Shown here in pieces: positions 1 to 64,000 of a DNA stretch of 64,000 nt. The stretch covers positions 1 to 64,000 of the forward strand of contig NZ_JACOFR010000004.1 in assembly GCF_019455385.1 (NCBI RefSeq), written 5' to 3'. Every line of letters begins with the position of its first letter. Position 1 is the first letter of the stretch. Source of the DNA: Bradyrhizobium sp. BR 10289. GTDB taxonomy: Bacteria; Pseudomonadota; Alphaproteobacteria; Rhizobiales; Xanthobacteraceae. The translations under genes were made by a program, and so were the position numbers. The notes beneath the pieces were generated by a model, which had not been told where the DNA came from, did no database searches, and saw nothing but the letters and a program-made list of their open reading frames with translations.

Positions 1-2
1 CC

Positions 3-77
3 CTCAACAGGATGAATTCGATCAGCGAATTAGTGAACATGCACAGCAATGACGATGTGGCGGCAGACGTGCCATGA
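3..77 (+). CDS. Possible C-terminal end of an upstream gene (partial)
   Basis: A reading frame is open from the window edge and ends in TGA at 75-77. Its last residues are LNRMNSISELVNMHSNDDVA followed by ADVP. It would converge on the TRAP binding-protein gene, whose terminator lies just beyond. Only 24 codons are visible, no domain can be recognised, and an open frame of this length can occur by chance, so this is only a candidate gene end. Confidence 0.22.
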   Translation, partial: LNRMNSISELVNMHSNDDVAADVP

Positions 78-215
78 TTACTCCGTCCCGCCGATTTGCT
101 CCGTCGTGTCAGGCTCTTAACAGCATCTATCGAGCCACGCGCCCTCACCCCGGTTCTACTGTGCATGGGGTTGTTTTCACATTTTTTGTTTCGGCATCCC
201 GAACGCATGCGCCGC

Positions 216-249
216 AAACAAAAAACCCGGCCTCGCGAACGAGGCCGGG
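216..249 (-). terminator. Rho-independent terminator of the TRAP binding-protein gene
   Basis: A perfect 10-bp stem (226-235 with 240-249, CCCGGCCTCG against CGAGGCCGGG) closes a 4-base CGAA loop. Read on the minus strand it is followed by a T-rich run (TTTTTTGTTTG). It starts 29 bases after the stop codon of the gene at 278-1369. There is no T-run on the other side, so it should work mainly for minus-strand transcripts. Confidence 0.88.
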
Positions 250-277
250 CCCTGTCGTCTTGCGACGCGTTCGAAGA

Positions 278-1531
<1,254 letters not shown>

Positions 1532-1573
1532 CTACGAAAGTCGCATGTCCCCAAAGGATTGGCTTGGACCCGC

Positions 1574-2716
1574 TCAGGCCGCCGCGATGACGCCCTTGAG
1601 CTGGTCGCGGACCTGTCCGGCAATGGCGCGGTAGATCGCCGCATGAGGCCCGTCCGGCTCGCTGTCGACCACCGGGCTACCGGCATCCGACGAGGCGCGA
1701 ATCGCCATGTGCAGGGGGATCTCGCCCAGGAACGGGACGGCGAGCTTCTCGGCCTCGTGGCGCGCGCCGCCATGGCCGAAAATGTCGGATTTCGTGCCGC
1801 AATGCGGGCACTGGAAATAGCTCATGTTCTCGACGATACCGAGCACGGGCACGTTGACCTTCTTGAACATGGCAAGGCCACGGCGCGCGTCGATCAGGGA
1901 CAGGTCCTGCGGGGTCGAGACGATCACCGCGCCCTTCAGTGGCACGTTCTGCGCCAGCGTGAGCTGGGCGTCACCGGTGCCCGGCGGCATGTCGACGACG
2001 AGCACGTCAAGTGTGCCCCAGGCGACGTCGCGCAGCATCTGCGTCACCGCCGACATCACCATCGGCCCGCGCCAGATCATCGCGGTCTCTTCCTCCACGA
2101 GGAAGCCGATCGACATGATGGCCAGACCAAAACGCCGGAGCGGAATCATCTTGCGCTCGTCGTTGAGCTCCGGCTTCTCGTGCAGGCCCGTCAGGCGCGG
2201 CACCGAGGGGCCGTAGATATCGGCATCGAGCAGCCCGACCCTGAGGCCGAGGTCGCGCAGGCCGAGCGCGAGATTGAGGGCGGTGGTCGACTTGCCGACG
2301 CCGCCCTTGCCGGAGGCGACCGCGATCACGGCGGCAACGCCCGGAATTTCCGACTGCCGCGCCATCGGCGACTGGGCGCCGCCCTGCGGCGCCGGCTTGT
2401 GGGCATGGACCGGCTGCACGCCGGGCGCGCCGCGGCTCGGCTGCGGGGGCGGCGGCGGTGCGGAGCCTGCCTTGCGCTCGGCCGTCAGTGCCACCATCAC
2501 GGTGGTGACGCCGGGAATGGCGCGCACCGCAGCCTCGGCTTCGGCGCGGACGGATTCCCAGGCCCGCGCCTCGGTGGCATCGACATTAATCGAGAAGAAC
2601 ACCTTGCCGTCAGATGCGCTGATCGCGCTCAGCACGTTGGCATTGGTGAGCGCAACCCCGCGCGGCGATTTGATCCGGGCAAGGCTGTCGAGAACCTGTT
2701 GTTGCGTCACGCTCAA
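1574..2716 (-). CDS. mrp: Mrp/ApbC family Fe-S cluster carrier ATPase
   Basis: A 380-residue P-loop ATPase of the Mrp/NBP35 family, which carries and transfers iron-sulfur clusters to apoproteins in the cytoplasm. An N-terminal MIP18-like domain (about residues 1-85) and a Pro-rich linker precede the ATPase domain, which has the deviant Walker A GKGGVGKST, DADIYGPS, VVDMPPGTGD and the CPHC cluster-binding pair. The start is decided by the ribosome site: a TTG at 2716 follows TAGGAGA by six bases and gives the usual N-terminus LSVTQQQVLDSL. An ATG eight codons further upstream has no such site and would add residues unusual for the family. It is followed upstream by a palindromic repeat. Confidence 0.93.
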   Translation of the reverse strand: MSVTQQQVLDSLARIKSPRGVALTNANVLSAISASDGKVFFSINVDATEARAWESVRAEAEAAVRAIPGVTTVMVALTAERKAGSAPPPPPQPSRGAPGVQPVHAHKPAPQGGAQSPMARQSEIPGVAAVIAVASGKGGVGKSTTALNLALGLRDLGLRVGLLDADIYGPSVPRLTGLHEKPELNDERKMIPLRRFGLAIMSIGFLVEEETAMIWRGPMVMSAVTQMLRDVAWGTLDVLVVDMPPGTGDAQLTLAQNVPLKGAVIVSTPQDLSLIDARRGLAMFKKVNVPVLGIVENMSYFQCPHCGTKSDIFGHGGARHEAEKLAVPFLGEIPLHMAIRASSDAGSPVVDSEPDGPHAAIYRAIAGQVRDQLKGVIAAA

Positions 2717-2734
2717 AGCGCATCTCCTAGAGTA

Positions 2735-2782
2735 GAGCATGATCCGGAAAAGTGTGGGCGCTTTTCCGATAAGATCATGCTC
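2735..2782. repeat. Intergenic palindromic repeat (rhizobial type)
   Basis: The outer arms GAGCATGAT (2735-2743) and ATCATGCTC (2774-2782) and the inner arms CCGGAAAAG (2744-2752) and CTTTTCCG (2761-2768) form an imperfect 48-base palindrome just upstream of mrp. From memory, palindromes starting GAGCATGATCCGGAAAAG are scattered in Bradyrhizobium and related genomes. I saw only this copy in the window. Its role is unknown. Confidence 0.7.
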
Positions 2783-2824
2783 AAGGCTTGAGGATGCCCC
2801 ATTAGAGCGGAAACAGCCAAAAGG

Positions 2825-3262
2825 CTACTGCCTGCCAATATCGTCCGCCATCTCGGCGGGGGCTGCCCCCTGCTCCAGGGCCGCCTCGTAATTCAGCTCG
2901 ATCATGACCCCGTTGGGGTCGTGGACGAAGATCTGCCAGAGGTCGCCGCCGGGCACCTGGCGGAAGTCGAATTTCACGCCCTTGGAGGCCAGCCGCTGCT
3001 TCATGCCGTCAAACCCGCGGCTGACGAAGGCGACATGGTGGACAACGCCGGAATCCGGCTTTTGTGGCTCGGAGGTCGGAGAAATATCGACCAGGTGCAC
3101 CACCGCCTTGCCCTCGCTGTACATCCAGGCCCCGGGGAAGGCGAAGTTCGGCCGGGCGCCTTTTTCCAGGCCCAGCACGTCCTCGTAGAAGCGTACGGTC
3201 TCGGCCAGATTCCGGGTCCGGATGTTGAAATGATCGAGGACGCCAACGCTCACGCCGCCCAT
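2825..3262 (-). CDS. VOC (glyoxalase/dioxygenase-fold) family protein
   Basis: A 145-residue single-domain protein of the vicinal-oxygen-chelate superfamily. It shows VLDHFNIRT with the first metal His, the helix NLAETVRFYEDVLGL, the second half beginning HHVAF, and a C-terminal NGVMIELNY with the metal Glu. The family includes glyoxalases, extradiol dioxygenases and antibiotic-resistance proteins; the reaction here cannot be fixed. The ATG at 3262 was chosen for GGGAG about seven bases upstream and because it begins the fold directly. It is transcribed divergently from the dehydrogenase gene at 3452. Confidence 0.85.
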   Translation of the reverse strand: MGGVSVGVLDHFNIRTRNLAETVRFYEDVLGLEKGARPNFAFPGAWMYSEGKAVVHLVDISPTSEPQKPDSGVVHHVAFVSRGFDGMKQRLASKGVKFDFRQVPGGDLWQIFVHDPNGVMIELNYEAALEQGAAPAEMADDIGRQ

Positions 3263-3451
3263 AGCCTCGCTCCCTTGTTTTGAAGTCCTTAGTCCTGCCA
3301 TCCTAGCACAGGGGACCGCCAAACGAAGCCGTTGCCCTCCGCCCCATACGGTTTATGGTGCACCCGGCCCGCCCTCACGCGGAACCCCAAGGACCCCGGC
3401 TGGCGCCCCTCGCCCGGCTGCAACCGTAAAACTCAAGCTACGGACACACAC

Positions 3452-4324
3452 ATGGCTAAAGTCGCTTTCCTCGGTCTCGGCGTGATGGGCTTCCCTATGG
3501 CCGGACACCTCGTGAAAAAAGGGGGCCATGAGGTCACCGTCTACAACCGCACCGCGGCCAAGGCGAAGGAGTGGGCGGACAAGTTCGGCGGCAGGACCGC
3601 GGCGACCCCGAAAGCCGCCGCCGAGGGCCAGGACTTTGTGATGTGCTGCGTCGGCAACGACAACGACCTCCGCGCGGTCACGATCGGCGCCGACGGTGCC
3701 TTCGCCGGCATGAAGAAGGGCGCCACTTTCGTCGACCACACCACCGCCTCTGCCGAAGTCGCGCGCGAGCTCGATGCGGCCGCGACCAAGGCCGGCTTCA
3801 AGTTCATCGACGCGCCCGTCTCCGGCGGTCAGGCCGGTGCCGAGAACGGCGTGCTGACCGTGATGTGCGGCGGCGCGCAGGATGTCTATGCCGGTGCCGA
3901 GCCGATCATCATGGGGTCCTATGCGCGGATGTGCAAACTACTGGGGCCCGCCGGAAGCGGCCAGCTGACCAAGATGGTCAACCAGATCTGCATCGCAGGC
4001 CTCGTGCAGGGTCTCTCCGAGGGCATCCACTTCGCCAAGAAGAGCGGCCTCGATGTCCCCGCAGTGATCGAGACCATCTCCAAGGGCGCCGCGCAGTCCT
4101 GGCAGATGGAAAACCGCTACAAGACCATGAACGAGGACAAATACGATTTCGGCTTCGCGGTCGAATGGATGCGCAAGGACCTCTCGATCGCTCTCGCCGA
4201 GGCCCGCCGCAACGGCGCCAATCTCCCGGTCACCGCGCTGGTCGACCAATTCTACGCCGAGGTCGAGAAGATGGGCGGCAAGCGTTGGGATACGTCGAGC
4301 CTGCTCGCGCGCCTCAACCGCTGA
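3452..4324 (+). CDS. NAD(P)-dependent 3-hydroxyisobutyrate dehydrogenase-like oxidoreductase
   Basis: A 290-residue beta-hydroxyacid dehydrogenase of the 3-hydroxyisobutyrate / tartronate-semialdehyde reductase family. The N-terminal Rossmann motif is GLGVMGFPMA. The substrate loop DAPVSGGQAGAENG (about residues 118-131) and the catalytic-Lys region GSGQLTKMVNQ (about 168-178) are intact, and the length is normal. The family reduces or oxidises small beta-hydroxy acids in valine or glyoxylate metabolism; which substrate is used is unknown. An ATG at 3452 opens the Rossmann fold directly. The nhaD-like gene follows 21 bases later, so the two may share a transcript. Confidence 0.9.
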   Translation: MAKVAFLGLGVMGFPMAGHLVKKGGHEVTVYNRTAAKAKEWADKFGGRTAATPKAAAEGQDFVMCCVGNDNDLRAVTIGADGAFAGMKKGATFVDHTTASAEVARELDAAATKAGFKFIDAPVSGGQAGAENGVLTVMCGGAQDVYAGAEPIIMGSYARMCKLLGPAGSGQLTKMVNQICIAGLVQGLSEGIHFAKKSGLDVPAVIETISKGAAQSWQMENRYKTMNEDKYDFGFAVEWMRKDLSIALAEARRNGANLPVTALVDQFYAEVEKMGGKRWDTSSLLARLNR

Positions 4325-4345
4325 CACCAGACGAACTGACCCGCC

Positions 4346-5623
4346 TTGCTGATCGCGCTCGCCGCCATCTTCGTTGTAGCCTACGCGGCGATCGCGCTCG
4401 AGCATCCGATCGGGGTCAACAAGAGTGCGTCCGCGCTGCTCGGTGCGGGCGTGCTCTGGACCATCTACGCCATGATGACGGGCGATCATGCGCTGGTCGG
4501 CCGTCAGCTCGACGAGTCCGTCGCCTCCACCGCGCAGATCGTGTTCTTCCTGATCGGCGCGATGACTATCGTCGAGGTCATCGATGCCCATGACGGTTTC
4601 GAGGTCATCACCTCCCGCATCGGCACGGCCAGCCAGCTTCGTCTGATCTGGCTGATCGGCTTCGTGACCTTCTTCCTCAGCGCGATCCTCGACAATCTGA
4701 CCACCACCATCGTGATGGTCTCGCTGATCCAGCGGCTAATCGCCCGGCGCGACGACCGCCTGCTGTTCGCCTCGCTGATCGTCATCGCCGCCAATGCCGG
4801 CGGCGCCTGGACCGTGATCGGCGACGTCACCACGACCATGCTGTGGATTGGCGGGCAAATCACGCCCTTGAAGATCATGAGCTCGGTGTTCCTGCCCTCG
4901 CTGCTCAATCTGCTGGTGCCGCTGGTGTTCATTAGCCTGGCGCTGCGCGGCAAGACCATCGCGGCGCCGTCAAGGGACGGCGGATTGCAGGGCGTCGATC
5001 CGTTCGAACGCAACGTGATGTTCTATCTCGGCCTCGGCGTGCTGATCGCGGTGCCCGCCTTCAAGACGCTGACCCATCTGCCGCCCTTCATGGGCGTACT
5101 GCTCGGGCTCGGCATCGTCTGGCTGGTCGGCGAGATCGTCCATCGCGACAAGGACGAGCATGTCCGCCAGCCGCTCACGCTGGCGCACGCGCTGACCCGG
5201 ATCGACATGGGCTCGATCGTGTTCTTCGTCGGCATCCTGCTCGCGGTCGCCAGCCTCGAACATGCCGGGCTGCTCTCGATGCTGGCCAAGTGGCTTGATG
5301 CCACAATCGGACGACAGGACGTCATCGTAGTCGTGCTCGGCCTGCTCAGCGCCGTCATCGACAACGTGCCGCTGGTCGCCGCGACCATGGGCATGTACGA
5401 CCTCGCGCATTACCCGGCCGACAGCTTCCTCTGGGAGTTCATCGCCTATTGCGCCGGAACCGGCGGCTCGATCCTGATCATCGGTTCGGCCGCGGGCGTC
5501 GCCGCCATGGGGCTCGAGCGGATCGAGTTTCTCTGGTACGCCCGCCGCATCGCCGGCCCTGCGCTGGCGGGCTATCTGGCGGGCGCGGTGGTCTACATCG
5601 CGCAGCACGCGTGGTTGCACTGA
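4346..5623 (+). CDS. nhaD: NhaD-type sodium/proton antiporter
   Basis: A 425-residue inner-membrane protein with about 11-12 hydrophobic segments. It has the ion-transporter core motifs SAILDNLTTTIVMVSL and, in the inverted half, SAVIDNVPLVAATMGM. NhaD proteins exchange Na+ or Li+ for protons and support salt and alkaline tolerance. The start is a TTG at 4346 with no good ribosome site, and no ATG is better placed, so the exact N-terminus is uncertain. It lies 21 bases after the dehydrogenase gene. Confidence 0.88.
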   Translation: MLIALAAIFVVAYAAIALEHPIGVNKSASALLGAGVLWTIYAMMTGDHALVGRQLDESVASTAQIVFFLIGAMTIVEVIDAHDGFEVITSRIGTASQLRLIWLIGFVTFFLSAILDNLTTTIVMVSLIQRLIARRDDRLLFASLIVIAANAGGAWTVIGDVTTTMLWIGGQITPLKIMSSVFLPSLLNLLVPLVFISLALRGKTIAAPSRDGGLQGVDPFERNVMFYLGLGVLIAVPAFKTLTHLPPFMGVLLGLGIVWLVGEIVHRDKDEHVRQPLTLAHALTRIDMGSIVFFVGILLAVASLEHAGLLSMLAKWLDATIGRQDVIVVVLGLLSAVIDNVPLVAATMGMYDLAHYPADSFLWEFIAYCAGTGGSILIIGSAAGVAAMGLERIEFLWYARRIAGPALAGYLAGAVVYIAQHAWLH

Positions 5624-5640
5624 GCCGCGCGCGCCCAGAA

Positions 5641-5656
5641 TTAACGCCCGGTTAAC
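5641..5656 (+). promoter_or_regulatory. CtrA-type binding site (TTAA-N7-TTAAC)
   Basis: The sequence TTAACGCCCGGTTAAC matches the consensus TTAA-N7-TTAAC recognised by the alphaproteobacterial cell-cycle regulator CtrA. It sits 56 bases before the first ATG of the histidine kinase gene. TTAA is rare in such GC-rich DNA, so a properly spaced pair is unlikely by chance. Binding itself is inferred. Confidence 0.6.
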
Positions 5657-5670
5657 GTAATTCTTTAGCT

Positions 5671-5690
5671 CCTTAAGTCACCTCTTAAGG
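5671..5690. promoter_or_regulatory. Inverted repeat CCTTAAG-N6-CTTAAGG
   Basis: A perfect 7-bp inverted repeat lies between the CtrA-type box and the kinase gene. It contains two further TTAA cores, spaced by eight rather than seven bases. It may be an extra regulator site or a weak terminator for the antiporter gene; no T-run follows. Confidence 0.4.
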
Positions 5691-5711
5691 ATTTCTTGCC
5701 AGAGATAGAGA

Positions 5712-7343
5712 ATGCAGAAGGCCCGCCTCGCGCGGGCAGGAATCGTTGTTGTGTCGATGAGTAAACCCGCTGAAAAGCCTGAGGTCGTGCAGCTTCCGGC
5801 CGAGCCGGTGAGCGCACCATCGGCGAGCAGCCGCAGGGCTGCCTCGCAGCGGGTGCGCGAGGCGCGCGATAAGTTAACGTCGACCAGCGGAACCCGCCCG
5901 GCCTTCGATGCCGAGATGCTGCGCCAATATGCGCAGACACGGCTGTCTGCCTCCTACGTTGTGATGCTGCTGGTGGTCGCAACCGGTGTGCTGTTCGGGC
6001 TGTGGATGCAGCCGATTCCAGCCGCGGCCTGGACCGCCGGCATGCTCTGCATCCACGCCGCGCTGATCCGCAGCTGCCACCGCTTCCTGGCCGAGCCCAC
6101 TTCGCCTGCCGCAACGCGCGCCTGGCGGACGCGCTTCGTTGTGCTCGACCTGCTCTATGGCCTGTGCTGGATGGCGATCCTGATCCATCCCGTGCTCGAC
6201 ATGGTCACGGAAACGCTGATGATGTTCCTGATGCTGCTGGTGATCGCAGTATCGAGCATGCTCGCGGCGAACTTGCCGATTGCGGCTCTTGCCGCCACCG
6301 CCCCGGTCGCCGTTGCCATGGCGCTGAGCTTCGCGATGACCGGCTCGCTGGACAATTACATCCTTGCCGCGCTCGCGCTCGCCGCCGAAGGCTATTTCGT
6401 GCTGCTGGCGCATCGCCTGCACTCCTCGACCTTCGCAACGCTGGAAGCGCGCGCCGAGAAGGACGCGCTGATCGGCGAGCTGGAACAGGCCAAAGCCATC
6501 TCCGACGAAGCGCGTCACCGCGCCGAATCCGCCAACGTCGCCAAATCGCGCTTCCTCGCGCAGATGAGCCACGAGCTGCGCACGCCGCTGAACGCGATCC
6601 TCGGTTTCTCCGAGGTGATGAAGAGCGAGATCTTCGGCGCGCATGCGGTGCCGGTCTACAAGGAATATTCCGCCGACATCCATAATTCCGGTGTGCACCT
6701 GCTCAACCTCATCAACGAGATCCTCGACCTGTCGCGGATCGAGGCCGGCCGCTACGAGCTGAACGAGGAAGCGGTGTCGCTGGTCGGCATCGTCGCCGAC
6801 TGTCATCACTTGATGAAGCTGCGCGCCTCGAGCCGCGGCATCACCATCCACGAGGTGTTCGAACAGGCGATGCCGCGGCTCTGGGCAGACGAGCGCGCGA
6901 TCCGCCAGGTCGTGCTCAATCTGCTCTCCAACTCGATCAAGTTCACCCCGCAAGGCGGCGAGATCTGGCTTAAGGCCGGCTGGACGGCGTCGGGCGGACA
7001 ATATCTGTCGGTGAAGGATTCCGGCTCCGGCATTCCCGAGGACGAGATCCCGGTCGTGCTTGCGTCCTTCGGCCAGGGCTCCAACTCGATCAAATCGGCC
7101 GAACAGGGCGCAGGCCTCGGCCTGCCGATCGCCAAGAATCTGATCGACCTGCATGGCGGCACCTTCACGCTGAAATCGAAGCTGCGCATCGGCACCGAGG
7201 TGATCGTCACCTTCCCGCCGGAGCGCGTGATGAGCGCGCTGGCGCCGATGTCGGATGATTCTCCGCCCCTGCAGCCGGAGGTTCCCGATGAGAAGCGCCG
7301 GCCGCGCCACAAGCCGATCATGAGCGCAGGCACGGGCTCCTAA
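5712..7343 (+). CDS. PleC/DivJ/PdhS-like membrane sensor histidine kinase
   Basis: A 543-residue membrane kinase. About five or six hydrophobic segments lie at residues 80-235, then a short coiled coil (about 245-278) and the DHp domain with phospho-acceptor His287 in FLAQMSHELRTPLNAILGFS. The ATPase domain has NLLSNSIKF (N box), DSGSGIPEDEI (G1) and GAGLGLPIAKNL (G2). The DHp wording, with EVMKSEIFG and LINEILDLSRIEAG, is typical of kinases that act on DivK or related receivers in alphaproteobacterial cell-cycle control. No PAS domain is seen. The first ATG (5712) is used, but an ATG at 5757 after a GC-rich hairpin (5721-5737) is possible. The upstream CtrA-type box fits a cell-cycle role. 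No response regulator is adjacent. Confidence 0.88.
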   Translation: MQKARLARAGIVVVSMSKPAEKPEVVQLPAEPVSAPSASSRRAASQRVREARDKLTSTSGTRPAFDAEMLRQYAQTRLSASYVVMLLVVATGVLFGLWMQPIPAAAWTAGMLCIHAALIRSCHRFLAEPTSPAATRAWRTRFVVLDLLYGLCWMAILIHPVLDMVTETLMMFLMLLVIAVSSMLAANLPIAALAATAPVAVAMALSFAMTGSLDNYILAALALAAEGYFVLLAHRLHSSTFATLEARAEKDALIGELEQAKAISDEARHRAESANVAKSRFLAQMSHELRTPLNAILGFSEVMKSEIFGAHAVPVYKEYSADIHNSGVHLLNLINEILDLSRIEAGRYELNEEAVSLVGIVADCHHLMKLRASSRGITIHEVFEQAMPRLWADERAIRQVVLNLLSNSIKFTPQGGEIWLKAGWTASGGQYLSVKDSGSGIPEDEIPVVLASFGQGSNSIKSAEQGAGLGLPIAKNLIDLHGGTFTLKSKLRIGTEVIVTFPPERVMSALAPMSDDSPPLQPEVPDEKRRPRHKPIMSAGTGS

Positions 7344-7388
7344 ACGAGATGCTTGCAGAAATGCCCGACCATCCTCCACTATGTCCGT

Positions 7389-7592
7389 ATGAGCAAAGAA
7401 ACGCCGTGCGTCGCCGTCTGCATGATCGATCCCAAGAGCAAGCTGTGCTTCGGCTGCGGCCGCACCTTGCCGGAGATCGCACGCTGGCACGCCATGGAGA
7501 GCGCGGAACGTCTTTCGGTCATGGCGCTGTTGCCCGGGCGTATGGCGGAGGCTGGTTTGCAGCCGATCGCGGGATCGCCGAAACGCGCCTGA
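7389..7592 (+). CDS. DUF1289 family small Cys-rich protein
   Basis: A 67-residue protein with the DUF1289 pattern: CVAVC near the start, then KLCFGCGRTLPEIARW. The four conserved cysteines suggest metal or Fe-S binding. The function of the family is not established. An ATG at 7389 starts just before the conserved part; an earlier in-frame ATG at 7353 would add residues not typical of the family. It lies between the kinase gene and the protease gene on the same strand. Confidence 0.82.
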   Translation: MSKETPCVAVCMIDPKSKLCFGCGRTLPEIARWHAMESAERLSVMALLPGRMAEAGLQPIAGSPKRA

Positions 7593-7620
7593 CCGGACTG
7601 CGTCAGCACGGGGGCGCGCC

Positions 7621-8175
7621 ATGATCCGTTTCCTGCTCGTCCTCGTCATGCTCGCCGGCACGGCCGGCGCCGTCGTCGCCTATGGCGACCCTGATCAGAT
7701 CGCCCGCGCAAGCCACAAGGTCTCGCACATCTTCCGCGGACAGACTGCATCGCCTGCCCCCGCCGTACAGATCCAGCGCGGCCAGGGCGGCGAGTTCGCG
7801 CTGCGCGCGAAGATCAACGGCGTCGCCGCACCGATGGTGATCGACACCGGTGCGACCTCGGTGGTGCTGACCTGGGAGACCGCCAAAGCGATCGGGCTGC
7901 CGCTCGAGATGCTCGAATACAACGTCGATCTCGAGACCGCCGGCGGCCATACCAAGGCCGCGCGCCTCACGCTCGATCGTCTCTCAGTCGGTCATCTGGT
8001 CGAGAAATCGGTGCCGGCGCTCGTCGTGCAGCGCGGCCAGATGAAGACCAACCTGCTCGGCATGAGCTTCCTCGACCGCCTCGAAAGCTGGGGCGTTCGC
8101 TCCGACACGTTGATGCTTACCGGCTATCCGGAGCCCCCGGGCAGCCACCGCCGCGCGCGCACGGCGGTAGATTAG
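7621..8175 (+). CDS. TIGR02281-type clan AA aspartic protease, membrane anchored
   Basis: A 184-residue protein with one N-terminal membrane segment (residues 2-20) and a retropepsin-like domain. The catalytic motif is VIDTGATSVVLTW (Asp at about residue 75), followed by the hydrophobic-Gly pair and LLGMSFLDRLESWGV near the end, as in the bacterial single-domain family that probably works as a dimer. The protease domain should face the periplasm. Substrates are unknown. It begins 28 bases after the DUF1289 gene and converges on the ureohydrolase gene. Confidence 0.86.
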   Translation: MIRFLLVLVMLAGTAGAVVAYGDPDQIARASHKVSHIFRGQTASPAPAVQIQRGQGGEFALRAKINGVAAPMVIDTGATSVVLTWETAKAIGLPLEMLEYNVDLETAGGHTKAARLTLDRLSVGHLVEKSVPALVVQRGQMKTNLLGMSFLDRLESWGVRSDTLMLTGYPEPPGSHRRARTAVD

Positions 8176-8179
8176 AGCA

Positions 8180-9142
8180 TCACGATCGCTGCGAACGCTG
8201 TTCGAAGATGTAGCCGAGGAAGTTCATCAGCACCTGTGCCGCAAGAATGCTGGTCACGCCGGCAGGATCGTAGGCGGGAGCGACCTCGACGAGATCGACC
8301 CCGACGACATCGCCGCGCCTAGTCAGGCCCTGAAGGATTTCCATCACCTCATAATATTGAAAGCCGCCGTGGCTCGGCGTTCCCGTTCCCGGTGCAATCG
8401 AGGGGTCGAAGCCGTCGATGTCGATCGTCACGTAATAGCGGGCGCCGTGCGGAATCCGGTCGAGGACGCCCTCTGTGCCGAGCTTGCGGGCCTGCCGGAC
8501 CGAGAGGATGGTGGAGCCGCGCGCACGGGCATCCTCATAGCCCTCGCGGGCGGTCGACGACACGTTGCGGATGCCGATCTGGGTCAGGCCCGTGACATGG
8601 TCCTGCTCGGCCGCGCGGCGCATCGGATTGCCGTGGCCCTCGCGCACGCCGTGCCTGACGTCAACGAAATCGAGATGCGCATCGATCTGAACGATGTGGA
8701 TCGGGCCATGTGCGCTGAAGGCCCTGACGCAGGGAATGTTGACGGCGTGGTCGCCGCCAAGGACCACCGGCAGCGCGCCGCGTTCCAGGATCTTGCGGAC
8801 CGCCGCTTCCGCATTGGCATGGCTCCGGGACGTGTCGGTGTGGACGATGTCGACGTCGCCGACGTCGACAATGCGTACCTTTTCGAGTGGCAGATAGGTG
8901 ACGTCGTCCTCATGATCGTAGGCGCCACCATGGCCGAACGAAAACAGGGTCGAGGCTTCGCGGATGGCGCGCGGCCCGAACCTTGCGCCCGAGCGATATT
9001 GCGTGCCCATGTCGAAGGGCACGCCGAGCACCGCGACATCGGCGGCGAGCTTGTCCCAGTCGAGGCAAACGGGCCGCTTGCCGAAGGTGCAGTGCCCGAC
9101 AAATGGCAGGTCCAGTCTGCCGCCTTCATACCCATGTGCCAT
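8180..9142 (-). CDS. Ureohydrolase of the arginase/agmatinase family
   Basis: A 320-residue manganese ureohydrolase. The metal-binding motifs GGDHAV, DAHLDF and DIDGFDPSIAPGTGTP are all present, so it should release urea from a guanidino compound. Agmatine, guanidinobutyrate and guanidinopropionate are all possible substrates; the motifs do not separate them. The ATG at 9142 is preceded by GGGGGAAGC and starts at the usual family N-terminus. It is divergent from a polysaccharide-deacetylase gene with a 166-base shared promoter region, which hints at a common nitrogen-catabolism role. Confidence 0.9.
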   Translation of the reverse strand: MAHGYEGGRLDLPFVGHCTFGKRPVCLDWDKLAADVAVLGVPFDMGTQYRSGARFGPRAIREASTLFSFGHGGAYDHEDDVTYLPLEKVRIVDVGDVDIVHTDTSRSHANAEAAVRKILERGALPVVLGGDHAVNIPCVRAFSAHGPIHIVQIDAHLDFVDVRHGVREGHGNPMRRAAEQDHVTGLTQIGIRNVSSTAREGYEDARARGSTILSVRQARKLGTEGVLDRIPHGARYYVTIDIDGFDPSIAPGTGTPSHGGFQYYEVMEILQGLTRRGDVVGVDLVEVAPAYDPAGVTSILAAQVLMNFLGYIFEQRSQRS

Positions 9143-9308
9143 GCTTCCCCCGATCGCCGAGTTGTCAGTGCTGGCAGAAGCAGATTCCGTTCCAGTTGAT
9201 ATGACGATTTCGCGATAGCGCCCACGCGCGATGGCACAGCCGATGCATGGCCTCAAAACCACCGCCGCCGAGCGCTTGCGCGGAAGCCTGAATCCGGAGA
9301 CGCCACGC

Positions 9309-10247
9309 ATGATCGCCAATCCCGTCCGCTGGCCGAACGGCGCGAAGTGCGCCTGCTGCCTGACATTCGACATGGATGCCGACAGCCTGATCCATGTCGA
9401 GCATCCCGGTGACGGCCATCAGCGCGTCTCGGGCATTTCCATGCTGCGCTATGGTCCGACCGTCGCGGTCCCGCGCATCGTTGAGACCTATCGGCGGCTC
9501 GGAATCAAACAGACCTTCTTCGTTCCCGCCTGGTGCATCGAGCAATATCCCTCGGCCATCGAGGCCATGCTCGCCGGCGGACATGAGATCGGGCATCACA
9601 GCTATATTCACGAGAACCCGCTCAACCAGACTCTGGACGAAGAGGCCCATTGGCTCGATCTCGGCATCGACATCATCCGCAAGGCGACCGGACAGGCGCC
9701 GCGTGGCTGGCGGGCGCCGCTCTACAATTTCTCGCATCGCTCGCTCGACCTGCTGCTGGCGCGAGGCTTCACCTATGATGCTTCGCTGATGGGCGATGAC
9801 GTGCCCTATGTCATCAAGAGCCGTGCCAATGGCGGCGAGCTGATCGAGCTGCCGACGCATTGGGGGCTCGACGACTGGCCGCAATACGTCCAGTCCTTTG
9901 ACCTCGACTATTTCATGCCCATCCGCAGCCCCAGCAACGGCTTTGCCGCCTTCCGCGAGGAGTTCCAGGCCGCCTACGCCTATGGCGGGTTGTGGATCCC
10001 GACGCTGCACCCCTTCGCGACGGGACGGCTCGCGCGCTGGCATGTGTTCGCCGGCTTCCTCGAGCAAGTGGTCGCGCAAGGCGACGTCTGGTTTGCGCCC
10101 ATGGAGCAGATCGCGGCGCATGTCCGCGGCGAGATCGACGCGGGGCGCCACCTGCCTCGCGTCGAGCTGCTCCCGCAATATCCCGAACCGGTCGGCCGAA
10201 TCTTTCCGCGACTTCCGCGCAATTCCACGCCTTCCGCGTCGAAGTGA
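9309..10247 (+). CDS. Polysaccharide deacetylase (NodB/PuuE-like) family protein
   Basis: A 312-residue protein with the NodB fold. CCLTFDMDAD gives the catalytic/metal Asp pair, GHEIGHHSYIHEN the metal His pair, and APLYNFSH the later motif. Members remove acetyl groups from sugars, or in the PuuE branch open allantoin. The length and the divergent ureohydrolase neighbour favour the amide-hydrolysing branch, but this is inference. The ATG at 9309 has GGAGA eight bases upstream; longer in-frame starts would reach into the divergent promoter region. Confidence 0.85.
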   Translation: MIANPVRWPNGAKCACCLTFDMDADSLIHVEHPGDGHQRVSGISMLRYGPTVAVPRIVETYRRLGIKQTFFVPAWCIEQYPSAIEAMLAGGHEIGHHSYIHENPLNQTLDEEAHWLDLGIDIIRKATGQAPRGWRAPLYNFSHRSLDLLLARGFTYDASLMGDDVPYVIKSRANGGELIELPTHWGLDDWPQYVQSFDLDYFMPIRSPSNGFAAFREEFQAAYAYGGLWIPTLHPFATGRLARWHVFAGFLEQVVAQGDVWFAPMEQIAAHVRGEIDAGRHLPRVELLPQYPEPVGRIFPRLPRNSTPSASK

Positions 10248-10279
10248 ACTATCACTTCGATCTGTTCCGCTAAGTGCGC

Positions 10280-11275
10280 CTAGGCCGCCTCCTCCGCCAG
10301 CGCACGCGCTCCGACACGCGCGATCGCATCGCGCAACACGTCCACACCTGCGCCCGGCTTCACCCCATTCTCGGCGAGATGGCGTCGAAAGGCGCGCGCG
10401 CCAGGGACGGCATGGAATGCGCCGACGAAATGTCGCGTGATGGCGTGCAGCCGTGTGCCCCGCGCAAGCTGCTGCTCGATATAGGGCATCATCGCTTCGA
10501 ACGCGTCCTGCATGGTCGCATGCGGCGCCGTCTCGCCGAAGATATCGGCATCGACCGAGAGCAGCCGCCACGGCTCCTGATAGGCGGCGCGACCGAGCAT
10601 CACGCCGTCGACATGCGCAAGATGCGCTTTCGCTTCGTCGATGCTCAGGATGCCGCCATTGATGATGACGGGCACCTCAGGCATCGCGCGCTTGAGGCGA
10701 TAGACCCGATCGTAGTCGAGCGGCGGGATGTCGCGGTTCTCCTTCGGAGACAGGCCGTTGAGCCAGGCCTTTCGCGCATGCACGATCAGCGCATCGCAGC
10801 CGGCAGCGACCACCGCGCGCGCCAGCGTATCGAGCGCCACGTCCGGATCCTGATCGTCAATGCCGATGCGGCATTTTACTGTGACCGGAACGGAGACCGC
10901 AGCCTTCATCGCCGCGACGCATCGCGCCACCAGCTCCGGCTCCGCCATCAGGCAGGCGCCGAAGCGCCCATCCTTCACACGATCGGACGGGCAGCCGACA
11001 TTGAGATTGACCTCGTCGTAGCCGAACTCTTCGCCGATCCGCGCGGCCCGCGCGAGCTCGCGCGGATCCGACCCGCCCAGCTGAAGCGCGACCGGATGCT
11101 CCACCTCATCGAACCCAAGCAGCCGCTCCCGGTCGCCATGAATGATGGCGCCGGTCGTCAGCATCTCGGTATAAAGCAGCGCCCGGCCGGTCAGATGTCG
11201 GTGGAACACCCGGCAATGCCGATCGGTCCAATCCATCATGGGCGCCACGGTAAATTTTCGCCTTAAGCCATTCAT
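10280..11275 (-). CDS. dusA: tRNA-dihydrouridine(20/20a) synthase DusA
   Basis: A 332-residue FMN enzyme that reduces uridine to dihydrouridine in the tRNA D-loop. It has the N-terminal APMMDWTDRHCR, TEMLTTGAIIHGD, the catalytic Cys in NVGCPSDRV, and IINGGI...DGVMLGRAAYQEPW, which are typical of the DusA branch. The ATG at 11275 begins directly before the conserved start (MNGLRRKFTVAPMMD). It converges on the deacetylase gene with a 32-base gap. Confidence 0.94.
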   Translation of the reverse strand: MNGLRRKFTVAPMMDWTDRHCRVFHRHLTGRALLYTEMLTTGAIIHGDRERLLGFDEVEHPVALQLGGSDPRELARAARIGEEFGYDEVNLNVGCPSDRVKDGRFGACLMAEPELVARCVAAMKAAVSVPVTVKCRIGIDDQDPDVALDTLARAVVAAGCDALIVHARKAWLNGLSPKENRDIPPLDYDRVYRLKRAMPEVPVIINGGILSIDEAKAHLAHVDGVMLGRAAYQEPWRLLSVDADIFGETAPHATMQDAFEAMMPYIEQQLARGTRLHAITRHFVGAFHAVPGARAFRRHLAENGVKPGAGVDVLRDAIARVGARALAEEAA

Positions 11276-11574
11276 TCTACTTATATTTCGACTCTGATCG
11301 AGCCCTAGGGTCACTGTTTGAGCAAGCTCCCGCAGTTTGTAGGACCATATATGCATGAATTGGAAGCCGAAATTACTTCTTCGGATTATCCCTGGGCACG
11401 TCACGCAGGCGCGGGGAGGAATGCACGTATTACCCGTAAGGCGTGCATCGGAGATTGGGGCTCACGAATCAGCACCGGCCTATACCCCCTCCGCGTATAG
11501 GCTTTGTGCCGCGCTTGTGCGATCGTCGACCACTTCCGATCGAATTCCCAACCGCCCGAATGCTGCGCGCCGCG
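11276..11574. other. Gene-free stretch upstream of dusA
   Basis: About 300 bases without a convincing gene. It is more AT-rich near dusA, as expected for a promoter. A 60-codon plus-strand frame (11318-11500) has no ribosome site and no recognisable features. I see no terminator, repeat or RNA gene here. Confidence 0.5.
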
Positions 11575-12372
11575 TTACGACTTTGCCGTACCCGGCTCCG
11601 CCATCTTGCGGTGCTGCTTGGCCAGCATCTCGTTCGGGGTGACGTTCGCCAACGTCGTCTGGATCTTGTTCTTCATTCCTGTGACGATGTCTGACTCTCC
11701 CCGCAGCATCGCGTCGAAGCCGGCCTTCGCGACCTCGCGCGCGTCATCCTTCTTTTCGGTGCCCACCTTGGTGTCCATCATGTCGGCGCGCCGGAAAAAT
11801 TCGGTCTCGGTCGCACCAGGCATCAGGCAGGTGACAGTCACGCCGCTGTCGCGCAGCTCCTCGCGCAGTGCGAAGGAGAACGAATCGAGGAACGCCTTGG
11901 TGCCGTTATAGACGGCCTGAAAGCTGCCGGGCATGAAGCCTGCGATCGAGCCCGTGATGAGAATACGCCCAGAGTTCCGCCGGAGCATCTCATTGCCGGC
12001 GCGATGGATGAGATAGAGAGTTCCGGTGATATTGGTGTCGACGACGCGCCTGATCCGGGCGAAATCCTGATCAAGAAAAGCTTGGCCGAGGCCGACGCCG
12101 GCATTGGCGAGCAGCGCATCGATCGGGCGGTCGCCGACCGCGGCACATAATTCGTCGACGCCTTCGGTGGTGGCGAGATCGGCCTGCACGACTTTGACGC
12201 TTCCGCCGAGCCTGCGCAACTCGGCGGCAGCCGTCTCGATTGCGGGCTCGTTCGCGACAATGACGAGATCAAACCCGTCTTCGGCACAACACCTTGCGAG
12301 TTCCAGACCTATTCCAGTGGAGGCTCCGGTTACGACGGCGAGTTTGCTGGCAGACAATTGATCGGCAGACAT
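11575..12372 (-). CDS. SDR family NAD(P)-dependent oxidoreductase
   Basis: A 265-residue classical short-chain dehydrogenase. The cofactor motif is VTGASTGIGLE (about residues 14-24), NAG occurs in LLANAGVGLG, the catalytic Ser in ITGSIAG, and YNGTK supplies Tyr and Lys. It resembles the DltE/YqjQ-like SDR branch; the substrate is unknown. The ATG at 12372 is preceded by GAGGA about ten bases upstream. It is divergent from the zinc alcohol dehydrogenase gene across 157 bases. Confidence 0.9.
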   Translation of the reverse strand: MSADQLSASKLAVVTGASTGIGLELARCCAEDGFDLVIVANEPAIETAAAELRRLGGSVKVVQADLATTEGVDELCAAVGDRPIDALLANAGVGLGQAFLDQDFARIRRVVDTNITGTLYLIHRAGNEMLRRNSGRILITGSIAGFMPGSFQAVYNGTKAFLDSFSFALREELRDSGVTVTCLMPGATETEFFRRADMMDTKVGTEKKDDAREVAKAGFDAMLRGESDIVTGMKNKIQTTLANVTPNEMLAKQHRKMAEPGTAKS

Positions 12373-12465
12373 GACGTATCCTCGCGCTGACCTTGATGAC
12401 GGCCAATCGTTGCGCATGCCGCTCGTTCCTATCGGACCTTCGCAATCGAACGCGAAGATTTCCGG

Positions 12466-12510
12466 CAGCAATAGAAACTATCGTTCTATTCTGGACTTGG
12501 ATGCCTCGTA
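12466..12510 (+). promoter_or_regulatory. Conserved 45-base promoter/leader element, copy A
   Basis: This stretch, ending in CTGGACTTGGATGCCTCGTA, matches 37 of 45 positions of a stretch at 34304-34348 in front of the GH13 gene. In both places exactly 19 bases separate it from the ATG. It contains the palindromic core AAC-N4-GTT. Likely a shared promoter or operator; the regulator is unknown. Confidence 0.6.
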
Positions 12511-12529
12511 GTTCAGGTGGAGAACAAAA

Positions 12530-13705
12530 ATGAAGGCGTTGGTTTGGCACGGCAAGGAGGATATCCGGTGTGATACCGTCACCGATCCGGAAATCCAGGA
12601 CTCGCGCGACGCGATCATCAAGGTCACGAGCTGCGCGATCTGCGGATCAGACCTGCACCTCTTCCACAATTTCATTCCCGGCATGATGCCCGGCGACATC
12701 ATGGGCCACGAGACCATGGGGGAAGTCGTCGAAGTCGGCTCCGGCGTCGATGGCAAATTGAAGAAGGGCGACCGCATAGTCGTCCCCTTCACGATCATTT
12801 GCGGCGAATGCGATCAATGCAAGCGCGGCAATTTCTCCGTGTGCGAGACCACCAACCGTAAGAAGCACCTGGCCGATAAGGTGTTCGGACATTCGACGGC
12901 AGGTCTGTTCGGCTACACCCATTTGACCGGCGGCTATCCCGGCGGACAGGCGGAATATCTGCGCGTGCCTTTCGCAGATGCCACGCATATCAAGGTTCCC
13001 GCGGGCATCCCAGACGAACAGCTGCTGTTTCTCAGCGACATCTTCCCCACCGGCTGGCAGGCCGCCGTACAATGTGACATCGTACCGACGGATACGGTTG
13101 CGATCTGGGGCTGTGGTCCAGTCGGACAAATGGCGATCCGGAGCGCCATCCTGCTCGGCGCCAATCAAGTTGTCGCCATCGACTGCCTGCCCGAGCGGAT
13201 CAGCATGGCGGAAGCCGCTGGCGCGACCACGATCAATTTCGAGAATGAGAGCGTCCTGGAGCGGCTCAAGGAGCTCACTGACGGCAAAGGTCCGGAAAAG
13301 TGCATTGATTGCGTCGGGATGGAATCGCATGTGATGGCGGCCTGGCCGGACACCTTGCTCGACCGCGCCAAGCAGATGGTCATGCTGGAAAGTGACCGGC
13401 CCCACGTGCTGCGGGAGATGATCTACGTCTGCCGGCCCGGCGGCATCATCTCTGTTCCGGGCGTCTACAGCGGTTTCTCCGACAAGCTTCCGATGGGTGC
13501 GTTCATGAATAAGGGTCTGACGATGCGCACCGGGCAGACCCACGTCAATCGCTGGACCGACGATCTGCTTCACCGCATCGAGCAAGGCGAGATCGATCCC
13601 TCATTCGTCATCACCCACACTGTGCCGCTCGCGCAAGGTCCCGAAATGTACCAGGTGTTCCGCGACAAGCGCGATTCCTGTGTCAAGGTCGTGTTGAAGC
13701 CCTGA
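12530..13705 (+). CDS. Zinc-dependent alcohol dehydrogenase (MDR family)
   Basis: A 391-residue medium-chain dehydrogenase of the formaldehyde/alcohol dehydrogenase type. Catalytic zinc ligands are Cys in AICGSDLHLFH and His-Glu in GHETMGEVVEVG. The structural zinc site is CGECDQCKRGNFSVC, and the Rossmann motif is WGCGPVGQMA. The length and the sequence around the structural site resemble glutathione-independent aldehyde/alcohol dehydrogenases often found in stress regions. GGTGGAG precedes the ATG. The next two genes follow closely and probably form an operon with it. The upstream 45-base element is shared with the GH13 gene. Confidence 0.92.
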   Translation: MKALVWHGKEDIRCDTVTDPEIQDSRDAIIKVTSCAICGSDLHLFHNFIPGMMPGDIMGHETMGEVVEVGSGVDGKLKKGDRIVVPFTIICGECDQCKRGNFSVCETTNRKKHLADKVFGHSTAGLFGYTHLTGGYPGGQAEYLRVPFADATHIKVPAGIPDEQLLFLSDIFPTGWQAAVQCDIVPTDTVAIWGCGPVGQMAIRSAILLGANQVVAIDCLPERISMAEAAGATTINFENESVLERLKELTDGKGPEKCIDCVGMESHVMAAWPDTLLDRAKQMVMLESDRPHVLREMIYVCRPGGIISVPGVYSGFSDKLPMGAFMNKGLTMRTGQTHVNRWTDDLLHRIEQGEIDPSFVITHTVPLAQGPEMYQVFRDKRDSCVKVVLKP

Positions 13706-13715
13706 AGGAGCAACC

Positions 13716-14261
13716 ATGTTTCATTTCTCCAATATCGTACGCTCCAACGGCGATCCCAAGATCGTCGAGGGGGGACCGAGCCTGAAGCGGCCGCAAGACC
13801 AACTCGCACGCGCCCTCGGCTGGTTCAGCATCGGTCTCGGCATCGTCGAGTTCCTCGCGCCTCGGCGCGTCACGGAAACGCTCGGGATGGAGGGACACGA
13901 GACGATGGTCCGTGCTTTTGGCGTGCGTGAGATCCTCGCCGGCGTGATGTCGCTCTCGGTCGACAAGAACGCGGGACTATGGGCCCGCGTTGGTGGAGAC
14001 GGTCTGGATGCGGCTGCCCTTCTTTCGGGCCTGGCGTCCGATAATCCAAAGAAGGGCAACATCGTGCTTGCGCTCCTCATGGTCGGCGGCATTGCCGTGC
14101 TGGACTACCGCGCCGCTCAGGAAACCAAGCCGCAGCGGCCCTCGCCGAATGCGCGGCGCAAGCTGTATCCTAATCGCAGCGGCTTCCCCAAGGGGCTTCA
14201 GGCAGCGAAAGGTCGAGCGAAGGACATGATCCAGCACGCGACGGCCGGTGTCACCTCCTGA
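13716..14261 (+). CDS. Conserved hypothetical membrane protein
   Basis: A 181-residue protein with about three weak hydrophobic segments (about residues 33-50, 70-85 and 115-130) and a basic C-terminal tail. AAGGAG lies just before the ATG, and the gene starts 10 bases after the alcohol dehydrogenase stop. I do not recognise a named domain. The sequence around residues 35-80 (a membrane helix followed by LGMEGHETMVRAFGVREI) looks like a small integral-membrane domain. Its function is unknown; the operon suggests a role next to the dehydrogenase. Confidence 0.72.
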   Translation: MFHFSNIVRSNGDPKIVEGGPSLKRPQDQLARALGWFSIGLGIVEFLAPRRVTETLGMEGHETMVRAFGVREILAGVMSLSVDKNAGLWARVGGDGLDAAALLSGLASDNPKKGNIVLALLMVGGIAVLDYRAAQETKPQRPSPNARRKLYPNRSGFPKGLQAAKGRAKDMIQHATAGVTS

Positions 14262-15384
14262 CCAAGCCGGGATTGCAAACGAGCGACGGCGGCGCTCACG
14301 CTGGATTGCCGCCGTCGAGCTTGGGCTGATCAGCAGTACCTTCTCCACCATCGTCAGCCAGTTGTTCGCAGCGCGGATTGGCCGAGACGCGGCGGTGGAC
14401 TGGACGACGGTCGCGGCCATTCCGGTTCGCGACTGGGCGCTCGGCTCGGAGCCGTCGTGGAGCGCAATTCTTATCGGCATTGCCTTTCATCAATGGGCGG
14501 ACTTTTCCTGGGCGGTCGTCTTCTTTGGTGTCCTTGGACGCTGGACCGCTACCCTGCGGCCGTTGGCGATCCTGCTTCTGGCGTTGCCGTGGGCGATCTT
14601 TTCGTCCGGCATGGAATGGTTCGTGCTGGTGCCTCTCTTCCCATTCTGGCAGCCGCTGTTCACGCTCCAGCAGCCATACTGGATCGGGCTTCTCGTCCAT
14701 GCTTCGTCGGCCCTGATGTACCCCCTGTTCGCGCGGCTCCGGTGGGAACGCGGCGCGGCTGCCGAGCGAGATTTGCGGTTCACCGACGCTTGGCTCGCGG
14801 GTGCACTTGCCATCGTGGCAACGCTTGGAATCGTCGCCATGTTCGGCAGCCATGGCTATGAACTGCCGTGGGTCGGACGAGACAAGGATGCAGACCAGAC
14901 CTACATGCGTCATATGACGACGCATCACGCCCAGGGCATCGCGCTGGCGCGCATTGCCGTCCGGCGTGCGCAAGATCCGCATCTGCAAAAACTCGCCCAG
15001 CTCCTGGTGGCAAGCCAGACCGGCGAAAGCAGACTTCTTGAAAATTGGTGGCTGAGTTGGTTCGACATCACGATGCCTGATTGCAGCTCCGACGAGCGCG
15101 CCGCCATGCCAGGGTTCCTCACATCGGCCGAGATGCGGCTGGTCGCCCTCGCGCCAGCCGACCAATTCGACGCCGTCTTCGTCGAGATGATGAGCCGGCA
15201 CCACAAGGGAGCGGTCAAAATGGCGGATCAGATGTGGCACAGCCGCGGCGATCTCCGCCTGCGGGTCATGGCCCATGCCATTCGTCATGAGCAGCAGGGC
15301 ACGATCGCGTTGATGCACGGCGCGAGCGGCTTTGCCGCAGTGCTGACCGCAACCCGGAACATGCTGGACGACAACGTCAATTGA
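14248..15384 (+). CDS. DUF305 protein with an N-terminal membrane domain
   Basis: A 378-residue protein in two parts. Residues 20-215 carry about five or six membrane segments with no recognised domain. Residues 225-370 are a DUF305 ferritin-like repeat: MRHMTTHHAQGIALA and a second half MMSRHHKGAVKMA, each with the paired-His pattern. DUF305 proteins are associated with metal (copper) handling and are usually periplasmic and small, so the membrane-anchored form is notable. The gene starts with GTG at 14248 and overlaps its upstream neighbour by 14 bases, suggesting coupled translation. The start has no clear ribosome site. Confidence 0.82.
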   Translation: MSPPDQAGIANERRRRSRWIAAVELGLISSTFSTIVSQLFAARIGRDAAVDWTTVAAIPVRDWALGSEPSWSAILIGIAFHQWADFSWAVVFFGVLGRWTATLRPLAILLLALPWAIFSSGMEWFVLVPLFPFWQPLFTLQQPYWIGLLVHASSALMYPLFARLRWERGAAAERDLRFTDAWLAGALAIVATLGIVAMFGSHGYELPWVGRDKDADQTYMRHMTTHHAQGIALARIAVRRAQDPHLQKLAQLLVASQTGESRLLENWWLSWFDITMPDCSSDERAAMPGFLTSAEMRLVALAPADQFDAVFVEMMSRHHKGAVKMADQMWHSRGDLRLRVMAHAIRHEQQGTIALMHGASGFAAVLTATRNMLDDNVN

Positions 15385-15434
15385 CCGCCGGGCCCGTCTC
15401 CGCCGCCTGGAGCGTTGCCCCACCCCAGCGCATC

Positions 15435-15668
15435 CTAGGGATCGTCGCTTTCGTCAATATAGCGCTGATATTCGGTGATCGCCCGGTTGGCCATCCGGAT
15501 GCGGTTCGTCTGCCCCTGGTCGACCATCACAGCGACTCGCTGCGCAAGGAACACGCAGGCCTTGAATTCATCACGGATCGTGCCGGCACGTGCGAGATAG
15601 TCCCAGGCGATCTCGTAGGCTTGCTCGGCAGCCGGATTGCGATAGTCACTGAAGATGAGGTGTGTCAT
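15435..15668 (-). CDS. Hypothetical protein, 77 residues
   Basis: A small soluble protein (MTHLIFSDYRNPAAEQAYE at the start, acidic end ITEYQRYIDESDDP). The amino-acid composition looks like a real gene and the frame is clean, but there is no strong ribosome site and I recognise no family. It stands alone between the DUF305 gene and the ferritin-like gene, on the strand of the latter. Confidence 0.5.
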   Translation of the reverse strand: MTHLIFSDYRNPAAEQAYEIAWDYLARAGTIRDEFKACVFLAQRVAVMVDQGQTNRIRMANRAITEYQRYIDESDDP

Positions 15669-15744
15669 CGGATCGCAGTGAGCTGCACGGTCTGTGCGGC
15701 ACAGGGCGGGCCAGCACCATGCCGCAGCAGGCCCTGACAGTCCG

Positions 15745-16242
15745 TTATGCCGCCTGCCGCTGATGCGCCAGAAACTCCATCGTCACCTTTTCGACGTTGG
15801 AGTCGATCCACGCAGCCATACGCTGCTCTTCCCCCAAAGAAGCCTCCAGCTCTGCCTTGGCCCCGGTGACGCCGGCGGCGCCGCAGAGGGCAATGAGGGA
15901 CTTGTAGGCCGCGATCTCGAAGTTCTCGAATGCATTGTTGGCGAAGGTGTTCTTCAGGATCTCGTCATTGGCCGCCGAGTGCGCCATCGCCTGGATGTTG
16001 GCCATCACGGACTGCGCGGTGTCCTTGAGACTGGACGTGCTCTCGCCACAGGCTTCCAGACACCGCTCGAGCCGTTTCAGTTGCTCGTTGGTCTCCTGAA
16101 GGTGAGCTGCGACCTTTGCCTTGACTTCCGGATACTCGTCCAGTCTTTCCGACTGGCGTTCCATCAACTCCCTCGCCTGCACTTCCATCGCATGTGCATT
16201 GCGTAGTCCAACCACGAATGTGTCGCGTGCGGCATTCGCCAT
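15745..16242 (-). CDS. YciE/DUF892 ferritin-like stress protein
   Basis: A 165-residue all-helical protein. It has the DUF892 pattern: LRNAHAMEVQARELMERQ in the first helix, HLQETNEQLKRLE in the second, and ENFEIAAYKSLI in the third, with Glu and His residues placed as in ferritin-like diiron bundles. Such YciE-type proteins are induced by stress and in stationary phase. AAGGAG lies eight bases before the ATG. A GGAAC-N16-GGTT promoter lies 34 bases upstream, in keeping with general-stress control. Confidence 0.88.
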   Translation of the reverse strand: MANAARDTFVVGLRNAHAMEVQARELMERQSERLDEYPEVKAKVAAHLQETNEQLKRLERCLEACGESTSSLKDTAQSVMANIQAMAHSAANDEILKNTFANNAFENFEIAAYKSLIALCGAAGVTGAKAELEASLGEEQRMAAWIDSNVEKVTMEFLAHQRQAA

Positions 16243-16276
16243 GTGCTGTGCTCCTTTTGACTAGCTTCCATGCCGC

Positions 16277-16301
16277 AACCGCGGCCCACGGCGATCGTTC
16301 C
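16277..16301 (-). promoter_or_regulatory. EcfG-like promoter (GGAAC-N16-GGTT) for the YciE-like gene
   Basis: On the minus strand GGAAC (16301-16297) and GGTT (16280-16277) are 16 bases apart. The alphaproteobacterial general-stress sigma factor EcfG recognises GGAAC-N16/17-CGTT; the first -10 base differs here. It is 34 bases from the start codon. Confidence 0.5.
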
Positions 16302-16364
16302 TGCCTGCTAGCTTCTGCCTTCTGGAACAGGGCCCAGGGCTAACCTGCGATAGCCGAACATCAC

Positions 16365-16562
16365 CTACTTGTTTGATGAGGTCGAACCGGTGGTGACGCT
16401 CGGGGCGTTGGTCGGAGCCGTGGTGGTGGCCTGCTGACCGACATCGCGCCCGTCGTAGAGGAAGACGGCCGCGACGACGGCTATGACGAAGATGGCGCCG
16501 ACGATCCAGCCGACTGCGCTGTTCTGTCGGGGCCTGACATTGGCGGGGTCGTTTTGATCCAT
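16365..16562 (-). CDS. Small single-pass membrane protein
   Basis: A 65-residue protein. A hydrophilic N-terminus is followed by one membrane helix (about residues 17-40, VGWIVGAIFVIAVVAAVFLY) and a Thr/Ser/Ala-rich tail that should lie in the periplasm. GGGAG precedes the ATG by six bases. The family is not recognised. A stress-type promoter stands 25 bases upstream. Confidence 0.7.
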   Translation of the reverse strand: MDQNDPANVRPRQNSAVGWIVGAIFVIAVVAAVFLYDGRDVGQQATTTAPTNAPSVTTGSTSSNK

Positions 16563-16587
16563 GCTGTTCTCCCGTGACTGCCTCGAA

Positions 16588-16612
16588 AACCTGTCGCCGG
16601 AAGAGGCGTTCC
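16588..16612 (-). promoter_or_regulatory. EcfG-like promoter (GGAAC-N16-GGTT) for the small membrane protein
   Basis: GGAAC (16612-16608) and GGTT (16591-16588) on the minus strand are separated by 16 bases, in the arrangement also seen at 16277-16301. The start codon follows 25 bases later. Confidence 0.5.
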
Positions 16613-16768
16613 TAATTCGGGTTGCTACGCCGCCGCCCCGCGATTACGCCAATCGAGACAAAAGCGAAAACAACCCCATGCACAGTAGCCCGTGCCAATG
16701 AGATCAATGGCTTGGCGGCAATGAACGTCTGGTTGCGAACTGGAGCTGACTCGTCGGGCAAAACACGC

Positions 16769-17626
16769 TCAAATGAACGGCTTCCCGCCGGTCACGGCGA
16801 GCGTGGCTCCCGAGGTGTAGCTCGAGAGCGGATCTGCCAGCATCACGTAGGCCGTCGCAAGCTCGGCCGGTTGCCCGGCGCGCTGCATTGGCACCTGCTT
16901 GCCGAAATTCTTGACGGACTCCTCGGGCATGGTCGACGGGATAAGGGGCGTCCAGATCGGTCCCGGGGCAACCGCGTTGACCCGAATACCCTTGGCAGCG
17001 AGCATCTGCGCGAGCCCGCCGGTAAAGTTCTGAATGGCCCCCTTGGTCGTGGCATAGGCGAGCAGGCTTGGGTTGGGCATGTCCGAGTTCACGGAAGCCG
17101 TATTCACGATCGCCGCGCCCGGCCGCATGTGCGGAACGGCCGCCTTGGCCAGATAGAACATGGCGTGGATGTTCACTTCGAATGTTCGTTGCCATTCCTC
17201 GTCGCTGATGTCGCCGATGTCCTTGAACGTCGCCTGATGGGCCGCGTTGTTGACGAGGATGTCGATACCCCCGAGTTCCGCGACCGCGCGACGGACAATG
17301 GAACGGCAATGATCGGGATTGCTGATGTCGCCGGCAATCAGGACGGCCTTGCGCCCTTCCCGTTCGACCAGCGCCTTGACCTCGGCCGCATCCTCATCCT
17401 CGTTCAGATAGGCGATGATGAGGTCCGCGCCCTCGCGGGCATAGGCAATCGCGACAGCGCGGCCGATGCCGCTGTCGCCGCCTGTAATGATAGCCCGCTT
17501 GCCGGCAAGGCGGCCCGCCCCCTTGTAACTCTCCTCGCCATGATCCGGCCGCGGCTTCATCGCGCGGGTCGAACCGGGCATCGGTTGCTGCTGGGCAGGA
17601 TAAGGAGGCTTGGGATATTCGGTCAT
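16769..17626 (-). CDS. YghA-like SDR oxidoreductase (general-stress type)
   Basis: A 285-residue short-chain dehydrogenase with a Pro-rich N-terminal extension of about 40 residues, as in the YghA/YhxC branch. The cofactor motif is ITGGDSGIGRA, then NNAAHQ, the catalytic Ser in NTASVNSD, and YATTKGA supplies Tyr and Lys. The C-terminus ends VTGGKPFI. GGAG precedes the ATG at 17626, and an exact GGAAC-N16-CGTT promoter lies 26 bases further up. The substrate is unknown; members are commonly stress-induced. Confidence 0.9.
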   Translation of the reverse strand: MTEYPKPPYPAQQQPMPGSTRAMKPRPDHGEESYKGAGRLAGKRAIITGGDSGIGRAVAIAYAREGADLIIAYLNEDEDAAEVKALVEREGRKAVLIAGDISNPDHCRSIVRRAVAELGGIDILVNNAAHQATFKDIGDISDEEWQRTFEVNIHAMFYLAKAAVPHMRPGAAIVNTASVNSDMPNPSLLAYATTKGAIQNFTGGLAQMLAAKGIRVNAVAPGPIWTPLIPSTMPEESVKNFGKQVPMQRAGQPAELATAYVMLADPLSSYTSGATLAVTGGKPFI

Positions 17627-17652
17627 GGCGTTGCTCCGGAATTTGCTCCAGT

Positions 17653-17677
17653 AACGGAAGGCGGGCGTTAGCGTTCC
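17653..17677 (-). promoter_or_regulatory. EcfG-type promoter (GGAAC-N16-CGTT) for the YghA-like SDR
   Basis: Exact consensus on the minus strand: GGAAC at 17677-17673, CGTT at 17656-17653, spacer 16 bases. It is 26 bases from the SDR start codon, giving a short leader. Confidence 0.68.
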
Positions 17678-17790
17678 TCGCCCGCCGATCACACCTCTCT
17701 CCGCAATCGCACGATGATCTCGCTCGGCAAGAGCCAGCGGATCTGAACTGGCGGTTAGGAACGAGACGCGCGTTCCCGCAGTTCAGCTGA

Positions 17791-18003
17791 ATGACCAGAT
17801 ACTCCTTCAAGATCACGGACGGCGATGATTTCTCTGACAGCGAAGAGCTGCCGGACGACGAAGCAGCCTGGTACCAGGCTCTCCGCACCGTCAGGGACAT
17901 CGAATCCACCCTCAGTTCCACCGGCGGCGACTGGTCTCTGGTGGTTCACAGGGACGGCAATCCGCTCTACCGCATCGACGTGCGGGCTCAACGACTATCC
18001 TAA
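17791..18003 (+). CDS. DUF6894 family small protein
   Basis: A 70-residue protein of the DUF6894 type common in rhizobia: an N-terminal MTRYSFKITDGDDF, a central ELPDDEAAWYQALRTVRDI, and a C-terminal strand pattern ending in a conserved basic stretch. Its function is unknown. It ends within the stop region of the convergent Crp/Fnr gene (four-base overlap). An AGCTGA just before the ATG is a weak ribosome site. Confidence 0.72.
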   Translation: MTRYSFKITDGDDFSDSEELPDDEAAWYQALRTVRDIESTLSSTGGDWSLVVHRDGNPLYRIDVRAQRLS

Positions 18004-18728
18004 GTGCTCGGGCTGAGATGCAGGTAGGTGGGGTCGAAGCCTGCCAATCTCTCCATCTCCTCGGGCTTGAGGATGTGAAACTCCGACCTGCTCACCGAGA
18101 CCAGCCCTTCCTTCCGGAGGTTCTGGAGGACCCGGTTGGTGTGCACCACCGAGAGGCCAAGGCAATCGCCCAGGTCGGTTTGAGTGATGGGCAAGCCGAA
18201 CTCTCCATCGTTCGTGTGCCCGATGGCCTTCAGACGCCGATGCAGCTCTATCAGGAGGTGAGCCATTCTGGGCGTCGCCTCGCGTCGCCCGACATTGACG
18301 ATCCATTCCCTGAAGATCGCCCCATCGATGAGTGTTTCGCGCCATAGTGCCGATGCCAGGTTCGGGTGCTGGCGGTTGGCTTCCCTGAGCTCGTCGTGGG
18401 CGATGAAACCCAGCCTACACCGCGTGACGGTGACAAGGTCATGGTCCATGACCTTGAGATGGAGGCTTTGAAGGTCCGGGATTTCTCCCGGTATGTGGAT
18501 CGAGAGAACCTGTCGTTCGCCGTCCGAGGTCGTCTTCGAGCGGAACGCAAATCCTTCCACAATCAGGCAGCAGTCACTTGGCCGGTCCCCATCGGCAACA
18601 ATGACCTCGCCGGCATTGAGATGCCGCTCGCGGATCCGAAGACCGTGAATGGCGCGGATGTCAGCAGCGTCCAGATTGTTGGACACGGTCAGCTTTGTAA
18701 TCAGGGCGGAGGCTAGGTTTGCCGGCAT
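18000..18728 (-). CDS. Crp/Fnr family transcriptional regulator
   Basis: A 242-residue regulator. The N-terminal cyclic-nucleotide-type beta-barrel (about residues 35-125) contains GEVIVADGDRPSDCCLIVEG. The C-terminal winged helix has ITQTDLGDCLGLSVVHTNRVLQNLRKEG as the DNA-reading helix-turn-helix. The FNR-type N-terminal Cys cluster is missing, so an oxygen-sensing Fe-S cluster is unlikely. The ATG at 18728 has GGAG five to six bases upstream; one four codons earlier is possible. A second regulator of the same family is at 36493. Confidence 0.88.
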   Translation of the reverse strand: MPANLASALITKLTVSNNLDAADIRAIHGLRIRERHLNAGEVIVADGDRPSDCCLIVEGFAFRSKTTSDGERQVLSIHIPGEIPDLQSLHLKVMDHDLVTVTRCRLGFIAHDELREANRQHPNLASALWRETLIDGAIFREWIVNVGRREATPRMAHLLIELHRRLKAIGHTNDGEFGLPITQTDLGDCLGLSVVHTNRVLQNLRKEGLVSVSRSEFHILKPEEMERLAGFDPTYLHLSPST

Positions 18729-18837
18729 CGGGTGCTCCATCTCGAGACCCGAATGATACAAACCACTCCGGCCTGTCAGGCGGGAGCACAACACTCTCAG
18801 CATCGACGCCCATGAGTATCAGCCGATGATGGACGAC

Positions 18838-18861
18838 AACGCCAAGCTACAAGATCGTTCC
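18838..18861 (-). promoter_or_regulatory. Weak EcfG-like motif upstream of the Crp/Fnr gene
   Basis: GGAAC (18861-18857) and CGTT (18841-18838) on the minus strand are only 15 bases apart, one short of the usual 16-17, and lie about 110 bases from the start codon. Recorded as a weak candidate. Confidence 0.28.
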
Positions 18862-18953
18862 AAAACTTATCATTGAGCAAGTTTGCAGGTAAATTCTTAA
18901 CCTGGCTCACTTTGAGTGAAAGGAACCGGTGGGCTTCGAGCACGTCCAGGACC

Positions 18954-19412
18954 TCAGAGCGTGTGCACGATCGGTCGAATCTCGCCGCTCTCGTCGAGAT
19001 CGAGCGTCGCCAGCGTGATCGGGAGCTTGAACCGCCGCGGCCCGGCGCTCCCGGGATTGAGATAAAGCACCCCGTCGATCGTCTTGACGCTTGCCCGGTG
19101 CGAATGACCGCAGATCACGGCGTCAACGCTGACGGGGGCAGGTTTGCTCCCCAGCTCATTCAGATCATGCAGGATGTAAAACTCGTGCCCGCCGAGATGC
19201 ACGGTTTCCGTATCCCGATAGTTCCGCGCCCAATCGCCGGTATCGACATTCCCCCGGATGGCCGAGACCGGCGCAATCCTGCGCAACTCCTCGAGCACAT
19301 CCTCGGTGCCGATATCGCCGGCGTGAATGATATGCGCAACCCCGACCAGATGGTGCACCGCTTCCGGCCGCAGCAGCCCGTGCGTATCCGAAATCACGCC
19401 CACCCTGATCAC
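18954..19412 (-). CDS. YfcE/MJ0936-family metallophosphoesterase
   Basis: A 152-residue calcineurin-like phosphodiesterase. Metal motifs follow in order: ISDTHG at the start, HAGDIG, RGNVDTGD and ICGHSHRA. The single small domain is usual for the YfcE family, whose members act on small phosphodiesters. The start is a GTG at 19412 because AGGAGA lies seven bases upstream and the fold starts two residues later (VIRVGVISDTHG); an upstream ATG would add an unrelated tail. Confidence 0.88.
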   Translation of the reverse strand: MIRVGVISDTHGLLRPEAVHHLVGVAHIIHAGDIGTEDVLEELRRIAPVSAIRGNVDTGDWARNYRDTETVHLGGHEFYILHDLNELGSKPAPVSVDAVICGHSHRASVKTIDGVLYLNPGSAGPRRFKLPITLATLDLDESGEIRPIVHTL

Positions 19413-19501
19413 AGCGCTTCTCCTGACTTTATGCCCAGGCGCGGCGCCTAGGAACCACGGCAGCATGCTCGCATTGCCGGATATCTAACCGGAGCGCAGA
19501 A

Positions 19502-19711
19502 ATGGGCAATAGCGGCGTAGGCATGCTTTTGGGAGACGTCTCGGCCACCGCGTTGTGGCTGTGGTTCATCGGCGCCTTCATCCTTGGCGCTGTGATCTGG
19601 TATGGCGTCAGGCGATCCGGCCATTTGCGTCGCAGCGAGCGCGCGCAGCTGGACCGGAACACGGAAGCCGCCCAGCGCCGCGACGACCCGCAAAAGCCCA
19701 TGACAAGATGA
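19502..19711 (+). CDS. Small single-pass membrane protein
   Basis: A 69-residue protein with a membrane helix at about residues 14-35 (TALWLWFIGAFILGAVIWYG) followed by a strongly basic tail and a Gln/Asp-rich end. GGAG lies nine bases before the ATG. A GGAAC-N16-CATT sequence at 19451-19475 could be a degenerate stress promoter. I recognise no family; it precedes the oxidase operon. Confidence 0.62.
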   Translation: MGNSGVGMLLGDVSATALWLWFIGAFILGAVIWYGVRRSGHLRRSERAQLDRNTEAAQRRDDPQKPMTR

Positions 19712-19736
19712 GCAGCCTTGCAGACGGGGATGCGTG

Positions 19737-19859
19737 ATGTTTGAAGACCTTCGCGCAATCACTCAGCCCGGCGCAGTGATTGCCGTTGTCCTCGTCCTGC
19801 TGCTCATGGCTGCGGCCGACGCAGCGATCTTCGTCGCGGCCAGGGGATGGCCGTTCTAA
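19737..19859 (+). CDS. Putative 40-residue membrane peptide
   Basis: A short frame reads MFEDLRAITQPGAVIAVVLV and continues to AARGWPF: one hydrophobic helix with a charged N-terminus. It lies 25 bases after the preceding small membrane protein and 90 before coxB. It has only a poor ribosome site (GGGGA). Small helper subunits do occur in oxidase clusters, but this may be chance. Confidence 0.38.
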   Translation: MFEDLRAITQPGAVIAVVLVLLLMAAADAAIFVAARGWPF

Positions 19860-19891
19860 GGCGTCTGTGAACCGGGGCGTTCGGTGCAATA

Positions 19892-19916
19892 GGAACCTTC
19901 ATAGGATTGACCGGTT
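19892..19916 (+). promoter_or_regulatory. EcfG-like promoter (GGAAC-N16-GGTT) for the oxidase operon
   Basis: GGAAC at 19892-19896 and GGTT at 19913-19916 are 16 bases apart. The coxB start codon follows 33 bases later. The first -10 base differs from CGTT, as in two other promoters in this window. Confidence 0.48.
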
Positions 19917-19949
19917 CGCCCTACCAACAGGGGAGCACGGCAAACATCG

Positions 19950-20960
19950 ATGCCTGTCCGGATGCGAACGGCTCTGGTGCCATTTGCGACGTTGCCGCTG
20001 GCCGCTTGTGCCGGCCGGCAGTCGGCGCTCGACCCGCAAGGGCTTCAGTCGAACCAGATCCTCAATACCTTCTTCGTCTTCCTGAGCGTCGCGGCCGTCG
20101 TCTGGATCGCCGTGACGATCGTGCTTGCTGTCGGCATGCTGCGCCGAAAGCGTGCAGCCGACCAGCCACTCGCCCTGCACCAGCCCTTTGAAAGGACGGC
20201 CGGTCGCGTCGTCTTCGTCCTGGGGCTCGCAACACTCGTCATCGTTCTGGGTCTCTCCATCGTCAGCTATGCCGGCCAACGCACCGTCTTCGCCAAGGAC
20301 GAGCACGCCCTCACCCTCAAGATCATCGGCCATCAATGGTGGTGGGAGGTTCGCTACGAGGACGACAGTCCCGACAAGAGCTTCGTGACCGCCAACGAGA
20401 TCCGGATTCCGACCGGTCAACCGGTGAAGGTCGAGTTGGAATCCGCCGACGTGATCCACAGCTTCTGGGTGCCGAGCCTGACCGGCAAGATGGATCTCAT
20501 CACCGGGCAGAAGAACGAGCTGCAGTTCACTGCCAAGAACGCCGGCGTCTATCGCGGCCAGTGCGCCGAGTTCTGCGGACTTCAGCATGCGCACATGGCT
20601 TTTGCCGTGCTCGCGCTATCGCCCGATGAGTACGGCCGCTGGCGCGACCACGAGAACCGGAGCGCGAACAGCCCGACCGACCCTCTCGGCAAGCAGGGCG
20701 AGCGGCTGTTCCGTGCAAGAGGCTGCGCGCTCTGCCACACCGTGCGCGGCACCCTCGCTGGCGGGCAATTGGGTCCCGATCTGACCCACGTCGGCAGCCG
20801 AACGACGATCGCCGCCGGAACGCTGCCGCGCACGCCGGCCACGCTCGGCGCCTGGATCGCCGATCCACAGCACATCAAGCCCGGCAACTTCATGCCGAAG
20901 ATGCCGCTGCAATCGGACGAGCTCATCGCGATCCTCAACTATCTGGAGCAGCTCAAGTGA
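19950..20960 (+). CDS. coxB: caa3-type cytochrome c oxidase subunit II with fused cytochrome c
   Basis: A 336-residue oxidase subunit that takes electrons from cytochrome c. It begins with a lipoprotein-like signal (ATLPLAAC, Cys20). Two membrane helices follow (about 42-64 and 88-108), then the cupredoxin domain with HQWWWEV and CuA ligands His170, Cys205, Glu207, Cys209, His213 and Met216. A C-terminal cytochrome c domain has the haem site CALCH (259-263) and a later PKM Met. The fusion is characteristic of caa3 oxidases and resembles CoxM of the coxMNOP set reported from Bradyrhizobium. The stop overlaps the ctaD start by four bases. Confidence 0.95.
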   Translation: MPVRMRTALVPFATLPLAACAGRQSALDPQGLQSNQILNTFFVFLSVAAVVWIAVTIVLAVGMLRRKRAADQPLALHQPFERTAGRVVFVLGLATLVIVLGLSIVSYAGQRTVFAKDEHALTLKIIGHQWWWEVRYEDDSPDKSFVTANEIRIPTGQPVKVELESADVIHSFWVPSLTGKMDLITGQKNELQFTAKNAGVYRGQCAEFCGLQHAHMAFAVLALSPDEYGRWRDHENRSANSPTDPLGKQGERLFRARGCALCHTVRGTLAGGQLGPDLTHVGSRTTIAAGTLPRTPATLGAWIADPQHIKPGNFMPKMPLQSDELIAILNYLEQLK

Positions 20961-22870
20961 CCGTGATGGCTGACGAACGCGAGCTGCGCGACGACGCGCT
21001 GAACGGCCTCGAGCTCTCCACGCGACTCGACAGGATCTGGCGTACGCCGTCGGGACTGCTCGGCGCCCTGATGTCGGTCGACCACAAGGTCGTCGGGCGC
21101 CGCTACATCGTCACGGCGTTCGCGTTCCTGCTGCTCGGCGGCCTCCTTGCGATCCTGATGCGCATTCAGCTCGCCGGCCCCGAGCAGACGTTCCTGTCAG
21201 CCGACAAATACAACCAGATCTTCACCATGCACGGCTCGACGATGATGTTCCTGTTCGCCGTCCCGGTGATGGAGGCATTCGCCGTCTACCTCGTGCCCCT
21301 GATGGTCGGAACGCGGAATATCGCCTTCCCGCGCCTGAATGCGTTCAGCTACTGGATGTTTCTATTCGGAGGCTGCTTCCTCTGGATTTCCTTTGCACTC
21401 AATGTCGGTCCGGATGTCGGCTGGTTCGCCTATGTTCCGCTGTCGTCGCTGCAGTATACGCCGACGAAGCGGCCCGACGTCTGGGCGCAGATGATCACCT
21501 TCACCGAGGTCGCGGCGCTCGCGGTTTCGGTCGAGATCGTCGTCACCGTGTTCAAGCTGCGCGCGCCCGGCATGACGCTCGATCGCATTCCCCTTTTCGT
21601 CTGGGCGATGCTGGTCACCAGCTTCCTGGTAATGTTCGCGATGCCTTCGATCATGGTCGCATCGACCTCGCTGATCCTGGATCGTCTCGTCAACACGCGC
21701 TTCTACGATTCCTCCTCGGGCGGACATCCCCTGCTCTGGCAGCACCTGTTCTGGTTCTTCGGCCATCCCGAGGTCTACATCATCTTCATCCCCGGCACGG
21801 GCATGGTCTCGGCCATCCTCGCAACGTTCGCGCGCCGGCCGGTGATCGGCTATCCGGTCGTCATCCTTTCGCTGATCGCGACCGGCTTCCTGTCGTTCGG
21901 CCTGTGGGTCCACCATATGTTCGTGACAGGCCTGCCCCAGCTCGGCGCCGGCCTGTTCACCGCCTCCAGCATGCTGATCGCGGTGCCGAGCGGATTACAG
22001 ATCTTCTGCTGGCTGGCGACGCTCTGGGACGGCCGTCCGGTCTACCGCACCCCGCTCCTGTTCGTGATCGGCTTCATCGTGATCTTCGTGCTCGGCGGCC
22101 TCTCCGGCGTGATGGTCGCATCGGTGCCGATCGACACACAGGTGCACGATACCTATTTCGTCGTCGCGCACTTCCACTACGTCCTGATTGGCGGAGCGGT
22201 GTTCCCGCTCATCGGCGCCGTCTATTACTGGTTTCCCAAGATCACCGGCCGGATGCTGAGCGAGCGGCTCGGCCGCTGGAATTTCTGGCTGGCCTTTGTC
22301 GGCTTCAATGTCGCGTTCTTCCCGATGCACATCCTCGGGCTGATCGGGATGCCGCGGCGCGTCTATACCTACACCGCCGATATGGATTGGGCGCACCTCA
22401 ACCTGCTGTCCAGCGGCGGGGCCGCCATTTTCGCGCTCAGCTTTGCGCTGCTGCTCGTCAACGTGGTCATCAGTCTCCGCAGCGGTGCGCTCGCAGGCGA
22501 CAATCCCTGGGATGCTTCGACGCTGGAATGGGCGACGTCTTCGCCGCCGCCGCCGCAGAATTTCGACCGCATTCCCGTGGTCAAGCACCGCGATCCGCTG
22601 TGGCTCGACCATGCGAGCCTGCCCGTCGTGGCCGGCCTCAGCCTGGAGCGCCGCGAAGTGCTTCTAACGTCGCTGGCCGAAGCAGAGCCGCAGATCCGCG
22701 AGGCGTCGCCCGAACCGAGCATCTGGCCGCTGCTGACGGCCATTGCAACCACGGTGTTCTTCATCGGCTCGATCTTCACGCCCTGGGCGGTGCTTTGGGG
22801 CACGCCGCCGATGGCGGTCACCTTGATCGGCTGGTTTTGGCCGGGCGGCAGCAAGGAGGACGAGGAGTGA
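20957..22870 (+). CDS. ctaD: Cytochrome c oxidase subunit I
   Basis: A 637-residue catalytic subunit of the haem-copper oxidase, with 12 core membrane helices. Haem and CuB ligands are visible: HGSTMMFLF, the CuB His-Tyr site GHPEVYIIFIPGTGM, WVHHMFVTG, and HFHYVLIGG. The C-terminal extension (about residues 560-637) has two further hydrophobic segments, as in subunits I that carry part of subunit III. It starts with GTG inside the coxB stop (an ATG three codons later is also possible) and overlaps subunit III by four bases. Confidence 0.96.
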   Translation: MTVMADERELRDDALNGLELSTRLDRIWRTPSGLLGALMSVDHKVVGRRYIVTAFAFLLLGGLLAILMRIQLAGPEQTFLSADKYNQIFTMHGSTMMFLFAVPVMEAFAVYLVPLMVGTRNIAFPRLNAFSYWMFLFGGCFLWISFALNVGPDVGWFAYVPLSSLQYTPTKRPDVWAQMITFTEVAALAVSVEIVVTVFKLRAPGMTLDRIPLFVWAMLVTSFLVMFAMPSIMVASTSLILDRLVNTRFYDSSSGGHPLLWQHLFWFFGHPEVYIIFIPGTGMVSAILATFARRPVIGYPVVILSLIATGFLSFGLWVHHMFVTGLPQLGAGLFTASSMLIAVPSGLQIFCWLATLWDGRPVYRTPLLFVIGFIVIFVLGGLSGVMVASVPIDTQVHDTYFVVAHFHYVLIGGAVFPLIGAVYYWFPKITGRMLSERLGRWNFWLAFVGFNVAFFPMHILGLIGMPRRVYTYTADMDWAHLNLLSSGGAAIFALSFALLLVNVVISLRSGALAGDNPWDASTLEWATSSPPPPQNFDRIPVVKHRDPLWLDHASLPVVAGLSLERREVLLTSLAEAEPQIREASPEPSIWPLLTAIATTVFFIGSIFTPWAVLWGTPPMAVTLIGWFWPGGSKEDEE

Positions 22871-23466
22871 GGCAAACCATCGTCCGCAATGTCGCGGAAC
22901 TGCCAACCTATGGTTACGGCCCGCGTAGCGGCCCCTGGTGGGGCGCCATGGGCTTCATGGCGCTCGAGGGCATGGGATTTGCCATAGCGATCGGGGGCTA
23001 CCTCTATCTCTACGCCGTCAACCCGAACTGGCCGATTGGGGCTACACCGCCCGATCTCTGGCCCGGGACGGCCGAGACCATCGTCTATCTCCTGAGCGTC
23101 ATTCCGAACGAGATGACCAATCGCGCCGCTCATCGACAGGACCTTGCGAAAGTCCGTACGGGCCTCATCGTGATGTCGCTGATCGGAATTGCTTTGCTGA
23201 TCCTGCGCGGCTTCGAGTTCGCCCATCTCAACACGCGCTGGGACAACTCGGCCTACGGATCGATCGTCTGGTTGATCCTGGGCCTGCACACGACCCATCT
23301 CGCCACCGACGTCGGCGACACCGTCGTTCTGACGGTGTTGATGTTCACACGCCACGCCAGGCCGCGCCGGTTCAGCGACGTCACCGACAACGTGTTCTAC
23401 TGGAACTTTGTCGTACTGGCCTGGCTGCCGCTCTATGTGCTGCTCGACTGGGTGCCCCGCCTATGA
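22867..23466 (+). CDS. ctaE: Cytochrome c oxidase subunit III
   Basis: A 199-residue membrane protein with five hydrophobic helices. It has the subunit III signatures WWGAMGFMALEGMGFA near the start, RGFEFAHLNTRW, and HTTHLATDVGD, and it ends with a helix (YWNFVVLAWLPLYVLL). It lacks the first two helices of seven-helix forms; these may be replaced by the subunit I extension. The GTG at 22867 lies inside the ctaD stop and follows AAGGAGGACGAG. The next gene overlaps by four bases (ATGA). Confidence 0.9.
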   Translation: MRQTIVRNVAELPTYGYGPRSGPWWGAMGFMALEGMGFAIAIGGYLYLYAVNPNWPIGATPPDLWPGTAETIVYLLSVIPNEMTNRAAHRQDLAKVRTGLIVMSLIGIALLILRGFEFAHLNTRWDNSAYGSIVWLILGLHTTHLATDVGDTVVLTVLMFTRHARPRRFSDVTDNVFYWNFVVLAWLPLYVLLDWVPRL

Positions 23467-23816
23467 CCGCTGCTGAACGACATCCAAAACTGTTCTATTG
23501 GGCTGGCGTCGCGCTCGGACCGCTGGCGTGGGGCATCAACCTGCAAGGCGTCTATGCGCTCGCCCATTTCTCCTGCGAGACGACAAAGCTCACCGGCACG
23601 ATCATGAGCGCCGTCCTGGCCATCGTCGCTCTCGCGGGCACGGCGATATCGGCCCGTGCGGTTCGGCGCGGGGCCGGCGCGGAATGGGCCGATGCGGAAG
23701 GCGGCGGTCCCCGGACGTTCATGGCCTGGCTCGGTGTCGGGTCCGGCGTGCTGTTCGCGCTCGTCATCGTGAATCAGCTCGCGGCATCGCTGATGATCAG
23801 CCCATGCCTGCGCTGA
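23463..23816 (+). CDS. Small membrane protein of the oxidase operon
   Basis: A 117-residue protein with three predicted membrane helices (about residues 10-32, 44-62 and 85-110) and no recognised domain. Its start overlaps the subunit III stop and its end overlaps ctaG by 13 bases, so it is firmly part of the operon. An accessory or fourth-subunit role in the oxidase is inferred from position only. Confidence 0.78.
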   Translation: MTAAERHPKLFYWAGVALGPLAWGINLQGVYALAHFSCETTKLTGTIMSAVLAIVALAGTAISARAVRRGAGAEWADAEGGGPRTFMAWLGVGSGVLFALVIVNQLAASLMISPCLR

Positions 23817-24733
23817 GCCTGTTGGCCCTTCTGCTTGGCCTGGTTGCGGCGCCGGCAACGGCGCACGGCATCTCGGATGTCGATCCGGGTTCGCTCTGGA
23901 GCTTCGATCCCTGGCTTCTGGCACCGCTTTATGCGGTCGGCATCGGCTTCTACATCGGCACACAGCGGCTCTGGCACCATGCGGGCGGCGGTAGAGGCGT
24001 CAGCTTCCGCCAGGTCGGCGCGTTCTGGACGGGATGGCTGATCGTCGCGCTCGCCCTCACCTCGCCGCTGCATTGGCTCGGCGAGCGTCTGTTCACCGCT
24101 CACATGATCGAGCACGAGCTGCTCATGGTGATAGGAGCTCCCCTGATGGCGTTCGGCCGCATCAACGGGCCGCTGATGTGGAGCCTTCCGGCCGGGCTTC
24201 GTCCATCCGCCGGCCGATTCCTGAATTGGCCGATCATCGCGCGGCCATGGGCTCTCCTTGGCCATCCCGTCAGCGCAACCGCCTTGCATGGCCTGGCACT
24301 CTGGGCCTGGCATGCGCCGCCGCTCTATGCGTGGGCGCTGGAAAATACCGCCGTCCATCGCCTGCAGCACATCAGCTTCTTTGCCACTGCGCTGTTGTTC
24401 TGGTGGGTGCTTCTCCATGGCCGCGGTGTTGGGCGCAGCGTGCGGCTTCGGGACGGCATCGCGATTGCGTGCCTGTTCGTCACTGTGCTTCATTCCGGCG
24501 TGCTGGGAGCGTTGTTGACGCTGTCAACGCGCGTATGGATTCCCGGCCAGGGCGCCCTCGCCGGTGAATTTGGTCTGTCGCCGCTGGAGGATCAGCAACT
24601 CGCCGGCATCTTGATGTGGGTGCCCATGGGCGTGCTCTATACCGCTGCAGCCCTGTTCTTCGCTTATCGGTGGCTGACCGAGTTCGATGTCCGCCTGCCC
24701 GCGGTTCGGCACGCCGGCTCGCGAGGACCATAG
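23804..24733 (+). CDS. ctaG: caa3-type cytochrome c oxidase assembly protein CtaG
   Basis: A 309-residue membrane protein with about seven helices, of the CtaG form associated with caa3 oxidases. It has a signal-like N-terminus ending PATAHG, the conserved LTSPLHWLGERLFTAHMIEH, and GLALWAWHAPPLYAWAL with several conserved His. Such proteins help assemble the copper and haem centres of the oxidase. The ATG at 23804 is the first in frame after the preceding gene and gives the expected signal segment. It closes the oxidase operon. Confidence 0.9.
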   Translation: MPALSLLALLLGLVAAPATAHGISDVDPGSLWSFDPWLLAPLYAVGIGFYIGTQRLWHHAGGGRGVSFRQVGAFWTGWLIVALALTSPLHWLGERLFTAHMIEHELLMVIGAPLMAFGRINGPLMWSLPAGLRPSAGRFLNWPIIARPWALLGHPVSATALHGLALWAWHAPPLYAWALENTAVHRLQHISFFATALLFWWVLLHGRGVGRSVRLRDGIAIACLFVTVLHSGVLGALLTLSTRVWIPGQGALAGEFGLSPLEDQQLAGILMWVPMGVLYTAAALFFAYRWLTEFDVRLPAVRHAGSRGP

Positions 24734-24757
24734 GAACCGCTAGTGCAGCACAACGTT
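24733..24757 (+). promoter_or_regulatory. EcfG-type promoter (GGAAC-N16-CGTT) for the haem-binding protein gene
   Basis: GGAAC begins at the last base of the ctaG stop codon, and CGTT follows after 16 bases. This is an exact consensus match 33 bases from the next start codon. Confidence 0.62.
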
Positions 24758-24790
24758 CGCCATGCTGGCTGAAATCTCCTTGGAGGTCAG

Positions 24791-25579
24791 ATGAGCAAGC
24801 GCACCGCCATGACGGCCGTCATTCTCGCCGCGATGTTTGCGACGCCCGATCGTTCGATCGCTCAGGACCAACCGCGCCCGGGAATGTCGTGCCCGGTCGA
24901 CCACGACCAGCTCGCCGACATTCTCAAGAAAAGCGTCAAGCCCGGCGGCGGCCCGAGCAATGGCGGCCTCGACAACAACGAATGGGCCGCCGTCGTGAAC
25001 CGGCAGGGCGTCGTCTGCGCGATCGCCTATAGCGGCAGCAAGGTCGATGACCAGTGGCCCGGCAGTCGCGCGATCGCCGCCGAGAAAGCCAACACCGCCA
25101 ATGCGTTCAGCCTGAAGAACAAGGCGATGGCGACCGCCAATCTCTACGCAGGCGCCCAGCCCGGCGGCTTCCTGTTCGGCGCGGCGCTCAGCAATCCGCC
25201 CGCACCGGACGTTCTTTACGCCGGCACGCCGGATGAATTCGGAACAGCGCGTGATCCGATGGTCGGCAAACCCGTCGGCGGCGTCATCGTCTTCGGCGGC
25301 GGGCTGGCACTCTATGACGGCAACGGCATCGCCGGCGCGCTCGGCGTCAGCGGCGACAGCTCCTGCGCAGATCACAATGTCGCCTGGCGCGTGCGTCACT
25401 TCCTCGGCCTCGATCACGTGCCGGCCGGCGTCAGCCCGAACATGAAGGATGCGATCATCTACGATATCGGGCAGGACGGCAAAAGCCCGTCGGGTTTTGG
25501 CCATCCCAAATGCGACGGCAAGGAAGACCAGATCGCCGTCGATCTCGGTGCCGGCGTCGCCGGAAGCGTGGTGAGATAG
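24791..25579 (+). CDS. Exported GlcG/HbpS-type haem-binding family protein
   Basis: A 262-residue protein with a signal peptide (cleavage near SIAQ, about residue 25) and a GlcG/HbpS-like domain. Typical stretches are NEWAAVVNRQGVVCAIAY, FSLKNKAMATANLYAGAQPGG, and VGGVIVFGGGLALYDGNGIAGALGVSGD. HbpS-type proteins bind haem and sense redox stress, but many GlcG-like members have no proven function. GGAGG lies four bases before the ATG. It stands between the caa3 operon and the quinoprotein genes, fitting a periplasmic role in the same respiratory chain. Confidence 0.82.
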   Translation: MSKRTAMTAVILAAMFATPDRSIAQDQPRPGMSCPVDHDQLADILKKSVKPGGGPSNGGLDNNEWAAVVNRQGVVCAIAYSGSKVDDQWPGSRAIAAEKANTANAFSLKNKAMATANLYAGAQPGGFLFGAALSNPPAPDVLYAGTPDEFGTARDPMVGKPVGGVIVFGGGLALYDGNGIAGALGVSGDSSCADHNVAWRVRHFLGLDHVPAGVSPNMKDAIIYDIGQDGKSPSGFGHPKCDGKEDQIAVDLGAGVAGSVVR

Positions 25580-25598
25580 CCGGACAGGCCGAGGCTTA

Positions 25599-25622
25599 GG
25601 AACCAAGCCAGCGCACAACGTT
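25599..25622 (+). promoter_or_regulatory. Possible EcfG-like promoter for the quinoprotein operon
   Basis: GGAAC (25599-25603) and CGTT (25619-25622) are 15 bases apart, one short of the usual spacing. They lie 64 bases before the start of the PQQ dehydrogenase. Confidence 0.35.
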
Positions 25623-25686
25623 TGTACGTTCGCAAACCGGCCTGCAACGCGGCACGGCCTCGTCAATGCCGTGGAGATCTTCACTT

Positions 25687-27534
25687 ATGTTAATGCCCGG
25701 CCTCAGGCAGGTGCTGTGGGGAACGCTCACCGCGCTCTCCGCGTGCTCTGCAACGGTTTCGCCCGGTTTCGCCCAGACCGATCTTGCTGCACGCATGAAA
25801 GATCCTGGTCAATGGCCGATGGCGGCGCGCGACTACGCCAACACCCGCTATAGCGATCTCGACCAGATCAACGTCAATAACGCATCGCGCCTGCAACTCG
25901 CCTGGACCTTCTCGGTCGGCGTCGACCGGGGCCAGGAGGCTGCGCCGCTCGTGGTCGACGGGACCATGTATGTGGTCAGTCCCTATGCCGGCCCCTACCC
26001 GAACCGAGTCTTCGCGCTGGACGCGACCACGGGCGAGTTGAAATGGTCGTATGCGCCGAAACCGGAGCCGGCCGCGGCGGGCGTTGCCTGTTGCGACGTC
26101 GTCAATCGCGGGCTCGCCTTCGACAACGGTAAGATCTTTCTCAACACGCTGGACAATCACTCGGTCGCCATCGACGCCAAGACAGGCAAGGAGCTCTGGC
26201 ACACCAAGCTCGGCGAGATCAACAAGGGCGAGACCATCACGATGGCGCCCGTCATCGTCAAGGGCAAAGTGCTTATCGGCAACAGCGGCGGCGAGATGGG
26301 CGTGCGCGGCTGGGTCACCGCGCTCGACGAGAACACCGGCGCGATCGCCTGGCGCGCCTACGCCACAGGCCCCGACAAGGACGTGCTGATCGGCGACGAC
26401 TTCAAGCCGTTCTACGACAACCTGAGGGGCAAGGACCTCGGCGTCAAGAGCTGGCCTGCCGACCGCTGGCAGGTCGGCGGCGGCACCATGTGGGGATGGA
26501 TCTCCTACGATCCCGACCTCAACTTGATCTATTACGGCACCGCCAATCCCAGCCCCTGGAATGCGAACCAGCGCAGCGGCGACAATCTCTGGAGCACCAC
26601 GATCTTCGCCCGTGATCCTGACAACGGGCATGCAAAATGGGCCTATCAGCTCAACCCGCACGACCTGTTCGACCATGACGAGATCAACGAGAACGTATTG
26701 GTCGACCTCGAACTGAATGGTCAGCCGCGCAAGGTGCTGATCCATCCGGGCCGCAACGGCTACATGTACGTGATGGACCGCGCCACCGGCGAAGTGATCT
26801 CGGCGGACGCCTATGAGTTCGTGAACGCGTATAAGGGCGTCGATCTCAAGACCGGCAAGATCATTCCCAACGAGGAGAAGACCCCGCTGGTCGGCAAGAC
26901 CGTCGAGAACATCTGCCCGACCGCGCCCGGGGCGAAGGACTGGCAGCCCTCCGCCTGGTCACCGCGTACGAAATTGCTCTACGTCCCGCATCAGCATCTG
27001 TGCATGGACTTCAAGGCGTCGCAGGTCGGTTATATCGCCGGCACGCCCTATGTCGGCGCCGATGTCGATATGTATGCCGGCCCCGGCGGATACCGCGGCG
27101 AATTCATGGCGTGGGACCCGGTTGCACGCAAGAAGGTCTGGGAGATTCACGAGAAGTTGCCGGTCTGGAGCGGTGCGCTGGTGACGGCGGGCGATGTCGC
27201 GTTCTATGGAACGATGGACCGCCTGTTCAAGGCGGTCGATGCCAAGACCGGAAACGTGCTCTGGCAGTTCCGCGCGGGATCCGGCTTCATCGGCCAGCCG
27301 ATCTCCTATCGCGGCTCGGACGGACAGCAATACATCGCGATTCTCTCGGGCGTCGGCGGCTGGCCCGGCGTAGTGGCGAACGCGGAGGTCGACCAGCGCG
27401 TGCGCAATGGCGCGCTCGGCTTCACCGGCGCGATGCAGGATCTGCCGTTCTATACGGCCGGGGGCAGCGAACTTCTGGTGTTCAAGCTCGGCGGCACCAA
27501 CGGTCAGGACAGTAGCCATGCGCCACCGCAGTGA
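25687..27534 (+). CDS. PQQ-dependent alcohol dehydrogenase, lanthanide type
   Basis: A 615-residue periplasmic quinoprotein of the methanol/ethanol dehydrogenase family with a signal peptide ending GFAQ. The eight-bladed propeller features are present: the adjacent Cys135-Cys136 pair that stacks on PQQ, Glu203 in GGEMGVRG, Asn287 in GTANPSPWN, and the catalytic Asp329. Two residues on is Asp331 (FDHD), the extra acid that distinguishes lanthanide enzymes such as XoxF/ExaF from calcium MxaF, where it is Ala. The start at 25687 gives the best signal peptide and has GGAG upstream. The next gene overlaps by 17 bases. The substrate is unknown; a single chain without a small subunit supports a XoxF/ExaF-like enzyme. 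Confidence 0.92.
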   Translation: MLMPGLRQVLWGTLTALSACSATVSPGFAQTDLAARMKDPGQWPMAARDYANTRYSDLDQINVNNASRLQLAWTFSVGVDRGQEAAPLVVDGTMYVVSPYAGPYPNRVFALDATTGELKWSYAPKPEPAAAGVACCDVVNRGLAFDNGKIFLNTLDNHSVAIDAKTGKELWHTKLGEINKGETITMAPVIVKGKVLIGNSGGEMGVRGWVTALDENTGAIAWRAYATGPDKDVLIGDDFKPFYDNLRGKDLGVKSWPADRWQVGGGTMWGWISYDPDLNLIYYGTANPSPWNANQRSGDNLWSTTIFARDPDNGHAKWAYQLNPHDLFDHDEINENVLVDLELNGQPRKVLIHPGRNGYMYVMDRATGEVISADAYEFVNAYKGVDLKTGKIIPNEEKTPLVGKTVENICPTAPGAKDWQPSAWSPRTKLLYVPHQHLCMDFKASQVGYIAGTPYVGADVDMYAGPGGYRGEFMAWDPVARKKVWEIHEKLPVWSGALVTAGDVAFYGTMDRLFKAVDAKTGNVLWQFRAGSGFIGQPISYRGSDGQQYIAILSGVGGWPGVVANAEVDQRVRNGALGFTGAMQDLPFYTAGGSELLVFKLGGTNGQDSSHAPPQ

Positions 27535-28357
27535 ATGCGTAGCTGCCGTCCTTGCATGCTTGGTCGGGATTGCGCTGCCCGCGTCGGCCGCGCCGAATGG
27601 CGAGCTGCGTGTCTGCGCAGATCCGAACAATCTGCCGTTTTCCAACAGCACCGAGGCCGGCTTCGAGAACAAGCTCGCATCGATGGTAGCCGAGTCCCTC
27701 GGACGAACCCTGTCCTACACCTGGTGGGCGCAGCGTCGCGGCTTCATCCGCAACACGCTGAAAGCTGAAAAATGCGACGTCGTGATGGGCGTCCCGTCCG
27801 GCTACGATCTGGTGGAGACCACGAGGCCCTATTATCGCTCGACTTACGTTTTCGTCAGCCGTCAGGATGCGCATCTCGATCTGTCGTCGCTGCTCGACCC
27901 GCGTTTGCATCGCCTGGCGATCGGCGTGCATCTCGTCGGCGACGACGGCAACAATCCGCCGCCGGCGCAGGCGCTCGGCGAGCTCGGCATCGTCGACAAT
28001 GTCCGCGGCTACTCGATCTACGGCGACTACCGCCAGGCCGATCCACCGGCCCACCTGATCGAAGCGGTTGCGCACGGCGATATTGATGTGGCCGCTGCGT
28101 GGGGACCGCTTGCCGGATACTTTGCCGGGCTCTCCGGGGTGCCGCTGACGGTCACACCGATCCGGGATGGCGAACGCTTTGCACCTCAGCAATTCCAGTT
28201 CGCCATTTCGATGGGCGTGCGCAAGGGCGATCGCGCGTTGCGCGACCAGCTCAACGCGTTCATCGAAGAGCATCGAACCGAGATCAACTCTCTGCTGCGA
28301 AGCTACGGCGTGCCTCTGGTCGAGGCGCCGGTGACGGCATCGGGAGGACATGAATGA
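27518..28357 (+). CDS. XoxJ/MoxJ-like quinoprotein-associated periplasmic binding protein
   Basis: A 279-residue protein with a signal peptide ending ASAAP and a type-2 periplasmic binding fold: LRVCADPNNLPFSN, FENKLASMVAESLGR, and KCDVVMGVPSGYDLVETTRPYY. This is the family always found beside PQQ dehydrogenases (MoxJ/XoxJ), thought to help activate or mature the enzyme rather than import a solute. It overlaps the dehydrogenase gene by 17 bases and the next cytochrome gene by four, so all are co-translated. Confidence 0.9.
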   Translation: MRHRSECVAAVLACLVGIALPASAAPNGELRVCADPNNLPFSNSTEAGFENKLASMVAESLGRTLSYTWWAQRRGFIRNTLKAEKCDVVMGVPSGYDLVETTRPYYRSTYVFVSRQDAHLDLSSLLDPRLHRLAIGVHLVGDDGNNPPPAQALGELGIVDNVRGYSIYGDYRQADPPAHLIEAVAHGDIDVAAAWGPLAGYFAGLSGVPLTVTPIRDGERFAPQQFQFAISMGVRKGDRALRDQLNAFIEEHRTEINSLLRSYGVPLVEAPVTASGGHE

Positions 28358-28992
28358 TACCTGCCATGGCGCTGCGCGCGGGCATGATCGCGCTCCTTCT
28401 GGCGGCCGCTCCGAGCGAGGTCGTGACCGCCCAGCAAAGCCTGCCCCAGTCGCAGGAAGCAACAATGCCGCCTTTGGCGCCGCGGCCGAATTTCGGCGGC
28501 TCGGTCGGCAATGGCCGGCCCGGCGTATTCATGCAGGTCCCCGTGACGACACTCTTCCCGGGTGCGCAGCCCGATCCGCCGCAGATCAAGAATCCGGTCC
28601 AGGGCGATCCGAATGCGGAGCAGCGCGGCATGACCTATTTCGTCAACTTCAACTGCGTCGGCTGTCACGCGCCGAACGGCGGCGGCGGCATGGGACCGGC
28701 GCTGAGCAACAACCTCTTCACCTACGGGTCCCAGCCCGAGAACATCTATCTCTCGATCTATCAGGGGCGGCCCAATGGCATGCCGGCCTGGGGCGGCGTG
28801 CTGCCCGACAGCGTGATCTGGGACCTCGTCACCTATATCGGCAGGATCAGCAACGAGCCGAGCCGGCAATGGGGCCGCACCTTCTCGGCAAATCCAACAT
28901 CGCCCGCGATCGAGCAAGTCCCGAGCGAACAGGTCTCGACCACCGATCCGTGGTCCGCCACCAAGTCTTTCAACTTCGGCCAGAAGCCCTGA
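28354..28992 (+). CDS. Exported c-type cytochrome, likely electron acceptor of the PQQ dehydrogenase
   Basis: A 212-residue protein with a signal peptide (cleavage near VTAQ) and one class I cytochrome c domain. The haem site is FNCVGCHAPNGGGGMGP at about residues 99-115, and a distal Met is likely in NGMPAWGG. N- and C-terminal extensions are Pro- and Ser/Thr-rich. The position directly after the XoxJ-like gene matches the XoxG place in methylotroph clusters. It probably carries electrons from the quinoprotein to the oxidase. Confidence 0.88.
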   Translation: MIPAMALRAGMIALLLAAAPSEVVTAQQSLPQSQEATMPPLAPRPNFGGSVGNGRPGVFMQVPVTTLFPGAQPDPPQIKNPVQGDPNAEQRGMTYFVNFNCVGCHAPNGGGGMGPALSNNLFTYGSQPENIYLSIYQGRPNGMPAWGGVLPDSVIWDLVTYIGRISNEPSRQWGRTFSANPTSPAIEQVPSEQVSTTDPWSATKSFNFGQKP

Positions 28993-29010
28993 TCGGAAAG
29001 GGAGCCGCCG

Positions 29011-29388
29011 ATGATGCGTCCGGCAACACGCTTGCTCATCGCCGCGCTGATCGCCATCACAGGTGCGGCCTGCGAGCCCGGCAAGGCTGCCGGCCCGGAC
29101 AATTTCGTCGGCGATGCCCGCCGCGGCACTGATCTCGTCAAGCAATACCAGTGCGGCGTCTGTCACGACATTCCCGGCATCGCCGGTGCCGACGGCAATG
29201 TCGGACCGCCCCTGCATAGGATCGGCACGCGGACCTACATCGCCGGCTACATCCACAACTCGCCGGACAACATGGCTGACTGGATCGAAGATCCGCAGCG
29301 AGCGTTGCCGGGCAATGCGATGCCCAGAATGGGAATCCCGCAGAAGGACGCGCGCGACATCGCGGCGTTCCTCTTTACGCTGAAGTAG
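29011..29388 (+). CDS. Small c-type cytochrome, possible lipoprotein
   Basis: A 125-residue monohaem cytochrome c. The N-terminal hydrophobic segment ends in ITGAAC, a plausible lipobox. The haem site is CGVCH at about residues 48-52, GNVGPPLHRIG follows, and PGNAMPRMG contains the distal Met. The C-terminal helix is DIAAFLFTLK. A clear GGGAG precedes the start. It lies between the larger cytochrome and the glucose dehydrogenase and may serve either. Confidence 0.87.
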   Translation: MMRPATRLLIAALIAITGAACEPGKAAGPDNFVGDARRGTDLVKQYQCGVCHDIPGIAGADGNVGPPLHRIGTRTYIAGYIHNSPDNMADWIEDPQRALPGNAMPRMGIPQKDARDIAAFLFTLK

Positions 29389-29393
29389 GTCAT

Positions 29394-31784
29394 ATGAACT
29401 CCTCACAACGCCCGGCAAACCTGTTCCGCGACGCGCCGCTGCTGGCCATCACAGCTGTGATCGTCGCCATCATGGGATTGGGCCTGACGGCCGGCGGCGT
29501 CTGGCTCGCGGTGCTTGGCGGCTCCATCTATTATTTGCTCGCCGGGATGATGCTTCTGCTCACGAGCTCGCTGCTCGCGCGTCGGCGCGCCGAGGCGCTC
29601 GGGGTCTATGCCGTGCTGCTGCTCGCGACGATGGCGTGGGCGGTCTGGGAAGCCGGATTCGATTTCTGGTCGCTGGCGCCGCGGGGTGACGTGCTTGCGC
29701 CTCTCGGCGTCTGGCTGCTGTTGCCCTTCATCGCGGATCGCCTGGCGCCGCGGCTGCGGGCCTCGCGATGGGCGCTCGGGCTCGTGCTGATCGTTGCCGT
29801 CGTCGTGCTCGGCGTTTCCGTGGCGAAGGACCGGCACGATCTCGCCGGCACGATACCGCAGAGCCAGACGACCGGCGCCGCTGCCGCAACCGCTCCATCC
29901 GCCGGCGAGAACTGGACGGCGTATGGCGGCTCCGGCTTCGGGACGCGCTATTCCTCGCTCGGCCAGATCACCAAAGACAATGTGAAGAACCTCAAGCTCG
30001 CCTGGGAATTCCGCACCGGCGATCACAAGGGACCCGACGATCCCGACGAGATCACCAACCAGGCGACGCCGCTCAAGATCGGCGACCTGCTCTACACCTG
30101 CTCGCCGCACCAGATCGTATTCGCGCTCGAGGCGGCGACCGGAAAATTGCGCTGGAAGTACGACCCGCAGGTCCAGCACAACAAGGCCTTTCAGCACATG
30201 ACCTGCCGCGGCGTGTCCTATCACGCGACAAAGCCAGGCGCGGTTACGGCCGACGGTGCGCCGGCCCCGGGCGATTGTCCGGAACGCATCTTCGTGCCGA
30301 CCAATGACGGCCGGATGTTTGCGCTGGATGCCCAATCCGGAATGCCTTGCGCCGGCTTCGGCAATCAGGGGCAGATCGACCTCAAGCAAGGCAGCGAGAT
30401 CCAGACGCTCGGCTTCTACGAGGGCACCTCACCGCCCGTGGTCACGGACAAGGTCCTGATTGTCGGCGGTGCCGTCATCGACAACTATTCCGACCGGGTG
30501 CCTTCAGGCGTGATCCGCGGCTTCGACGTCTATTCAGGGCGACTGATCTGGGCGTTCGATGCCGGCAATCCCGATCCGAACGAGATTCCGTCGGCCACGC
30601 ATCATTTCACGGCCGGTTCGCCCAATTCCTGGAGCATTTCCGCGGTCGACGAAAATCTGGGGCTGGTCTACCTGCCACTCGGTTCGAGCTCACCCGATAT
30701 CTGGGGTGGCGGCCGCTCGCAGGAGAAGGAGCGATACGATTCCGCGCTGATCGCACTGGATATCGCGAGCGGCAAGCTGCGCTGGTCGTTCCAGAACGTG
30801 CACCACGACCTCTGGGACATGGACATGCCGTCGCAGCCGAGCCTCGTCGATCTGCGCGCGAATGGAGCGGTCACGCCGGCGATCTACATTCCGGCGAAGA
30901 CCGGTGACATCTTCGTGCTCGACCGCCGCGACGGGCATCAGCTGGTGCCCGCGCCGGAGAAACCGGTGCCGCAGGGTCCTGCGGCCGGCGACCGGCTTTC
31001 GCCGACGCAGCCCTTCTCGGAATTGAGCTTCCGACCTCCTGGCATGCTGACCGACGCGCAGATGTGGGGCAGCACGATGTTCGACCAGCTCGCCTGCCGC
31101 ATCAAGTTCAAGCGCCTGCGCTACGAAGGGCCGTTCACGCCGCCCTCGGAGCAAGGCACGCTGGTCTTCCCAGGCGATTTCGGCATGTTCGAGTGGGGCG
31201 GCATCGCGGTCGATCCGCAGCGCCAGATCGCGATCGCGAACCCGCAATCCATCCCCTTCGTGTCCCGTCTCGTGCCCCGCGGAAAGGATAATCCGACCGC
31301 GCCGAACGCGGCGCATCCGCCCGGCACCGAACTCGGCGTGCAGCCGATGTATGGCGCGCCCTACGGTGTCGACCTCGGCATTTTCCTGTCGCCGCTCGGC
31401 ATCCCCTGCCTTGCCCCGCCTTGGGGCAATATAGCGGCCATCGATCTCAGGACGCACAGGATTGTCTGGCAACACCGCATCGGCACGATCCGCGATCAGG
31501 CCCCGCTCCCGCTGCCGTTCAAGCTCGGCGTTCCCATGCTGGGCGGGCCGATCGTGACCGCAGGCGGCGTCATCTTCATCACGGGGACGATGGATGATTA
31601 CATCAGAGCCTTTGACGTCAGTGACGGCCAGCAGCTCTGGCAGGATCGTCTCCCCGCAGGCGGCCAATCGACACCCATGACGTATGAGGCCGGCGGCAGG
31701 CAATATGTCGTCACGGTCGACGGCGGCCACGGGTCATTCGGAACCAAGCTTGGCGATTACGTGCGGGCGTACGCGCTGCCGTGA
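29394..31784 (+). CDS. gcd: Membrane-bound PQQ-dependent glucose dehydrogenase (mGDH family)
   Basis: A 796-residue quinoprotein of the glucose/quinate/shikimate family. Five membrane helices lie at about residues 12-145, followed by the periplasmic PQQ propeller. Typical motifs are NWTAYGGSGFGTRYSSLGQI, HMTCRGVSYH, IVGGAVIDNYSDRVPSGVIRG and VHHDLWDMDMPSQPSLVDL. It oxidises an aldose (probably glucose to gluconolactone) and gives electrons to ubiquinone. The start is five bases after the preceding cytochrome stop, so it is likely in the same transcript. Quinate or shikimate cannot be excluded. Confidence 0.9.
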   Translation: MNSSQRPANLFRDAPLLAITAVIVAIMGLGLTAGGVWLAVLGGSIYYLLAGMMLLLTSSLLARRRAEALGVYAVLLLATMAWAVWEAGFDFWSLAPRGDVLAPLGVWLLLPFIADRLAPRLRASRWALGLVLIVAVVVLGVSVAKDRHDLAGTIPQSQTTGAAAATAPSAGENWTAYGGSGFGTRYSSLGQITKDNVKNLKLAWEFRTGDHKGPDDPDEITNQATPLKIGDLLYTCSPHQIVFALEAATGKLRWKYDPQVQHNKAFQHMTCRGVSYHATKPGAVTADGAPAPGDCPERIFVPTNDGRMFALDAQSGMPCAGFGNQGQIDLKQGSEIQTLGFYEGTSPPVVTDKVLIVGGAVIDNYSDRVPSGVIRGFDVYSGRLIWAFDAGNPDPNEIPSATHHFTAGSPNSWSISAVDENLGLVYLPLGSSSPDIWGGGRSQEKERYDSALIALDIASGKLRWSFQNVHHDLWDMDMPSQPSLVDLRANGAVTPAIYIPAKTGDIFVLDRRDGHQLVPAPEKPVPQGPAAGDRLSPTQPFSELSFRPPGMLTDAQMWGSTMFDQLACRIKFKRLRYEGPFTPPSEQGTLVFPGDFGMFEWGGIAVDPQRQIAIANPQSIPFVSRLVPRGKDNPTAPNAAHPPGTELGVQPMYGAPYGVDLGIFLSPLGIPCLAPPWGNIAAIDLRTHRIVWQHRIGTIRDQAPLPLPFKLGVPMLGGPIVTAGGVIFITGTMDDYIRAFDVSDGQQLWQDRLPAGGQSTPMTYEAGGRQYVVTVDGGHGSFGTKLGDYVRAYALP

Positions 31785-31804
31785 TGTGCGTCGGCACGGC
31801 CTGT

Positions 31805-33571
31805 CTATGCGCGGTGACGCCTCGTCCTGATCTGCCGACGGGGACGCGTGACTGCCGAGGCCAGGAGAGCCAGGCCCGCAGCCAGCCCTAGCACCGCAAG
31901 ACCCTGGCTGATGACCCCGGCCGGCGGAAGCTGTTTCCTTGCCAACCAGCCGCCATCGACCGATCTGCCGGGTGCAGACGGCTCGATCATGCTTCCTTCG
32001 CTGACCGCCGCGCGACGCGCGCGCGACAGCAGAAACCGGAATGCGCCTCCCACCAGATTCTCGGTCAATTTTGGCGCGATCGCATAGGCGACCTGGCCGG
32101 CGCGCGCGGGCCAGCCAACGGCCACTTCGTCACGGGGTGCACGAACAAGGCTCAGGAATGCCTGGGCGACATCCTCGGACTGGTACAGCAGCGGGCCAGG
32201 GTCGAGGTTCTTGCCGGACATGTTGGCGCCGTGGACGAAGCCTGGCGTATCCACCATTGCCGGGAAGACGCCGCAGACGTGGATATCGGGATGTGCGCCG
32301 AGCTCCTGGCGCAGGCTCGCCGTGAACCCGCGCAGGCCGAACTTGCTTGCGGTATATGCCGCCGCAAATGGCGTCGGGGCCCAGCCGCCGAGCGAGATAT
32401 TGTTGATCAGGATGCCCCGGTTCTGGCGCAGGAAGATCGGAAGCACCGCGAACGCACCATTCATGGTTCCGAGCAGGTTGACCTCGACGGTCCGGCGATG
32501 CAGCGCGAGATCGGCGTCCTGATAGGCGCCGAACACACCGGTGCCGGCATTGTTGATCCAGACGTCGATCCCGCCGAATGCATCTTCGGCCTGCCGGGCC
32601 AATCGCTGCACCGCCTCGGCATCGGTGACATCGGTCGGGACCGCCAGGGCACGACCACCCAGCGCCTCGCACTGCGCCGCAAGGCTGGTCAGGATCCCCC
32701 CGCGCCGCGCCGCGAGAACGACGCTCGCACCTTCCCGCGCAAACGCCAGCGCCGCGGCGTGGCCGATTCCGCTGGAGGCGCCCGTGATCACGACGCGCGT
32801 GCCTGCCATTGGCCGCGGCGCAGCTCCCGAGGCATCCAGGGGGAGCAGCCATCGCAGTGACTGCCGCAGTTGCTTGGTCGCTGCGGAGTCGAACCAGTCG
32901 CCATGCGCAAAAATGACCCGTTCGGGCTTAAGGCTTACCAGCCGCTCGGCCGCCGCCTGGACCGACCGGCCGCCGAGCCGCAACAGCAGCCGCAGATAAA
33001 TCGGCGCCTTGCCGTCCGGCCTGGCGTTGCCAAGCAGGCTTACAGCTGCCTGATTTGAAACCGGAAGATGACGGGAGTCGAGATTCTGCACGAGATCCGT
33101 CAGGATCAATGTACGGCTTCGTTTGTCGAATATCTCCACTTCGGAAAACATCGGCGCAGTCACCACGATGGTCTCGAGCTCTTGAGACCATTCCTGGGGA
33201 GTGGTGCCGCCAAGCTCCCGGTCGATGCGCAAGCCTGCCTCTCGCACCTGCTTCCTCGCCGAGAGGCCACGTGCTGCGAAGGTCGTTGCCTGCGGCAACT
33301 GCCTTTGCCATTCGGGCAGAAACGTCCAGTGCGCAACATTCGGCGCCAGCAGATATCTGATCGAGCCTAGACTCTCCAGCTCGTCGCGCAGAGCGGGCGA
33401 ATATCGCACCGGCGAGTGCAGCACGAGGTCGCCATTCGACAGCCGAATGACCGTCATGCGAATGGGGAGAACCAGCCCCGCCGCGCTGATCGGCGCGTCG
33501 TCCGCAATCCAGACGTCATCCGTCACCCTCGTGAGGGGGAAAGTCGATAGGTCAGTGCCAGATCTTTGCAT
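31805..33571 (-). CDS. DUF4336-SDR fusion protein
   Basis: A 588-residue two-domain protein. Residues 10-245 match DUF4336, a metallo-beta-lactamase-like fold: DVWIADDAPISAAGLVLPIR, LLAPNVAHWTFLPEW and VIFAHGDWFDS. Residues 255-560 are a short-chain dehydrogenase with ITGASSGIGHAA, NNAGTGVFG, NISLGG and YTASKFG. The C-terminus has a final hydrophobic helix and an Arg-rich tail. Joining these two domains in one chain is unusual. The gene stands alone and converges on gcd. No clear ribosome site precedes the ATG. The GGACTTGGAT element lies 23 bases upstream. Confidence 0.85.
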   Translation of the reverse strand: MQRSGTDLSTFPLTRVTDDVWIADDAPISAAGLVLPIRMTVIRLSNGDLVLHSPVRYSPALRDELESLGSIRYLLAPNVAHWTFLPEWQRQLPQATTFAARGLSARKQVREAGLRIDRELGGTTPQEWSQELETIVVTAPMFSEVEIFDKRSRTLILTDLVQNLDSRHLPVSNQAAVSLLGNARPDGKAPIYLRLLLRLGGRSVQAAAERLVSLKPERVIFAHGDWFDSAATKQLRQSLRWLLPLDASGAAPRPMAGTRVVITGASSGIGHAAALAFAREGASVVLAARRGGILTSLAAQCEALGGRALAVPTDVTDAEAVQRLARQAEDAFGGIDVWINNAGTGVFGAYQDADLALHRRTVEVNLLGTMNGAFAVLPIFLRQNRGILINNISLGGWAPTPFAAAYTASKFGLRGFTASLRQELGAHPDIHVCGVFPAMVDTPGFVHGANMSGKNLDPGPLLYQSEDVAQAFLSLVRAPRDEVAVGWPARAGQVAYAIAPKLTENLVGGAFRFLLSRARRAAVSEGSMIEPSAPGRSVDGGWLARKQLPPAGVISQGLAVLGLAAGLALLASAVTRPRRQIRTRRHRA

Positions 33572-33594
33572 GCGCGTTGTCCGGTTCGGATCTT

Positions 33595-33624
33595 ATCCAA
33601 GTCCCCGGACATGACGCTCGTTCC
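33595..33624 (-). promoter_or_regulatory. GGAAC and GGACTTGGAT element, partial copy C
   Basis: On the minus strand GGAAC (33624-33620) is followed 15 bases later by GGACTTGGAT (33604-33595), the same decamer found in the 45-base elements at 12466 and 34304. It is 23 bases from the fusion-gene start. The rest of the element is not conserved. Confidence 0.4.
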
Positions 33625-33667
33625 TCGTGACTATAGCTGCATGACCGACGCACAAGCGCCCGCGCCC

Positions 33668-33883
33668 CTAATGGCCGGCCGCCGCTTGATGCGTGGCCTC
33701 TCGAGGGAGCTCGAATTGCGCAATCCGCTTGTCCAACCGCCACAGCTCGATGCGATGGATCAGCACGAGCGCGGCCGCTTCGCGTCTGGCCTGTTCGTCG
33801 TCATCACACACCAGATTGATGCAGCCGAAAACATGACCATCGGGATCGATCTGGAATGCGCGATAGTGCTTGAAGGCGGTCAT
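33668..33883 (-). CDS. Small conserved hypothetical protein
   Basis: A 71-residue protein starting MTAFKHYRAFQIDPDGHVFG with an acidic CDDDEQARREA stretch and IELWRLDKRIAQF near the end. This pattern (DGH, DDE-A, ELW) is common in small rhizobial proteins of unknown function. The ATG at 33883 is favoured because GGAGG of the preceding gene's end lies six bases upstream; another ATG two codons earlier is in the same frame. It follows the next small gene directly and is co-transcribed with it. Confidence 0.68.
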   Translation of the reverse strand: MTAFKHYRAFQIDPDGHVFGCINLVCDDDEQARREAAALVLIHRIELWRLDKRIAQFELPREATHQAAAGH

Positions 33884-33885
33884 CG

Positions 33886-34092
33886 TCATCCTCCATGTCG
33901 TCGATGGCCAGGAGCGCTCAATAGGTCGGCCAGTTCCGAAGTCACCTCGTTTTGCTTGGCACGTCGCAATAGCATCTCGCGTTCCTTGCCCGGGGGCATA
34001 CGGTGCGCCCGGTCCCGGGCGACCTCGACGAATGATATCAAGCGTTGCTGTAGCGGTTCTGTCTGTTTCCTGCGGTTACGTTTGGCAGTCAT
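33886..34092 (-). CDS. Small basic hypothetical protein
   Basis: A 68-residue, Lys/Arg-rich, mostly helical protein (MTAKRNRRKQTEPLQQRLIS, then AHRMPPGKEREMLLRRAKQ). The frame stays open for 45 codons further up, but that part looks like non-coding DNA, so the ATG at 34092 is preferred. Its stop codon region (GGAGGATGA) supplies the ribosome site of the next gene. No family is recognised. Confidence 0.6.
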   Translation of the reverse strand: MTAKRNRRKQTEPLQQRLISFVEVARDRAHRMPPGKEREMLLRRAKQNEVTSELADLLSAPGHRRHGG

Positions 34093-34303
34093 CGGCGTTA
34101 TCGGGGTTGGCGTGTCCGAGGGAAAATGGCCCCGGCGGGAGGTATGGCGCCGGGGCCGATATACGCCGGATCGGGGCGGCCCTGACCGGCTTGTTGATAG
34201 GCTGCAGCCGAAGTCGGGTTCCCGCACTTCAAAAAGTTAAAAACCTCGAATTTTCTTGCCCCCAAGCAAAGATTCATCCCGTGCGCGTGGCGCCGATTTG
34301 GGA

Positions 34304-34348
34304 CAGCCATAGCAACCATTGTTCCCTCCTGGACTTGGATGTCTCGTA
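34304..34348 (+). promoter_or_regulatory. Conserved 45-base promoter/leader element, copy B
   Basis: It matches copy A (12466-12510) at 37 of 45 positions, with no gaps and the same 19-base distance to the start codon. The core includes AAC-N4-GTT and CTGGACTTGGATG. A shared promoter or operator is the simplest reading. Confidence 0.6.
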
Positions 34349-34367
34349 ACGCGAGGCTGAGGGCGGC

Positions 34368-36002
34368 ATGCATGCGCCGCCGTATGAGGTGAACGACGCA
34401 ATGACGGCCGGGTCGAACGACGAAAGCCCGTGGTGGCAATCCGCGGTCATCTACGAAATCGCGCTGATCTCGTTTCAGGATTCCGACGGCGACGGCAAGG
34501 GAGACCTTGCCGGTCTGATATCGCGTATCGACTACCTGAAATGGCTGGGCGTCGATGCGGTCTGGCTCACCCCGATCTACAAGAGCCCGTTCCGCGATCT
34601 CGGCTACGACATTTCCGACTATCGCGCGATTGATCCAGCCTTCGGCAATCTCGGCACCTTCGATGAGCTCCTCACCGCCCTGCACGAGGCCGGCATCCGG
34701 CTCGTCCTCGATCTCGTGCCAAACCACACCGCGGACGATCATGAATGGTTTGTCGGAAGCCGTAGTTCACGCAACAGCGCGAAAGCCGACTGGTACATCT
34801 GGGCCGAAGCCGCCGAGAACGGCGGCCCGCCAAACAATTGGCTGAGCCGCTTTGGCGGCAGCGCATGGGAGTGGTGCGAAGCTCGGCGGCAGTACTACTA
34901 TCATTCATTCCTGGTCGAGCAGCCCGACCTCAACTGGCGTAATGCCGAGGTCCGCGCGGCCATGGCCGACGTCATGCGCTTCTGGCTGGATCGGGGGGTC
35001 GACGGCTTTCGCGTCGATGCCAGTGCAGTCCTGATCAAGGATGCGCATCTGCGTGACAATCCTCCGAATCCCGAAGCTGAGGACAAGCCACCGCCGCAAC
35101 GGCAGACGCCGGTGTTCACCGACGACCGGCCAGAGACCATGCAGTGCATCGAGTTCATCCGCGGCGTGATCGACGAATATCCCGGGCGATTGCTGTGCGG
35201 TGAAGTCCAGGGCAAGACCGATCGGATCGGGCATTTCTACGGCACGGAGCGGCCGCGTCTGCACCTCCCCCTCAACTTTGCATTGCTGGACACGCCCTGG
35301 AATGCACTGTCGCTGCAGGCGGCGATCGACGCCTATTTCAACGCCCTGCCCGGGCAAGCATGGCCGGTGTGGGTGATCGGCGGCCACGACAAACAGCGGA
35401 TCGCGAGCAAGATCGGGGAAGCCCAGATGCGCGTGCTCGCAATGCTCCTAATGACCCTGAAGGGAACGCCATTCCTCTACATGGGCGACGAGATCGGCCG
35501 CAAGCGCGTCTCCATACCGTCCGACCGCGTTCGCGATCCCTTCGAAAAGCTCGTGCCAGGCTTCGACCTGTGCCGCGATCCCGAGCGCGCGCCGCTGCGA
35601 TGGGACGACAGCGTCAATGGCGGATTCACCAGCGGTCAGCCCTGGCTGCCGCTCGATCCGGAAGGTTCGGCCAATGTCACCGATCAGCAAAACGATGAGC
35701 GGTCGACGTTGGCATTGTTTCGCGCATTGATGGCCGTGCGGCACGAACATGCGTGCCTTCGTCGAGGTCGCTACGAACCACTGCGATCGCGGAGCGACGT
35801 GCTTGCCTTCAGGCGCGTCGCGGATAGACAGGAGATGCTGATCGCTCTCAACATCGCGGCCGAGCCGCGCAAGTGGCACTGGCAAGGGAGCGGCCACTTG
35901 CTGATGTCGACCCATCTTGACCAAGCACCGAGATCGCTGCCCGAAGCCTCGATCCTGCTTCGTGGCAATGAAGGCATGATCATCACCCTGGAGCCGCGAT
36001 AA
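34368..36002 (+). CDS. GH13 alpha-amylase family enzyme (alpha-glucosidase-like)
   Basis: A 544-residue cytoplasmic GH13 enzyme; no signal peptide. Conserved regions: VLDLVPNHT (region I), GFRVDA with nucleophile Asp217 (II), LLCGEV with acid/base Glu279 (III), and GGHDKQR with Asp341 (IV, GGHD in place of the usual NHD). It begins the fold with VIYEIALISFQDSDGDGKGD, including the calcium-type DxDGDG loop found in oligo-1,6-glucosidases and trehalulose/sucrose enzymes. The exact substrate is open. The ATG at 34368 is supported by GAGGG upstream and by the fixed spacing to the 45-base element. The next ATG in frame is 11 codons on. Confidence 0.88.
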   Translation: MHAPPYEVNDAMTAGSNDESPWWQSAVIYEIALISFQDSDGDGKGDLAGLISRIDYLKWLGVDAVWLTPIYKSPFRDLGYDISDYRAIDPAFGNLGTFDELLTALHEAGIRLVLDLVPNHTADDHEWFVGSRSSRNSAKADWYIWAEAAENGGPPNNWLSRFGGSAWEWCEARRQYYYHSFLVEQPDLNWRNAEVRAAMADVMRFWLDRGVDGFRVDASAVLIKDAHLRDNPPNPEAEDKPPPQRQTPVFTDDRPETMQCIEFIRGVIDEYPGRLLCGEVQGKTDRIGHFYGTERPRLHLPLNFALLDTPWNALSLQAAIDAYFNALPGQAWPVWVIGGHDKQRIASKIGEAQMRVLAMLLMTLKGTPFLYMGDEIGRKRVSIPSDRVRDPFEKLVPGFDLCRDPERAPLRWDDSVNGGFTSGQPWLPLDPEGSANVTDQQNDERSTLALFRALMAVRHEHACLRRGRYEPLRSRSDVLAFRRVADRQEMLIALNIAAEPRKWHWQGSGHLLMSTHLDQAPRSLPEASILLRGNEGMIITLEPR

Positions 36003-36145
36003 GGGCCCAGGAACCATTCACTCCACGGAGAGTCTCATCCTGGCTTCCGACGTGCCCCCATCACCGGAAGCATTCTTGGACGAAACCGCGCCCCCGGCGT
36101 TTCCCCCTTCGGGCGCCGGGGCAGCGGCGACTTCGGAGATCAGCA

Positions 36146-36313
36146 ATGGGCAGAGCGAAAGATATCAAGCAACTGATCATCGGAAAGGCCAAGCAGGCCG
36201 CCGGCGAAATCATCGGCGACCAGGCGCTGCACGATGACGGCAAGGCCGACGCGGCGCGCAGTCGCGATGAGCAGGACAGGCCCAAAAGAACTCAATCCGC
36301 TCAAAAGGCTTAA
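36146..36313 (+). CDS. CsbD-family stress protein
   Basis: A 55-residue hydrophilic protein, MGRAKDIKQLIIGKAKQAAG followed by EIIGDQALHDDGKADAARS. This is the CsbD pattern (a short helix-turn with G-x-AKQAAGE-IGD and a charged tail). CsbD-like proteins are general-stress induced; their function is unknown. GGAG lies eight bases before the ATG. An inverted repeat (36092-36099 with 36114-36121) lies between it and the GH13 gene. Confidence 0.82.
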   Translation: MGRAKDIKQLIIGKAKQAAGEIIGDQALHDDGKADAARSRDEQDRPKRTQSAQKA

Positions 36314-36357
36314 AAAGCTAACTTAGCTCCCTCGCCACGCGGCTCGGTTCGATCTCG

Positions 36358-36382
36358 GGAACATTGAACCCGGACAGACGTC
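36358..36382 (+). promoter_or_regulatory. EcfG-like promoter (GGAAC-N16-CGTC)
   Basis: GGAAC (36358-36362) and CGTC (36379-36382) are 16 bases apart. One -10 base differs from CGTT. The Crp/Fnr gene starts 110 bases downstream. Confidence 0.38.
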
Positions 36383-36492
36383 GACTTGCATCCAATGATC
36401 CATCCTCACAATTCGCACGGATGTATCAGAGGTTAATGCCTGCCTCTTACGACTTGCCCCAAAGTGCCCTCGGGCGGGCGATCGGATGACCA

Positions 36493-37275
36493 ATGCAGAC
36501 CGGATTTACTTTCTCCAAGCTCGCCGATCATCTGGCGAGCCTTGGTGATGTCACTGTCGATGACCTCGATATCCTGGCAGAGATGCCGAGCACGATTGCG
36601 CACTTCAGTTCGCATCAGGCTATCCTGCGGCACGGCGACGAGGGCCATCAATGCTGCCTGCTGCTCCAGGGTTACCTGTCCTGGCAGGATGCCGAGGGAA
36701 CAGACGGGCAGATCACCTCGATCTCGGTGCCTGGCGACATCGCCGATCTCCAGACGTTGTACCGGCCCCGCATCCACGGCAATCTCGTTGCGCTCGGCCC
36801 CGCTGTGGTCGCGCTGGTGCCGCATCGCTTCTTTCGCGAATTGTCGGTGCGCTCGCCCGCGATATCGCGTACCCTGCTGCTGATGCTGCTTGGCGACCAC
36901 GCCATGCAGCGCAACTGGACGATAAACCTCGGCAGCCGAGACGCCCTGACGCGCGTGGCACACCTGCTCTGCGAGATCACGACGCGCCTGCAAAATGTCG
37001 GGCTTTCCAAGGATTTCAGATTATCTTTGCCGTTCACCCAATCCGACCTGGCTGCGACCTGCAGCATCTCCCCGGTCCACGCCAACCGCACCATACAGGA
37101 GCTCCGCCGCTGCAACCTGGTGCAATGGCATGGCAAGACGTTGACGATCTCCGACTGGCCGGGATTGGTCCGGCTGGCGCGCTTCGATCCCGCCTATCTT
37201 GGCTTCCGCTCGCGCGACCAAGGTGCCAGATCAATGCAATTGCAACCGGCTAAAGGCGCCGTTGCGCCGGCCTGA
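36493..37275 (+). CDS. Crp/Fnr family transcriptional regulator
   Basis: A 260-residue regulator with an N-terminal effector barrel (AILRHGDEGHQCCLLLQGYL, then SVPGDIADLQTL) and a C-terminal winged helix in which FTQSDLAATCSISPVHANRT and the following IQELRR form the helix-turn-helix. No FNR-type Cys cluster is present. It shares the layout of the regulator at 18000-18728, including the short GDI(A/P)DLQ(T/S)L motif. It could control the neighbouring stress genes, but no target is shown. Confidence 0.88.
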   Translation: MQTGFTFSKLADHLASLGDVTVDDLDILAEMPSTIAHFSSHQAILRHGDEGHQCCLLLQGYLSWQDAEGTDGQITSISVPGDIADLQTLYRPRIHGNLVALGPAVVALVPHRFFRELSVRSPAISRTLLLMLLGDHAMQRNWTINLGSRDALTRVAHLLCEITTRLQNVGLSKDFRLSLPFTQSDLAATCSISPVHANRTIQELRRCNLVQWHGKTLTISDWPGLVRLARFDPAYLGFRSRDQGARSMQLQPAKGAVAPA

Positions 37276-37281
37276 CGACGT

Positions 37282-38196
37282 TCATGCGAACCATTGCAGG
37301 GCTCTGGCGCGCAGGTCCAGGGCCTCGCGCAGCTCCGGGATGACAGCGCTCCAATCGCCGGCCGTCTTTTGACGAAACAGCCGCAGGCTCGGATACCACA
37401 ACGAGCGGCCCCCGGATGAGGGCCACCGCCAGTCGCAATCCGCGTGCAACAGCACCCAGGCCTCGCATCCGAGTGCCCCTGCGAGATGCGCGACCATGGT
37501 ATCGACGCAAATGACGAGGTCGAGCCGACGGAGCAGATGGCCGAGCGTCGCAATGTCGGGCGTGCTGATGTCCCGCGCGCCGATCTGTGTGAGCTCTTCG
37601 AGAGCGGCGTCTTCCTGGAGCGAGTAGAGCTCGACGCCGGGAGCGGCAAGATGGCTCAATAAGTCAGTCGAAATCTCGCGCCGCTTGTCCCATTGACCGA
37701 CCTTCCAGACCAGGCCGACGGCCAGGCTTTCGCAGTCGACCGAGGCAGAAGCGCTTCGCGGCGGCAGCGTCAAATAAGGCGTACGCATCTCGATCTGCTC
37801 TCGCCCGACTCTCAGCGCCTGCGGCACCTCCATGATCTCGATATCCACCTCAAAATCCGCTCCGGGCGTCCCCTCGTGGAGCGCAAGCGCGCGATCGACG
37901 CCTGCCGTGCACTCCACCATCGGCAACAGTCCGGCCTGGCACCAGACGGTGACGCTGCGCGCGACGTCACGGAGAGGCCGCATGAAACGCAGGCACTGGA
38001 GCGTGTCGCCGAGCCCGTGATAGCACCGGACGAGCACATGCTTGTCCGCCAGAGGCTCCCCACGCCAGATCCGCTGGAGATGCCGCGGACCGGTGTGCTT
38101 GGGCGGATGCGACGCCGCCGCGAAATCGCGGGCGTTGATGGCCCAGGCGCGCGCGAAATCGCCGGCACGCATCGCCTCCACCCAGTCGTTCGCCAC
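37282..38196 (-). CDS. GT9-like glycosyltransferase family protein
   Basis: A protein of about 304 residues with the GT-B/GT9-like region often fused to TPR repeats in other proteins: VLVRCYHGLGDTLQCLRFMR near residue 53 and VICVDTMVAHLAGALGCEAW near residue 227. Here no TPR domain precedes it, apart from a short helix pair at the start. It probably transfers a sugar. The start is uncertain: the GTG at 38196 or the ATG at 38172 (with GGAGG close by). It lies on the opposite strand to the large glycan operons, separated by one small gene, and may belong with them. Confidence 0.72.
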   Translation of the reverse strand: MANDWVEAMRAGDFARAWAINARDFAAASHPPKHTGPRHLQRIWRGEPLADKHVLVRCYHGLGDTLQCLRFMRPLRDVARSVTVWCQAGLLPMVECTAGVDRALALHEGTPGADFEVDIEIMEVPQALRVGREQIEMRTPYLTLPPRSASASVDCESLAVGLVWKVGQWDKRREISTDLLSHLAAPGVELYSLQEDAALEELTQIGARDISTPDIATLGHLLRRLDLVICVDTMVAHLAGALGCEAWVLLHADCDWRWPSSGGRSLWYPSLRLFRQKTAGDWSAVIPELREALDLRARALQWFA

Positions 38197-38210
38197 CGCC
38201 GGCGACCCGG

Positions 38211-38498
38211 CTAGCGGCGGACGAACTTGTGGAAGCGGCTGACCTTCCCGTCCTTCGTCCGATCCTGATGCAGAAAGGCAAGACCGGCCTCGTCGAACTT
38301 GTCGAAGAACTCGTCCCAACCGATGCGCTCAAGCCCCTCGTCCGGCGGATCGAAATCGATCCTCAGGATGCCGGCATGCCCGTCCTCTTCGGTTGCCGCG
38401 ACCGTCGCCGGCTGCCCGTCGCGCGTCTCTACCCATTTGCGGATCGCGGCGTGATCGGTGGTCTGCTCGGCTTCGCTGTTCTGGGCTTTGGACGTCAT
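38211..38498 (-). CDS. Small conserved hypothetical protein, acidic
   Basis: A 95-residue soluble protein with a helical start (DHAAIRKWVETRDGQPATVA), LRIDFDPPDE, and WDEFFDKFDEAGLAFLHQD before a basic end. I recall similar short proteins labelled as glucan branching enzyme in databases, but nothing here resembles that enzyme. The ATG at 38498 has GAGG upstream. It precedes the GT9-like gene by about 14 bases and is probably co-transcribed. Confidence 0.7.
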   Translation of the reverse strand: MTSKAQNSEAEQTTDHAAIRKWVETRDGQPATVAATEEDGHAGILRIDFDPPDEGLERIGWDEFFDKFDEAGLAFLHQDRTKDGKVSRFHKFVRR

Positions 38499-38831
38499 GT
38501 GGCACCTCGCTCGTTGGCAGGCCCGGCAATGTGACGACATCGCATCGGACTATCTGCCGTGAAACGCGGGTCGGCAAGATTTGTTCTTTGCGCGCAAGAC
38601 GCGGCCGACGCGAGGCGACCAGGATCATCTTCTTCATCTTCATCCTGGATGATCTTCGTTCCGTTCGTGCAGCGGCAGATTCTATCCCAGGTTAAGCCTA
38701 CTGCATTTTCTGCCGGGAATCGGATCAACGCCGCCGGCACGGCGCCTCCAGTACAGGAACGAACATACCTTCCGGCACGTTCGCCGAGCTACTTACGTGA
38801 CGCCCTGCGTCTTCCCCGGAGGTTTTCGTCC
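38499..38831. other. Divergent promoter region of the glycan cluster
   Basis: A 333-base stretch without a convincing gene, between the minus-strand small gene and the inositol-phosphate synthase gene. It contains a CT-rich run (about 38626-38645) and, near its right end, the EcfG-type promoter at 38756-38781. Frames that cross it have no ribosome sites or recognisable features. Confidence 0.6.
38756..38781 (+). promoter_or_regulatory. EcfG-type promoter (GGAAC-N17-CGTT) for the first glycan operon
   Basis: GGAAC (38756-38760) and CGTT (38778-38781) are 17 bases apart, an accepted spacing. The start codon lies 50 bases downstream. The -35 context GGAACGAACATACCTT recurs before the second operon at 45418. 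Confidence 0.6.
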
Positions 38832-39932
38832 ATGCATTCCCGTCTTCAGGACAGGCGCCGCGTGCGCGTCGGCATCGTCGGCGTCGGCAATTGCGCAAGC
38901 TCCTTCGTCCAGGGTCTCACCTATTACCGGAACGCCAAATCGAACGAGCCCGTGCCCGGCCTGATGAACGTCGATCTCGGCGGGTATCACATCAGCGACA
39001 TCCAGATCGCATCGGCTTTCGACGTCAATGCAAGCAAGGTCGGGCGCGATGTCGCCGACGCCATCTTTGCCACGCCAAACAACACGCATCGCTTCGCAGA
39101 CGTGGATCAGACCGGCGTCATCGTGCAGCGCGGCCCGGTCATGGACGGCATCGGGCACTATCTCGAGGATGACGTCCCCGTCGCCGACGTCCCCGAGGCG
39201 GACGTTTCGCAAGTGCTGGCGACGTCACGAACGGACGTGCTGGTCTCCTACCTGCCCGTCGGCTCGCAGCGCGCAAGCGAATGGTATGCGGCGCGTGCGA
39301 TCGAAGCCGGCTGCGGCTATGTCAATTGCATTCCCGTCTTCATCGCCTCCAACCCGGACTGGCGGCGGCGGTTCGAGGACGCGGGCCTTCCGATCGTCGG
39401 CGACGACATCAAGAGCCAGGTCGGCGCCACCATCCTGCACCGCGTGCTCGCCAATCTGTTTCGCGACCGCGGCGTGCGGCTGGACCGCACCTATCAGCTC
39501 AATGTCGGCGGCAACACCGACTTCAAGAATATGCTCGAACGCGAGCGATTGACCTCCAAGAAAATCTCCAAGACGCAGGCCGTCACCAGCCAGTTCGACG
39601 TCCCGATGGACCCCGACAACATTCACGTCGGCCCAAGCGACCATGTCCCATGGCTGACCGACCGCAAGCTCGCCTTCATCCGGCTCGAAGGCACGACGTT
39701 CGGCGGCGTGCCGTTGAGCGCCGAGGTCAAGCTCGAGGTCTGGGACTCCCCGAACTCGGCGGGCGTAGTGATCGATGCCGTTCGCTGCGCAAAACTTGCG
39801 ATGGATCGCGGTCAGGGCGGCGCCCTGACCGGTCCCTCCAGCTATTTCATGAAATCGCCGCCGCAGCAGTTCACCGACGAGGAGGCCGGACGGCGGACGC
39901 GTGCCTTCATCGACGACAAGGTATGCAGCTGA
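38832..39932 (+). CDS. Inositol-3-phosphate synthase (MIPS)
   Basis: A 366-residue enzyme of the myo-inositol-phosphate synthase family, which converts glucose 6-phosphate to inositol 3-phosphate with bound NAD. The Rossmann motif is [12 protein letters not shown] (about residue 13). The central [20 protein letters not shown] and the following [12 protein letters not shown] are the hallmark catalytic-domain stretches, and [19 protein letters not shown] follows. The length fits the prokaryotic form. The ATG at 38832 has GGAGG nine bases upstream. It opens the first glycan operon; its TGA overlaps the next ATG by one base. Its presence suggests inositol or inositol phosphate enters the product. 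Confidence 0.92.
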
Positions 39933-40528
39933 TGGCGCGGATCATTCATCTCGTGCGTCACGGCCATCATGCCCTGCTCGGCCGCACGCTGTGCGGCCGG
40001 ATGGGCGGCGTCACGCTCGACGACATCGGCTGCGGGGAGATCATCCGTTGTGCAGCCGCCGTCGGCCCCCGGCCATCGCTGATCCAGTCGAGCCCGCAGA
40101 GGCGCTGCATGCAATCCGCCAGCATTCTGGCTGCGCGCTTCGGATTGCCTGTCGAGATCGTTCCTGCTCTGGACGAACTCGACTATGGTGAATGGACCGG
40201 CAGGTCTTTCGAGGAGCTCAGCGAGGATCCGCAATGGTCGCGTTGGAACAGTCATCGCGGCAGCACGCGCCCACCCGGAGGCGAGAGCATGCGGTCGCTT
40301 CAGACGCGGGTCGTCCGACATCTGGAGCAGCTGCGATCTGACCATCTTGCAGAGTCGGTCATCGCAATCAGCCACGCCGAACCCATTCGTGCGGCGCTGC
40401 TGCATTACGCGCGCATGAAGCTTGACGACTTTCTTTCGATTACGATCGATCCCTCAAGCGTCAGCACCCTCAGTGCGGATCAACGCGGCTTCAGGATCAC
40501 CGGGATCAACCAGCGGGTGCCGGCGTGA
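39932..40528 (+). CDS. Histidine phosphatase (phosphoglycerate mutase-like) family protein
   Basis: A 198-residue protein with the RHG motif LVRHGHH (phosphorylated His at about residue 8), a second conserved Arg in SSPQRRCMQSA, ELDYGEWTG, and the late catalytic His in AISHAEP. Members mostly act as phosphatases. In this operon, directly after inositol-phosphate synthase, a role in removing phosphate from an inositol or sugar phosphate is a reasonable inference. The ATG at 39932 overlaps the upstream stop (TGATG); an ATG three codons earlier also exists. Confidence 0.86.
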   Translation: MARIIHLVRHGHHALLGRTLCGRMGGVTLDDIGCGEIIRCAAAVGPRPSLIQSSPQRRCMQSASILAARFGLPVEIVPALDELDYGEWTGRSFEELSEDPQWSRWNSHRGSTRPPGGESMRSLQTRVVRHLEQLRSDHLAESVIAISHAEPIRAALLHYARMKLDDFLSITIDPSSVSTLSADQRGFRITGINQRVPA

Positions 40529-41628
40529 AGATCGTCATTTTCGGACTGACCATCTCCTCATCCTGGGGCAATGGCCACGCGACGCTCTGGCGCGGCCTGT
40601 GCAAGCATCTGACGCGTCTCGGCCACACCGTAGTCTTCTACGAGCGCGACGTGCCCTATTATGCCGGCGCCCGGGACTTCCATGAATTGCCCGGTGGGCA
40701 GCTGAGGCTTTTTGCCAATTGGGAGGAGGCCCGCCCCCTCGCCCGCAATGACATCGCGGATGCGGATGTTGCGATCGTGACGTCCTACTGTCCCGACGCC
40801 ATTGCGGCAACCGACCTGATCATGTCCGAACGGCGCGCCGTTCCCATCTTCTACGATCTGGATACTCCGATCACGCTGGCGCGGCTCATGGCGGGAGACT
40901 CCGTTCCCTATATCGGCCCGCGAGGCCTGCGCGACTTCGCGCTCGTCCTCAGCTTCACCGGCGGACCTCGCGTCGTTCAGGAATTTCGCGATCGGCTCGG
41001 CGCCCGCGATATCCGCCCTCTTTATGGGCACGTCGACAGCGACATTCATCGCCCGGTGCCGCCCGAGCCGCATTATCGCGCGGAGCTGTCCTATCTCGGC
41101 ACCTATTCCGAAGATCGCCAGCGCGGGCTCGAAGCGCTGTTCGTCGAACCTGCGCGAGCGCGGCAAGACCTGCGTTTCCTGATCGGCGGAGCGCAATATC
41201 CCGACGACTTTCCGTGGTCGCCCAACATCTATTTTGTACGGCATCTGCCGCCGTCGGAACATGCGCCTTTCTTTGCGTCCTCTCGCCTGACCCTCAACGT
41301 GACGCGCAAGGCCATGGCGGAGATGGGCTGGTGCCCTTCCGGCCGCCTGTTCGAGGCGGCGGCCTGCGGCGTTCCGCTCCTGAGCGACGACTGGCCGGGC
41401 ATCGAGGAGTTCTTCACGCCCGGCAGCGAGATCCTGATCGCCCACGATGCGCAGGACACTTTGGGCGCGTTGGCGATGTCGAGCCCCGACCTGCAGTCCA
41501 TCGCGAGGCGCGCCTATGAGCGGACGATGGATCAGCACACATCCGACAAACGCGCGCGCGAGCTGGTGGCGCTGCTCGAGCAGGCGGTATCCAGCGGCGC
41601 GCGTCACCAGCAATCCGAGGAGGCCTGA
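40525..41628 (+). CDS. CgeB-like glycosyltransferase
   Basis: A 367-residue GT-B type protein of the CgeB/glycosyltransferase-1-like family. It begins [20 protein letters not shown], with [17 protein letters not shown] in the middle and the GT-B nucleotide-binding end [24 protein letters not shown]. It has no membrane segment, so it should act in the cytoplasm. It is a clear paralogue of the protein at 52334-53458 (same SSWGNGHAT and TYSEDRQ stretches). The start is GTG at 40525, overlapping the upstream stop by four bases. Confidence 0.85.
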   Translation: MKIVIFGLTISSSWGNGHATLWRGLCKHLTRLGHTVVFYERDVPYYAGARDFHELPGGQLRLFANWEEARPLARNDIADADVAIVTSYCPDAIAATDLIMSERRAVPIFYDLDTPITLARLMAGDSVPYIGPRGLRDFALVLSFTGGPRVVQEFRDRLGARDIRPLYGHVDSDIHRPVPPEPHYRAELSYLGTYSEDRQRGLEALFVEPARARQDLRFLIGGAQYPDDFPWSPNIYFVRHLPPSEHAPFFASSRLTLNVTRKAMAEMGWCPSGRLFEAAACGVPLLSDDWPGIEEFFTPGSEILIAHDAQDTLGALAMSSPDLQSIARRAYERTMDQHTSDKRARELVALLEQAVSSGARHQQSEEA

Positions 41629-41629
41629 C

Positions 41630-42439
41630 ATGTGGGGCATCGTTCCGGCTGCGGGCCGCGGCAGTCGTATCCAGCCACTGGCTTTTTCCAAGGAGCTGTT
41701 GCCCGTCGGCAGCCGGCGCGACGACGGCACCGAGCGTCCCTGCGCGGTCTCCGAGTATCTGCTGGAACGCTTGATCCTCGGCGGCGCGGACAAGATCTGC
41801 TTCGTGATCTCGCCGGGCAAATCGGACATTCTCGAATATTTCGGCGATCATTACGGCAGCGCCCAGCTCGCCTATGTCGTCCAGCCCGACGCCTCAGGCC
41901 TGTGCGACGCCGTCTTCAGGGCCGGCACCGTCGTGGGCCACGATGAAGACGTCATCGTCGGCCTCCCCGACACCGTCTGGTTTCCAAAGGCCGCTTTGCA
42001 GGCGTTGCCCGATGCGGACCTCTCATTCCTGCTCTTTCCCGTCGAGCGTCCGGAATTCTTCGACGCCGTCGTGCTCGAAGGCGACAACGTGCGGGAGATC
42101 CAGGTCAAGCAGCCGAATCCGACATCGCGGTGGATCTGGGGTGCATTCCGAATGTCGGCCACCGGCTTTCGCGAATTGCACGCGCTCTGGAACGAACGGG
42201 ACCGACGCGACGAGTATTTTGGGACGCTCGTCAACGCCTATCTCCAGGCCGGCGGCCTCGGCATCGGGATCAAGGCAGGCGAATCCTATGTCGATGTCGG
42301 GACCGTCGATGGCTATCGCACCGCGATGGCTCTGCTGGCCGAGAGCACCGGCACCGACAGCCGGTCGCGGCTGTGGTCCGGCGCCTCGGCCGACGAGGCT
42401 CGGCCGACCCATGCAATGAACAATGGAGCGACTGCATGA
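41630..42439 (+). CDS. Sugar nucleotidyltransferase
   Basis: A 269-residue enzyme of the glucose-1-phosphate nucleotidyltransferase (RmlA/GalU) fold. PAAGRGSRIQPLAFSKELLP carries the nucleotide-binding G-x-G-x-R and the Lys of the signature. VGLPDTVWFP holds the metal Asp and AGESYVDVGTVDGY the product-site end. It should activate a sugar 1-phosphate to an NDP-sugar for the glycosyltransferases around it. GAGGAGG lies before the ATG at 41630. The next gene overlaps by four bases. Confidence 0.88.
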   Translation: MWGIVPAAGRGSRIQPLAFSKELLPVGSRRDDGTERPCAVSEYLLERLILGGADKICFVISPGKSDILEYFGDHYGSAQLAYVVQPDASGLCDAVFRAGTVVGHDEDVIVGLPDTVWFPKAALQALPDADLSFLLFPVERPEFFDAVVLEGDNVREIQVKQPNPTSRWIWGAFRMSATGFRELHALWNERDRRDEYFGTLVNAYLQAGGLGIGIKAGESYVDVGTVDGYRTAMALLAESTGTDSRSRLWSGASADEARPTHAMNNGATA

Positions 42440-43200
42440 CTGGAGCGCTGCTCACGCGTGAGGAGATCCGCAGGCGCGTCGATGCGCTCGGCCCGTGGTT
42501 TCACAACCTCGACCTCAACGGCGTGCCGACCGCACCGACCCACTTTCTCGGCGACTATCCCAATGTGAAATGGCGGCGCTTCTCGGGAATCATCCCGGAC
42601 CGCCTCGAAGGCAAGACCGTGCTCGATATCGGCTGCAACGCCGGCTTCTATGCCATGGAGATGAAGCGGCGGGGCGCCGAGCGCGTGCTTGGGCTCGATA
42701 CCGACGAGGAATACCTGGCGCAGGCGCGCTTTGCCAGCGAGGTGAACGGTCTTAGGATCGAATTCCACAAGATGTCGGCCTATGATGTCGGACAGCTCCG
42801 CGAGAAGTTCGATCTCGTGATCTTCATGGGCGTGCTCTATCACCTGCGCCATCCTCTGCTGGCGTTGGATCTCATCCACGAGCACGTCGCCAGGGATCTC
42901 CTGCTGTTCCAGTCGATGCAGCGCGGCGCCAGCCATGTCGACGCGGTCGAGAAGAACTACGACTTCTGGACCACCGACCAGTTCGATTCTGCCGGCTATC
43001 CCAGGCTGCACTTCATCGAGCACAAATATGCCGACGATCCCACCAATTGGTGGGTGCCGAACCGGGCCTGCGTCGAGGCCATGCTGCGCAGCGCCGGCTT
43101 TGCCATCGCCGCGCATCCGGAAGAGGAAGTCTATCTCTGCAAGCGAACGGAGCGACCGCAGGTTGACGGTCCCGTCTATCCATCCCGGAGCACAAGCTGA
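42436..43200 (+). CDS. SAM-dependent methyltransferase
   Basis: A 254-residue class I methyltransferase. Motif I is VLDIGCNAGFYAMEM, the motif II region GLDTDEEY, then FDLVIFMGVLYHLRHP. The N-terminal extension (IRRRVDALGPWFHNLDLNGV) and the WTTDQFDSAGYP and NWWVPNRACVEAML stretches recall a family (TIGR04290, from memory) tied to this kind of gene cluster and to carbohydrate modification, like tRNA-modifying CmoB in fold. It probably methylates the glycan or a precursor. It overlaps both neighbours. Confidence 0.84.
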   Translation: MTGALLTREEIRRRVDALGPWFHNLDLNGVPTAPTHFLGDYPNVKWRRFSGIIPDRLEGKTVLDIGCNAGFYAMEMKRRGAERVLGLDTDEEYLAQARFASEVNGLRIEFHKMSAYDVGQLREKFDLVIFMGVLYHLRHPLLALDLIHEHVARDLLLFQSMQRGASHVDAVEKNYDFWTTDQFDSAGYPRLHFIEHKYADDPTNWWVPNRACVEAMLRSAGFAIAAHPEEEVYLCKRTERPQVDGPVYPSRSTS

Positions 43201-44153
43201 TGATCGAGGCGGCCAAGATCTGGAACGAACCGAACAACAAATCGCATTGGGATCTGCTGATCGATCCGGACTGGGCCATGTTCGCAAACCTTGCGACTGC
43301 AGCGGGCAAGGCGATCCGCAGTACGCAGCCCCAACTTCCCGTCGTTCTCGGCGGCATCTCGCCGATCGATCCGTCCTTCATGCGCAATATGCAGAGCCGC
43401 GGCGTGCTCGACCATTTCGATGCGGTCGCCGTGCACGGCTTTCCGCTCGACTGGAACCTGTGGCAGATCGGCGAGTGGCCGGCCAAGCTCGAGGAGATCA
43501 AGGCGGTCACCACCCTGCCCGTGTGGGTGACGGAGGTCGGCGTCTCCTCGTTCGGCGCCGAAGAGGTACAAGCCTGGGGCCTGTCGCGCACCGCCGAACT
43601 GCTGATTGGCCGGGCTCCGCGTATCCATTGGTACAGCCTGTACGACCTGCCCTCGGCCTGGGAAGCAACGACACGGCACAAGGAGGCCGAAGGCTCATCC
43701 TATTACAGGCATTTCCATATGGGCCTGCTGCGCGAGGACGGCACGCCGAAGGCAGCCGCCGATCTGTTCGGCGCCTATGCGCCCGCCATGGGCCTGTGCC
43801 AGTGGTTCCATTTCGAGGATCACCGCTTGCACGACTCGGTGCATTGGATGCGCCGTCTCGGCGTGACTTGCTTGCGGACCGGTCTGTCATGGGCCGACAG
43901 CTTCCGTCCCAATGCGCTCGACTGGTTTGACCGGCAAATGGAGGCGTTGGCAGAATTCCAGGTTACAGTGACGTTCTGCTTCACGCCCGAACATCGGGGC
44001 GTCGAGCCGCATCACACCAGCCCGCCGCTCGACGTCAATGAATTCGCCGACTTTTGCGCAGCGATGACCGATCGCTACTGCAGCAGAACCGGTCTGGCCT
44101 CCCTTCCGGCCTCGGCCGATCCTCCCATTAGAGAGCCAACATGCGTGCCCTGA
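43200..44153 (+). CDS. GH-A clan glycoside hydrolase, apparently circularly permuted
   Basis: A 317-residue protein resembling GH39-type beta-xylosidases, but with the barrel parts in swapped order. It starts straight at the acid/base strand: [15 protein letters not shown] (Glu10). It then shows VVLGGISP, the nucleophile strand [14 protein letters not shown] (Glu112) and IHWYSLYDL. Only after residue 205 does it show what normally comes first: [40 protein letters not shown], and [20 protein letters not shown]. There is no signal peptide. The gene is intact (ATG overlapping the upstream TGA, clean stop), so it need not be a fragment. It may act as a hydrolase or transglycosidase on the glycan. 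Confidence 0.75.
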
Positions 44154-45346
44154 TCCTGGTGATGGATTCGGTCGGCATCGGCGGCGCGCCGGACGCCGCC
44201 CGCTACGGTGACGAAGGCGCCGACACTGTCGGTCACATCGCGGAAGCCTGCACGGCCGGACACGCCGACAGCAACGTCCGAGAGGGGCCGCTCCGGATTC
44301 CCAATCTCGTGGCGCTCGGCCTCGGCGAAGCCTGCCGCCTCGCCACGGGGCGCCTGCCGCCCGGCCTGGAAGGTCAGCCGCAGCACGGGCAATTCGGATG
44401 CGCCAGCGAAATTTCGAAGGGCAAGGACACGCCTTCGGGCCATTGGGAGATCGCCGGGGTCCCCGTCCCGTTCGACTGGGGCTATTTCCCGCGCACGCGG
44501 CCGTGCTTTCCCGCAGAATTGACAAGAGACTTCTGCGAGCAAGCCGGCGTACCCGGCATCCTCGGAGATTGCCACGCCTCGGGGACCGAGATCATCGCCG
44601 AGCTCGGCGAGCGTCACATGCAGACCGGAATGCCGATCTGCTACACGTCCGCCGACAGCGTGTTCCAGATCGCGGCACATGAGGAGACCTTCGGGCTCGA
44701 ACGTCTCTATGGCATCTGCGCGACTGCGAGGCGGCTGATCGATCCCCTCAATATCGGCCGCGTCATCGCCAGGCCATTTGCCGGCACAAACGCGCGCGAT
44801 TTCAAGCGGACTGCTCACCGCCGCGATTTTTCGGTCCCGCCGCCCGGGAGCACAATACTTGACCTCGCCGCAAGCGGCGGTCGCGACATCGTGACGGTCG
44901 GCAAGATCGACGACATCTTCGCCCATCGCGCGACCGGGCGAAACATGCGCGGCGACGGCAATATGGCGTTGTTCGATGCCACACTGAAAGGGCTGGCGAG
45001 CCTGGCGGACGGAGGATTGCTGTTCGCCAACTTCATCGATTTCGACACGCTCTATGGTCATCGCCGTGATGTCGCCGGTTATGCCGCGGCACTCGAAGCC
45101 TTCGACGATCGCCTCCCGGAGTTATTGTCCCGCCTGCGCAGCAATGATCTTCTGATCCTCACCGCGGATCACGGCTGCGATCCGACCTGGAGCGGCACCG
45201 ACCACACCCGCGAGCAGGTACCGATCCTGACCTGGTCGACGCAATCATCTTCCTCCATCGGCCGTCGCGCCGGCTTCGCCGATATTGGCGCAACCGCGAT
45301 CCGGCATCTTGGCCTGCCAGAACCCATCCACGGCGCGTCCTTCTAG
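44141..45346 (+). CDS. deoB: Phosphopentomutase
   Basis: A 401-residue enzyme of the alkaline-phosphatase superfamily that interconverts (deoxy)ribose 1- and 5-phosphate. It starts [20 protein letters not shown] (metal Asp), has [15 protein letters not shown] (phospho-acceptor Thr region), and ends with [20 protein letters not shown] and [18 protein letters not shown]. The catalytic and metal motifs look complete. Normally it serves nucleoside salvage, but here it overlaps the glycoside-hydrolase gene by 13 bases at the end of a glycan operon, hinting that it supplies or handles a pentose phosphate. Confidence 0.92.
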
Positions 45347-45417
45347 TCGCCGACGGTGCGCCGATTCACATGGGTTATTGATCCAGGTTAGAGAAATATT
45401 CGTTTGTACAATTTGGA

Positions 45418-45441
45418 GGAACGAACATTCCTTGCATCGCT
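45418..45441 (+). promoter_or_regulatory. Promoter-like GGAACGAACATTCCTT motif before the second glycan operon
   Basis: GGAACGAACATTCCTT at 45418-45433 matches the motif at 38756-38771 in 15 of 16 bases. The following CGCT (45438-45441) is a poor -10 at a 15-base spacing, so it may be an EcfG promoter variant or a separate regulator site. The downstream start is 115 bases away; the region is otherwise AT-rich for this genome. Confidence 0.42.
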
Positions 45442-45556
45442 TCTGACTCCAAACGTGACCGGCGCGCGGGTCGTCCGACCACCCAGAAAGCGCGCTTCAC
45501 CAGACATCATCGACCGATCCGGACTGGATCGGTCTTGCGGCTGTACGGAGCGGTGA

Positions 45557-46669
45557 ATGACGCGGGTATTGATTACAGGGGGCGCGGGCTTCATCGGCTC
45601 TCATGCGGCGGATGTGCTGCTCGCCGCGGGCTACGAGGTTCGTCTGCTCGACAACCTTTCGCCGCAGGTCCACGGCGGCAACCGGCAACGCCCCTCCTAT
45701 CTCGCCGACGATGCCGAACTCATCGTCGGTGACGTCACTGACGGCCTCGCCGTCGAGCATGCGCTGCGCGGCGCCGACATGGTCCTGCACCTTGCGTCCG
45801 CGGTCGGCGTCGGCCAGAGCATGTACGACATCGAGCCCTACGTGCGGACGAACGAACTCGGCACCGCCGTCCTCCTCCAGGCGCTGTCCAGGCGCCCGGT
45901 CGCGCGCCTGGTGGTCGCCTCCTCCATGAGCATCTACGGTGAAGGTCTCTATCGCCGGGCCGACCAGAGCGTCGTCGCCTGCGACGAACGGTCGATCGAG
46001 CAGCTTCGCCGAGGCGAATGGGAACTTCACGACACGGCTGGCCATCCCCTCGCGCCCGTGGCCACGCCGGAGAGCAAACTGCCCTCACTCAGCTCTGTGT
46101 ATGCACTGAACAAGTTTGCGCAGGAGCGCATGTGCCTGATCACAGGCAAGGCCTACGGCATTCCCACCGTGGCGCTGCGCTTCTTCAACGTGTTCGGCCC
46201 GCGCCAGGCGCTGTCAAATCCTTACACCGGCGTGCTCGCGATCTTTGCCGCACGGCTGCTCAACGGGCGGCCGCCGCTCGTGTTCGAGGACGGCGAGCAG
46301 CGGCGCGACTTCGTTCACGTGCACGACGTCGCCCGCGCCTGTCGCATCGCGCTGGAGGCGGGGCATGCGCAAGACGTCTTCAACGTCGGCTCGGGCCAAA
46401 GCCGGTCCATCCTGTCGGTCGCCGAGGACCTCGCCGAGGTCATGGGACGCAGTGATATCGCGCCCGAAGTCACGCGGAAATATCGCGCCGGCGATATCAG
46501 GCACTGCTTCGCCGATATCGGCAAATCACGCGATCTGCTCGGTTTCGAGCCGCACGTCGCCTTCAGGGACGGTCTTGAGGAACTCGCGGACTATCTCGCA
46601 GACCAGATCGCGGACGATCAGGCCGAGCGGGCGACCCAGGAATTGCTGCAGCGAGGATTGGTTGCGTGA
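45557..46669 (+). CDS. NAD-dependent sugar epimerase/dehydratase
   Basis: A 370-residue extended SDR. The cofactor motif is [17 protein letters not shown], the catalytic Ser is in VVASSMSIYGEG, and YALNKFAQE supplies Tyr and Lys. NVFGPRQALSNPYTGVLAIF and DGEQRRDFVHVHDVARA are typical of UDP-sugar 4-epimerases and related dehydratases. An insertion around residues 130-175 separates the Ser and Tyr motifs. GGAG lies six bases before the ATG. It opens the second glycan operon. The exact sugar is unknown. Confidence 0.88.
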   Translation: MTRVLITGGAGFIGSHAADVLLAAGYEVRLLDNLSPQVHGGNRQRPSYLADDAELIVGDVTDGLAVEHALRGADMVLHLASAVGVGQSMYDIEPYVRTNELGTAVLLQALSRRPVARLVVASSMSIYGEGLYRRADQSVVACDERSIEQLRRGEWELHDTAGHPLAPVATPESKLPSLSSVYALNKFAQERMCLITGKAYGIPTVALRFFNVFGPRQALSNPYTGVLAIFAARLLNGRPPLVFEDGEQRRDFVHVHDVARACRIALEAGHAQDVFNVGSGQSRSILSVAEDLAEVMGRSDIAPEVTRKYRAGDIRHCFADIGKSRDLLGFEPHVAFRDGLEELADYLADQIADDQAERATQELLQRGLVA

Positions 46670-47733
46670 TGAACGAGCGAGACAACAGGCCCGTCCTGAT
46701 CACCGGTGGCTGCGGCTTCATCGGCTGCAATCTGGCCGACCGGCTGGCAAACCGCGGCGAGCGCGTCCTGGTGATGGACAATCTGTCCCGTGCCGGCGTG
46801 CGCGAGAACGCACAATGGCTGAAATCCAGACATGGCGATCTGATCACCATCACGGTGGCCGACATTCGCGAGCCCATTCCCGTGATCGATGCCGTGCGCG
46901 AGGCTCGCGCCGTACTGCATCTGGCTGCCCAGGTCGCCGTCACCGACAGCGTCAGCGACCCGGCGGCCGATTTCGAGATCAACGCACGCGGGACCCTCAA
47001 CGTGCTCGAAGCGGTCCGGCTGCACAACAGCACCGCACCGGTCGTGTTCGCCTCCACCAACAAGGTTTATGGCCGCCTGATCGAGGACAGCGAGATCGTG
47101 CTCACCGGCCGCCGTTATACGCCCACCAGCCCCCTGCTGGCGGATGGCATCTCCGAGAACGCTCCGCTCGATTTCTACAGTCCGTATGGCTGCTCCAAGG
47201 GAACCGCCGACCAGTACGTCCACGACTATGCACGGGTCTACGGCCTTCAGACCGTGGTGATGCGCATGAGCTGCATCTACGGGCCGCGCCAGTTCGGCAC
47301 CGAGGACCAGGGCTGGATCGCGCATTTCCTGCTGAGCGCGCTCCGCGGCACGCCGCTGACGATCTACGGCGACGGCCATCAGGTTCGCGACGCCCTGCAC
47401 GTGTCGGATGCGACGGCTGCGTGGCTCGCAGTGCTTGATCGGATCGCACTCGCGCGCGGACGCGTGTTCAATCTCGGTGGCGGCCCCGCAAATGCGGTCA
47501 GCCTTCGCGAGCTCATCGACCACATTGCACGATTGACCGGCCGCGAAGTCAATTGCCGCTTTGCCGATTGGCGACCTGGCGATCAGCCCTGGTACGTCAC
47601 CGACACGCGCGCGCTGTCAACCGCGCTCGGATGGTCACCGCAGGTTCCCTTCGCCGAGGGCCTCCGCTCTCTTCACACCTGGCTGGACACTCGCTTCGGA
47701 GCAGCTCACGGCAGCCGCGAGGCTCTCGCATGA
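46669..47733 (+). CDS. NAD-dependent epimerase, CDP-paratose 2-epimerase-like
   Basis: A 354-residue extended SDR with ITGGCGFIGCNLADRL, VFASTNKVYGRL, and SPYGCSKGTADQYVHDYARV (Tyr and Lys), followed by MSCIYGPRQFGTEDQGWIAHF. The STNKVYG and GTEDQGW wording is that of the CDP-paratose/tyvelose 2-epimerase branch rather than of 4-epimerases. It therefore may act at C2 of a nucleotide sugar. The ATG at 46669 overlaps the upstream TGA; a GTG one codon earlier is possible. It overlaps the radical SAM gene by four bases. Confidence 0.86.
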   Translation: MNERDNRPVLITGGCGFIGCNLADRLANRGERVLVMDNLSRAGVRENAQWLKSRHGDLITITVADIREPIPVIDAVREARAVLHLAAQVAVTDSVSDPAADFEINARGTLNVLEAVRLHNSTAPVVFASTNKVYGRLIEDSEIVLTGRRYTPTSPLLADGISENAPLDFYSPYGCSKGTADQYVHDYARVYGLQTVVMRMSCIYGPRQFGTEDQGWIAHFLLSALRGTPLTIYGDGHQVRDALHVSDATAAWLAVLDRIALARGRVFNLGGGPANAVSLRELIDHIARLTGREVNCRFADWRPGDQPWYVTDTRALSTALGWSPQVPFAEGLRSLHTWLDTRFGAAHGSREALA

Positions 47734-49016
47734 CGCGCGTCGCCCTGATCAACCCGAATTGGGATTTCGGCGGCAGCATCTATTTCGGCTGCCGGTCCCC
47801 CCACCTTCCGCTCGAGCTCGGGATCTCCGAGCATTACCTCAAGGCGGCCGGGCATCGGTCGCTGCTGCTCGACGCACACATGTTCGATCTGTCGTTTCGG
47901 GACATCGCAGCCGAGCTGCGCGCGTTCGGACCCGATCTGATCGTCATCACGACAGCGCCGACCTATCTGTTCTGGCGCTGTGCACCGCCTGAACTGCGCG
48001 TTCCGCAGGAGCTTGCACTGGCGGTGCGGGATCTTGCACCGACCCTGATCGCTATCGGCCCGCACGGCTCGACGACGCCGCGGGCGGCTCTCAAGAAGCT
48101 TGCCGTCGACATCATCGTGATGGGCGAGTGCGAGGCATCCCTGCTGCGCCTTGCAAACGGGGAGCGCGATTTTTCCGGCCTGTGCTTTGCGGACGGCGAC
48201 TCGGTCCGGATCAATGGCGGTCCGCAGGCTGTCGACTTCAGGGATCAGCCGGCCCTCGACTGGCCGGATGAGATGATCCGGCGTCATCATCATCATCATC
48301 ACCGTTTCGAGGCCGAGCCGGCAGGACCCGGCGCAGAGGTCGAGGCGTCGCGGGGATGCCCCTATAACTGTACGTTCTGCGCCAAGGAGAATTTTCGTAA
48401 TAGCTATCGCAAGCGTCCACCGGCGGTCATTCTTGACGAGATCGATCGGCTGCGTGGACAAGGCGTCGAATATGTCTACTTCATCGACGAAATCTTCCTG
48501 CCGAACCCCGAGCTGTTGACCGGGCTGAGCACGCGGGGCCTCAAGTTCGGCGTGCAGACGCGCATCGATCTGTGGAAGCCGGACATGCTCGCTTTGCTTG
48601 GCCGCGCCGGCTGCGTCTCGATCGAGGCCGGGATCGAAAGTCTCACCGTGGAGGGTCGCGCCGCGCTCGCCAAGAACTGCCGGATGACCACCGACCAGCT
48701 TGCCGACCGGCTGGTCGAAGCCCGCCGCCACGTCCCCTTCGTGCAGGCCAATCTGATCGAGGTGCCCGAGGACGATGATCCCGTCGTTCAGCGCTGGCGG
48801 CGCAAGATGCAGGATGCCGGCATCTGGGCGAACGATCCGGTTCCGCTCTACCCCTATCCCGGCTCGCCTGACTACCGAAAACTGTGGGGCGAGGCGGACG
48901 ATTTCGCCTGGGAGCGCGCGCACCGGCATTACCTCGGGATGTTCGATCAGTTCAGCGACGTGCAGAACGATCGTCCTGTCCCGCTTGATGCCCTCGAACA
49001 TCCGGTGGCGTTATGA
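47730..49016 (+). CDS. Radical SAM enzyme with N-terminal B12-binding-type domain
   Basis: A 428-residue protein. Residues 1-135 form a Rossmann-like domain of the cobalamin-binding type (VALINPNWDFGGSIYFGC, LPLELGISEHYLKAAGH, IVMGECE); the DxHxxG cobalamin motif is not clear. The radical SAM domain has the cluster motif CPYNCTFC (Cys210, 214, 217) and VYFIDEIFLPN. Between the domains lies a natural tract of six His (186-191). Such enzymes methylate or rearrange unactivated carbons, so a C-methylation or ring change of a sugar is possible. I recall a family TIGR04295 of this kind in similar clusters, unverified. Both ends overlap neighbours by four bases. Confidence 0.86.
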   Translation: MTRVALINPNWDFGGSIYFGCRSPHLPLELGISEHYLKAAGHRSLLLDAHMFDLSFRDIAAELRAFGPDLIVITTAPTYLFWRCAPPELRVPQELALAVRDLAPTLIAIGPHGSTTPRAALKKLAVDIIVMGECEASLLRLANGERDFSGLCFADGDSVRINGGPQAVDFRDQPALDWPDEMIRRHHHHHHRFEAEPAGPGAEVEASRGCPYNCTFCAKENFRNSYRKRPPAVILDEIDRLRGQGVEYVYFIDEIFLPNPELLTGLSTRGLKFGVQTRIDLWKPDMLALLGRAGCVSIEAGIESLTVEGRAALAKNCRMTTDQLADRLVEARRHVPFVQANLIEVPEDDDPVVQRWRRKMQDAGIWANDPVPLYPYPGSPDYRKLWGEADDFAWERAHRHYLGMFDQFSDVQNDRPVPLDALEHPVAL

Positions 49017-50125
49017 GCAGAGATGCGAATATCAGGGTATTGATGACGACCGACACCGTCGGCGGCGTGTGGACCTATTCCTGCGCCCTCGCTTCGAGCC
49101 TAGCCGCGTCGGGCGCCGACGTTACTCTTGTGACGATAGGGCCGCCCGCGCGCGCCGACCAGCGCGAGATGCTGAGCGACTCGCAAGTCGACCTCATCGA
49201 GACCGACCTCGCTCTCGAATGGCAAGACCCGGAGGGCCGCGACCTGCCCAAGGCAAGACGCGTCCTCCCGAGCCTCGAAGCGCGCCTCAAGCCCGATATC
49301 GTCCATCTCAATAGCTTCCGCGAAGCGACCCTGCCGTGGCGCGCGCCGACCGTTGTCGTGGCACACTCCTGCGTCAACTCGTGGGCGCTGGCCTGCCGGG
49401 ATACAGCCTGGCTCGGCGAGCCCCGTTGGGCCCGATATACCGAACGGGTTGCCGCAGCGCTCGACGGCACGCAGGTCTGGGTGTGCCCGAGCCAGTCCTT
49501 CCACGACGACATCATGGAGATCTATCATCCCCGCTCGCCCGGAGCGGTGATCTGGAACGGCACTTCCGCTGGGACTCTGCCAAGTCGTAAGCGGGAGGTC
49601 ATCTTCGCAGCCGGCCGGCTCTGGGATCGTGCCAAGAACATCGAAGTTCTGTCCGCGGCTGCACGGGGCCTGGATTGGCCGGTTCAGGTCGCAGGCCCTG
49701 CCAATGCGGATGCATCGACAGACGTCACCTGGCTTGGACAATTGCCGCACAGCGCGTTGCGCGGACATCTCGCGCACGCAGCGATCTTCGTCAGCCCGGC
49801 GCTGTACGAGCCGTTCGGCCTCACGGTTTTGGAGGCCGCCGCCGCCGGGTGCGCGCTCGTGCTGTCAGACATTCCGACGTTCAGAGAGTTGTGGACCGGC
49901 GCCGCGCTGTTCTTCGATCCGCGCGACGGTCAAGCGTTGCACCAAACCCTCACCGCGCTCTGCGCCGATGAGACCGGACGAGCCAGTCTGCAACACGCCG
50001 CCTATGAGCACTCCCTGACCTATTCGCTGGCGCGCACAACCAGCGCTTATCTGAAGCTCTACGAGGGGCTCCTCGCGCCCAATCGCGCAAAATCACCACT
50101 GGGCCAGATCGAGGTGCGCGCATGA
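49013..50125 (+). CDS. GT4-type glycosyltransferase
   Basis: A 370-residue GT-B glycosyltransferase of the GT4 type. The N-terminal TTDTVGGVWTYSCALASSLA is the usual acceptor-domain start with the G-G-V-x-x loop. The donor domain has VIFAAGRLWDRAKNIEVLSA and the retaining motif SPALYEPFGLTVLEAAAAGC with its two Glu residues. It is expected to use an NDP-sugar in the cytoplasm. It overlaps the radical SAM gene and the next gene by four bases each. Confidence 0.9.
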   Translation: MSRDANIRVLMTTDTVGGVWTYSCALASSLAASGADVTLVTIGPPARADQREMLSDSQVDLIETDLALEWQDPEGRDLPKARRVLPSLEARLKPDIVHLNSFREATLPWRAPTVVVAHSCVNSWALACRDTAWLGEPRWARYTERVAAALDGTQVWVCPSQSFHDDIMEIYHPRSPGAVIWNGTSAGTLPSRKREVIFAAGRLWDRAKNIEVLSAAARGLDWPVQVAGPANADASTDVTWLGQLPHSALRGHLAHAAIFVSPALYEPFGLTVLEAAAAGCALVLSDIPTFRELWTGAALFFDPRDGQALHQTLTALCADETGRASLQHAAYEHSLTYSLARTTSAYLKLYEGLLAPNRAKSPLGQIEVRA

Positions 50126-51252
50126 AATGCGTCCTGTTCTATCACGCGTTCACCTCCTGCTGGAACAACGGCAATGCGCATTTCCTGCGCGGCTATGCCC
50201 GCGAGTTGCACGCACTCGGACACGAGGTCGTGGTGTTCGAGCCGATCGACGGCTGGAGCCGCCTGAATGCCATCCGGGAGGCCGGCAGTCAGGCGTTGCA
50301 AGACGTCGGCCAGCTATTCCCTGGCATCTCCATTCGTCGCTATGACGCCTCGCTCGATTTCGACGAAGCGCTGGATGGCGCCGATATCGTCGTCGTGCAT
50401 GAGTGGAATTCGCCTGACGTGATCGAGAAGATCGGACAAAGGCGCGCGCACGGTGCCCCCTTCACACTGCTGTTCCACGACACCCATCACCGCGCGGTTA
50501 CCGCCCCGGACGAGCTCGCACAGTTCGACCTCGACGCATTCGACGGCGTGCTGGCCTTCGGCGAGGTGCTTCGCCAAATCTACGCGAAGCTCGGTTGGGG
50601 CAATCGGGCCTACACATGGCACGAGGGTGCCGATGTCGCGATGTACCGCCCTCTGCCGAATGTCGAACGTACCGACGATCTGGTCTGGATCGGCAATTGG
50701 GGTGACGGCGAACGCAGCGCCGAGCTGAGCGAATTTCTCGTCGACCCCGTCGCCGAGCTGAAGCTGCGCACAAGCATATATGGCGTGCGCTATTCCGGTG
50801 CGGCGCTCGAGACCATTCGAGCCGCGGGCATCCGCTACGGCGGCTGGCTGCCGGCACATTGGGCACCGGTCGCCTTCGCCGGCGCCCGCGCGACCATCCA
50901 TGTTCCGCGTGGGCCCTATGTGCGGTTGCTTCCGGGAATTCCCACCATCCGCGTGTTCGAGGCGCTCGCCTGCGGCATTCCCCTGGTATCGGCCCCCTGG
51001 TCCGATGCGGAAAGGCTGTTTCCGGATGGCGCTTATCTCCAGGCTGCGAATGGCACTGAGATGAAGCGCGTGCTCCGAGACGTTCTCGACGATCAAGCGC
51101 TGTCTTCCGCAATGATCGAGACCGGCCTCCGGACAATCCGCGAGCGTCATACCTGTCGTCATCGCGCACAACAGCTTGTCGGCATCGCGGAGGACATCCG
51201 TGCGACATGCTCATCGTCGCCACTGCCGCGATACATCGGAGCTTCCGCATGA
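50122..51252 (+). CDS. CgeB-like glycosyltransferase
   Basis: A 376-residue GT-B-like protein beginning KCVLFYHAFTSCWNNGNAHF, with FTLLFHDTHHRAVT and DLVWIGNWGDGERSAELSEF in the middle and the donor-domain end TIRVFEALACGIPLVSAPWS. It is a more distant relative of the CgeB-like proteins at 40525 and 52334. It starts inside the stop of the GT4 gene and overlaps the next gene by four bases. Confidence 0.82.
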   Translation: MKCVLFYHAFTSCWNNGNAHFLRGYARELHALGHEVVVFEPIDGWSRLNAIREAGSQALQDVGQLFPGISIRRYDASLDFDEALDGADIVVVHEWNSPDVIEKIGQRRAHGAPFTLLFHDTHHRAVTAPDELAQFDLDAFDGVLAFGEVLRQIYAKLGWGNRAYTWHEGADVAMYRPLPNVERTDDLVWIGNWGDGERSAELSEFLVDPVAELKLRTSIYGVRYSGAALETIRAAGIRYGGWLPAHWAPVAFAGARATIHVPRGPYVRLLPGIPTIRVFEALACGIPLVSAPWSDAERLFPDGAYLQAANGTEMKRVLRDVLDDQALSSAMIETGLRTIRERHTCRHRAQQLVGIAEDIRATCSSSPLPRYIGASA

Positions 51253-52337
51253 AGATCTGCTTCTTCGGATCCAGTCTCGTCTCGTCCTACTGGAACGGTG
51301 CCGCCACCTACTATCGCGGCATGCTCAAGCAGATTGCGGCGCTCGGGCACGACATTACATTCTTCGAGCCCGACGCCTTCGAGCGGCAGGCCCATCGCGA
51401 CATTGCCGATCCCGACTGGGCCAGGGTGGTCGTCTACCCCGCGACGACCGAGGGCTGGCGCGGCGCGCTCGATGTCGCCGCGCGATCGGCCGATATGCTG
51501 ATCAAGGCCAGCGGCGTCGGCGTCTTCGATTCCGAGCTGGAGCTCGCAGTGGCGGCTCTGCCCTCCCGGACCGTGCGGATCTACTGGGATGTCGATGCTC
51601 CCGCCACGCTGGAAGCGATGGCAGGAGACCCCGAGCACCATCTCCGGCGCGCGATTTCCTCCTACGACATGGTCCTGACCTACGGCGGCGGCGATGGCGT
51701 CGTATCGGCATACCGCGCGATTGGTGCCCGCGATTGCGTGCCGATCTACAACGCGCTCGATCCCGAGACGCATTTTCCGTCCCCGCCCAAACCGGGCTTC
51801 GCCTGCGATCTCAGCCTGCTGGCAAATCGTCTGCCCGATCGTGAACAGCGCGTCGAACGCTTCTTTCTCGACGTCGCGCGCGAACTGCCGGACAAGACCT
51901 TCGTCCTCGGCGGCTCCGGCTGGGAGACCAAGGACACTGCGAGCAATATCCGCAAGATCGGGCATGTCGGAACCGGCGAGCACAATGCATTCTTCGGCTC
52001 AGGCCTTGCCACGCTCAACGTCAATCGCGACAGCATGGCGCGCTACGGCTTCTCGCCGCCGACGCGGGTGTTCGAAGCGATCGGCGCCGGCGCCTGTCTG
52101 ATCACCGACCAGTGGGACGGTATCGACCACTTCCTCGAGCCGGGTCGCGAAGTGCTGGTGGCGGCAAATGGAGCGGAGGCTGCCAGCCACCTCGACGCCC
52201 TCAGCATTGATCGCGCCGCAGCGATTGCGAGCCGTGCCCGCGCTCGCATCCTGAGCCACCATACCTATCGGCATCGCGCCAACCAGTTCAACCAAATCTT
52301 CGTCGGAAGCAGCTCGCGCATCGAGGCAGCAGAATGA
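51249..52337 (+). CDS. CgeB-like glycosyltransferase
   Basis: A 362-residue GT-B-like protein beginning KICFFGSSLVSSYWNGAATY, with VRIYWDVDAPATLEAM, CDLSLLANRLPDREQRVERF, and the donor-domain end RVFEAIGAGACLITDQWDGI. The ATG at 51249 lies inside the upstream stop (ATGA) and starts the fold directly, so a longer in-frame start at 51207 was rejected. Function beyond glycosyl transfer cannot be said. Confidence 0.83.
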   Translation: MKICFFGSSLVSSYWNGAATYYRGMLKQIAALGHDITFFEPDAFERQAHRDIADPDWARVVVYPATTEGWRGALDVAARSADMLIKASGVGVFDSELELAVAALPSRTVRIYWDVDAPATLEAMAGDPEHHLRRAISSYDMVLTYGGGDGVVSAYRAIGARDCVPIYNALDPETHFPSPPKPGFACDLSLLANRLPDREQRVERFFLDVARELPDKTFVLGGSGWETKDTASNIRKIGHVGTGEHNAFFGSGLATLNVNRDSMARYGFSPPTRVFEAIGAGACLITDQWDGIDHFLEPGREVLVAANGAEAASHLDALSIDRAAAIASRARARILSHHTYRHRANQFNQIFVGSSSRIEAAE

Positions 52338-53458
52338 ACCTCAGCATCGTCATCGTCGGTCTCTCGGTCACATCGTCATGGGGCAACGGTCACGCCACGA
52401 CCTATCGCGCCCTGATCGAGGGCCTGGCGCGACGAGGCCACCAAATTACGTTCCTGGAGCGCGACGTCGCCTGGTATCGCGAGCATCGCGATCTCACCAA
52501 GCCGTCAGAGTGGAGGGTCGAGCTCTATCAGTCGCTGAAGGATGTCCCTCGCCGCTTCGGAAAGCTGATCCGGGACGCCGACCTCGTCATCATCGGCTCC
52601 TATGTGCCTGACGGTATCGCCATCTCCGAATGGATCACGAGCCAAGCGCGAGGGGTCACCGCCTTCTACGACATCGACACGCCGGTGACCCTGGCCCGGA
52701 TCGACCAGGGCCTCGATTATTTGTCCGCCGCGATGATCCCGCGTTTCGACCTCTATCTGTCCTTCGCCGGCGGTCCGGTGCCGGAAATGATCGAGCAGCG
52801 CTACGGCAGCCCGCTGGCGCGAGTTCTCTATTGCAGCGCCGACGCCGGCACATACGCGCCGCAACAGGCGCAGACAAAATGGGCGCTCGGCTATCTCGGA
52901 ACCTACAGCGAGGACCGGCAACCCGTCCTCGAACAATTGCTGCTATCCCCGGCACGGACATTGTCGTCCGAGCAGTTCGCTGTCGCCGGCGCGCAATATC
53001 CCGACTATATCGGCTGGCCTGACAATGTCATGCGGATCGAGCATCTCGCGCCCCATCAGCATCCGACGTTCTACGCGGAGCAGAGGTTCGCGTTGAATGC
53101 GACTCGCGCCGACATGCGCGCGCTGGGCTTCTCACCGAGCGTCCGACTGTTCGAAGCAGCCGCCTGTGGCACGCCCGTGATTTCCGACCGATGGCCGGGC
53201 ATCGAGACGATCTTCGAGCCGACGCAGGAAATCCTGCTGGCCTCAACGGCGCGCGACGTTATCGAGATCCTGCGCGACATGCCCGAGGAACGCCGACGTT
53301 CGATCGCGGAGCGCGCGCGTCGGCGGGTTCTGACGGATCACACCGCCGATCACCGGGCTCGCCAGCTGGAGACCTACTACGCCGAAGCCACCGCGCGACG
53401 CCGCCGGAAATCCGCGCGGCTTCCCGCCGGCCGCCCGGTTCAGGTCGCCGAACTCTGA
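52334..53458 (+). CDS. CgeB-like glycosyltransferase, paralogue of the 40525 gene
   Basis: A 374-residue GT-B-like protein with [58 protein letters not shown] and [20 protein letters not shown]. These stretches match the protein at 40525-41628 closely, showing a duplication within the cluster, one copy in each operon. The C-terminus is Arg-rich. It overlaps the preceding gene by four bases. Confidence 0.85.
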
Positions 53459-53469
53459 AGGTGCATGCC

Positions 53470-54537
53470 ATGACACTGCAGACTCGCATCCCCACGCTTC
53501 ACCGCCCGCCGACCGTGCTGATCGCCGGCGGCGCCGGCTTCATCGGTTCTCACCTCTGCGATTCGCTCCTGCAGCGCGGCAACGCGGTGATCTGTCTCGA
53601 CAACCTGTTCACGGGCCGCATCGACAATATCAGGCCGCTGCTGAATCATCCGAATTTCCGCTTTATCGAGCACGATGTGCGCGAGGAGATCGAGATCGGC
53701 GGCGAGATCGACCGGATCTACAACCTGGCATGCCCCGCCTCGCCCTCGCACTACCAGACGGATCCGGTCGGCACGATGAAGACGTGCGTGGTCGGCACCA
53801 TCAACCTGCTCGAACTCGCGTGCCGGAAGGGCGCCCGCGTCCTGCAGGCTTCCACGAGCGAAGTCTACGGCGATCCGGAGGTGCATCCGCAGCCGGAATC
53901 CTATCTCGGCAACGTCAACCCGATTGGGCCCCGTGCCTGCTACGACGAGGGCAAGCGCGCCGCCGAGACGCTGATGTTCGATTACCATCGCATGTACGGC
54001 ACAGAGATCAAGGTTGCGCGAATCTTCAACACCTACGGCCCGCGCATGCTGGAGAACGACGGCCGCGTCGTGTCGAATTTCATCGTGCAGGCGCTCCGCG
54101 GCAAGCCGGTCACGATATACGGCAGGGGAACACAGACGAGGAGCTTCTGCTTCGTCGATGATCTCGTGCGGGGCCTCCAGCTGCTGATGGAGAGTCCAGC
54201 CTCGGTGACCGGTCCCTGCAACCTCGGTAATCCGCACGAGGTCACCATCGAGACCATAGCCCGCGAGGTCCTGTCGTACACGGAATCGGCCTCGCCTCTC
54301 CGCTTCGAGGCGCTGCCGAAGGACGATCCGAAACGCCGCAAGCCGGTGATCGACACCGCCGCGTGCCTGTTGGGATGGCGCCCTCGCGTCGCACTGCAGG
54401 ACGGTCTTCAGGCCACGATCGCCTATTTCGCGTTGCGGATCGCAGGTGAGTCTCCGACGCTGGTGCCAGCTATTGCATCACGCCGGACGGGGCATTCGAC
54501 CCGAAGCCGGTTGAAAGCAACCGATCCGGGCGGATGA
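53470..54537 (+). CDS. UDP-glucuronate decarboxylase (UDP-xylose synthase)
   Basis: A 355-residue extended SDR of the UXS family, which makes UDP-xylose from UDP-glucuronate. Motifs: [70 protein letters not shown] (Tyr and Lys) and [10 protein letters not shown]. These are diagnostic of UXS rather than of epimerases. A C-terminal tail of about 30 residues is not conserved. It starts 11 bases after the preceding gene and closes the operon, pointing to xylose (or a sugar made from it) in the product. A GTG at 53461 is an alternative start. Confidence 0.92.
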
Positions 54538-54822
54538 CGTAGCAACCGGACGCGGGAGCTGCTCAATTCGTCCCGCTGGATTGATCTTTCACTGTTGCAC
54601 CGCGAATTCATCCGCGCCGCAACATTCAAAAATGAGACTGCTCGTCAAGCCGGACGAGGCGTCGATGCATACATCGCAATCGACTTCGGTCAGCTTCCCT
54701 GGAAGCCGCAGGTTGCGCGATAGCCACGGGCGTCACGCCGGTTCGGCGCGGCAATGGGCGCGACCCTCACAGCCACAAGGCGCAACGAGCGTTGAGCGCG
54801 CGCCGCGTTTTGTCCCCGTCCC

Positions 54823-55869
54823 TCAGTTTGCGACCGCGTCCTCGGCGGCCGAGTCCTGCGCACGATCCGGCATCGGTCCGTCACCTGCCAATGCACGAAT
54901 CCAACGGCGATACTCCACGCCGAGAAGATCGCTTCTCAGATGTATCTCGTCCTTGGGATGAAGCGGCAGGGTTTTCGGGCGTTGCGACTCGACGATCACG
55001 CGGTCCTGCTCGTACACCTTGTCCAGGCGTGTCACGATCTGCTCGACGGGGACTTCAAAGCCATAGTTGATGGCCGCGGTCAGATGCAGCACGCAATTTT
55101 CCAGATCGACCGGCGTGACGGCCATGAACGTGCAGAAGCGCTCGACTTCGCCGGTCTCCTTGTTGAAATAGGCCGTCGTGGGACGGAAGCAGTAATAGCG
55201 ATAGACCGCATTGATGGGAATGCCGCGATGGTCGCCGTAGGGCTGAAACAAGTTGATCTCGCTCGTGCGCAGGCCTTCATCCGTCAACACGACATCGTAA
55301 TCGACGAGTTCGTCGGGATCATCCGGGTTGCCATTGAGATTGGCGTGCACGAACGGGAAGTGCGCCGGGTCGAGAAAGTTCTCTACGGCACGAAGGGCGT
55401 TTGCGTTGTAATAATAGGGCCCGGCCTGGACCTTGCGATAGGTCGCATCCTCCCAAACGGGAAATGGAGGAAGGGCGGCGACCGGATTGCCCATGCAGAC
55501 CCAAATGTATCCATACCGCTCGGCCGCGTGATGGCGGAATGCCGCGGCCCGGCTCGTCGGCCGGGTCGTCGGATGGGCCGGGTAACGGCGGCAGGCTCCA
55601 TCAGAGTCGTATTCCCAGCCATGGTAGGGGCAGACGACGCCACCGTCCTTGACCCAGCCGAGCGACAAGCGCGCGCCGCGATGACGGCAATAGTCCTTCC
55701 AGGCGTGGACCTCGCCGTCATGGCGCCACAGGATGATATCTTCGCCAAGCAGGCGCGCCGGCACGATGGCGTCCTCCGCGACCTCCTCGCTCCGGCGGAC
55801 CACGTGCCATTCGTTGACGATGGCGCGATAATCGGCCCTCTCGGTATCCCAGGTTGACGCGATCACCAT
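54823..55869 (-). CDS. Rieske-type aromatic ring-hydroxylating oxygenase, alpha subunit
   Basis: A 348-residue non-haem iron oxygenase. The N-terminal Rieske [2Fe-2S] site is CRHRGARLSLGWVKDGGVVC with PYHGWEYDS following. The catalytic domain has ENFLDPAHFPFVH, the usual His region for the mononuclear iron (N/D-x-x-D-x-x-H-x-x-x-H). The family oxidises aromatics and other ring substrates. No ferredoxin, reductase or beta subunit lies nearby. The ATG at 55869 has GGGAGGAG upstream. The 285 bases between it and the UXS gene hold no gene that I can support. Confidence 0.9.
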   Translation of the reverse strand: MVIASTWDTERADYRAIVNEWHVVRRSEEVAEDAIVPARLLGEDIILWRHDGEVHAWKDYCRHRGARLSLGWVKDGGVVCPYHGWEYDSDGACRRYPAHPTTRPTSRAAAFRHHAAERYGYIWVCMGNPVAALPPFPVWEDATYRKVQAGPYYYNANALRAVENFLDPAHFPFVHANLNGNPDDPDELVDYDVVLTDEGLRTSEINLFQPYGDHRGIPINAVYRYYCFRPTTAYFNKETGEVERFCTFMAVTPVDLENCVLHLTAAINYGFEVPVEQIVTRLDKVYEQDRVIVESQRPKTLPLHPKDEIHLRSDLLGVEYRRWIRALAGDGPMPDRAQDSAAEDAVAN

Positions 55870-55967
55870 GACCTCTCCTCCCTTGGCATGAGAGCGGGAT
55901 AATACAATCTTTGGATGCAATGGCGTCAATCGAGAATATTGGATTGCACGAGTTCGCCTGAGATTAT

Positions 55968-56630
55968 TCAATCATATTGAGCGGTGTGCGAGCTGCCCCG
56001 CTTGACGGCACTTTCGGCAATAGCAGTTCCTGTCGCGGGCGTGGCTCCGCCTGCTTTCGGGAATGTCAGTGTGTCGGTGCGCTCGGCACGCACCATCGTC
56101 ACCTCGCGGCGGGTCACTGAGCTGAGCTTCCAGCCTTGATAATCCTGATCGAGCTTCAGACGCAGCGTAGCCTTGCTCGTCTCGTCAACGAAAATTCCGA
56201 CACTCTGATCGCTGCCGACGACCGTCCCGACCAGGACGAGCCGCAACTCGACCGGCGGCGGGCTCGGCGGCGTTGGCGGCGCTTTCAATGCGGGCACCGA
56301 GCGCTCAGGGGGCGGTGGCCGCCGCCGCGAGGCCGAGAAGATCGGCCGCTCGTTCGTATCCGACAATGAGGCAAGCGGAACGGCCCAGAGCGGATTGCCG
56401 CGCATCGGCTCGCGCCTGACGGGAGACCGCGACGGCGCCGTGGGATCCGCTGGCGCCAACGTCGCGGGAGACTCCCCAAACGGACCGCTGGACGCGGCTT
56501 CGGAAAAGCCTGGAACGTCGACATCCGAGAAATCCGCCGGAAGCGCCGAGGCGGAAACATCGAGCAGGAGCGCAGGTACCAGCGTACACCGCGCCAATAT
56601 CCACCGCCTCGCCTGGTGATGCCCTCTCAT
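55968..56630 (-). CDS. GspN/GspC-like exported protein
   Basis: A 220-residue protein with an N-terminal signal or anchor (about residues 7-28), a Pro-rich middle (RRPPPPERSVPALKAPPTPP) and a C-terminal PDZ-less HR-type domain (LRLVLVGTVVGSDQSVGIFV, then YQGWKLSSVTRREVTMV). The stretch NPLWAVPLASLSDTNERPIF and the VGT-V repeat unit recall the homology region of type II secretion proteins GspC/GspN. No other secretion gene lies in the window. A GTG four codons earlier could also be the start. Confidence 0.68.
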   Translation of the reverse strand: MRGHHQARRWILARCTLVPALLLDVSASALPADFSDVDVPGFSEAASSGPFGESPATLAPADPTAPSRSPVRREPMRGNPLWAVPLASLSDTNERPIFSASRRRPPPPERSVPALKAPPTPPSPPPVELRLVLVGTVVGSDQSVGIFVDETSKATLRLKLDQDYQGWKLSSVTRREVTMVRAERTDTLTFPKAGGATPATGTAIAESAVKRGSSHTAQYD

Positions 56631-56851
56631 GTCCCTCGTCACCGGTCAGTTACAGCAATGCTCAGAGGGCTCTCGGTCGGGAAAAGCCGGCGCTCCGTGT
56701 TCGCGGCAAGCAGAACTCGGCAAGCACGGGGCCAAGAAGAAGCAAGCTTATCGGCCGCGCATGTGACACCTGTGCGAAGTGGCGACCGCCTCTCTAATGT
56801 TTCCACGATCTATTCCAGCACTCCGCGGCCTCTTGATTGCCGTCGAAAATC

Positions 56852-56881
56852 AGTATGATATTGTTGCTAGATCGTCATACT
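56852..56881. promoter_or_regulatory. Inverted repeat AGTATGA-N16-TCATACT upstream of the TonB receptor
   Basis: A perfect 7-bp inverted repeat with a 16-base spacer lies in the AT-rich stretch about 55 bases before the preferred start of the TonB-dependent receptor. It could be an operator for a dimeric regulator such as a metal sensor. No known box was matched. Confidence 0.35.
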
Positions 56882-56935
56882 CGCCCTCTATTGGGTGACT
56901 TTATTGAGACTGGTTGTTGGCTTGGGGACGTCGTG

Positions 56936-59131
56936 GTGCGTGGGGCGTTGTTGAGGGTGTTGTCCGCCGCCGCATCGTCCGCCCTATGTGCGCTTCCGGC
57001 AGCAGCTCACGAGATCAGCGCGGCCGCGTCCGGCGAGCTTCCGCCGGTCGCCGTTGCCGCGCCGGACCATCAGCATCCCAGCCAACACCCCCATAAACGA
57101 ACGCCGAAGAACGGGAGTTCGCGCAACCGGACTACTGCTCGCATGGACAGCCCAACCGAAGCTGGCGGTGCGAGCAGTGCGACGCCCGGTGGCACGGCCG
57201 CCTTGCAGCCCACCGCCGCCAGTGCGATCCGGATCAGCGGCACGGAGGTCAACGCGGTCCCGTTCTCGCGGCCCGGCGAAGCGCTGGAGGTGGTCCCGGG
57301 CCTGATCGTCACACAGCACTCCGGCGAGGGTAAGGCGAACCAGTATTTCCTGCGCGGCTTCAATCTCGATCACGGCACCGATCTTGCGATCAGCGTCGAT
57401 GGGATGCCCCTCAACATGCCGACCCATGGGCACGGACAAGGCTATGCCGATATCAACTTCCTGATCCCCGAGCTGATCCGGTCTGTCGACGTTCGCAAGG
57501 GACCGTATTTCGCCGACCAGGGTGATTTCGCATCCGCCGGCGCCGTGGCGATCGACTATGTCAACAAGCTGCCCCACAACATCGCCGAGATGAGCTTCGG
57601 CAGTTTCGGCTATCGCCGCGCATTGGCGGCGGGATCGACCGCCGTGGGCGCCGGGACGCTGCTGGCCGCGATCGAAGCCAACAAATATGACGGACCGTGG
57701 GACGTACCGGACAATGTCCGCAAGCTGAATGGCGTGCTGCGCTACAGCCAGGGCACCGCGACCGACGGCCTGACGCTGACGGCGATGGCGTACTCCAACG
57801 GCTGGAATTCGACCGACCAGGTCGCCCAGCGCGCGATCGACCAGGGCTTGATCAATCGCCGCGGCACGCTCGATCCGACCGACGGCGGCACCTCCAGCCG
57901 GTTCAGCCTGTCGAGCAACTGGGCACAGTCGAGCGACTACGGACAGACCAGTGTTAGCGCCTATGTCGTGCGCTCCGACCTGCGCCTGTTCAATAATTTC
58001 ACCTACTTTCTCGACAACCCAGTCAATGGCGACCAGTTCAGCCAGCTCGACGCCCGCACGCTCGGCGGCTTCGACGCGCGACATACGTTCGATTGGCGCT
58101 TTGCCGCTCTCGAAATGCAAACCCGTATCGGCCTGCAGAGCCGCTATGACGATATCCATGTCGGCCTGTTCAAGACCGAGCAGCGCGCATGGCTCTCGAC
58201 GGTGCGCGACGACCGCGTGCAGGAGGGCAATGTCGGCCTCTGGACCGACACGACCGTGCGCTGGACCGACTGGCTGCGCACCACTGTCGGCGTCCGCGAG
58301 GACTTTTTCGCCGGGCACGTCTTCAGCGACACGCCGGAGAATTCGGGCAATGCACAGGCATCGATGGCGAGCCCGAAGGCCGGTCTCGTGCTTGGTCCCT
58401 GGTACAAGACCGAGTTCTATGGCAATGCCGGCTACGGCCTGCACAGCAACGACATCCGCGGCGCGACGATCACCGTCGATCCCAACGACAACGTGACCCC
58501 CCTCGACCGCGTGCCGCTACTGGTGCGGTCGCGCGGCGCCGAGCTCGGCATTCGCACCAAGGTAATTGAGGGTCTCACCAGCTCGCTCGCGGTCTTCGTG
58601 CTCGACTTCGACTCGGAGCTGCTGTTCGTCGGGGACGCCGGCACCACGGAGCCGAGCCGGCCCAGCCGCCGCGTCGGCGTCGAGTGGACGAACCAGTACA
58701 AGCCATTGCCGTGGATGACGATCGATCTTGACGTCGCCCAGACCCACGCGCGCTTCACCGACTACGAGCCCGTCGGGGCCCACATTCCCGGCGCGCCCGC
58801 GTGGGTGGCCAGCAGCGCGATCACGCTGGGCGGCGACACCGGCTGGTTCGGCAGCCTGAAGGCGCGTTATTTCGGTCCGCGTCCTCTGATCGAAGACGAC
58901 AGCGTCCGCTCAAAGTCCTCGCTGATCTTCAATGCGCGCGCCGGATACACGTTCGACAACGGCGTCAGGGTTCAGCTCGACTTGCTCAACCTCTTCAACA
59001 CCCAGACCAACCAGATCGAGTATTATTATCTGTCGCGGCTGCCAGGAGAGCCCATCGACGGCACCGCAGATCGTCACGTTCATCCGGCCGAGCCGCTCGC
59101 GGTGCGGCTGACGGTCGCGACACGATTCTGA
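56936..59131 (+). CDS. TonB-dependent outer-membrane receptor
   Basis: A protein of about 731 residues with a signal peptide (hydrophobic core LLRVLSAAASSALCALPAAA), then a His-rich stretch (PDHQHPSQHPHKR). The plug domain follows (PGLIVTQHSGEGKANQYFLR, then GFNLDHGTD and SVDVRKGPYFADQGDFASAG), and the barrel ends in LAVRLTVATRF with the terminal Phe of outer-membrane proteins. It imports a ligand with energy from TonB. The ligand is unknown; the His-rich segment hints at a metal or metal complex. The start is uncertain: the GTG at 56936 gives a proper signal peptide, while the frame is open from 56837. Confidence 0.86.
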   Translation: MRGALLRVLSAAASSALCALPAAAHEISAAASGELPPVAVAAPDHQHPSQHPHKRTPKNGSSRNRTTARMDSPTEAGGASSATPGGTAALQPTAASAIRISGTEVNAVPFSRPGEALEVVPGLIVTQHSGEGKANQYFLRGFNLDHGTDLAISVDGMPLNMPTHGHGQGYADINFLIPELIRSVDVRKGPYFADQGDFASAGAVAIDYVNKLPHNIAEMSFGSFGYRRALAAGSTAVGAGTLLAAIEANKYDGPWDVPDNVRKLNGVLRYSQGTATDGLTLTAMAYSNGWNSTDQVAQRAIDQGLINRRGTLDPTDGGTSSRFSLSSNWAQSSDYGQTSVSAYVVRSDLRLFNNFTYFLDNPVNGDQFSQLDARTLGGFDARHTFDWRFAALEMQTRIGLQSRYDDIHVGLFKTEQRAWLSTVRDDRVQEGNVGLWTDTTVRWTDWLRTTVGVREDFFAGHVFSDTPENSGNAQASMASPKAGLVLGPWYKTEFYGNAGYGLHSNDIRGATITVDPNDNVTPLDRVPLLVRSRGAELGIRTKVIEGLTSSLAVFVLDFDSELLFVGDAGTTEPSRPSRRVGVEWTNQYKPLPWMTIDLDVAQTHARFTDYEPVGAHIPGAPAWVASSAITLGGDTGWFGSLKARYFGPRPLIEDDSVRSKSSLIFNARAGYTFDNGVRVQLDLLNLFNTQTNQIEYYYLSRLPGEPIDGTADRHVHPAEPLAVRLTVATRF

Positions 59132-59256
59132 TCGCTGCGACAGCGGGCGCGAACCGGTCGTCACAAATCCTGAAAAAATCTGACATAGAGCCAATGTTCT
59201 GATCGGTCGCGACATACCGGCTCGATCGCGCGGCCGGTCGTGTCGGAGCAGGAGTG

Positions 59257-61896
59257 ATGGAAATGCAATCCAAGCCGGACGGTATCGCGATCGCCTCGGC
59301 GGACCGGTTCGCGGGCGTAGTTCCGGACGAGGCTGCAGCGGTGCGCGCGCGCCAGGCGGCGAGCCGCGCCGGGGCGCTCGTGCCGATCGTGACGGCGTCC
59401 GGCTTTGCGGGCCTCGGCTACGAGATCGTGTGGACGCGCCAGCTAAGCCTCACGCTCGGCACCGAGATGATGGCCGTGCTCGGAGTCCTTGCCGGGTTTT
59501 TCGGCGGTCTGGCACTGGGCGCGTTCGCCCTCGATCGGCTGATCCGCCGCTCGACATCGCCATGGCGCGTCTATGCAACGCTGGAAGCCGTCATCGCGGT
59601 TTGGGGCCTGATCAGCGTCCGGCTGCTGCCCGCAGCCGGTCGGGCGCTGCCTCCCCTGCTCGGCACCGAACCATCTGCTGCCCTGCTCTGGGCCGGCAGC
59701 CTGGCGCTGCCGACCCTCGTGCTGCTGCCGGCGACGATGGCCATGGGCGGGACCCTCGCCGCCCTTGAACGGATGACGCGACAAGCGCGTGGTGCGGGCC
59801 GCGTCACGGCCGGTGTCTACGGGGCGAATACGGCCGGAGCTCTGGCCGGCACGCTCGCCTCGACATTCCTTTTAATCCCGGCGCTCGGATTTTCGGGAAC
59901 GCTGCTCTGCCTCGTTGGCGTCAACGCGTTCTGCGCCTTGGCCGCGCTTGCGCTCGGACCGGCGGCGACCAAAGCCGGCGTCGAGGAACGGCGGCCGGAA
60001 CGAATTCGCGACCTGCGGCTCACCATCACCCTGTTCGCGACGGGGCTGCTGGGAATCATCTTCGAGGTGCTCGTGGTCCGGCTCGCCGCGCAGGTGATGG
60101 AGGATACCGTCTACACATTCGCCGGACTGCTGGCCGCCTATCTACTCGGCACCGCAGCGGGGAGCCTGCTGTGGCAGCGGAGCGGGCGAGACGCGAATGA
60201 TGGAAATCTCCGCGGCCTCCTCGCCGCGACGGCGTTCGCCTGCATCGCAACCGCGGTGCTGGCGCCCTATGCGCGCCGCCTGGTCGAGATTGTAGCCTTT
60301 GCGGATGTCTACGGCGAACTGGCGGTGGCGATCGCACTGTTCCTGCTGCCTGCGACCGCGATGGGCGCATTGTTCGGTCTGCTGGCGCAACGGGTCAGCG
60401 ACCACCGCGGCTCGGTCGGAACGGCGGTCGGCATCAACAGCCTTGGCGCCTGCATTGCACCGTTGGTGGCGGCGCAACTCCTGATTCCCGGCCTTGGAGC
60501 GTGGACGGCCCTGCTTGCCGTTGCGCTCGGCTATCTGCTGCTGCTGCCGCCTGGGCGATCGGCGCTGCTGTGGTCCGCCGCACCCGCAGTCGCCGCGCTT
60601 CTCCTGTGGCTCAATCCAGCGCCATCGTTGACGCGCGTGCCAGCAGGTGGCGCGCTGCTCGCGGTTCGTGAAGGACCGATGGCGACGGCCAGCGTCGTCG
60701 ACGACGCCGCAGGCACGCGCTATCTTGAGATCAACGGCCATTTCCGCATGGGCGGCACGAGCTCGACACGCTCCGACTACCGGCAAGCGATGTTGCCGCT
60801 GTTGCTTCACGAGGCCCCGCGCGACGCTCTGTTCCTGGGCATCGGCACCGGCGCCACCATGGTCGGCGGGGCGCAAATGCCTGGTATCAGCGTTCGCGGC
60901 GTCGAGCTCTCCCGCGAAGTGATGGAGCTGCTGCCCTGGTTCGTCAATCCGGCTCCGGCATCGAGGCCGCTTGTGACCGTGGCGGATGCCCGCCGCTACG
61001 TCGCAGCGGATACGGGCCAGCACGATGTGATCATCGCCGACCTGTTTCATCCCGCACTCGACGGCAGCGGGGCGCTCTATACGGTCGAGCATTTCGAGGC
61101 CATCAAACGCCGCCTAGCGCCCGGCGGAATTTTCTGCCAATGGCTCCCATTGTACCAGCTCGATCTTCCGTCCTTGCGTACGATCGTCCGTGGCTTTCTC
61201 GACATCTATCCCGACGGCTCGGCCTGGCTCAATCACTACAGTGTCCGCACACCAATGCTTGCGCTCCTTGGAACGCGGAATGGGCGCCCCCTCGATACCG
61301 AGGCGCTGGCCGCGCGGCTTCGTGATTCCGCGACCGCATCAGTCGCTCGCCCGTTCGGGTTCGAGACACCGCTCGATCTGCTCGGCCAGTATGTGGCAGG
61401 CCCGCAGGCTCTCGCCGCCTTTGCAGGCGATGGCCCGCGCAACACGGATGATTTTCCGTTCGTGACCTTCGATGCGCGGCGAAACGTTCGCGCGCTCACG
61501 GCAGCGCCATGGTCCTTGCTGCTTGCCGTCACGAAAGATATCCGCTCCGATCCGAACGAGCTGCTCACGCGCGCAACCGAACGCGAGCAGCTGGGCGCGC
61601 GCCTCAACGCCTATTGGGCGGCGCGCAACCGCTTTCTCGAAGCCGGCGCGGCCCTGCCGGGCGATCCGCGCGGAGCCGCGCTGATCGAGGCGGCCTCCCC
61701 TGGCCTCATCGACGCGTTGCGCCTGAGCCAGGAGTTCGATCCCGCTTATGGGCCGCTGATGGGGATGGCGCGGTCCCTGCTCGGCTCGGACCGTGCGGCC
61801 GCCGCTCGCCTGCTGCGCAAGATCAACGAAGCCGCGCCGTCGCGCCGCGAGGCAAGGGACTTGCTGCTTCGTGAATTCGGCCTGCGGAACGAGTGA
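59257..61896 (+). CDS. Spermidine-synthase-like membrane protein
   Basis: An 879-residue protein. Residues 35-450 hold about 12 or more membrane helices (GFAGLGYEIVWTRQLSLTLG at the start). Residues 460-720 form a spermine/spermidine-synthase-like Rossmann domain with DALFLGIGTGATMVG, GVELSREVMELLPWF and DVIIADLFHP. This fused transporter-like/synthase form is widespread and has no established reaction; the aminopropyl-transferase residues are not fully kept. A C-terminal helical tail of about 130 residues follows. The ATG at 59257 has GGAG upstream; a GTG one codon earlier is possible. Confidence 0.84.
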   Translation: MEMQSKPDGIAIASADRFAGVVPDEAAAVRARQAASRAGALVPIVTASGFAGLGYEIVWTRQLSLTLGTEMMAVLGVLAGFFGGLALGAFALDRLIRRSTSPWRVYATLEAVIAVWGLISVRLLPAAGRALPPLLGTEPSAALLWAGSLALPTLVLLPATMAMGGTLAALERMTRQARGAGRVTAGVYGANTAGALAGTLASTFLLIPALGFSGTLLCLVGVNAFCALAALALGPAATKAGVEERRPERIRDLRLTITLFATGLLGIIFEVLVVRLAAQVMEDTVYTFAGLLAAYLLGTAAGSLLWQRSGRDANDGNLRGLLAATAFACIATAVLAPYARRLVEIVAFADVYGELAVAIALFLLPATAMGALFGLLAQRVSDHRGSVGTAVGINSLGACIAPLVAAQLLIPGLGAWTALLAVALGYLLLLPPGRSALLWSAAPAVAALLLWLNPAPSLTRVPAGGALLAVREGPMATASVVDDAAGTRYLEINGHFRMGGTSSTRSDYRQAMLPLLLHEAPRDALFLGIGTGATMVGGAQMPGISVRGVELSREVMELLPWFVNPAPASRPLVTVADARRYVAADTGQHDVIIADLFHPALDGSGALYTVEHFEAIKRRLAPGGIFCQWLPLYQLDLPSLRTIVRGFLDIYPDGSAWLNHYSVRTPMLALLGTRNGRPLDTEALAARLRDSATASVARPFGFETPLDLLGQYVAGPQALAAFAGDGPRNTDDFPFVTFDARRNVRALTAAPWSLLLAVTKDIRSDPNELLTRATEREQLGARLNAYWAARNRFLEAGAALPGDPRGAALIEAASPGLIDALRLSQEFDPAYGPLMGMARSLLGSDRAAAARLLRKINEAAPSRREARDLLLREFGLRNE

Positions 61897-61905
61897 TCGA
61901 CCGCC

Positions 61906-62529
61906 TCAGGGCGCAAAGTTGACGCGATAGCCCCAGCAGTCGAGATGATCGGGAATGGCGTTAAAGGCGATGGTCATTCTCTGCTCGCCCTGATTTCTCG
62001 GCACCTCGTGGTAGAGGTAGCTGGGAAACAGCACGAGATCGCCGGGCTCGGCCTCCGGCAGCACGTACTTGCCGGCATTGAAGGGCCCGATCGCGGCGCT
62101 CCGCGTATGATGCCGGAAGGAGAAGTCAAAGCCGCCCGGTGGCCGCACGAAGACCGTCTTGCAGGCCGGATGCGAGGGCGTCAGATAGATGATGCCCGAG
62201 ACGAAACTGTTGGCGTGCGAATGCAGTGTCTGGTTGCCGCCGGTCTCGAGCATGTTGGTCCACATCTCCTTCACGGTCCAGCGCAGCTCCTCGCCGAACA
62301 GAAGGACGCCGAAATCGACCAGCTTGGGAACGGTCAGCTCCGCGATCTGGCGAAACAGCTCGTTGTCCCTGGGGTCGGCCACCTCGGTATGGAAGAGCTG
62401 GCCCGAACGCAGATTACCTTCGATCCGGGTGTTCCGGATCGCCGCCACGGCGGCTTCGTTCAACGACGGCGGCAGCAGCCCGGGCGAGCGCAGCAGGGGA
62501 ATTGGAAAAAGCGGCTCGATCTGATCCAT
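61906..62529 (-). CDS. Putative 2OG-Fe(II) oxygenase (TIGR02466 type)
   Basis: A 207-residue protein of the putative 2-oxoglutarate/Fe(II) oxygenase family. LHSHANSFVSGIIYL provides the HxH-type iron site and YLYHEVPRNQGEQRMTIAFN the distal His and the Arg for 2-oxoglutarate. The N-terminal IEPLFPIPLLRSPGL is typical of the family. The substrate is unknown; relatives hydroxylate amino acids or proteins. The ATG at 62529 is preferred over one 13 codons upstream because it starts the conserved part. It converges on the spermidine-synthase-like gene with a nine-base gap. Confidence 0.82.
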   Translation of the reverse strand: MDQIEPLFPIPLLRSPGLLPPSLNEAAVAAIRNTRIEGNLRSGQLFHTEVADPRDNELFRQIAELTVPKLVDFGVLLFGEELRWTVKEMWTNMLETGGNQTLHSHANSFVSGIIYLTPSHPACKTVFVRPPGGFDFSFRHHTRSAAIGPFNAGKYVLPEAEPGDLVLFPSYLYHEVPRNQGEQRMTIAFNAIPDHLDCWGYRVNFAP

Positions 62530-62630
62530 GTCGCAACGGCTACCTGTTCTTGAAACGCGGGCAGACAATGCCCGGGCAAGGATGACGCTGCGATGACAAC
62601 ATACAGGATCTCCAGAATTCCCGGGTCCTG

Positions 62631-62972
62631 CTACTCGTCGGGTCCAAGCACTTTCAGCGTCTCGCCGGGCCGCAGCTCGTGGCGCCGTTCGCGCACCTCG
62701 TCAGAAGCACGCGCGGCCATGTCCACGCACTCGTCCAACTCGCCGTTGCCGGCTTCGGCCATCGCCTGATGAAGGTGCCGTTCGGCGAAGTAGCGCGAGA
62801 GGTGGTCGACCGGTAATGCCGCCGCCAATGCACGCGCCTGCGCGACCGCAGCGTCGCATTGCTCCCTCGTCGGCTCGTCCGAGGCAGGCACGGCCACATC
62901 GGGAGCGGCCGCGACGCTGCCGAGGCCGGCGAGAAGGCTGAGTGCGCAGAAGGTGATACGAAACAGGTTCAT
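62631..62972 (-). CDS. Small exported hypothetical protein
   Basis: A 113-residue protein with a clear signal peptide (LFRITFCALSLLAGLGSVAA, cleavage near residue 23). A mature helical part of about 90 residues is rich in Ala, Glu and Arg and contains two Cys (REQCDAAVAQ and ELDECVDMAA) that could form a disulfide. Unrecognised family. It follows the partial Asp/His-rich gene on the same strand and may be co-transcribed with it. Confidence 0.7.
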   Translation of the reverse strand: MNLFRITFCALSLLAGLGSVAAAPDVAVPASDEPTREQCDAAVAQARALAAALPVDHLSRYFAERHLHQAMAEAGNGELDECVDMAARASDEVRERRHELRPGETLKVLGPDE

Positions 62973-63062
62973 GTCAGTCGTGTCGGGCGAGAGCCGCCCA
63001 CTTCAGAACGAGTGCGGCAGGACGCACCGATCGGAGCGCCCCGCCGGATGAATCACATCACG

Positions 63063-64000
63063 TCAGTGGTGGTCGTGATGGCCGTCATGGTCATGATCGT
63101 GGTCGTGATCGTTGTCGGCCCGCTGTCCGAGTCGGCGCGCGAGCTCGGCGTTGGTCTCGACCAGGAGCTTCGGCGAATGTTCCGGCCTGATGAAGATCGG
63201 GTTGGCGTAGAACCAGACGTTCGAATAGGCCTGAACGTCGTGGGTCACCTTCTTGGCGCCATTCACGGTCTCCAGATGCGCCGGGCACGCCGGATCGGTG
63301 CAGCTGACCTGCGCATTATTGGCGTCGAGCAGCGGGTTTCCGGCGGTGTCGGAGACGTTCGGAGTGCCGTTCGGAATGTTGGTTCCGCGCGCACGGATGT
63401 AGAACGGCTTGGTGCCCGCGACGAACGTCGTCGTGAACTTCAGGCGCACGCCGTCGCGGTCTCCGTGATGCTCGCGCTTCATCTGCTCGGCGGAGATCTG
63501 CCGTGCGATGATCGCTGACGGATTGTACACGATCGCCGCGCCGGCCGTGCCCGCGGCATTCGCCACCGCATAATTGGGCGCGTCAGGCGCAACGACGCCG
63601 GTGATCTGACCGGTAATCAGATCGACGTGGTCGAGCCTTGGCTTGTTGAGCGGCTGCTTGATCCCCACCGGCACCAGCAGCGGGTTGTCGAATGTATAGG
63701 GGCTGTTGTTCTCTTTCGGAACGGTCAACTCCATCTCGACCGTGATCTTCTCGCCGGGATGGACGACCAGCGTCTCGCCCATGGTCTTCCAGTCGTCGCC
63801 ACGCGTCTTGGCGCGGAACACCAGATCCGGACCGATCAGGTCGGCATTGACCGAGTAGGAGTTGCCCGAACGCATGCCGTCGATGACGTGCTGCGACGAG
63901 AACCGCCCCGCGTTCGGAACATACAGCTTGGTGTACTCGCCCGGGATGAAGTCGGCCGTCGTGAACGAGTCGCGCGCTCCGCCCGCACCACGGCTGTGCC
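63063..64000 (-). CDS. Exported(?) protein with Asp/His-rich C-terminal tail, partial
   Basis: At least 311 residues are visible; the 5' end lies beyond the window, because the frame stays open to position 64000 (HSRGAGGARDSFTTADFIPG in the outer part). The visible part is beta-rich with many Asn and Pro (LTVPKENNSPYTFDNPLLVP, then LDHVDLITGQITGVV). The C-terminus is ADNDHDHDHDHDGHHDHH, a likely metal-binding tail. Two Cys lie at VSCTDPACPAH. I do not recognise the family with confidence; the middle part recalls C-terminal regions of some phosphoesterase-like proteins. Its neighbours suggest a metal-linked locus. Confidence 0.7.
   Translation of the reverse strand, partial: HSRGAGGARDSFTTADFIPGEYTKLYVPNAGRFSSQHVIDGMRSGNSYSVNADLIGPDLVFRAKTRGDDWKTMGETLVVHPGEKITVEMELTVPKENNSPYTFDNPLLVPVGIKQPLNKPRLDHVDLITGQITGVVAPDAPNYAVANAAGTAGAAIVYNPSAIIARQISAEQMKREHHGDRDGVRLKFTTTFVAGTKPFYIRARGTNIPNGTPNVSDTAGNPLLDANNAQVSCTDPACPAHLETVNGAKKVTHDVQAYSNVWFYANPIFIRPEHSPKLLVETNAELARRLGQRADNDHDHDHDHDGHHDHH

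Follow-up and report, generated by a model that had tools for sequence, protein, structure and literature searches.

A clan GH-A-like glycosidase gene of Bradyrhizobium and other Alphaproteobacteria that looks like a natural circular permutant

The gene and its surroundings

The window, by which we mean the whole 64,000-nucleotide stretch of Bradyrhizobium sp. BR 10289 DNA that was analysed (contig NZ_JACOFR010000004.1, positions 1 to 64,000), contains a sugar biosynthesis cluster with a small glycosidase-like gene, P0001, whose two barrel segments stand in swapped order. A genome scan with permuted proteins as query gave the best 80 of at least 576 relatives, confirmed by tblastn; because it returned the best 80 for that query, it counts neither the permuted nor the normal-order form. 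Alignment A2 comprises P0001 and 65 of these 80 loci, and A3 is a profile of the normal-order form. The features of the region are as follows.

42436..43200, + strand: TIGR04290 methyltransferase (376.6 bits, cut-off 300); its stop shares one base with the ATG of the permuted gene
43200..44153, + strand: circularly permuted GH-A-like glycosidase gene (P0001), 317 aa; intact open reading frame from ATG to stop
43200..43784, + strand: β4 to β8/α8 segment, residues 1-195, equivalent to the C-terminal part of the normal-order barrel (model strands; profile A3 104-289)
43227..43229, + strand: Glu10, predicted acid/base, in WNEPNN at the end of β4; invariant in 66 of 66 A2 rows and in 80 of 80 loci (best 80 of at least 576)
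43533..43535, + strand: Glu112, predicted nucleophile, in WVTEVG at the end of β7; invariant in 66 of 66 A2 rows, motif in 80 of 80 loci (best 80 of at least 576)
43785..44099, + strand: β1 to α3 segment, residues 196-300, equivalent to the N-terminal part of the normal-order barrel (model strands; profile A3 2-101)
44100..44150, + strand: C-terminal tail, residues 301-317, of low confidence (pLDDT < 50) and poorly conserved; relatives vary here in length and sequence
44141..45346, + strand: phosphopentomutase-family gene, strong score; overlaps the end of the permuted gene by 13 bases
46666..47733, + strand: stand-alone SDR epimerase/dehydratase, counterpart of the C-terminal domain in the normal-order GH-SDR fusion
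47730..49016, + strand: TIGR04295 B12-binding radical SAM protein of the same cluster (713.2 bits, cut-off 400)

The initial annotation had described the frame, start and stop of the permuted gene as intact, which they are, and the WNEPNN (Glu10), WVTEVG (Glu112), RTGLSWAD and β3 stretches lie where it had placed them. Its β1-type stretches, put from residue 205 onwards, fall in the right region, but β1 itself begins slightly earlier (model strand 198-200).

Other neighbours of the permuted gene are inositol-3-phosphate synthase-like, histidine phosphatase, nucleotidyltransferase, methyltransferase and UDP-glucuronate decarboxylase-like genes. Four CgeB-like glycosyltransferases (window 40525-41628 and 50122-53458) lie in one cluster; the one CgeB-like protein tested gave no NCBIfam match. 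Among the best 80 of at least 576 relatives, TIGR04290 lies upstream on the same strand, with its match ending within 105 bases of the permuted gene, in 76 of the 77 loci with room for it, and 64 of the 80 loci carry a stand-alone SDR that shares at least 48% identity with the SDR domain of the fusion. The 73 of 80 loci that were checked for a further GH copy showed none. In plasmid records of Sinorhizobium medicae and Ensifer adhaerens, the permuted gene follows a histidine phosphatase and no TIGR04290 is annotated nearby. A phosphopentomutase-family-like gene, whose window copy lies inside the sugar biosynthesis cluster, occurs in 36 of the 80 best loci (of at least 576). A literature search for TIGR04290 and for six guessed SMb202xx gene names found no publication on them.

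Swapped segments and the predicted barrel

Normal-order homologues, about 35% identical to P0001, exist; in these the domain sits N-terminal to an NAD-dependent epimerase (SDR) within one fusion protein. Named records come from Tistrella, R. etli, Paracoccus sp. AK26, a Geminicoccaceae bacterium, R. leguminosarum and R. phaseoli, and the form was also found in 6 of 385 sampled class genomes. In the chains of Tistrella, R. etli, Paracoccus sp. AK26 and these six class genomes, the counterpart of P0001 residues 191-293 comes first and is followed, within about 10 residues, by that of residues 2-190. Both P0001 segments are 29-37% identical to the normal-order homologues and share with them the catalytic motifs and both Glu residues. 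Profile A3 accordingly matches the P0001 gene twice, in swapped order: its positions 104-289 at 43206-43769 with 112.2 bits, and its positions 2-101 at 43791-44084 with 46.9 bits. The cut falls in the α3-β4 loop, where the Tistrella chain reads ...LTRHGRHFPRIELWNEPNN... and P0001 has ...MTDRYC near its C-terminal end.

Rotation of P0001 by about 195 residues turned the two swapped half-matches into one full-length match, and the best rotations fell within residues 187-197 for all six normal-order homologues. The local score against these six was 310-397 rotated and 244-300 unrotated, and shuffled controls, with 20 shuffles for each homologue and a trial at every 20th rotation, reached at most 59, so chance was rejected as the source of the rotated match. 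In global alignments, the aligned pairs rose from 202-207 to 279-283 and the score from 120-179 to 314-398. Identity among the aligned pairs, at 34-37% against 35-39% before rotation, is no higher; what rotation improves is aligned length and score. Thus, both segments are homologous to one and the same domain, their order is swapped and the old termini are joined, as in a circular permutant of a TIM-barrel glycosidase.

AlphaFold2, given 66 sequences, modelled P0001 with eight strands (residues 2-8, 48-53, 75-79, 108-113, 142-145, 198-200, 224-230 and 254-260) and a helix at 279-297, with a pLDDT of 81.6 and a pTM of 0.82; the weak loops are 83-86 and 156-167 (pLDDT < 50). The initial annotation had pointed out that two incomplete, unrelated domains would speak against a permuted barrel, and the model is not made of two such part-domains. 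VIA-align, which is taken to be sequential like DALI, fitted model residues 1-300 onto whole TIM barrels (best Z 14.4, rmsd 3.4 Å, 213 residues), so that, by prediction, the permuted chain holds a complete fold. The matches cover many TIM-barrel families, with no GH39 or PslG entry among the 50 rows listed. Foldseek against the PDB placed generic TIM barrels first, with TM-scores by query length of 0.28-0.44 in the 50 rows listed, and aligned FMN-binding β-glucuronidases over only 181-187 columns of the model. Foldseek is likewise a sequential method, and such low TM-scores are expected of it on a permuted chain; no closest fold is identified by them.

The internal symmetry of TIM barrels might by itself favour rotated alignments, and the permutation could in principle be apparent only, the two segments being unrelated to β1-β3 and β4-β8 of GH-A barrels. 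VIA-align superposes the unrotated model over its whole length on a large number of TIM barrels (Z of at least 8 for 932 of 1000 chains); this and the flat percent identity are what such an explanation would predict. For symmetric folds, however, a gain in sequence similarity on rotation is a published criterion (PMC2395249), and here rotation lifts both aligned pairs and score, the rotated local scores lying far above the shuffled controls. As each segment is also homologous to the normal-order proteins residue by residue, down to the motifs and both Glu residues, we consider symmetry a very improbable source of the pattern and retain a circular permutation.

A second alternative, raised in the initial annotation itself, is that the gene is truncated or mis-started, a real β1-β3 half lying upstream and the C-terminal stretch being the start of a second repeat. 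In many GC-rich relatives, the open frame does continue upstream. In P0001, however, an in-frame stop lies about 11 codons before the ATG (the open frame is 328 aa long), which leaves no room for a hidden upstream half. Moreover, across the best 80 of at least 576 loci, a start codon (ATG or GTG) stands at the same residue 1 in all 80, and no homologue has an extra N-terminal β1-β3 half; the best match to β1-β3 or β4-β8 outside the gene has E = 0.3, and neither a tandem barrel nor a leftover half was found near the gene in any of the 80. For these loci the alternative is refuted, and for the gene at large we give it practically no credence. One of 15 loci in a motif check (L207) gave no full gene; its match starts at residue 15, at the end of a contig piece.

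As normal-order relatives exist, SDR-fused and in the same kind of cluster, 43200-44153 seems to be a true rearrangement that arose in nature rather than a damaged gene. The order β4-β8 followed by β1-β3, which the initial annotation had read as a circular permutation, is borne out by sequence, by the normal-order homologues, by the predicted eight-stranded barrel and by a tree with a single origin (below).

The family of P0001 is named by neither Pfam nor NCBIfam. No NCBIfam model matched. Unrotated P0001 gave matches below the cut-off to four Pfam GH families, in which the start of the protein aligns with a central or later stretch of the profile; in the GH5 match, residues 6-118 correspond to profile positions 125-241 of 272. 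GH5 (PF00150) rose from 18.1 to 27.2 bits on rotation, above its cut-off of 23.5, and this match crosses the joined native ends. The other three stayed below: GH39 (PF01229) with 11.3 unrotated and 18.8 rotated against 26, GH53 (PF07745) with 15.5 and 20.4 against 24, and PF11790 with 17.7 and 18.2 against 21. Neither GH70 nor GH13 was among the Pfam matches. "GH39-type", the term used in the initial annotation, can therefore be kept as a loose label, but the GH39 cut-off is not reached even after rotation, whereas that of GH5 is. Profile searches thus miss permuted enzymes of this kind, one of four Pfam families passing only after rotation. Membership of clan GH-A is indicated by N-E-P at β4, Glu at β7, Arg at β2, His at β6 and an aromatic residue at β8 in A2, where N9, E10, H79, E112, W144, R226 and W231 are invariant over 66 rows; we take N9/E10, E112, R226, H79 and W144 to be the clan residues.

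The normal-order proteins are also overlooked. Three of them (L032, L035, L039) bear no label beyond NAD-dependent epimerase/dehydratase or SDR family protein, and the Tistrella GH-SDR protein (L032, the one tested against Pfam) gave no GH domain at E ≤ 1; annotation thus misses the GH half of these proteins. A gammaproteobacterial normal-order GH-SDR fusion is carried by the Xanthomonas sacchari R1 plasmid (L169:10001-10941), with a frame break in β1-β3, real or due to sequencing error, and an annotated CDS that starts inside the homologous region. In viral contigs, 14 stretches fit a normal-order-form pattern and none of them was a relative.

Distribution, ancestry and the fused domain

The permutation is not a local oddity of one genome, but the form of a family present in many Alphaproteobacteria. 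In answer to the question whether homologues share the same order, all 80 loci (the best 80 of at least 576) have the same start residue, and in each of them WNEPNN comes first, the nucleophile motif second and RTGLSW third. Full-length permuted matches were found in 8 of the 385 genomes sampled from the class and in 12 of the 398 sampled from the phylum, the source genome included in both; all 12 belong to the same class, and the two sets share one genome besides the source genome. The permuted form also has 97 plasmid records at 60% identity or more, of which seven were inspected (L033, L034, L036, L037, L038, L040, L041), and a normal-order query gave 43 at the same threshold. A single-genome artefact was rejected on the grounds of these many genomes and plasmid records. 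The only non-alphaproteobacterial name among the best 80 loci belongs to a Thermoleophilia MAG contig (L098) with a permuted gene 78% identical to P0001, which is probably mis-binned alphaproteobacterial DNA. Both parts of the protein are constrained: dN/dS of P0001 against nine relatives was 0.05-0.19 over residues 1-290, with dS above 1 for some pairs, and by segment 0.03-0.20 (residues 1-195) and 0.04-0.16 (196-290).

The GH tree was built from 36 of 84 permuted rows, rotated, with 14 normal-order and 8 outgroup rows, L169 (because of its frame break) and later loci being left out. The permuted rows form one clade (98/96) and the fused normal-order rows another (100/99), and the two join (100/99) as sisters against the eight outgroup rows, the translations of which are all in normal order by eye. 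With both the sister clade and the outgroup in normal order, permutation is the derived state. A long branch separates the permuted from the fused clade (2.2 changes per column on each side), those leading to the outgroup are even longer, and the tree program issued a warning that long branches meet; the permutation event cannot be dated from this tree. The one clade of permuted rows shows that the permuted form arose once, from a normal-order ancestor resembling the N-terminal domain of the GH-SDR fusion. The route may have been a duplication followed by trimming of both ends.

In a tree of SDRs (22 stand-alone rows, from the window and 21 of the 80 loci; 17 of 18 fused rows, L189 having failed the motif cut; 5 outgroup rows), the stand-alone SDRs were placed among the fused ones. 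This suggests that they derive from fused proteins, as if the GH domain had been lost, but the AU test rejects neither the stand-alone nor the fused SDRs as one clade (p 0.24 and 0.19).

The clusters around the two forms are alike. In the normal-order form, the GH domain lies N-terminal to the SDR epimerase/dehydratase domain, and its clusters contain a second SDR and several glycosyltransferases; clusters of both forms have two SDRs, GT4-type and further glycosyltransferases and, in several cases, TIGR04290, TIGR04295 and UDP-glucuronate decarboxylase. Near the normal-order form, both TIGR04290 and TIGR04295 are annotated in Tistrella and the Geminicoccaceae bacterium, and TIGR04290 also in Paracoccus AK26 and Xanthomonas; the inspected stretch of R. 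etli has no TIGR04290 annotation.

The permutant appears to have taken the place of the fused normal-order domain. In genus g285, an intact permuted gene occurs together with a fused normal-order copy in all five genomes. The five fused copies (L028, L194, L195, L196, L204) keep their frame into the SDR domain, yet all five have lost the acid/base Glu and four the nucleophile (L204 keeps it), whereas all five permuted copies keep both Glu residues. Among five genomes of genus g183, G820 has only the fused form, G824 and G828 have only the permuted form (G824 with a weak third match in addition), and two have neither. No fused form was found in six of the eight permuted class genomes; G407 has a degenerate one, and G264 has, in addition to its permuted copy, a fused one that is visible only in part and retains the nucleophile Glu, which counts against strict replacement. 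Likewise, none was found in the 12 permuted phylum-sample genomes. Both searches scored no more than five first-look candidates in any genome, and these absences are therefore not proof. Most sampled genomes with the permutant either yielded no fused domain or have one in which catalytic residues are missing, so the stand-alone permuted enzyme most likely took over its step.

Alternatively, the permutation may be true and the permuted enzyme may have acquired a new function, be it on a different substrate, in transglycosylation or without catalysis, the fused domain having decayed for other reasons. The long branch to the fused clade is compatible with this, as is the apparent presence of both forms in G264, and gene order differs as well, with TIGR04290 adjoining in the scan loci and histidine phosphatase before the gene in Sinorhizobium and Ensifer. 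Against this, the clusters around both forms are similar, the permutant has kept all catalytic motifs, and catalytic residues of the fused copy have been lost in all five g285 genomes. We regard a new function as unlikely, though the least implausible of the alternatives, and prefer replacement. On balance, we lean towards a scenario in which the GH-A-like permutation freed the glycosidase from its epimerase fusion and made the ancestral domain redundant, its stages still being represented by living genomes: fused and active, both forms with the fused one decayed, and permuted alone with a stand-alone epimerase.

Proposed function and known permuted barrels

Taken together, P0001 is very probably a retaining GH-A-type glycosidase or transglycosidase, probably cytosolic, and a natural permutant of single origin from a GH-SDR-type ancestor; it most likely took over from the fused domain. 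By sequence, the chain opens at β4 with Glu10, passes Glu112 at β7 and closes with β1-α3, the old termini being joined by a short α8-β1 link and the new ends lying in the α3-β4 loop; the model predicts that it folds, and the motifs point to Glu10 as acid/base and Glu112 as nucleophile. Clan GH-A enzymes work by retaining double displacement, and the conserved Glu pair implies the same reaction here. By eye, a signal peptide seems to be absent from both the permuted and the normal-order forms, and the normal-order form is joined to an SDR; action in the cytosol, probably during biosynthesis, is therefore expected. Judging by its neighbours alone, the enzyme's probable role would be sugar trimming or sugar transfer on an intermediate in the synthesis of an oligosaccharide that is methylated, UDP-xylose-dependent and possibly inositol-containing.

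The closest system for comparison is the normal-order GH-SDR domain, which is homologous to P0001 in both segments and shares its motifs and a similar cluster, but has the order β1-β8 and is fused to the SDR. PslG and other WNEPN GH-A enzymes are much diverged and in normal order. Only a weak match links them to P0001 (PslG β4 region, 16.4 bits, E 0.035 for that stretch), the PslG β1-β3 region giving a non-significant 0.6 bits, and PslG-like rows serve as outgroup in the GH tree. PslG, moreover, is secreted.

GH70 enzymes are multidomain proteins with a catalytic machinery other than that of GH-A. GH70 glucansucrases and GtfB are described as circular permutants of the GH13/GtfC barrel with the order α3-β4...β8-α8-β1...β3, explained by duplication and trimming (PMC4919382, PMC9732880). 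The pair resembles P0001 in being a natural permutation of a (β/α)8 glycosidase with known normal-order relatives and a cut at almost the same place; it differs in belonging to clan GH-H and in that α3 leads the GH70 chain, whereas α3 stays C-terminal in P0001. Other permuted barrels are more distant. Transaldolase B and class I aldolase are TIM barrels related by circular permutation (PMC2213659), but they are not glycosidases and the shift is of two units. The N-terminal domain of PgaB (carbohydrate esterase family 4) is described in PMC13366581 as a circularly permuted carbohydrate-active barrel; unlike P0001, it is a deacetylase with an (α/β)7 barrel and not a GH. MalS (GH13_19) shows a permutation of domain order (PMC10223318), and one published list of natural permutants includes β-glucosidases and glucosyltransferases (PMC2395249). 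No report of a circularly permuted clan GH-A enzyme was found in the open literature, most subscription papers lying outside the search.

Few cases were found in the literature of a natural permutant of a catalytic TIM barrel whose normal-order relatives still live, GH70 versus GH13 being the clear one among glycosidases. P0001 would be another, in a different clan, with nearly the same cut (β3/α3-β4), in a small single-domain protein and with the fused, decayed and replaced stages still living. Such a system makes it possible to test how permutation affects folding, stability and freedom from a fusion partner.
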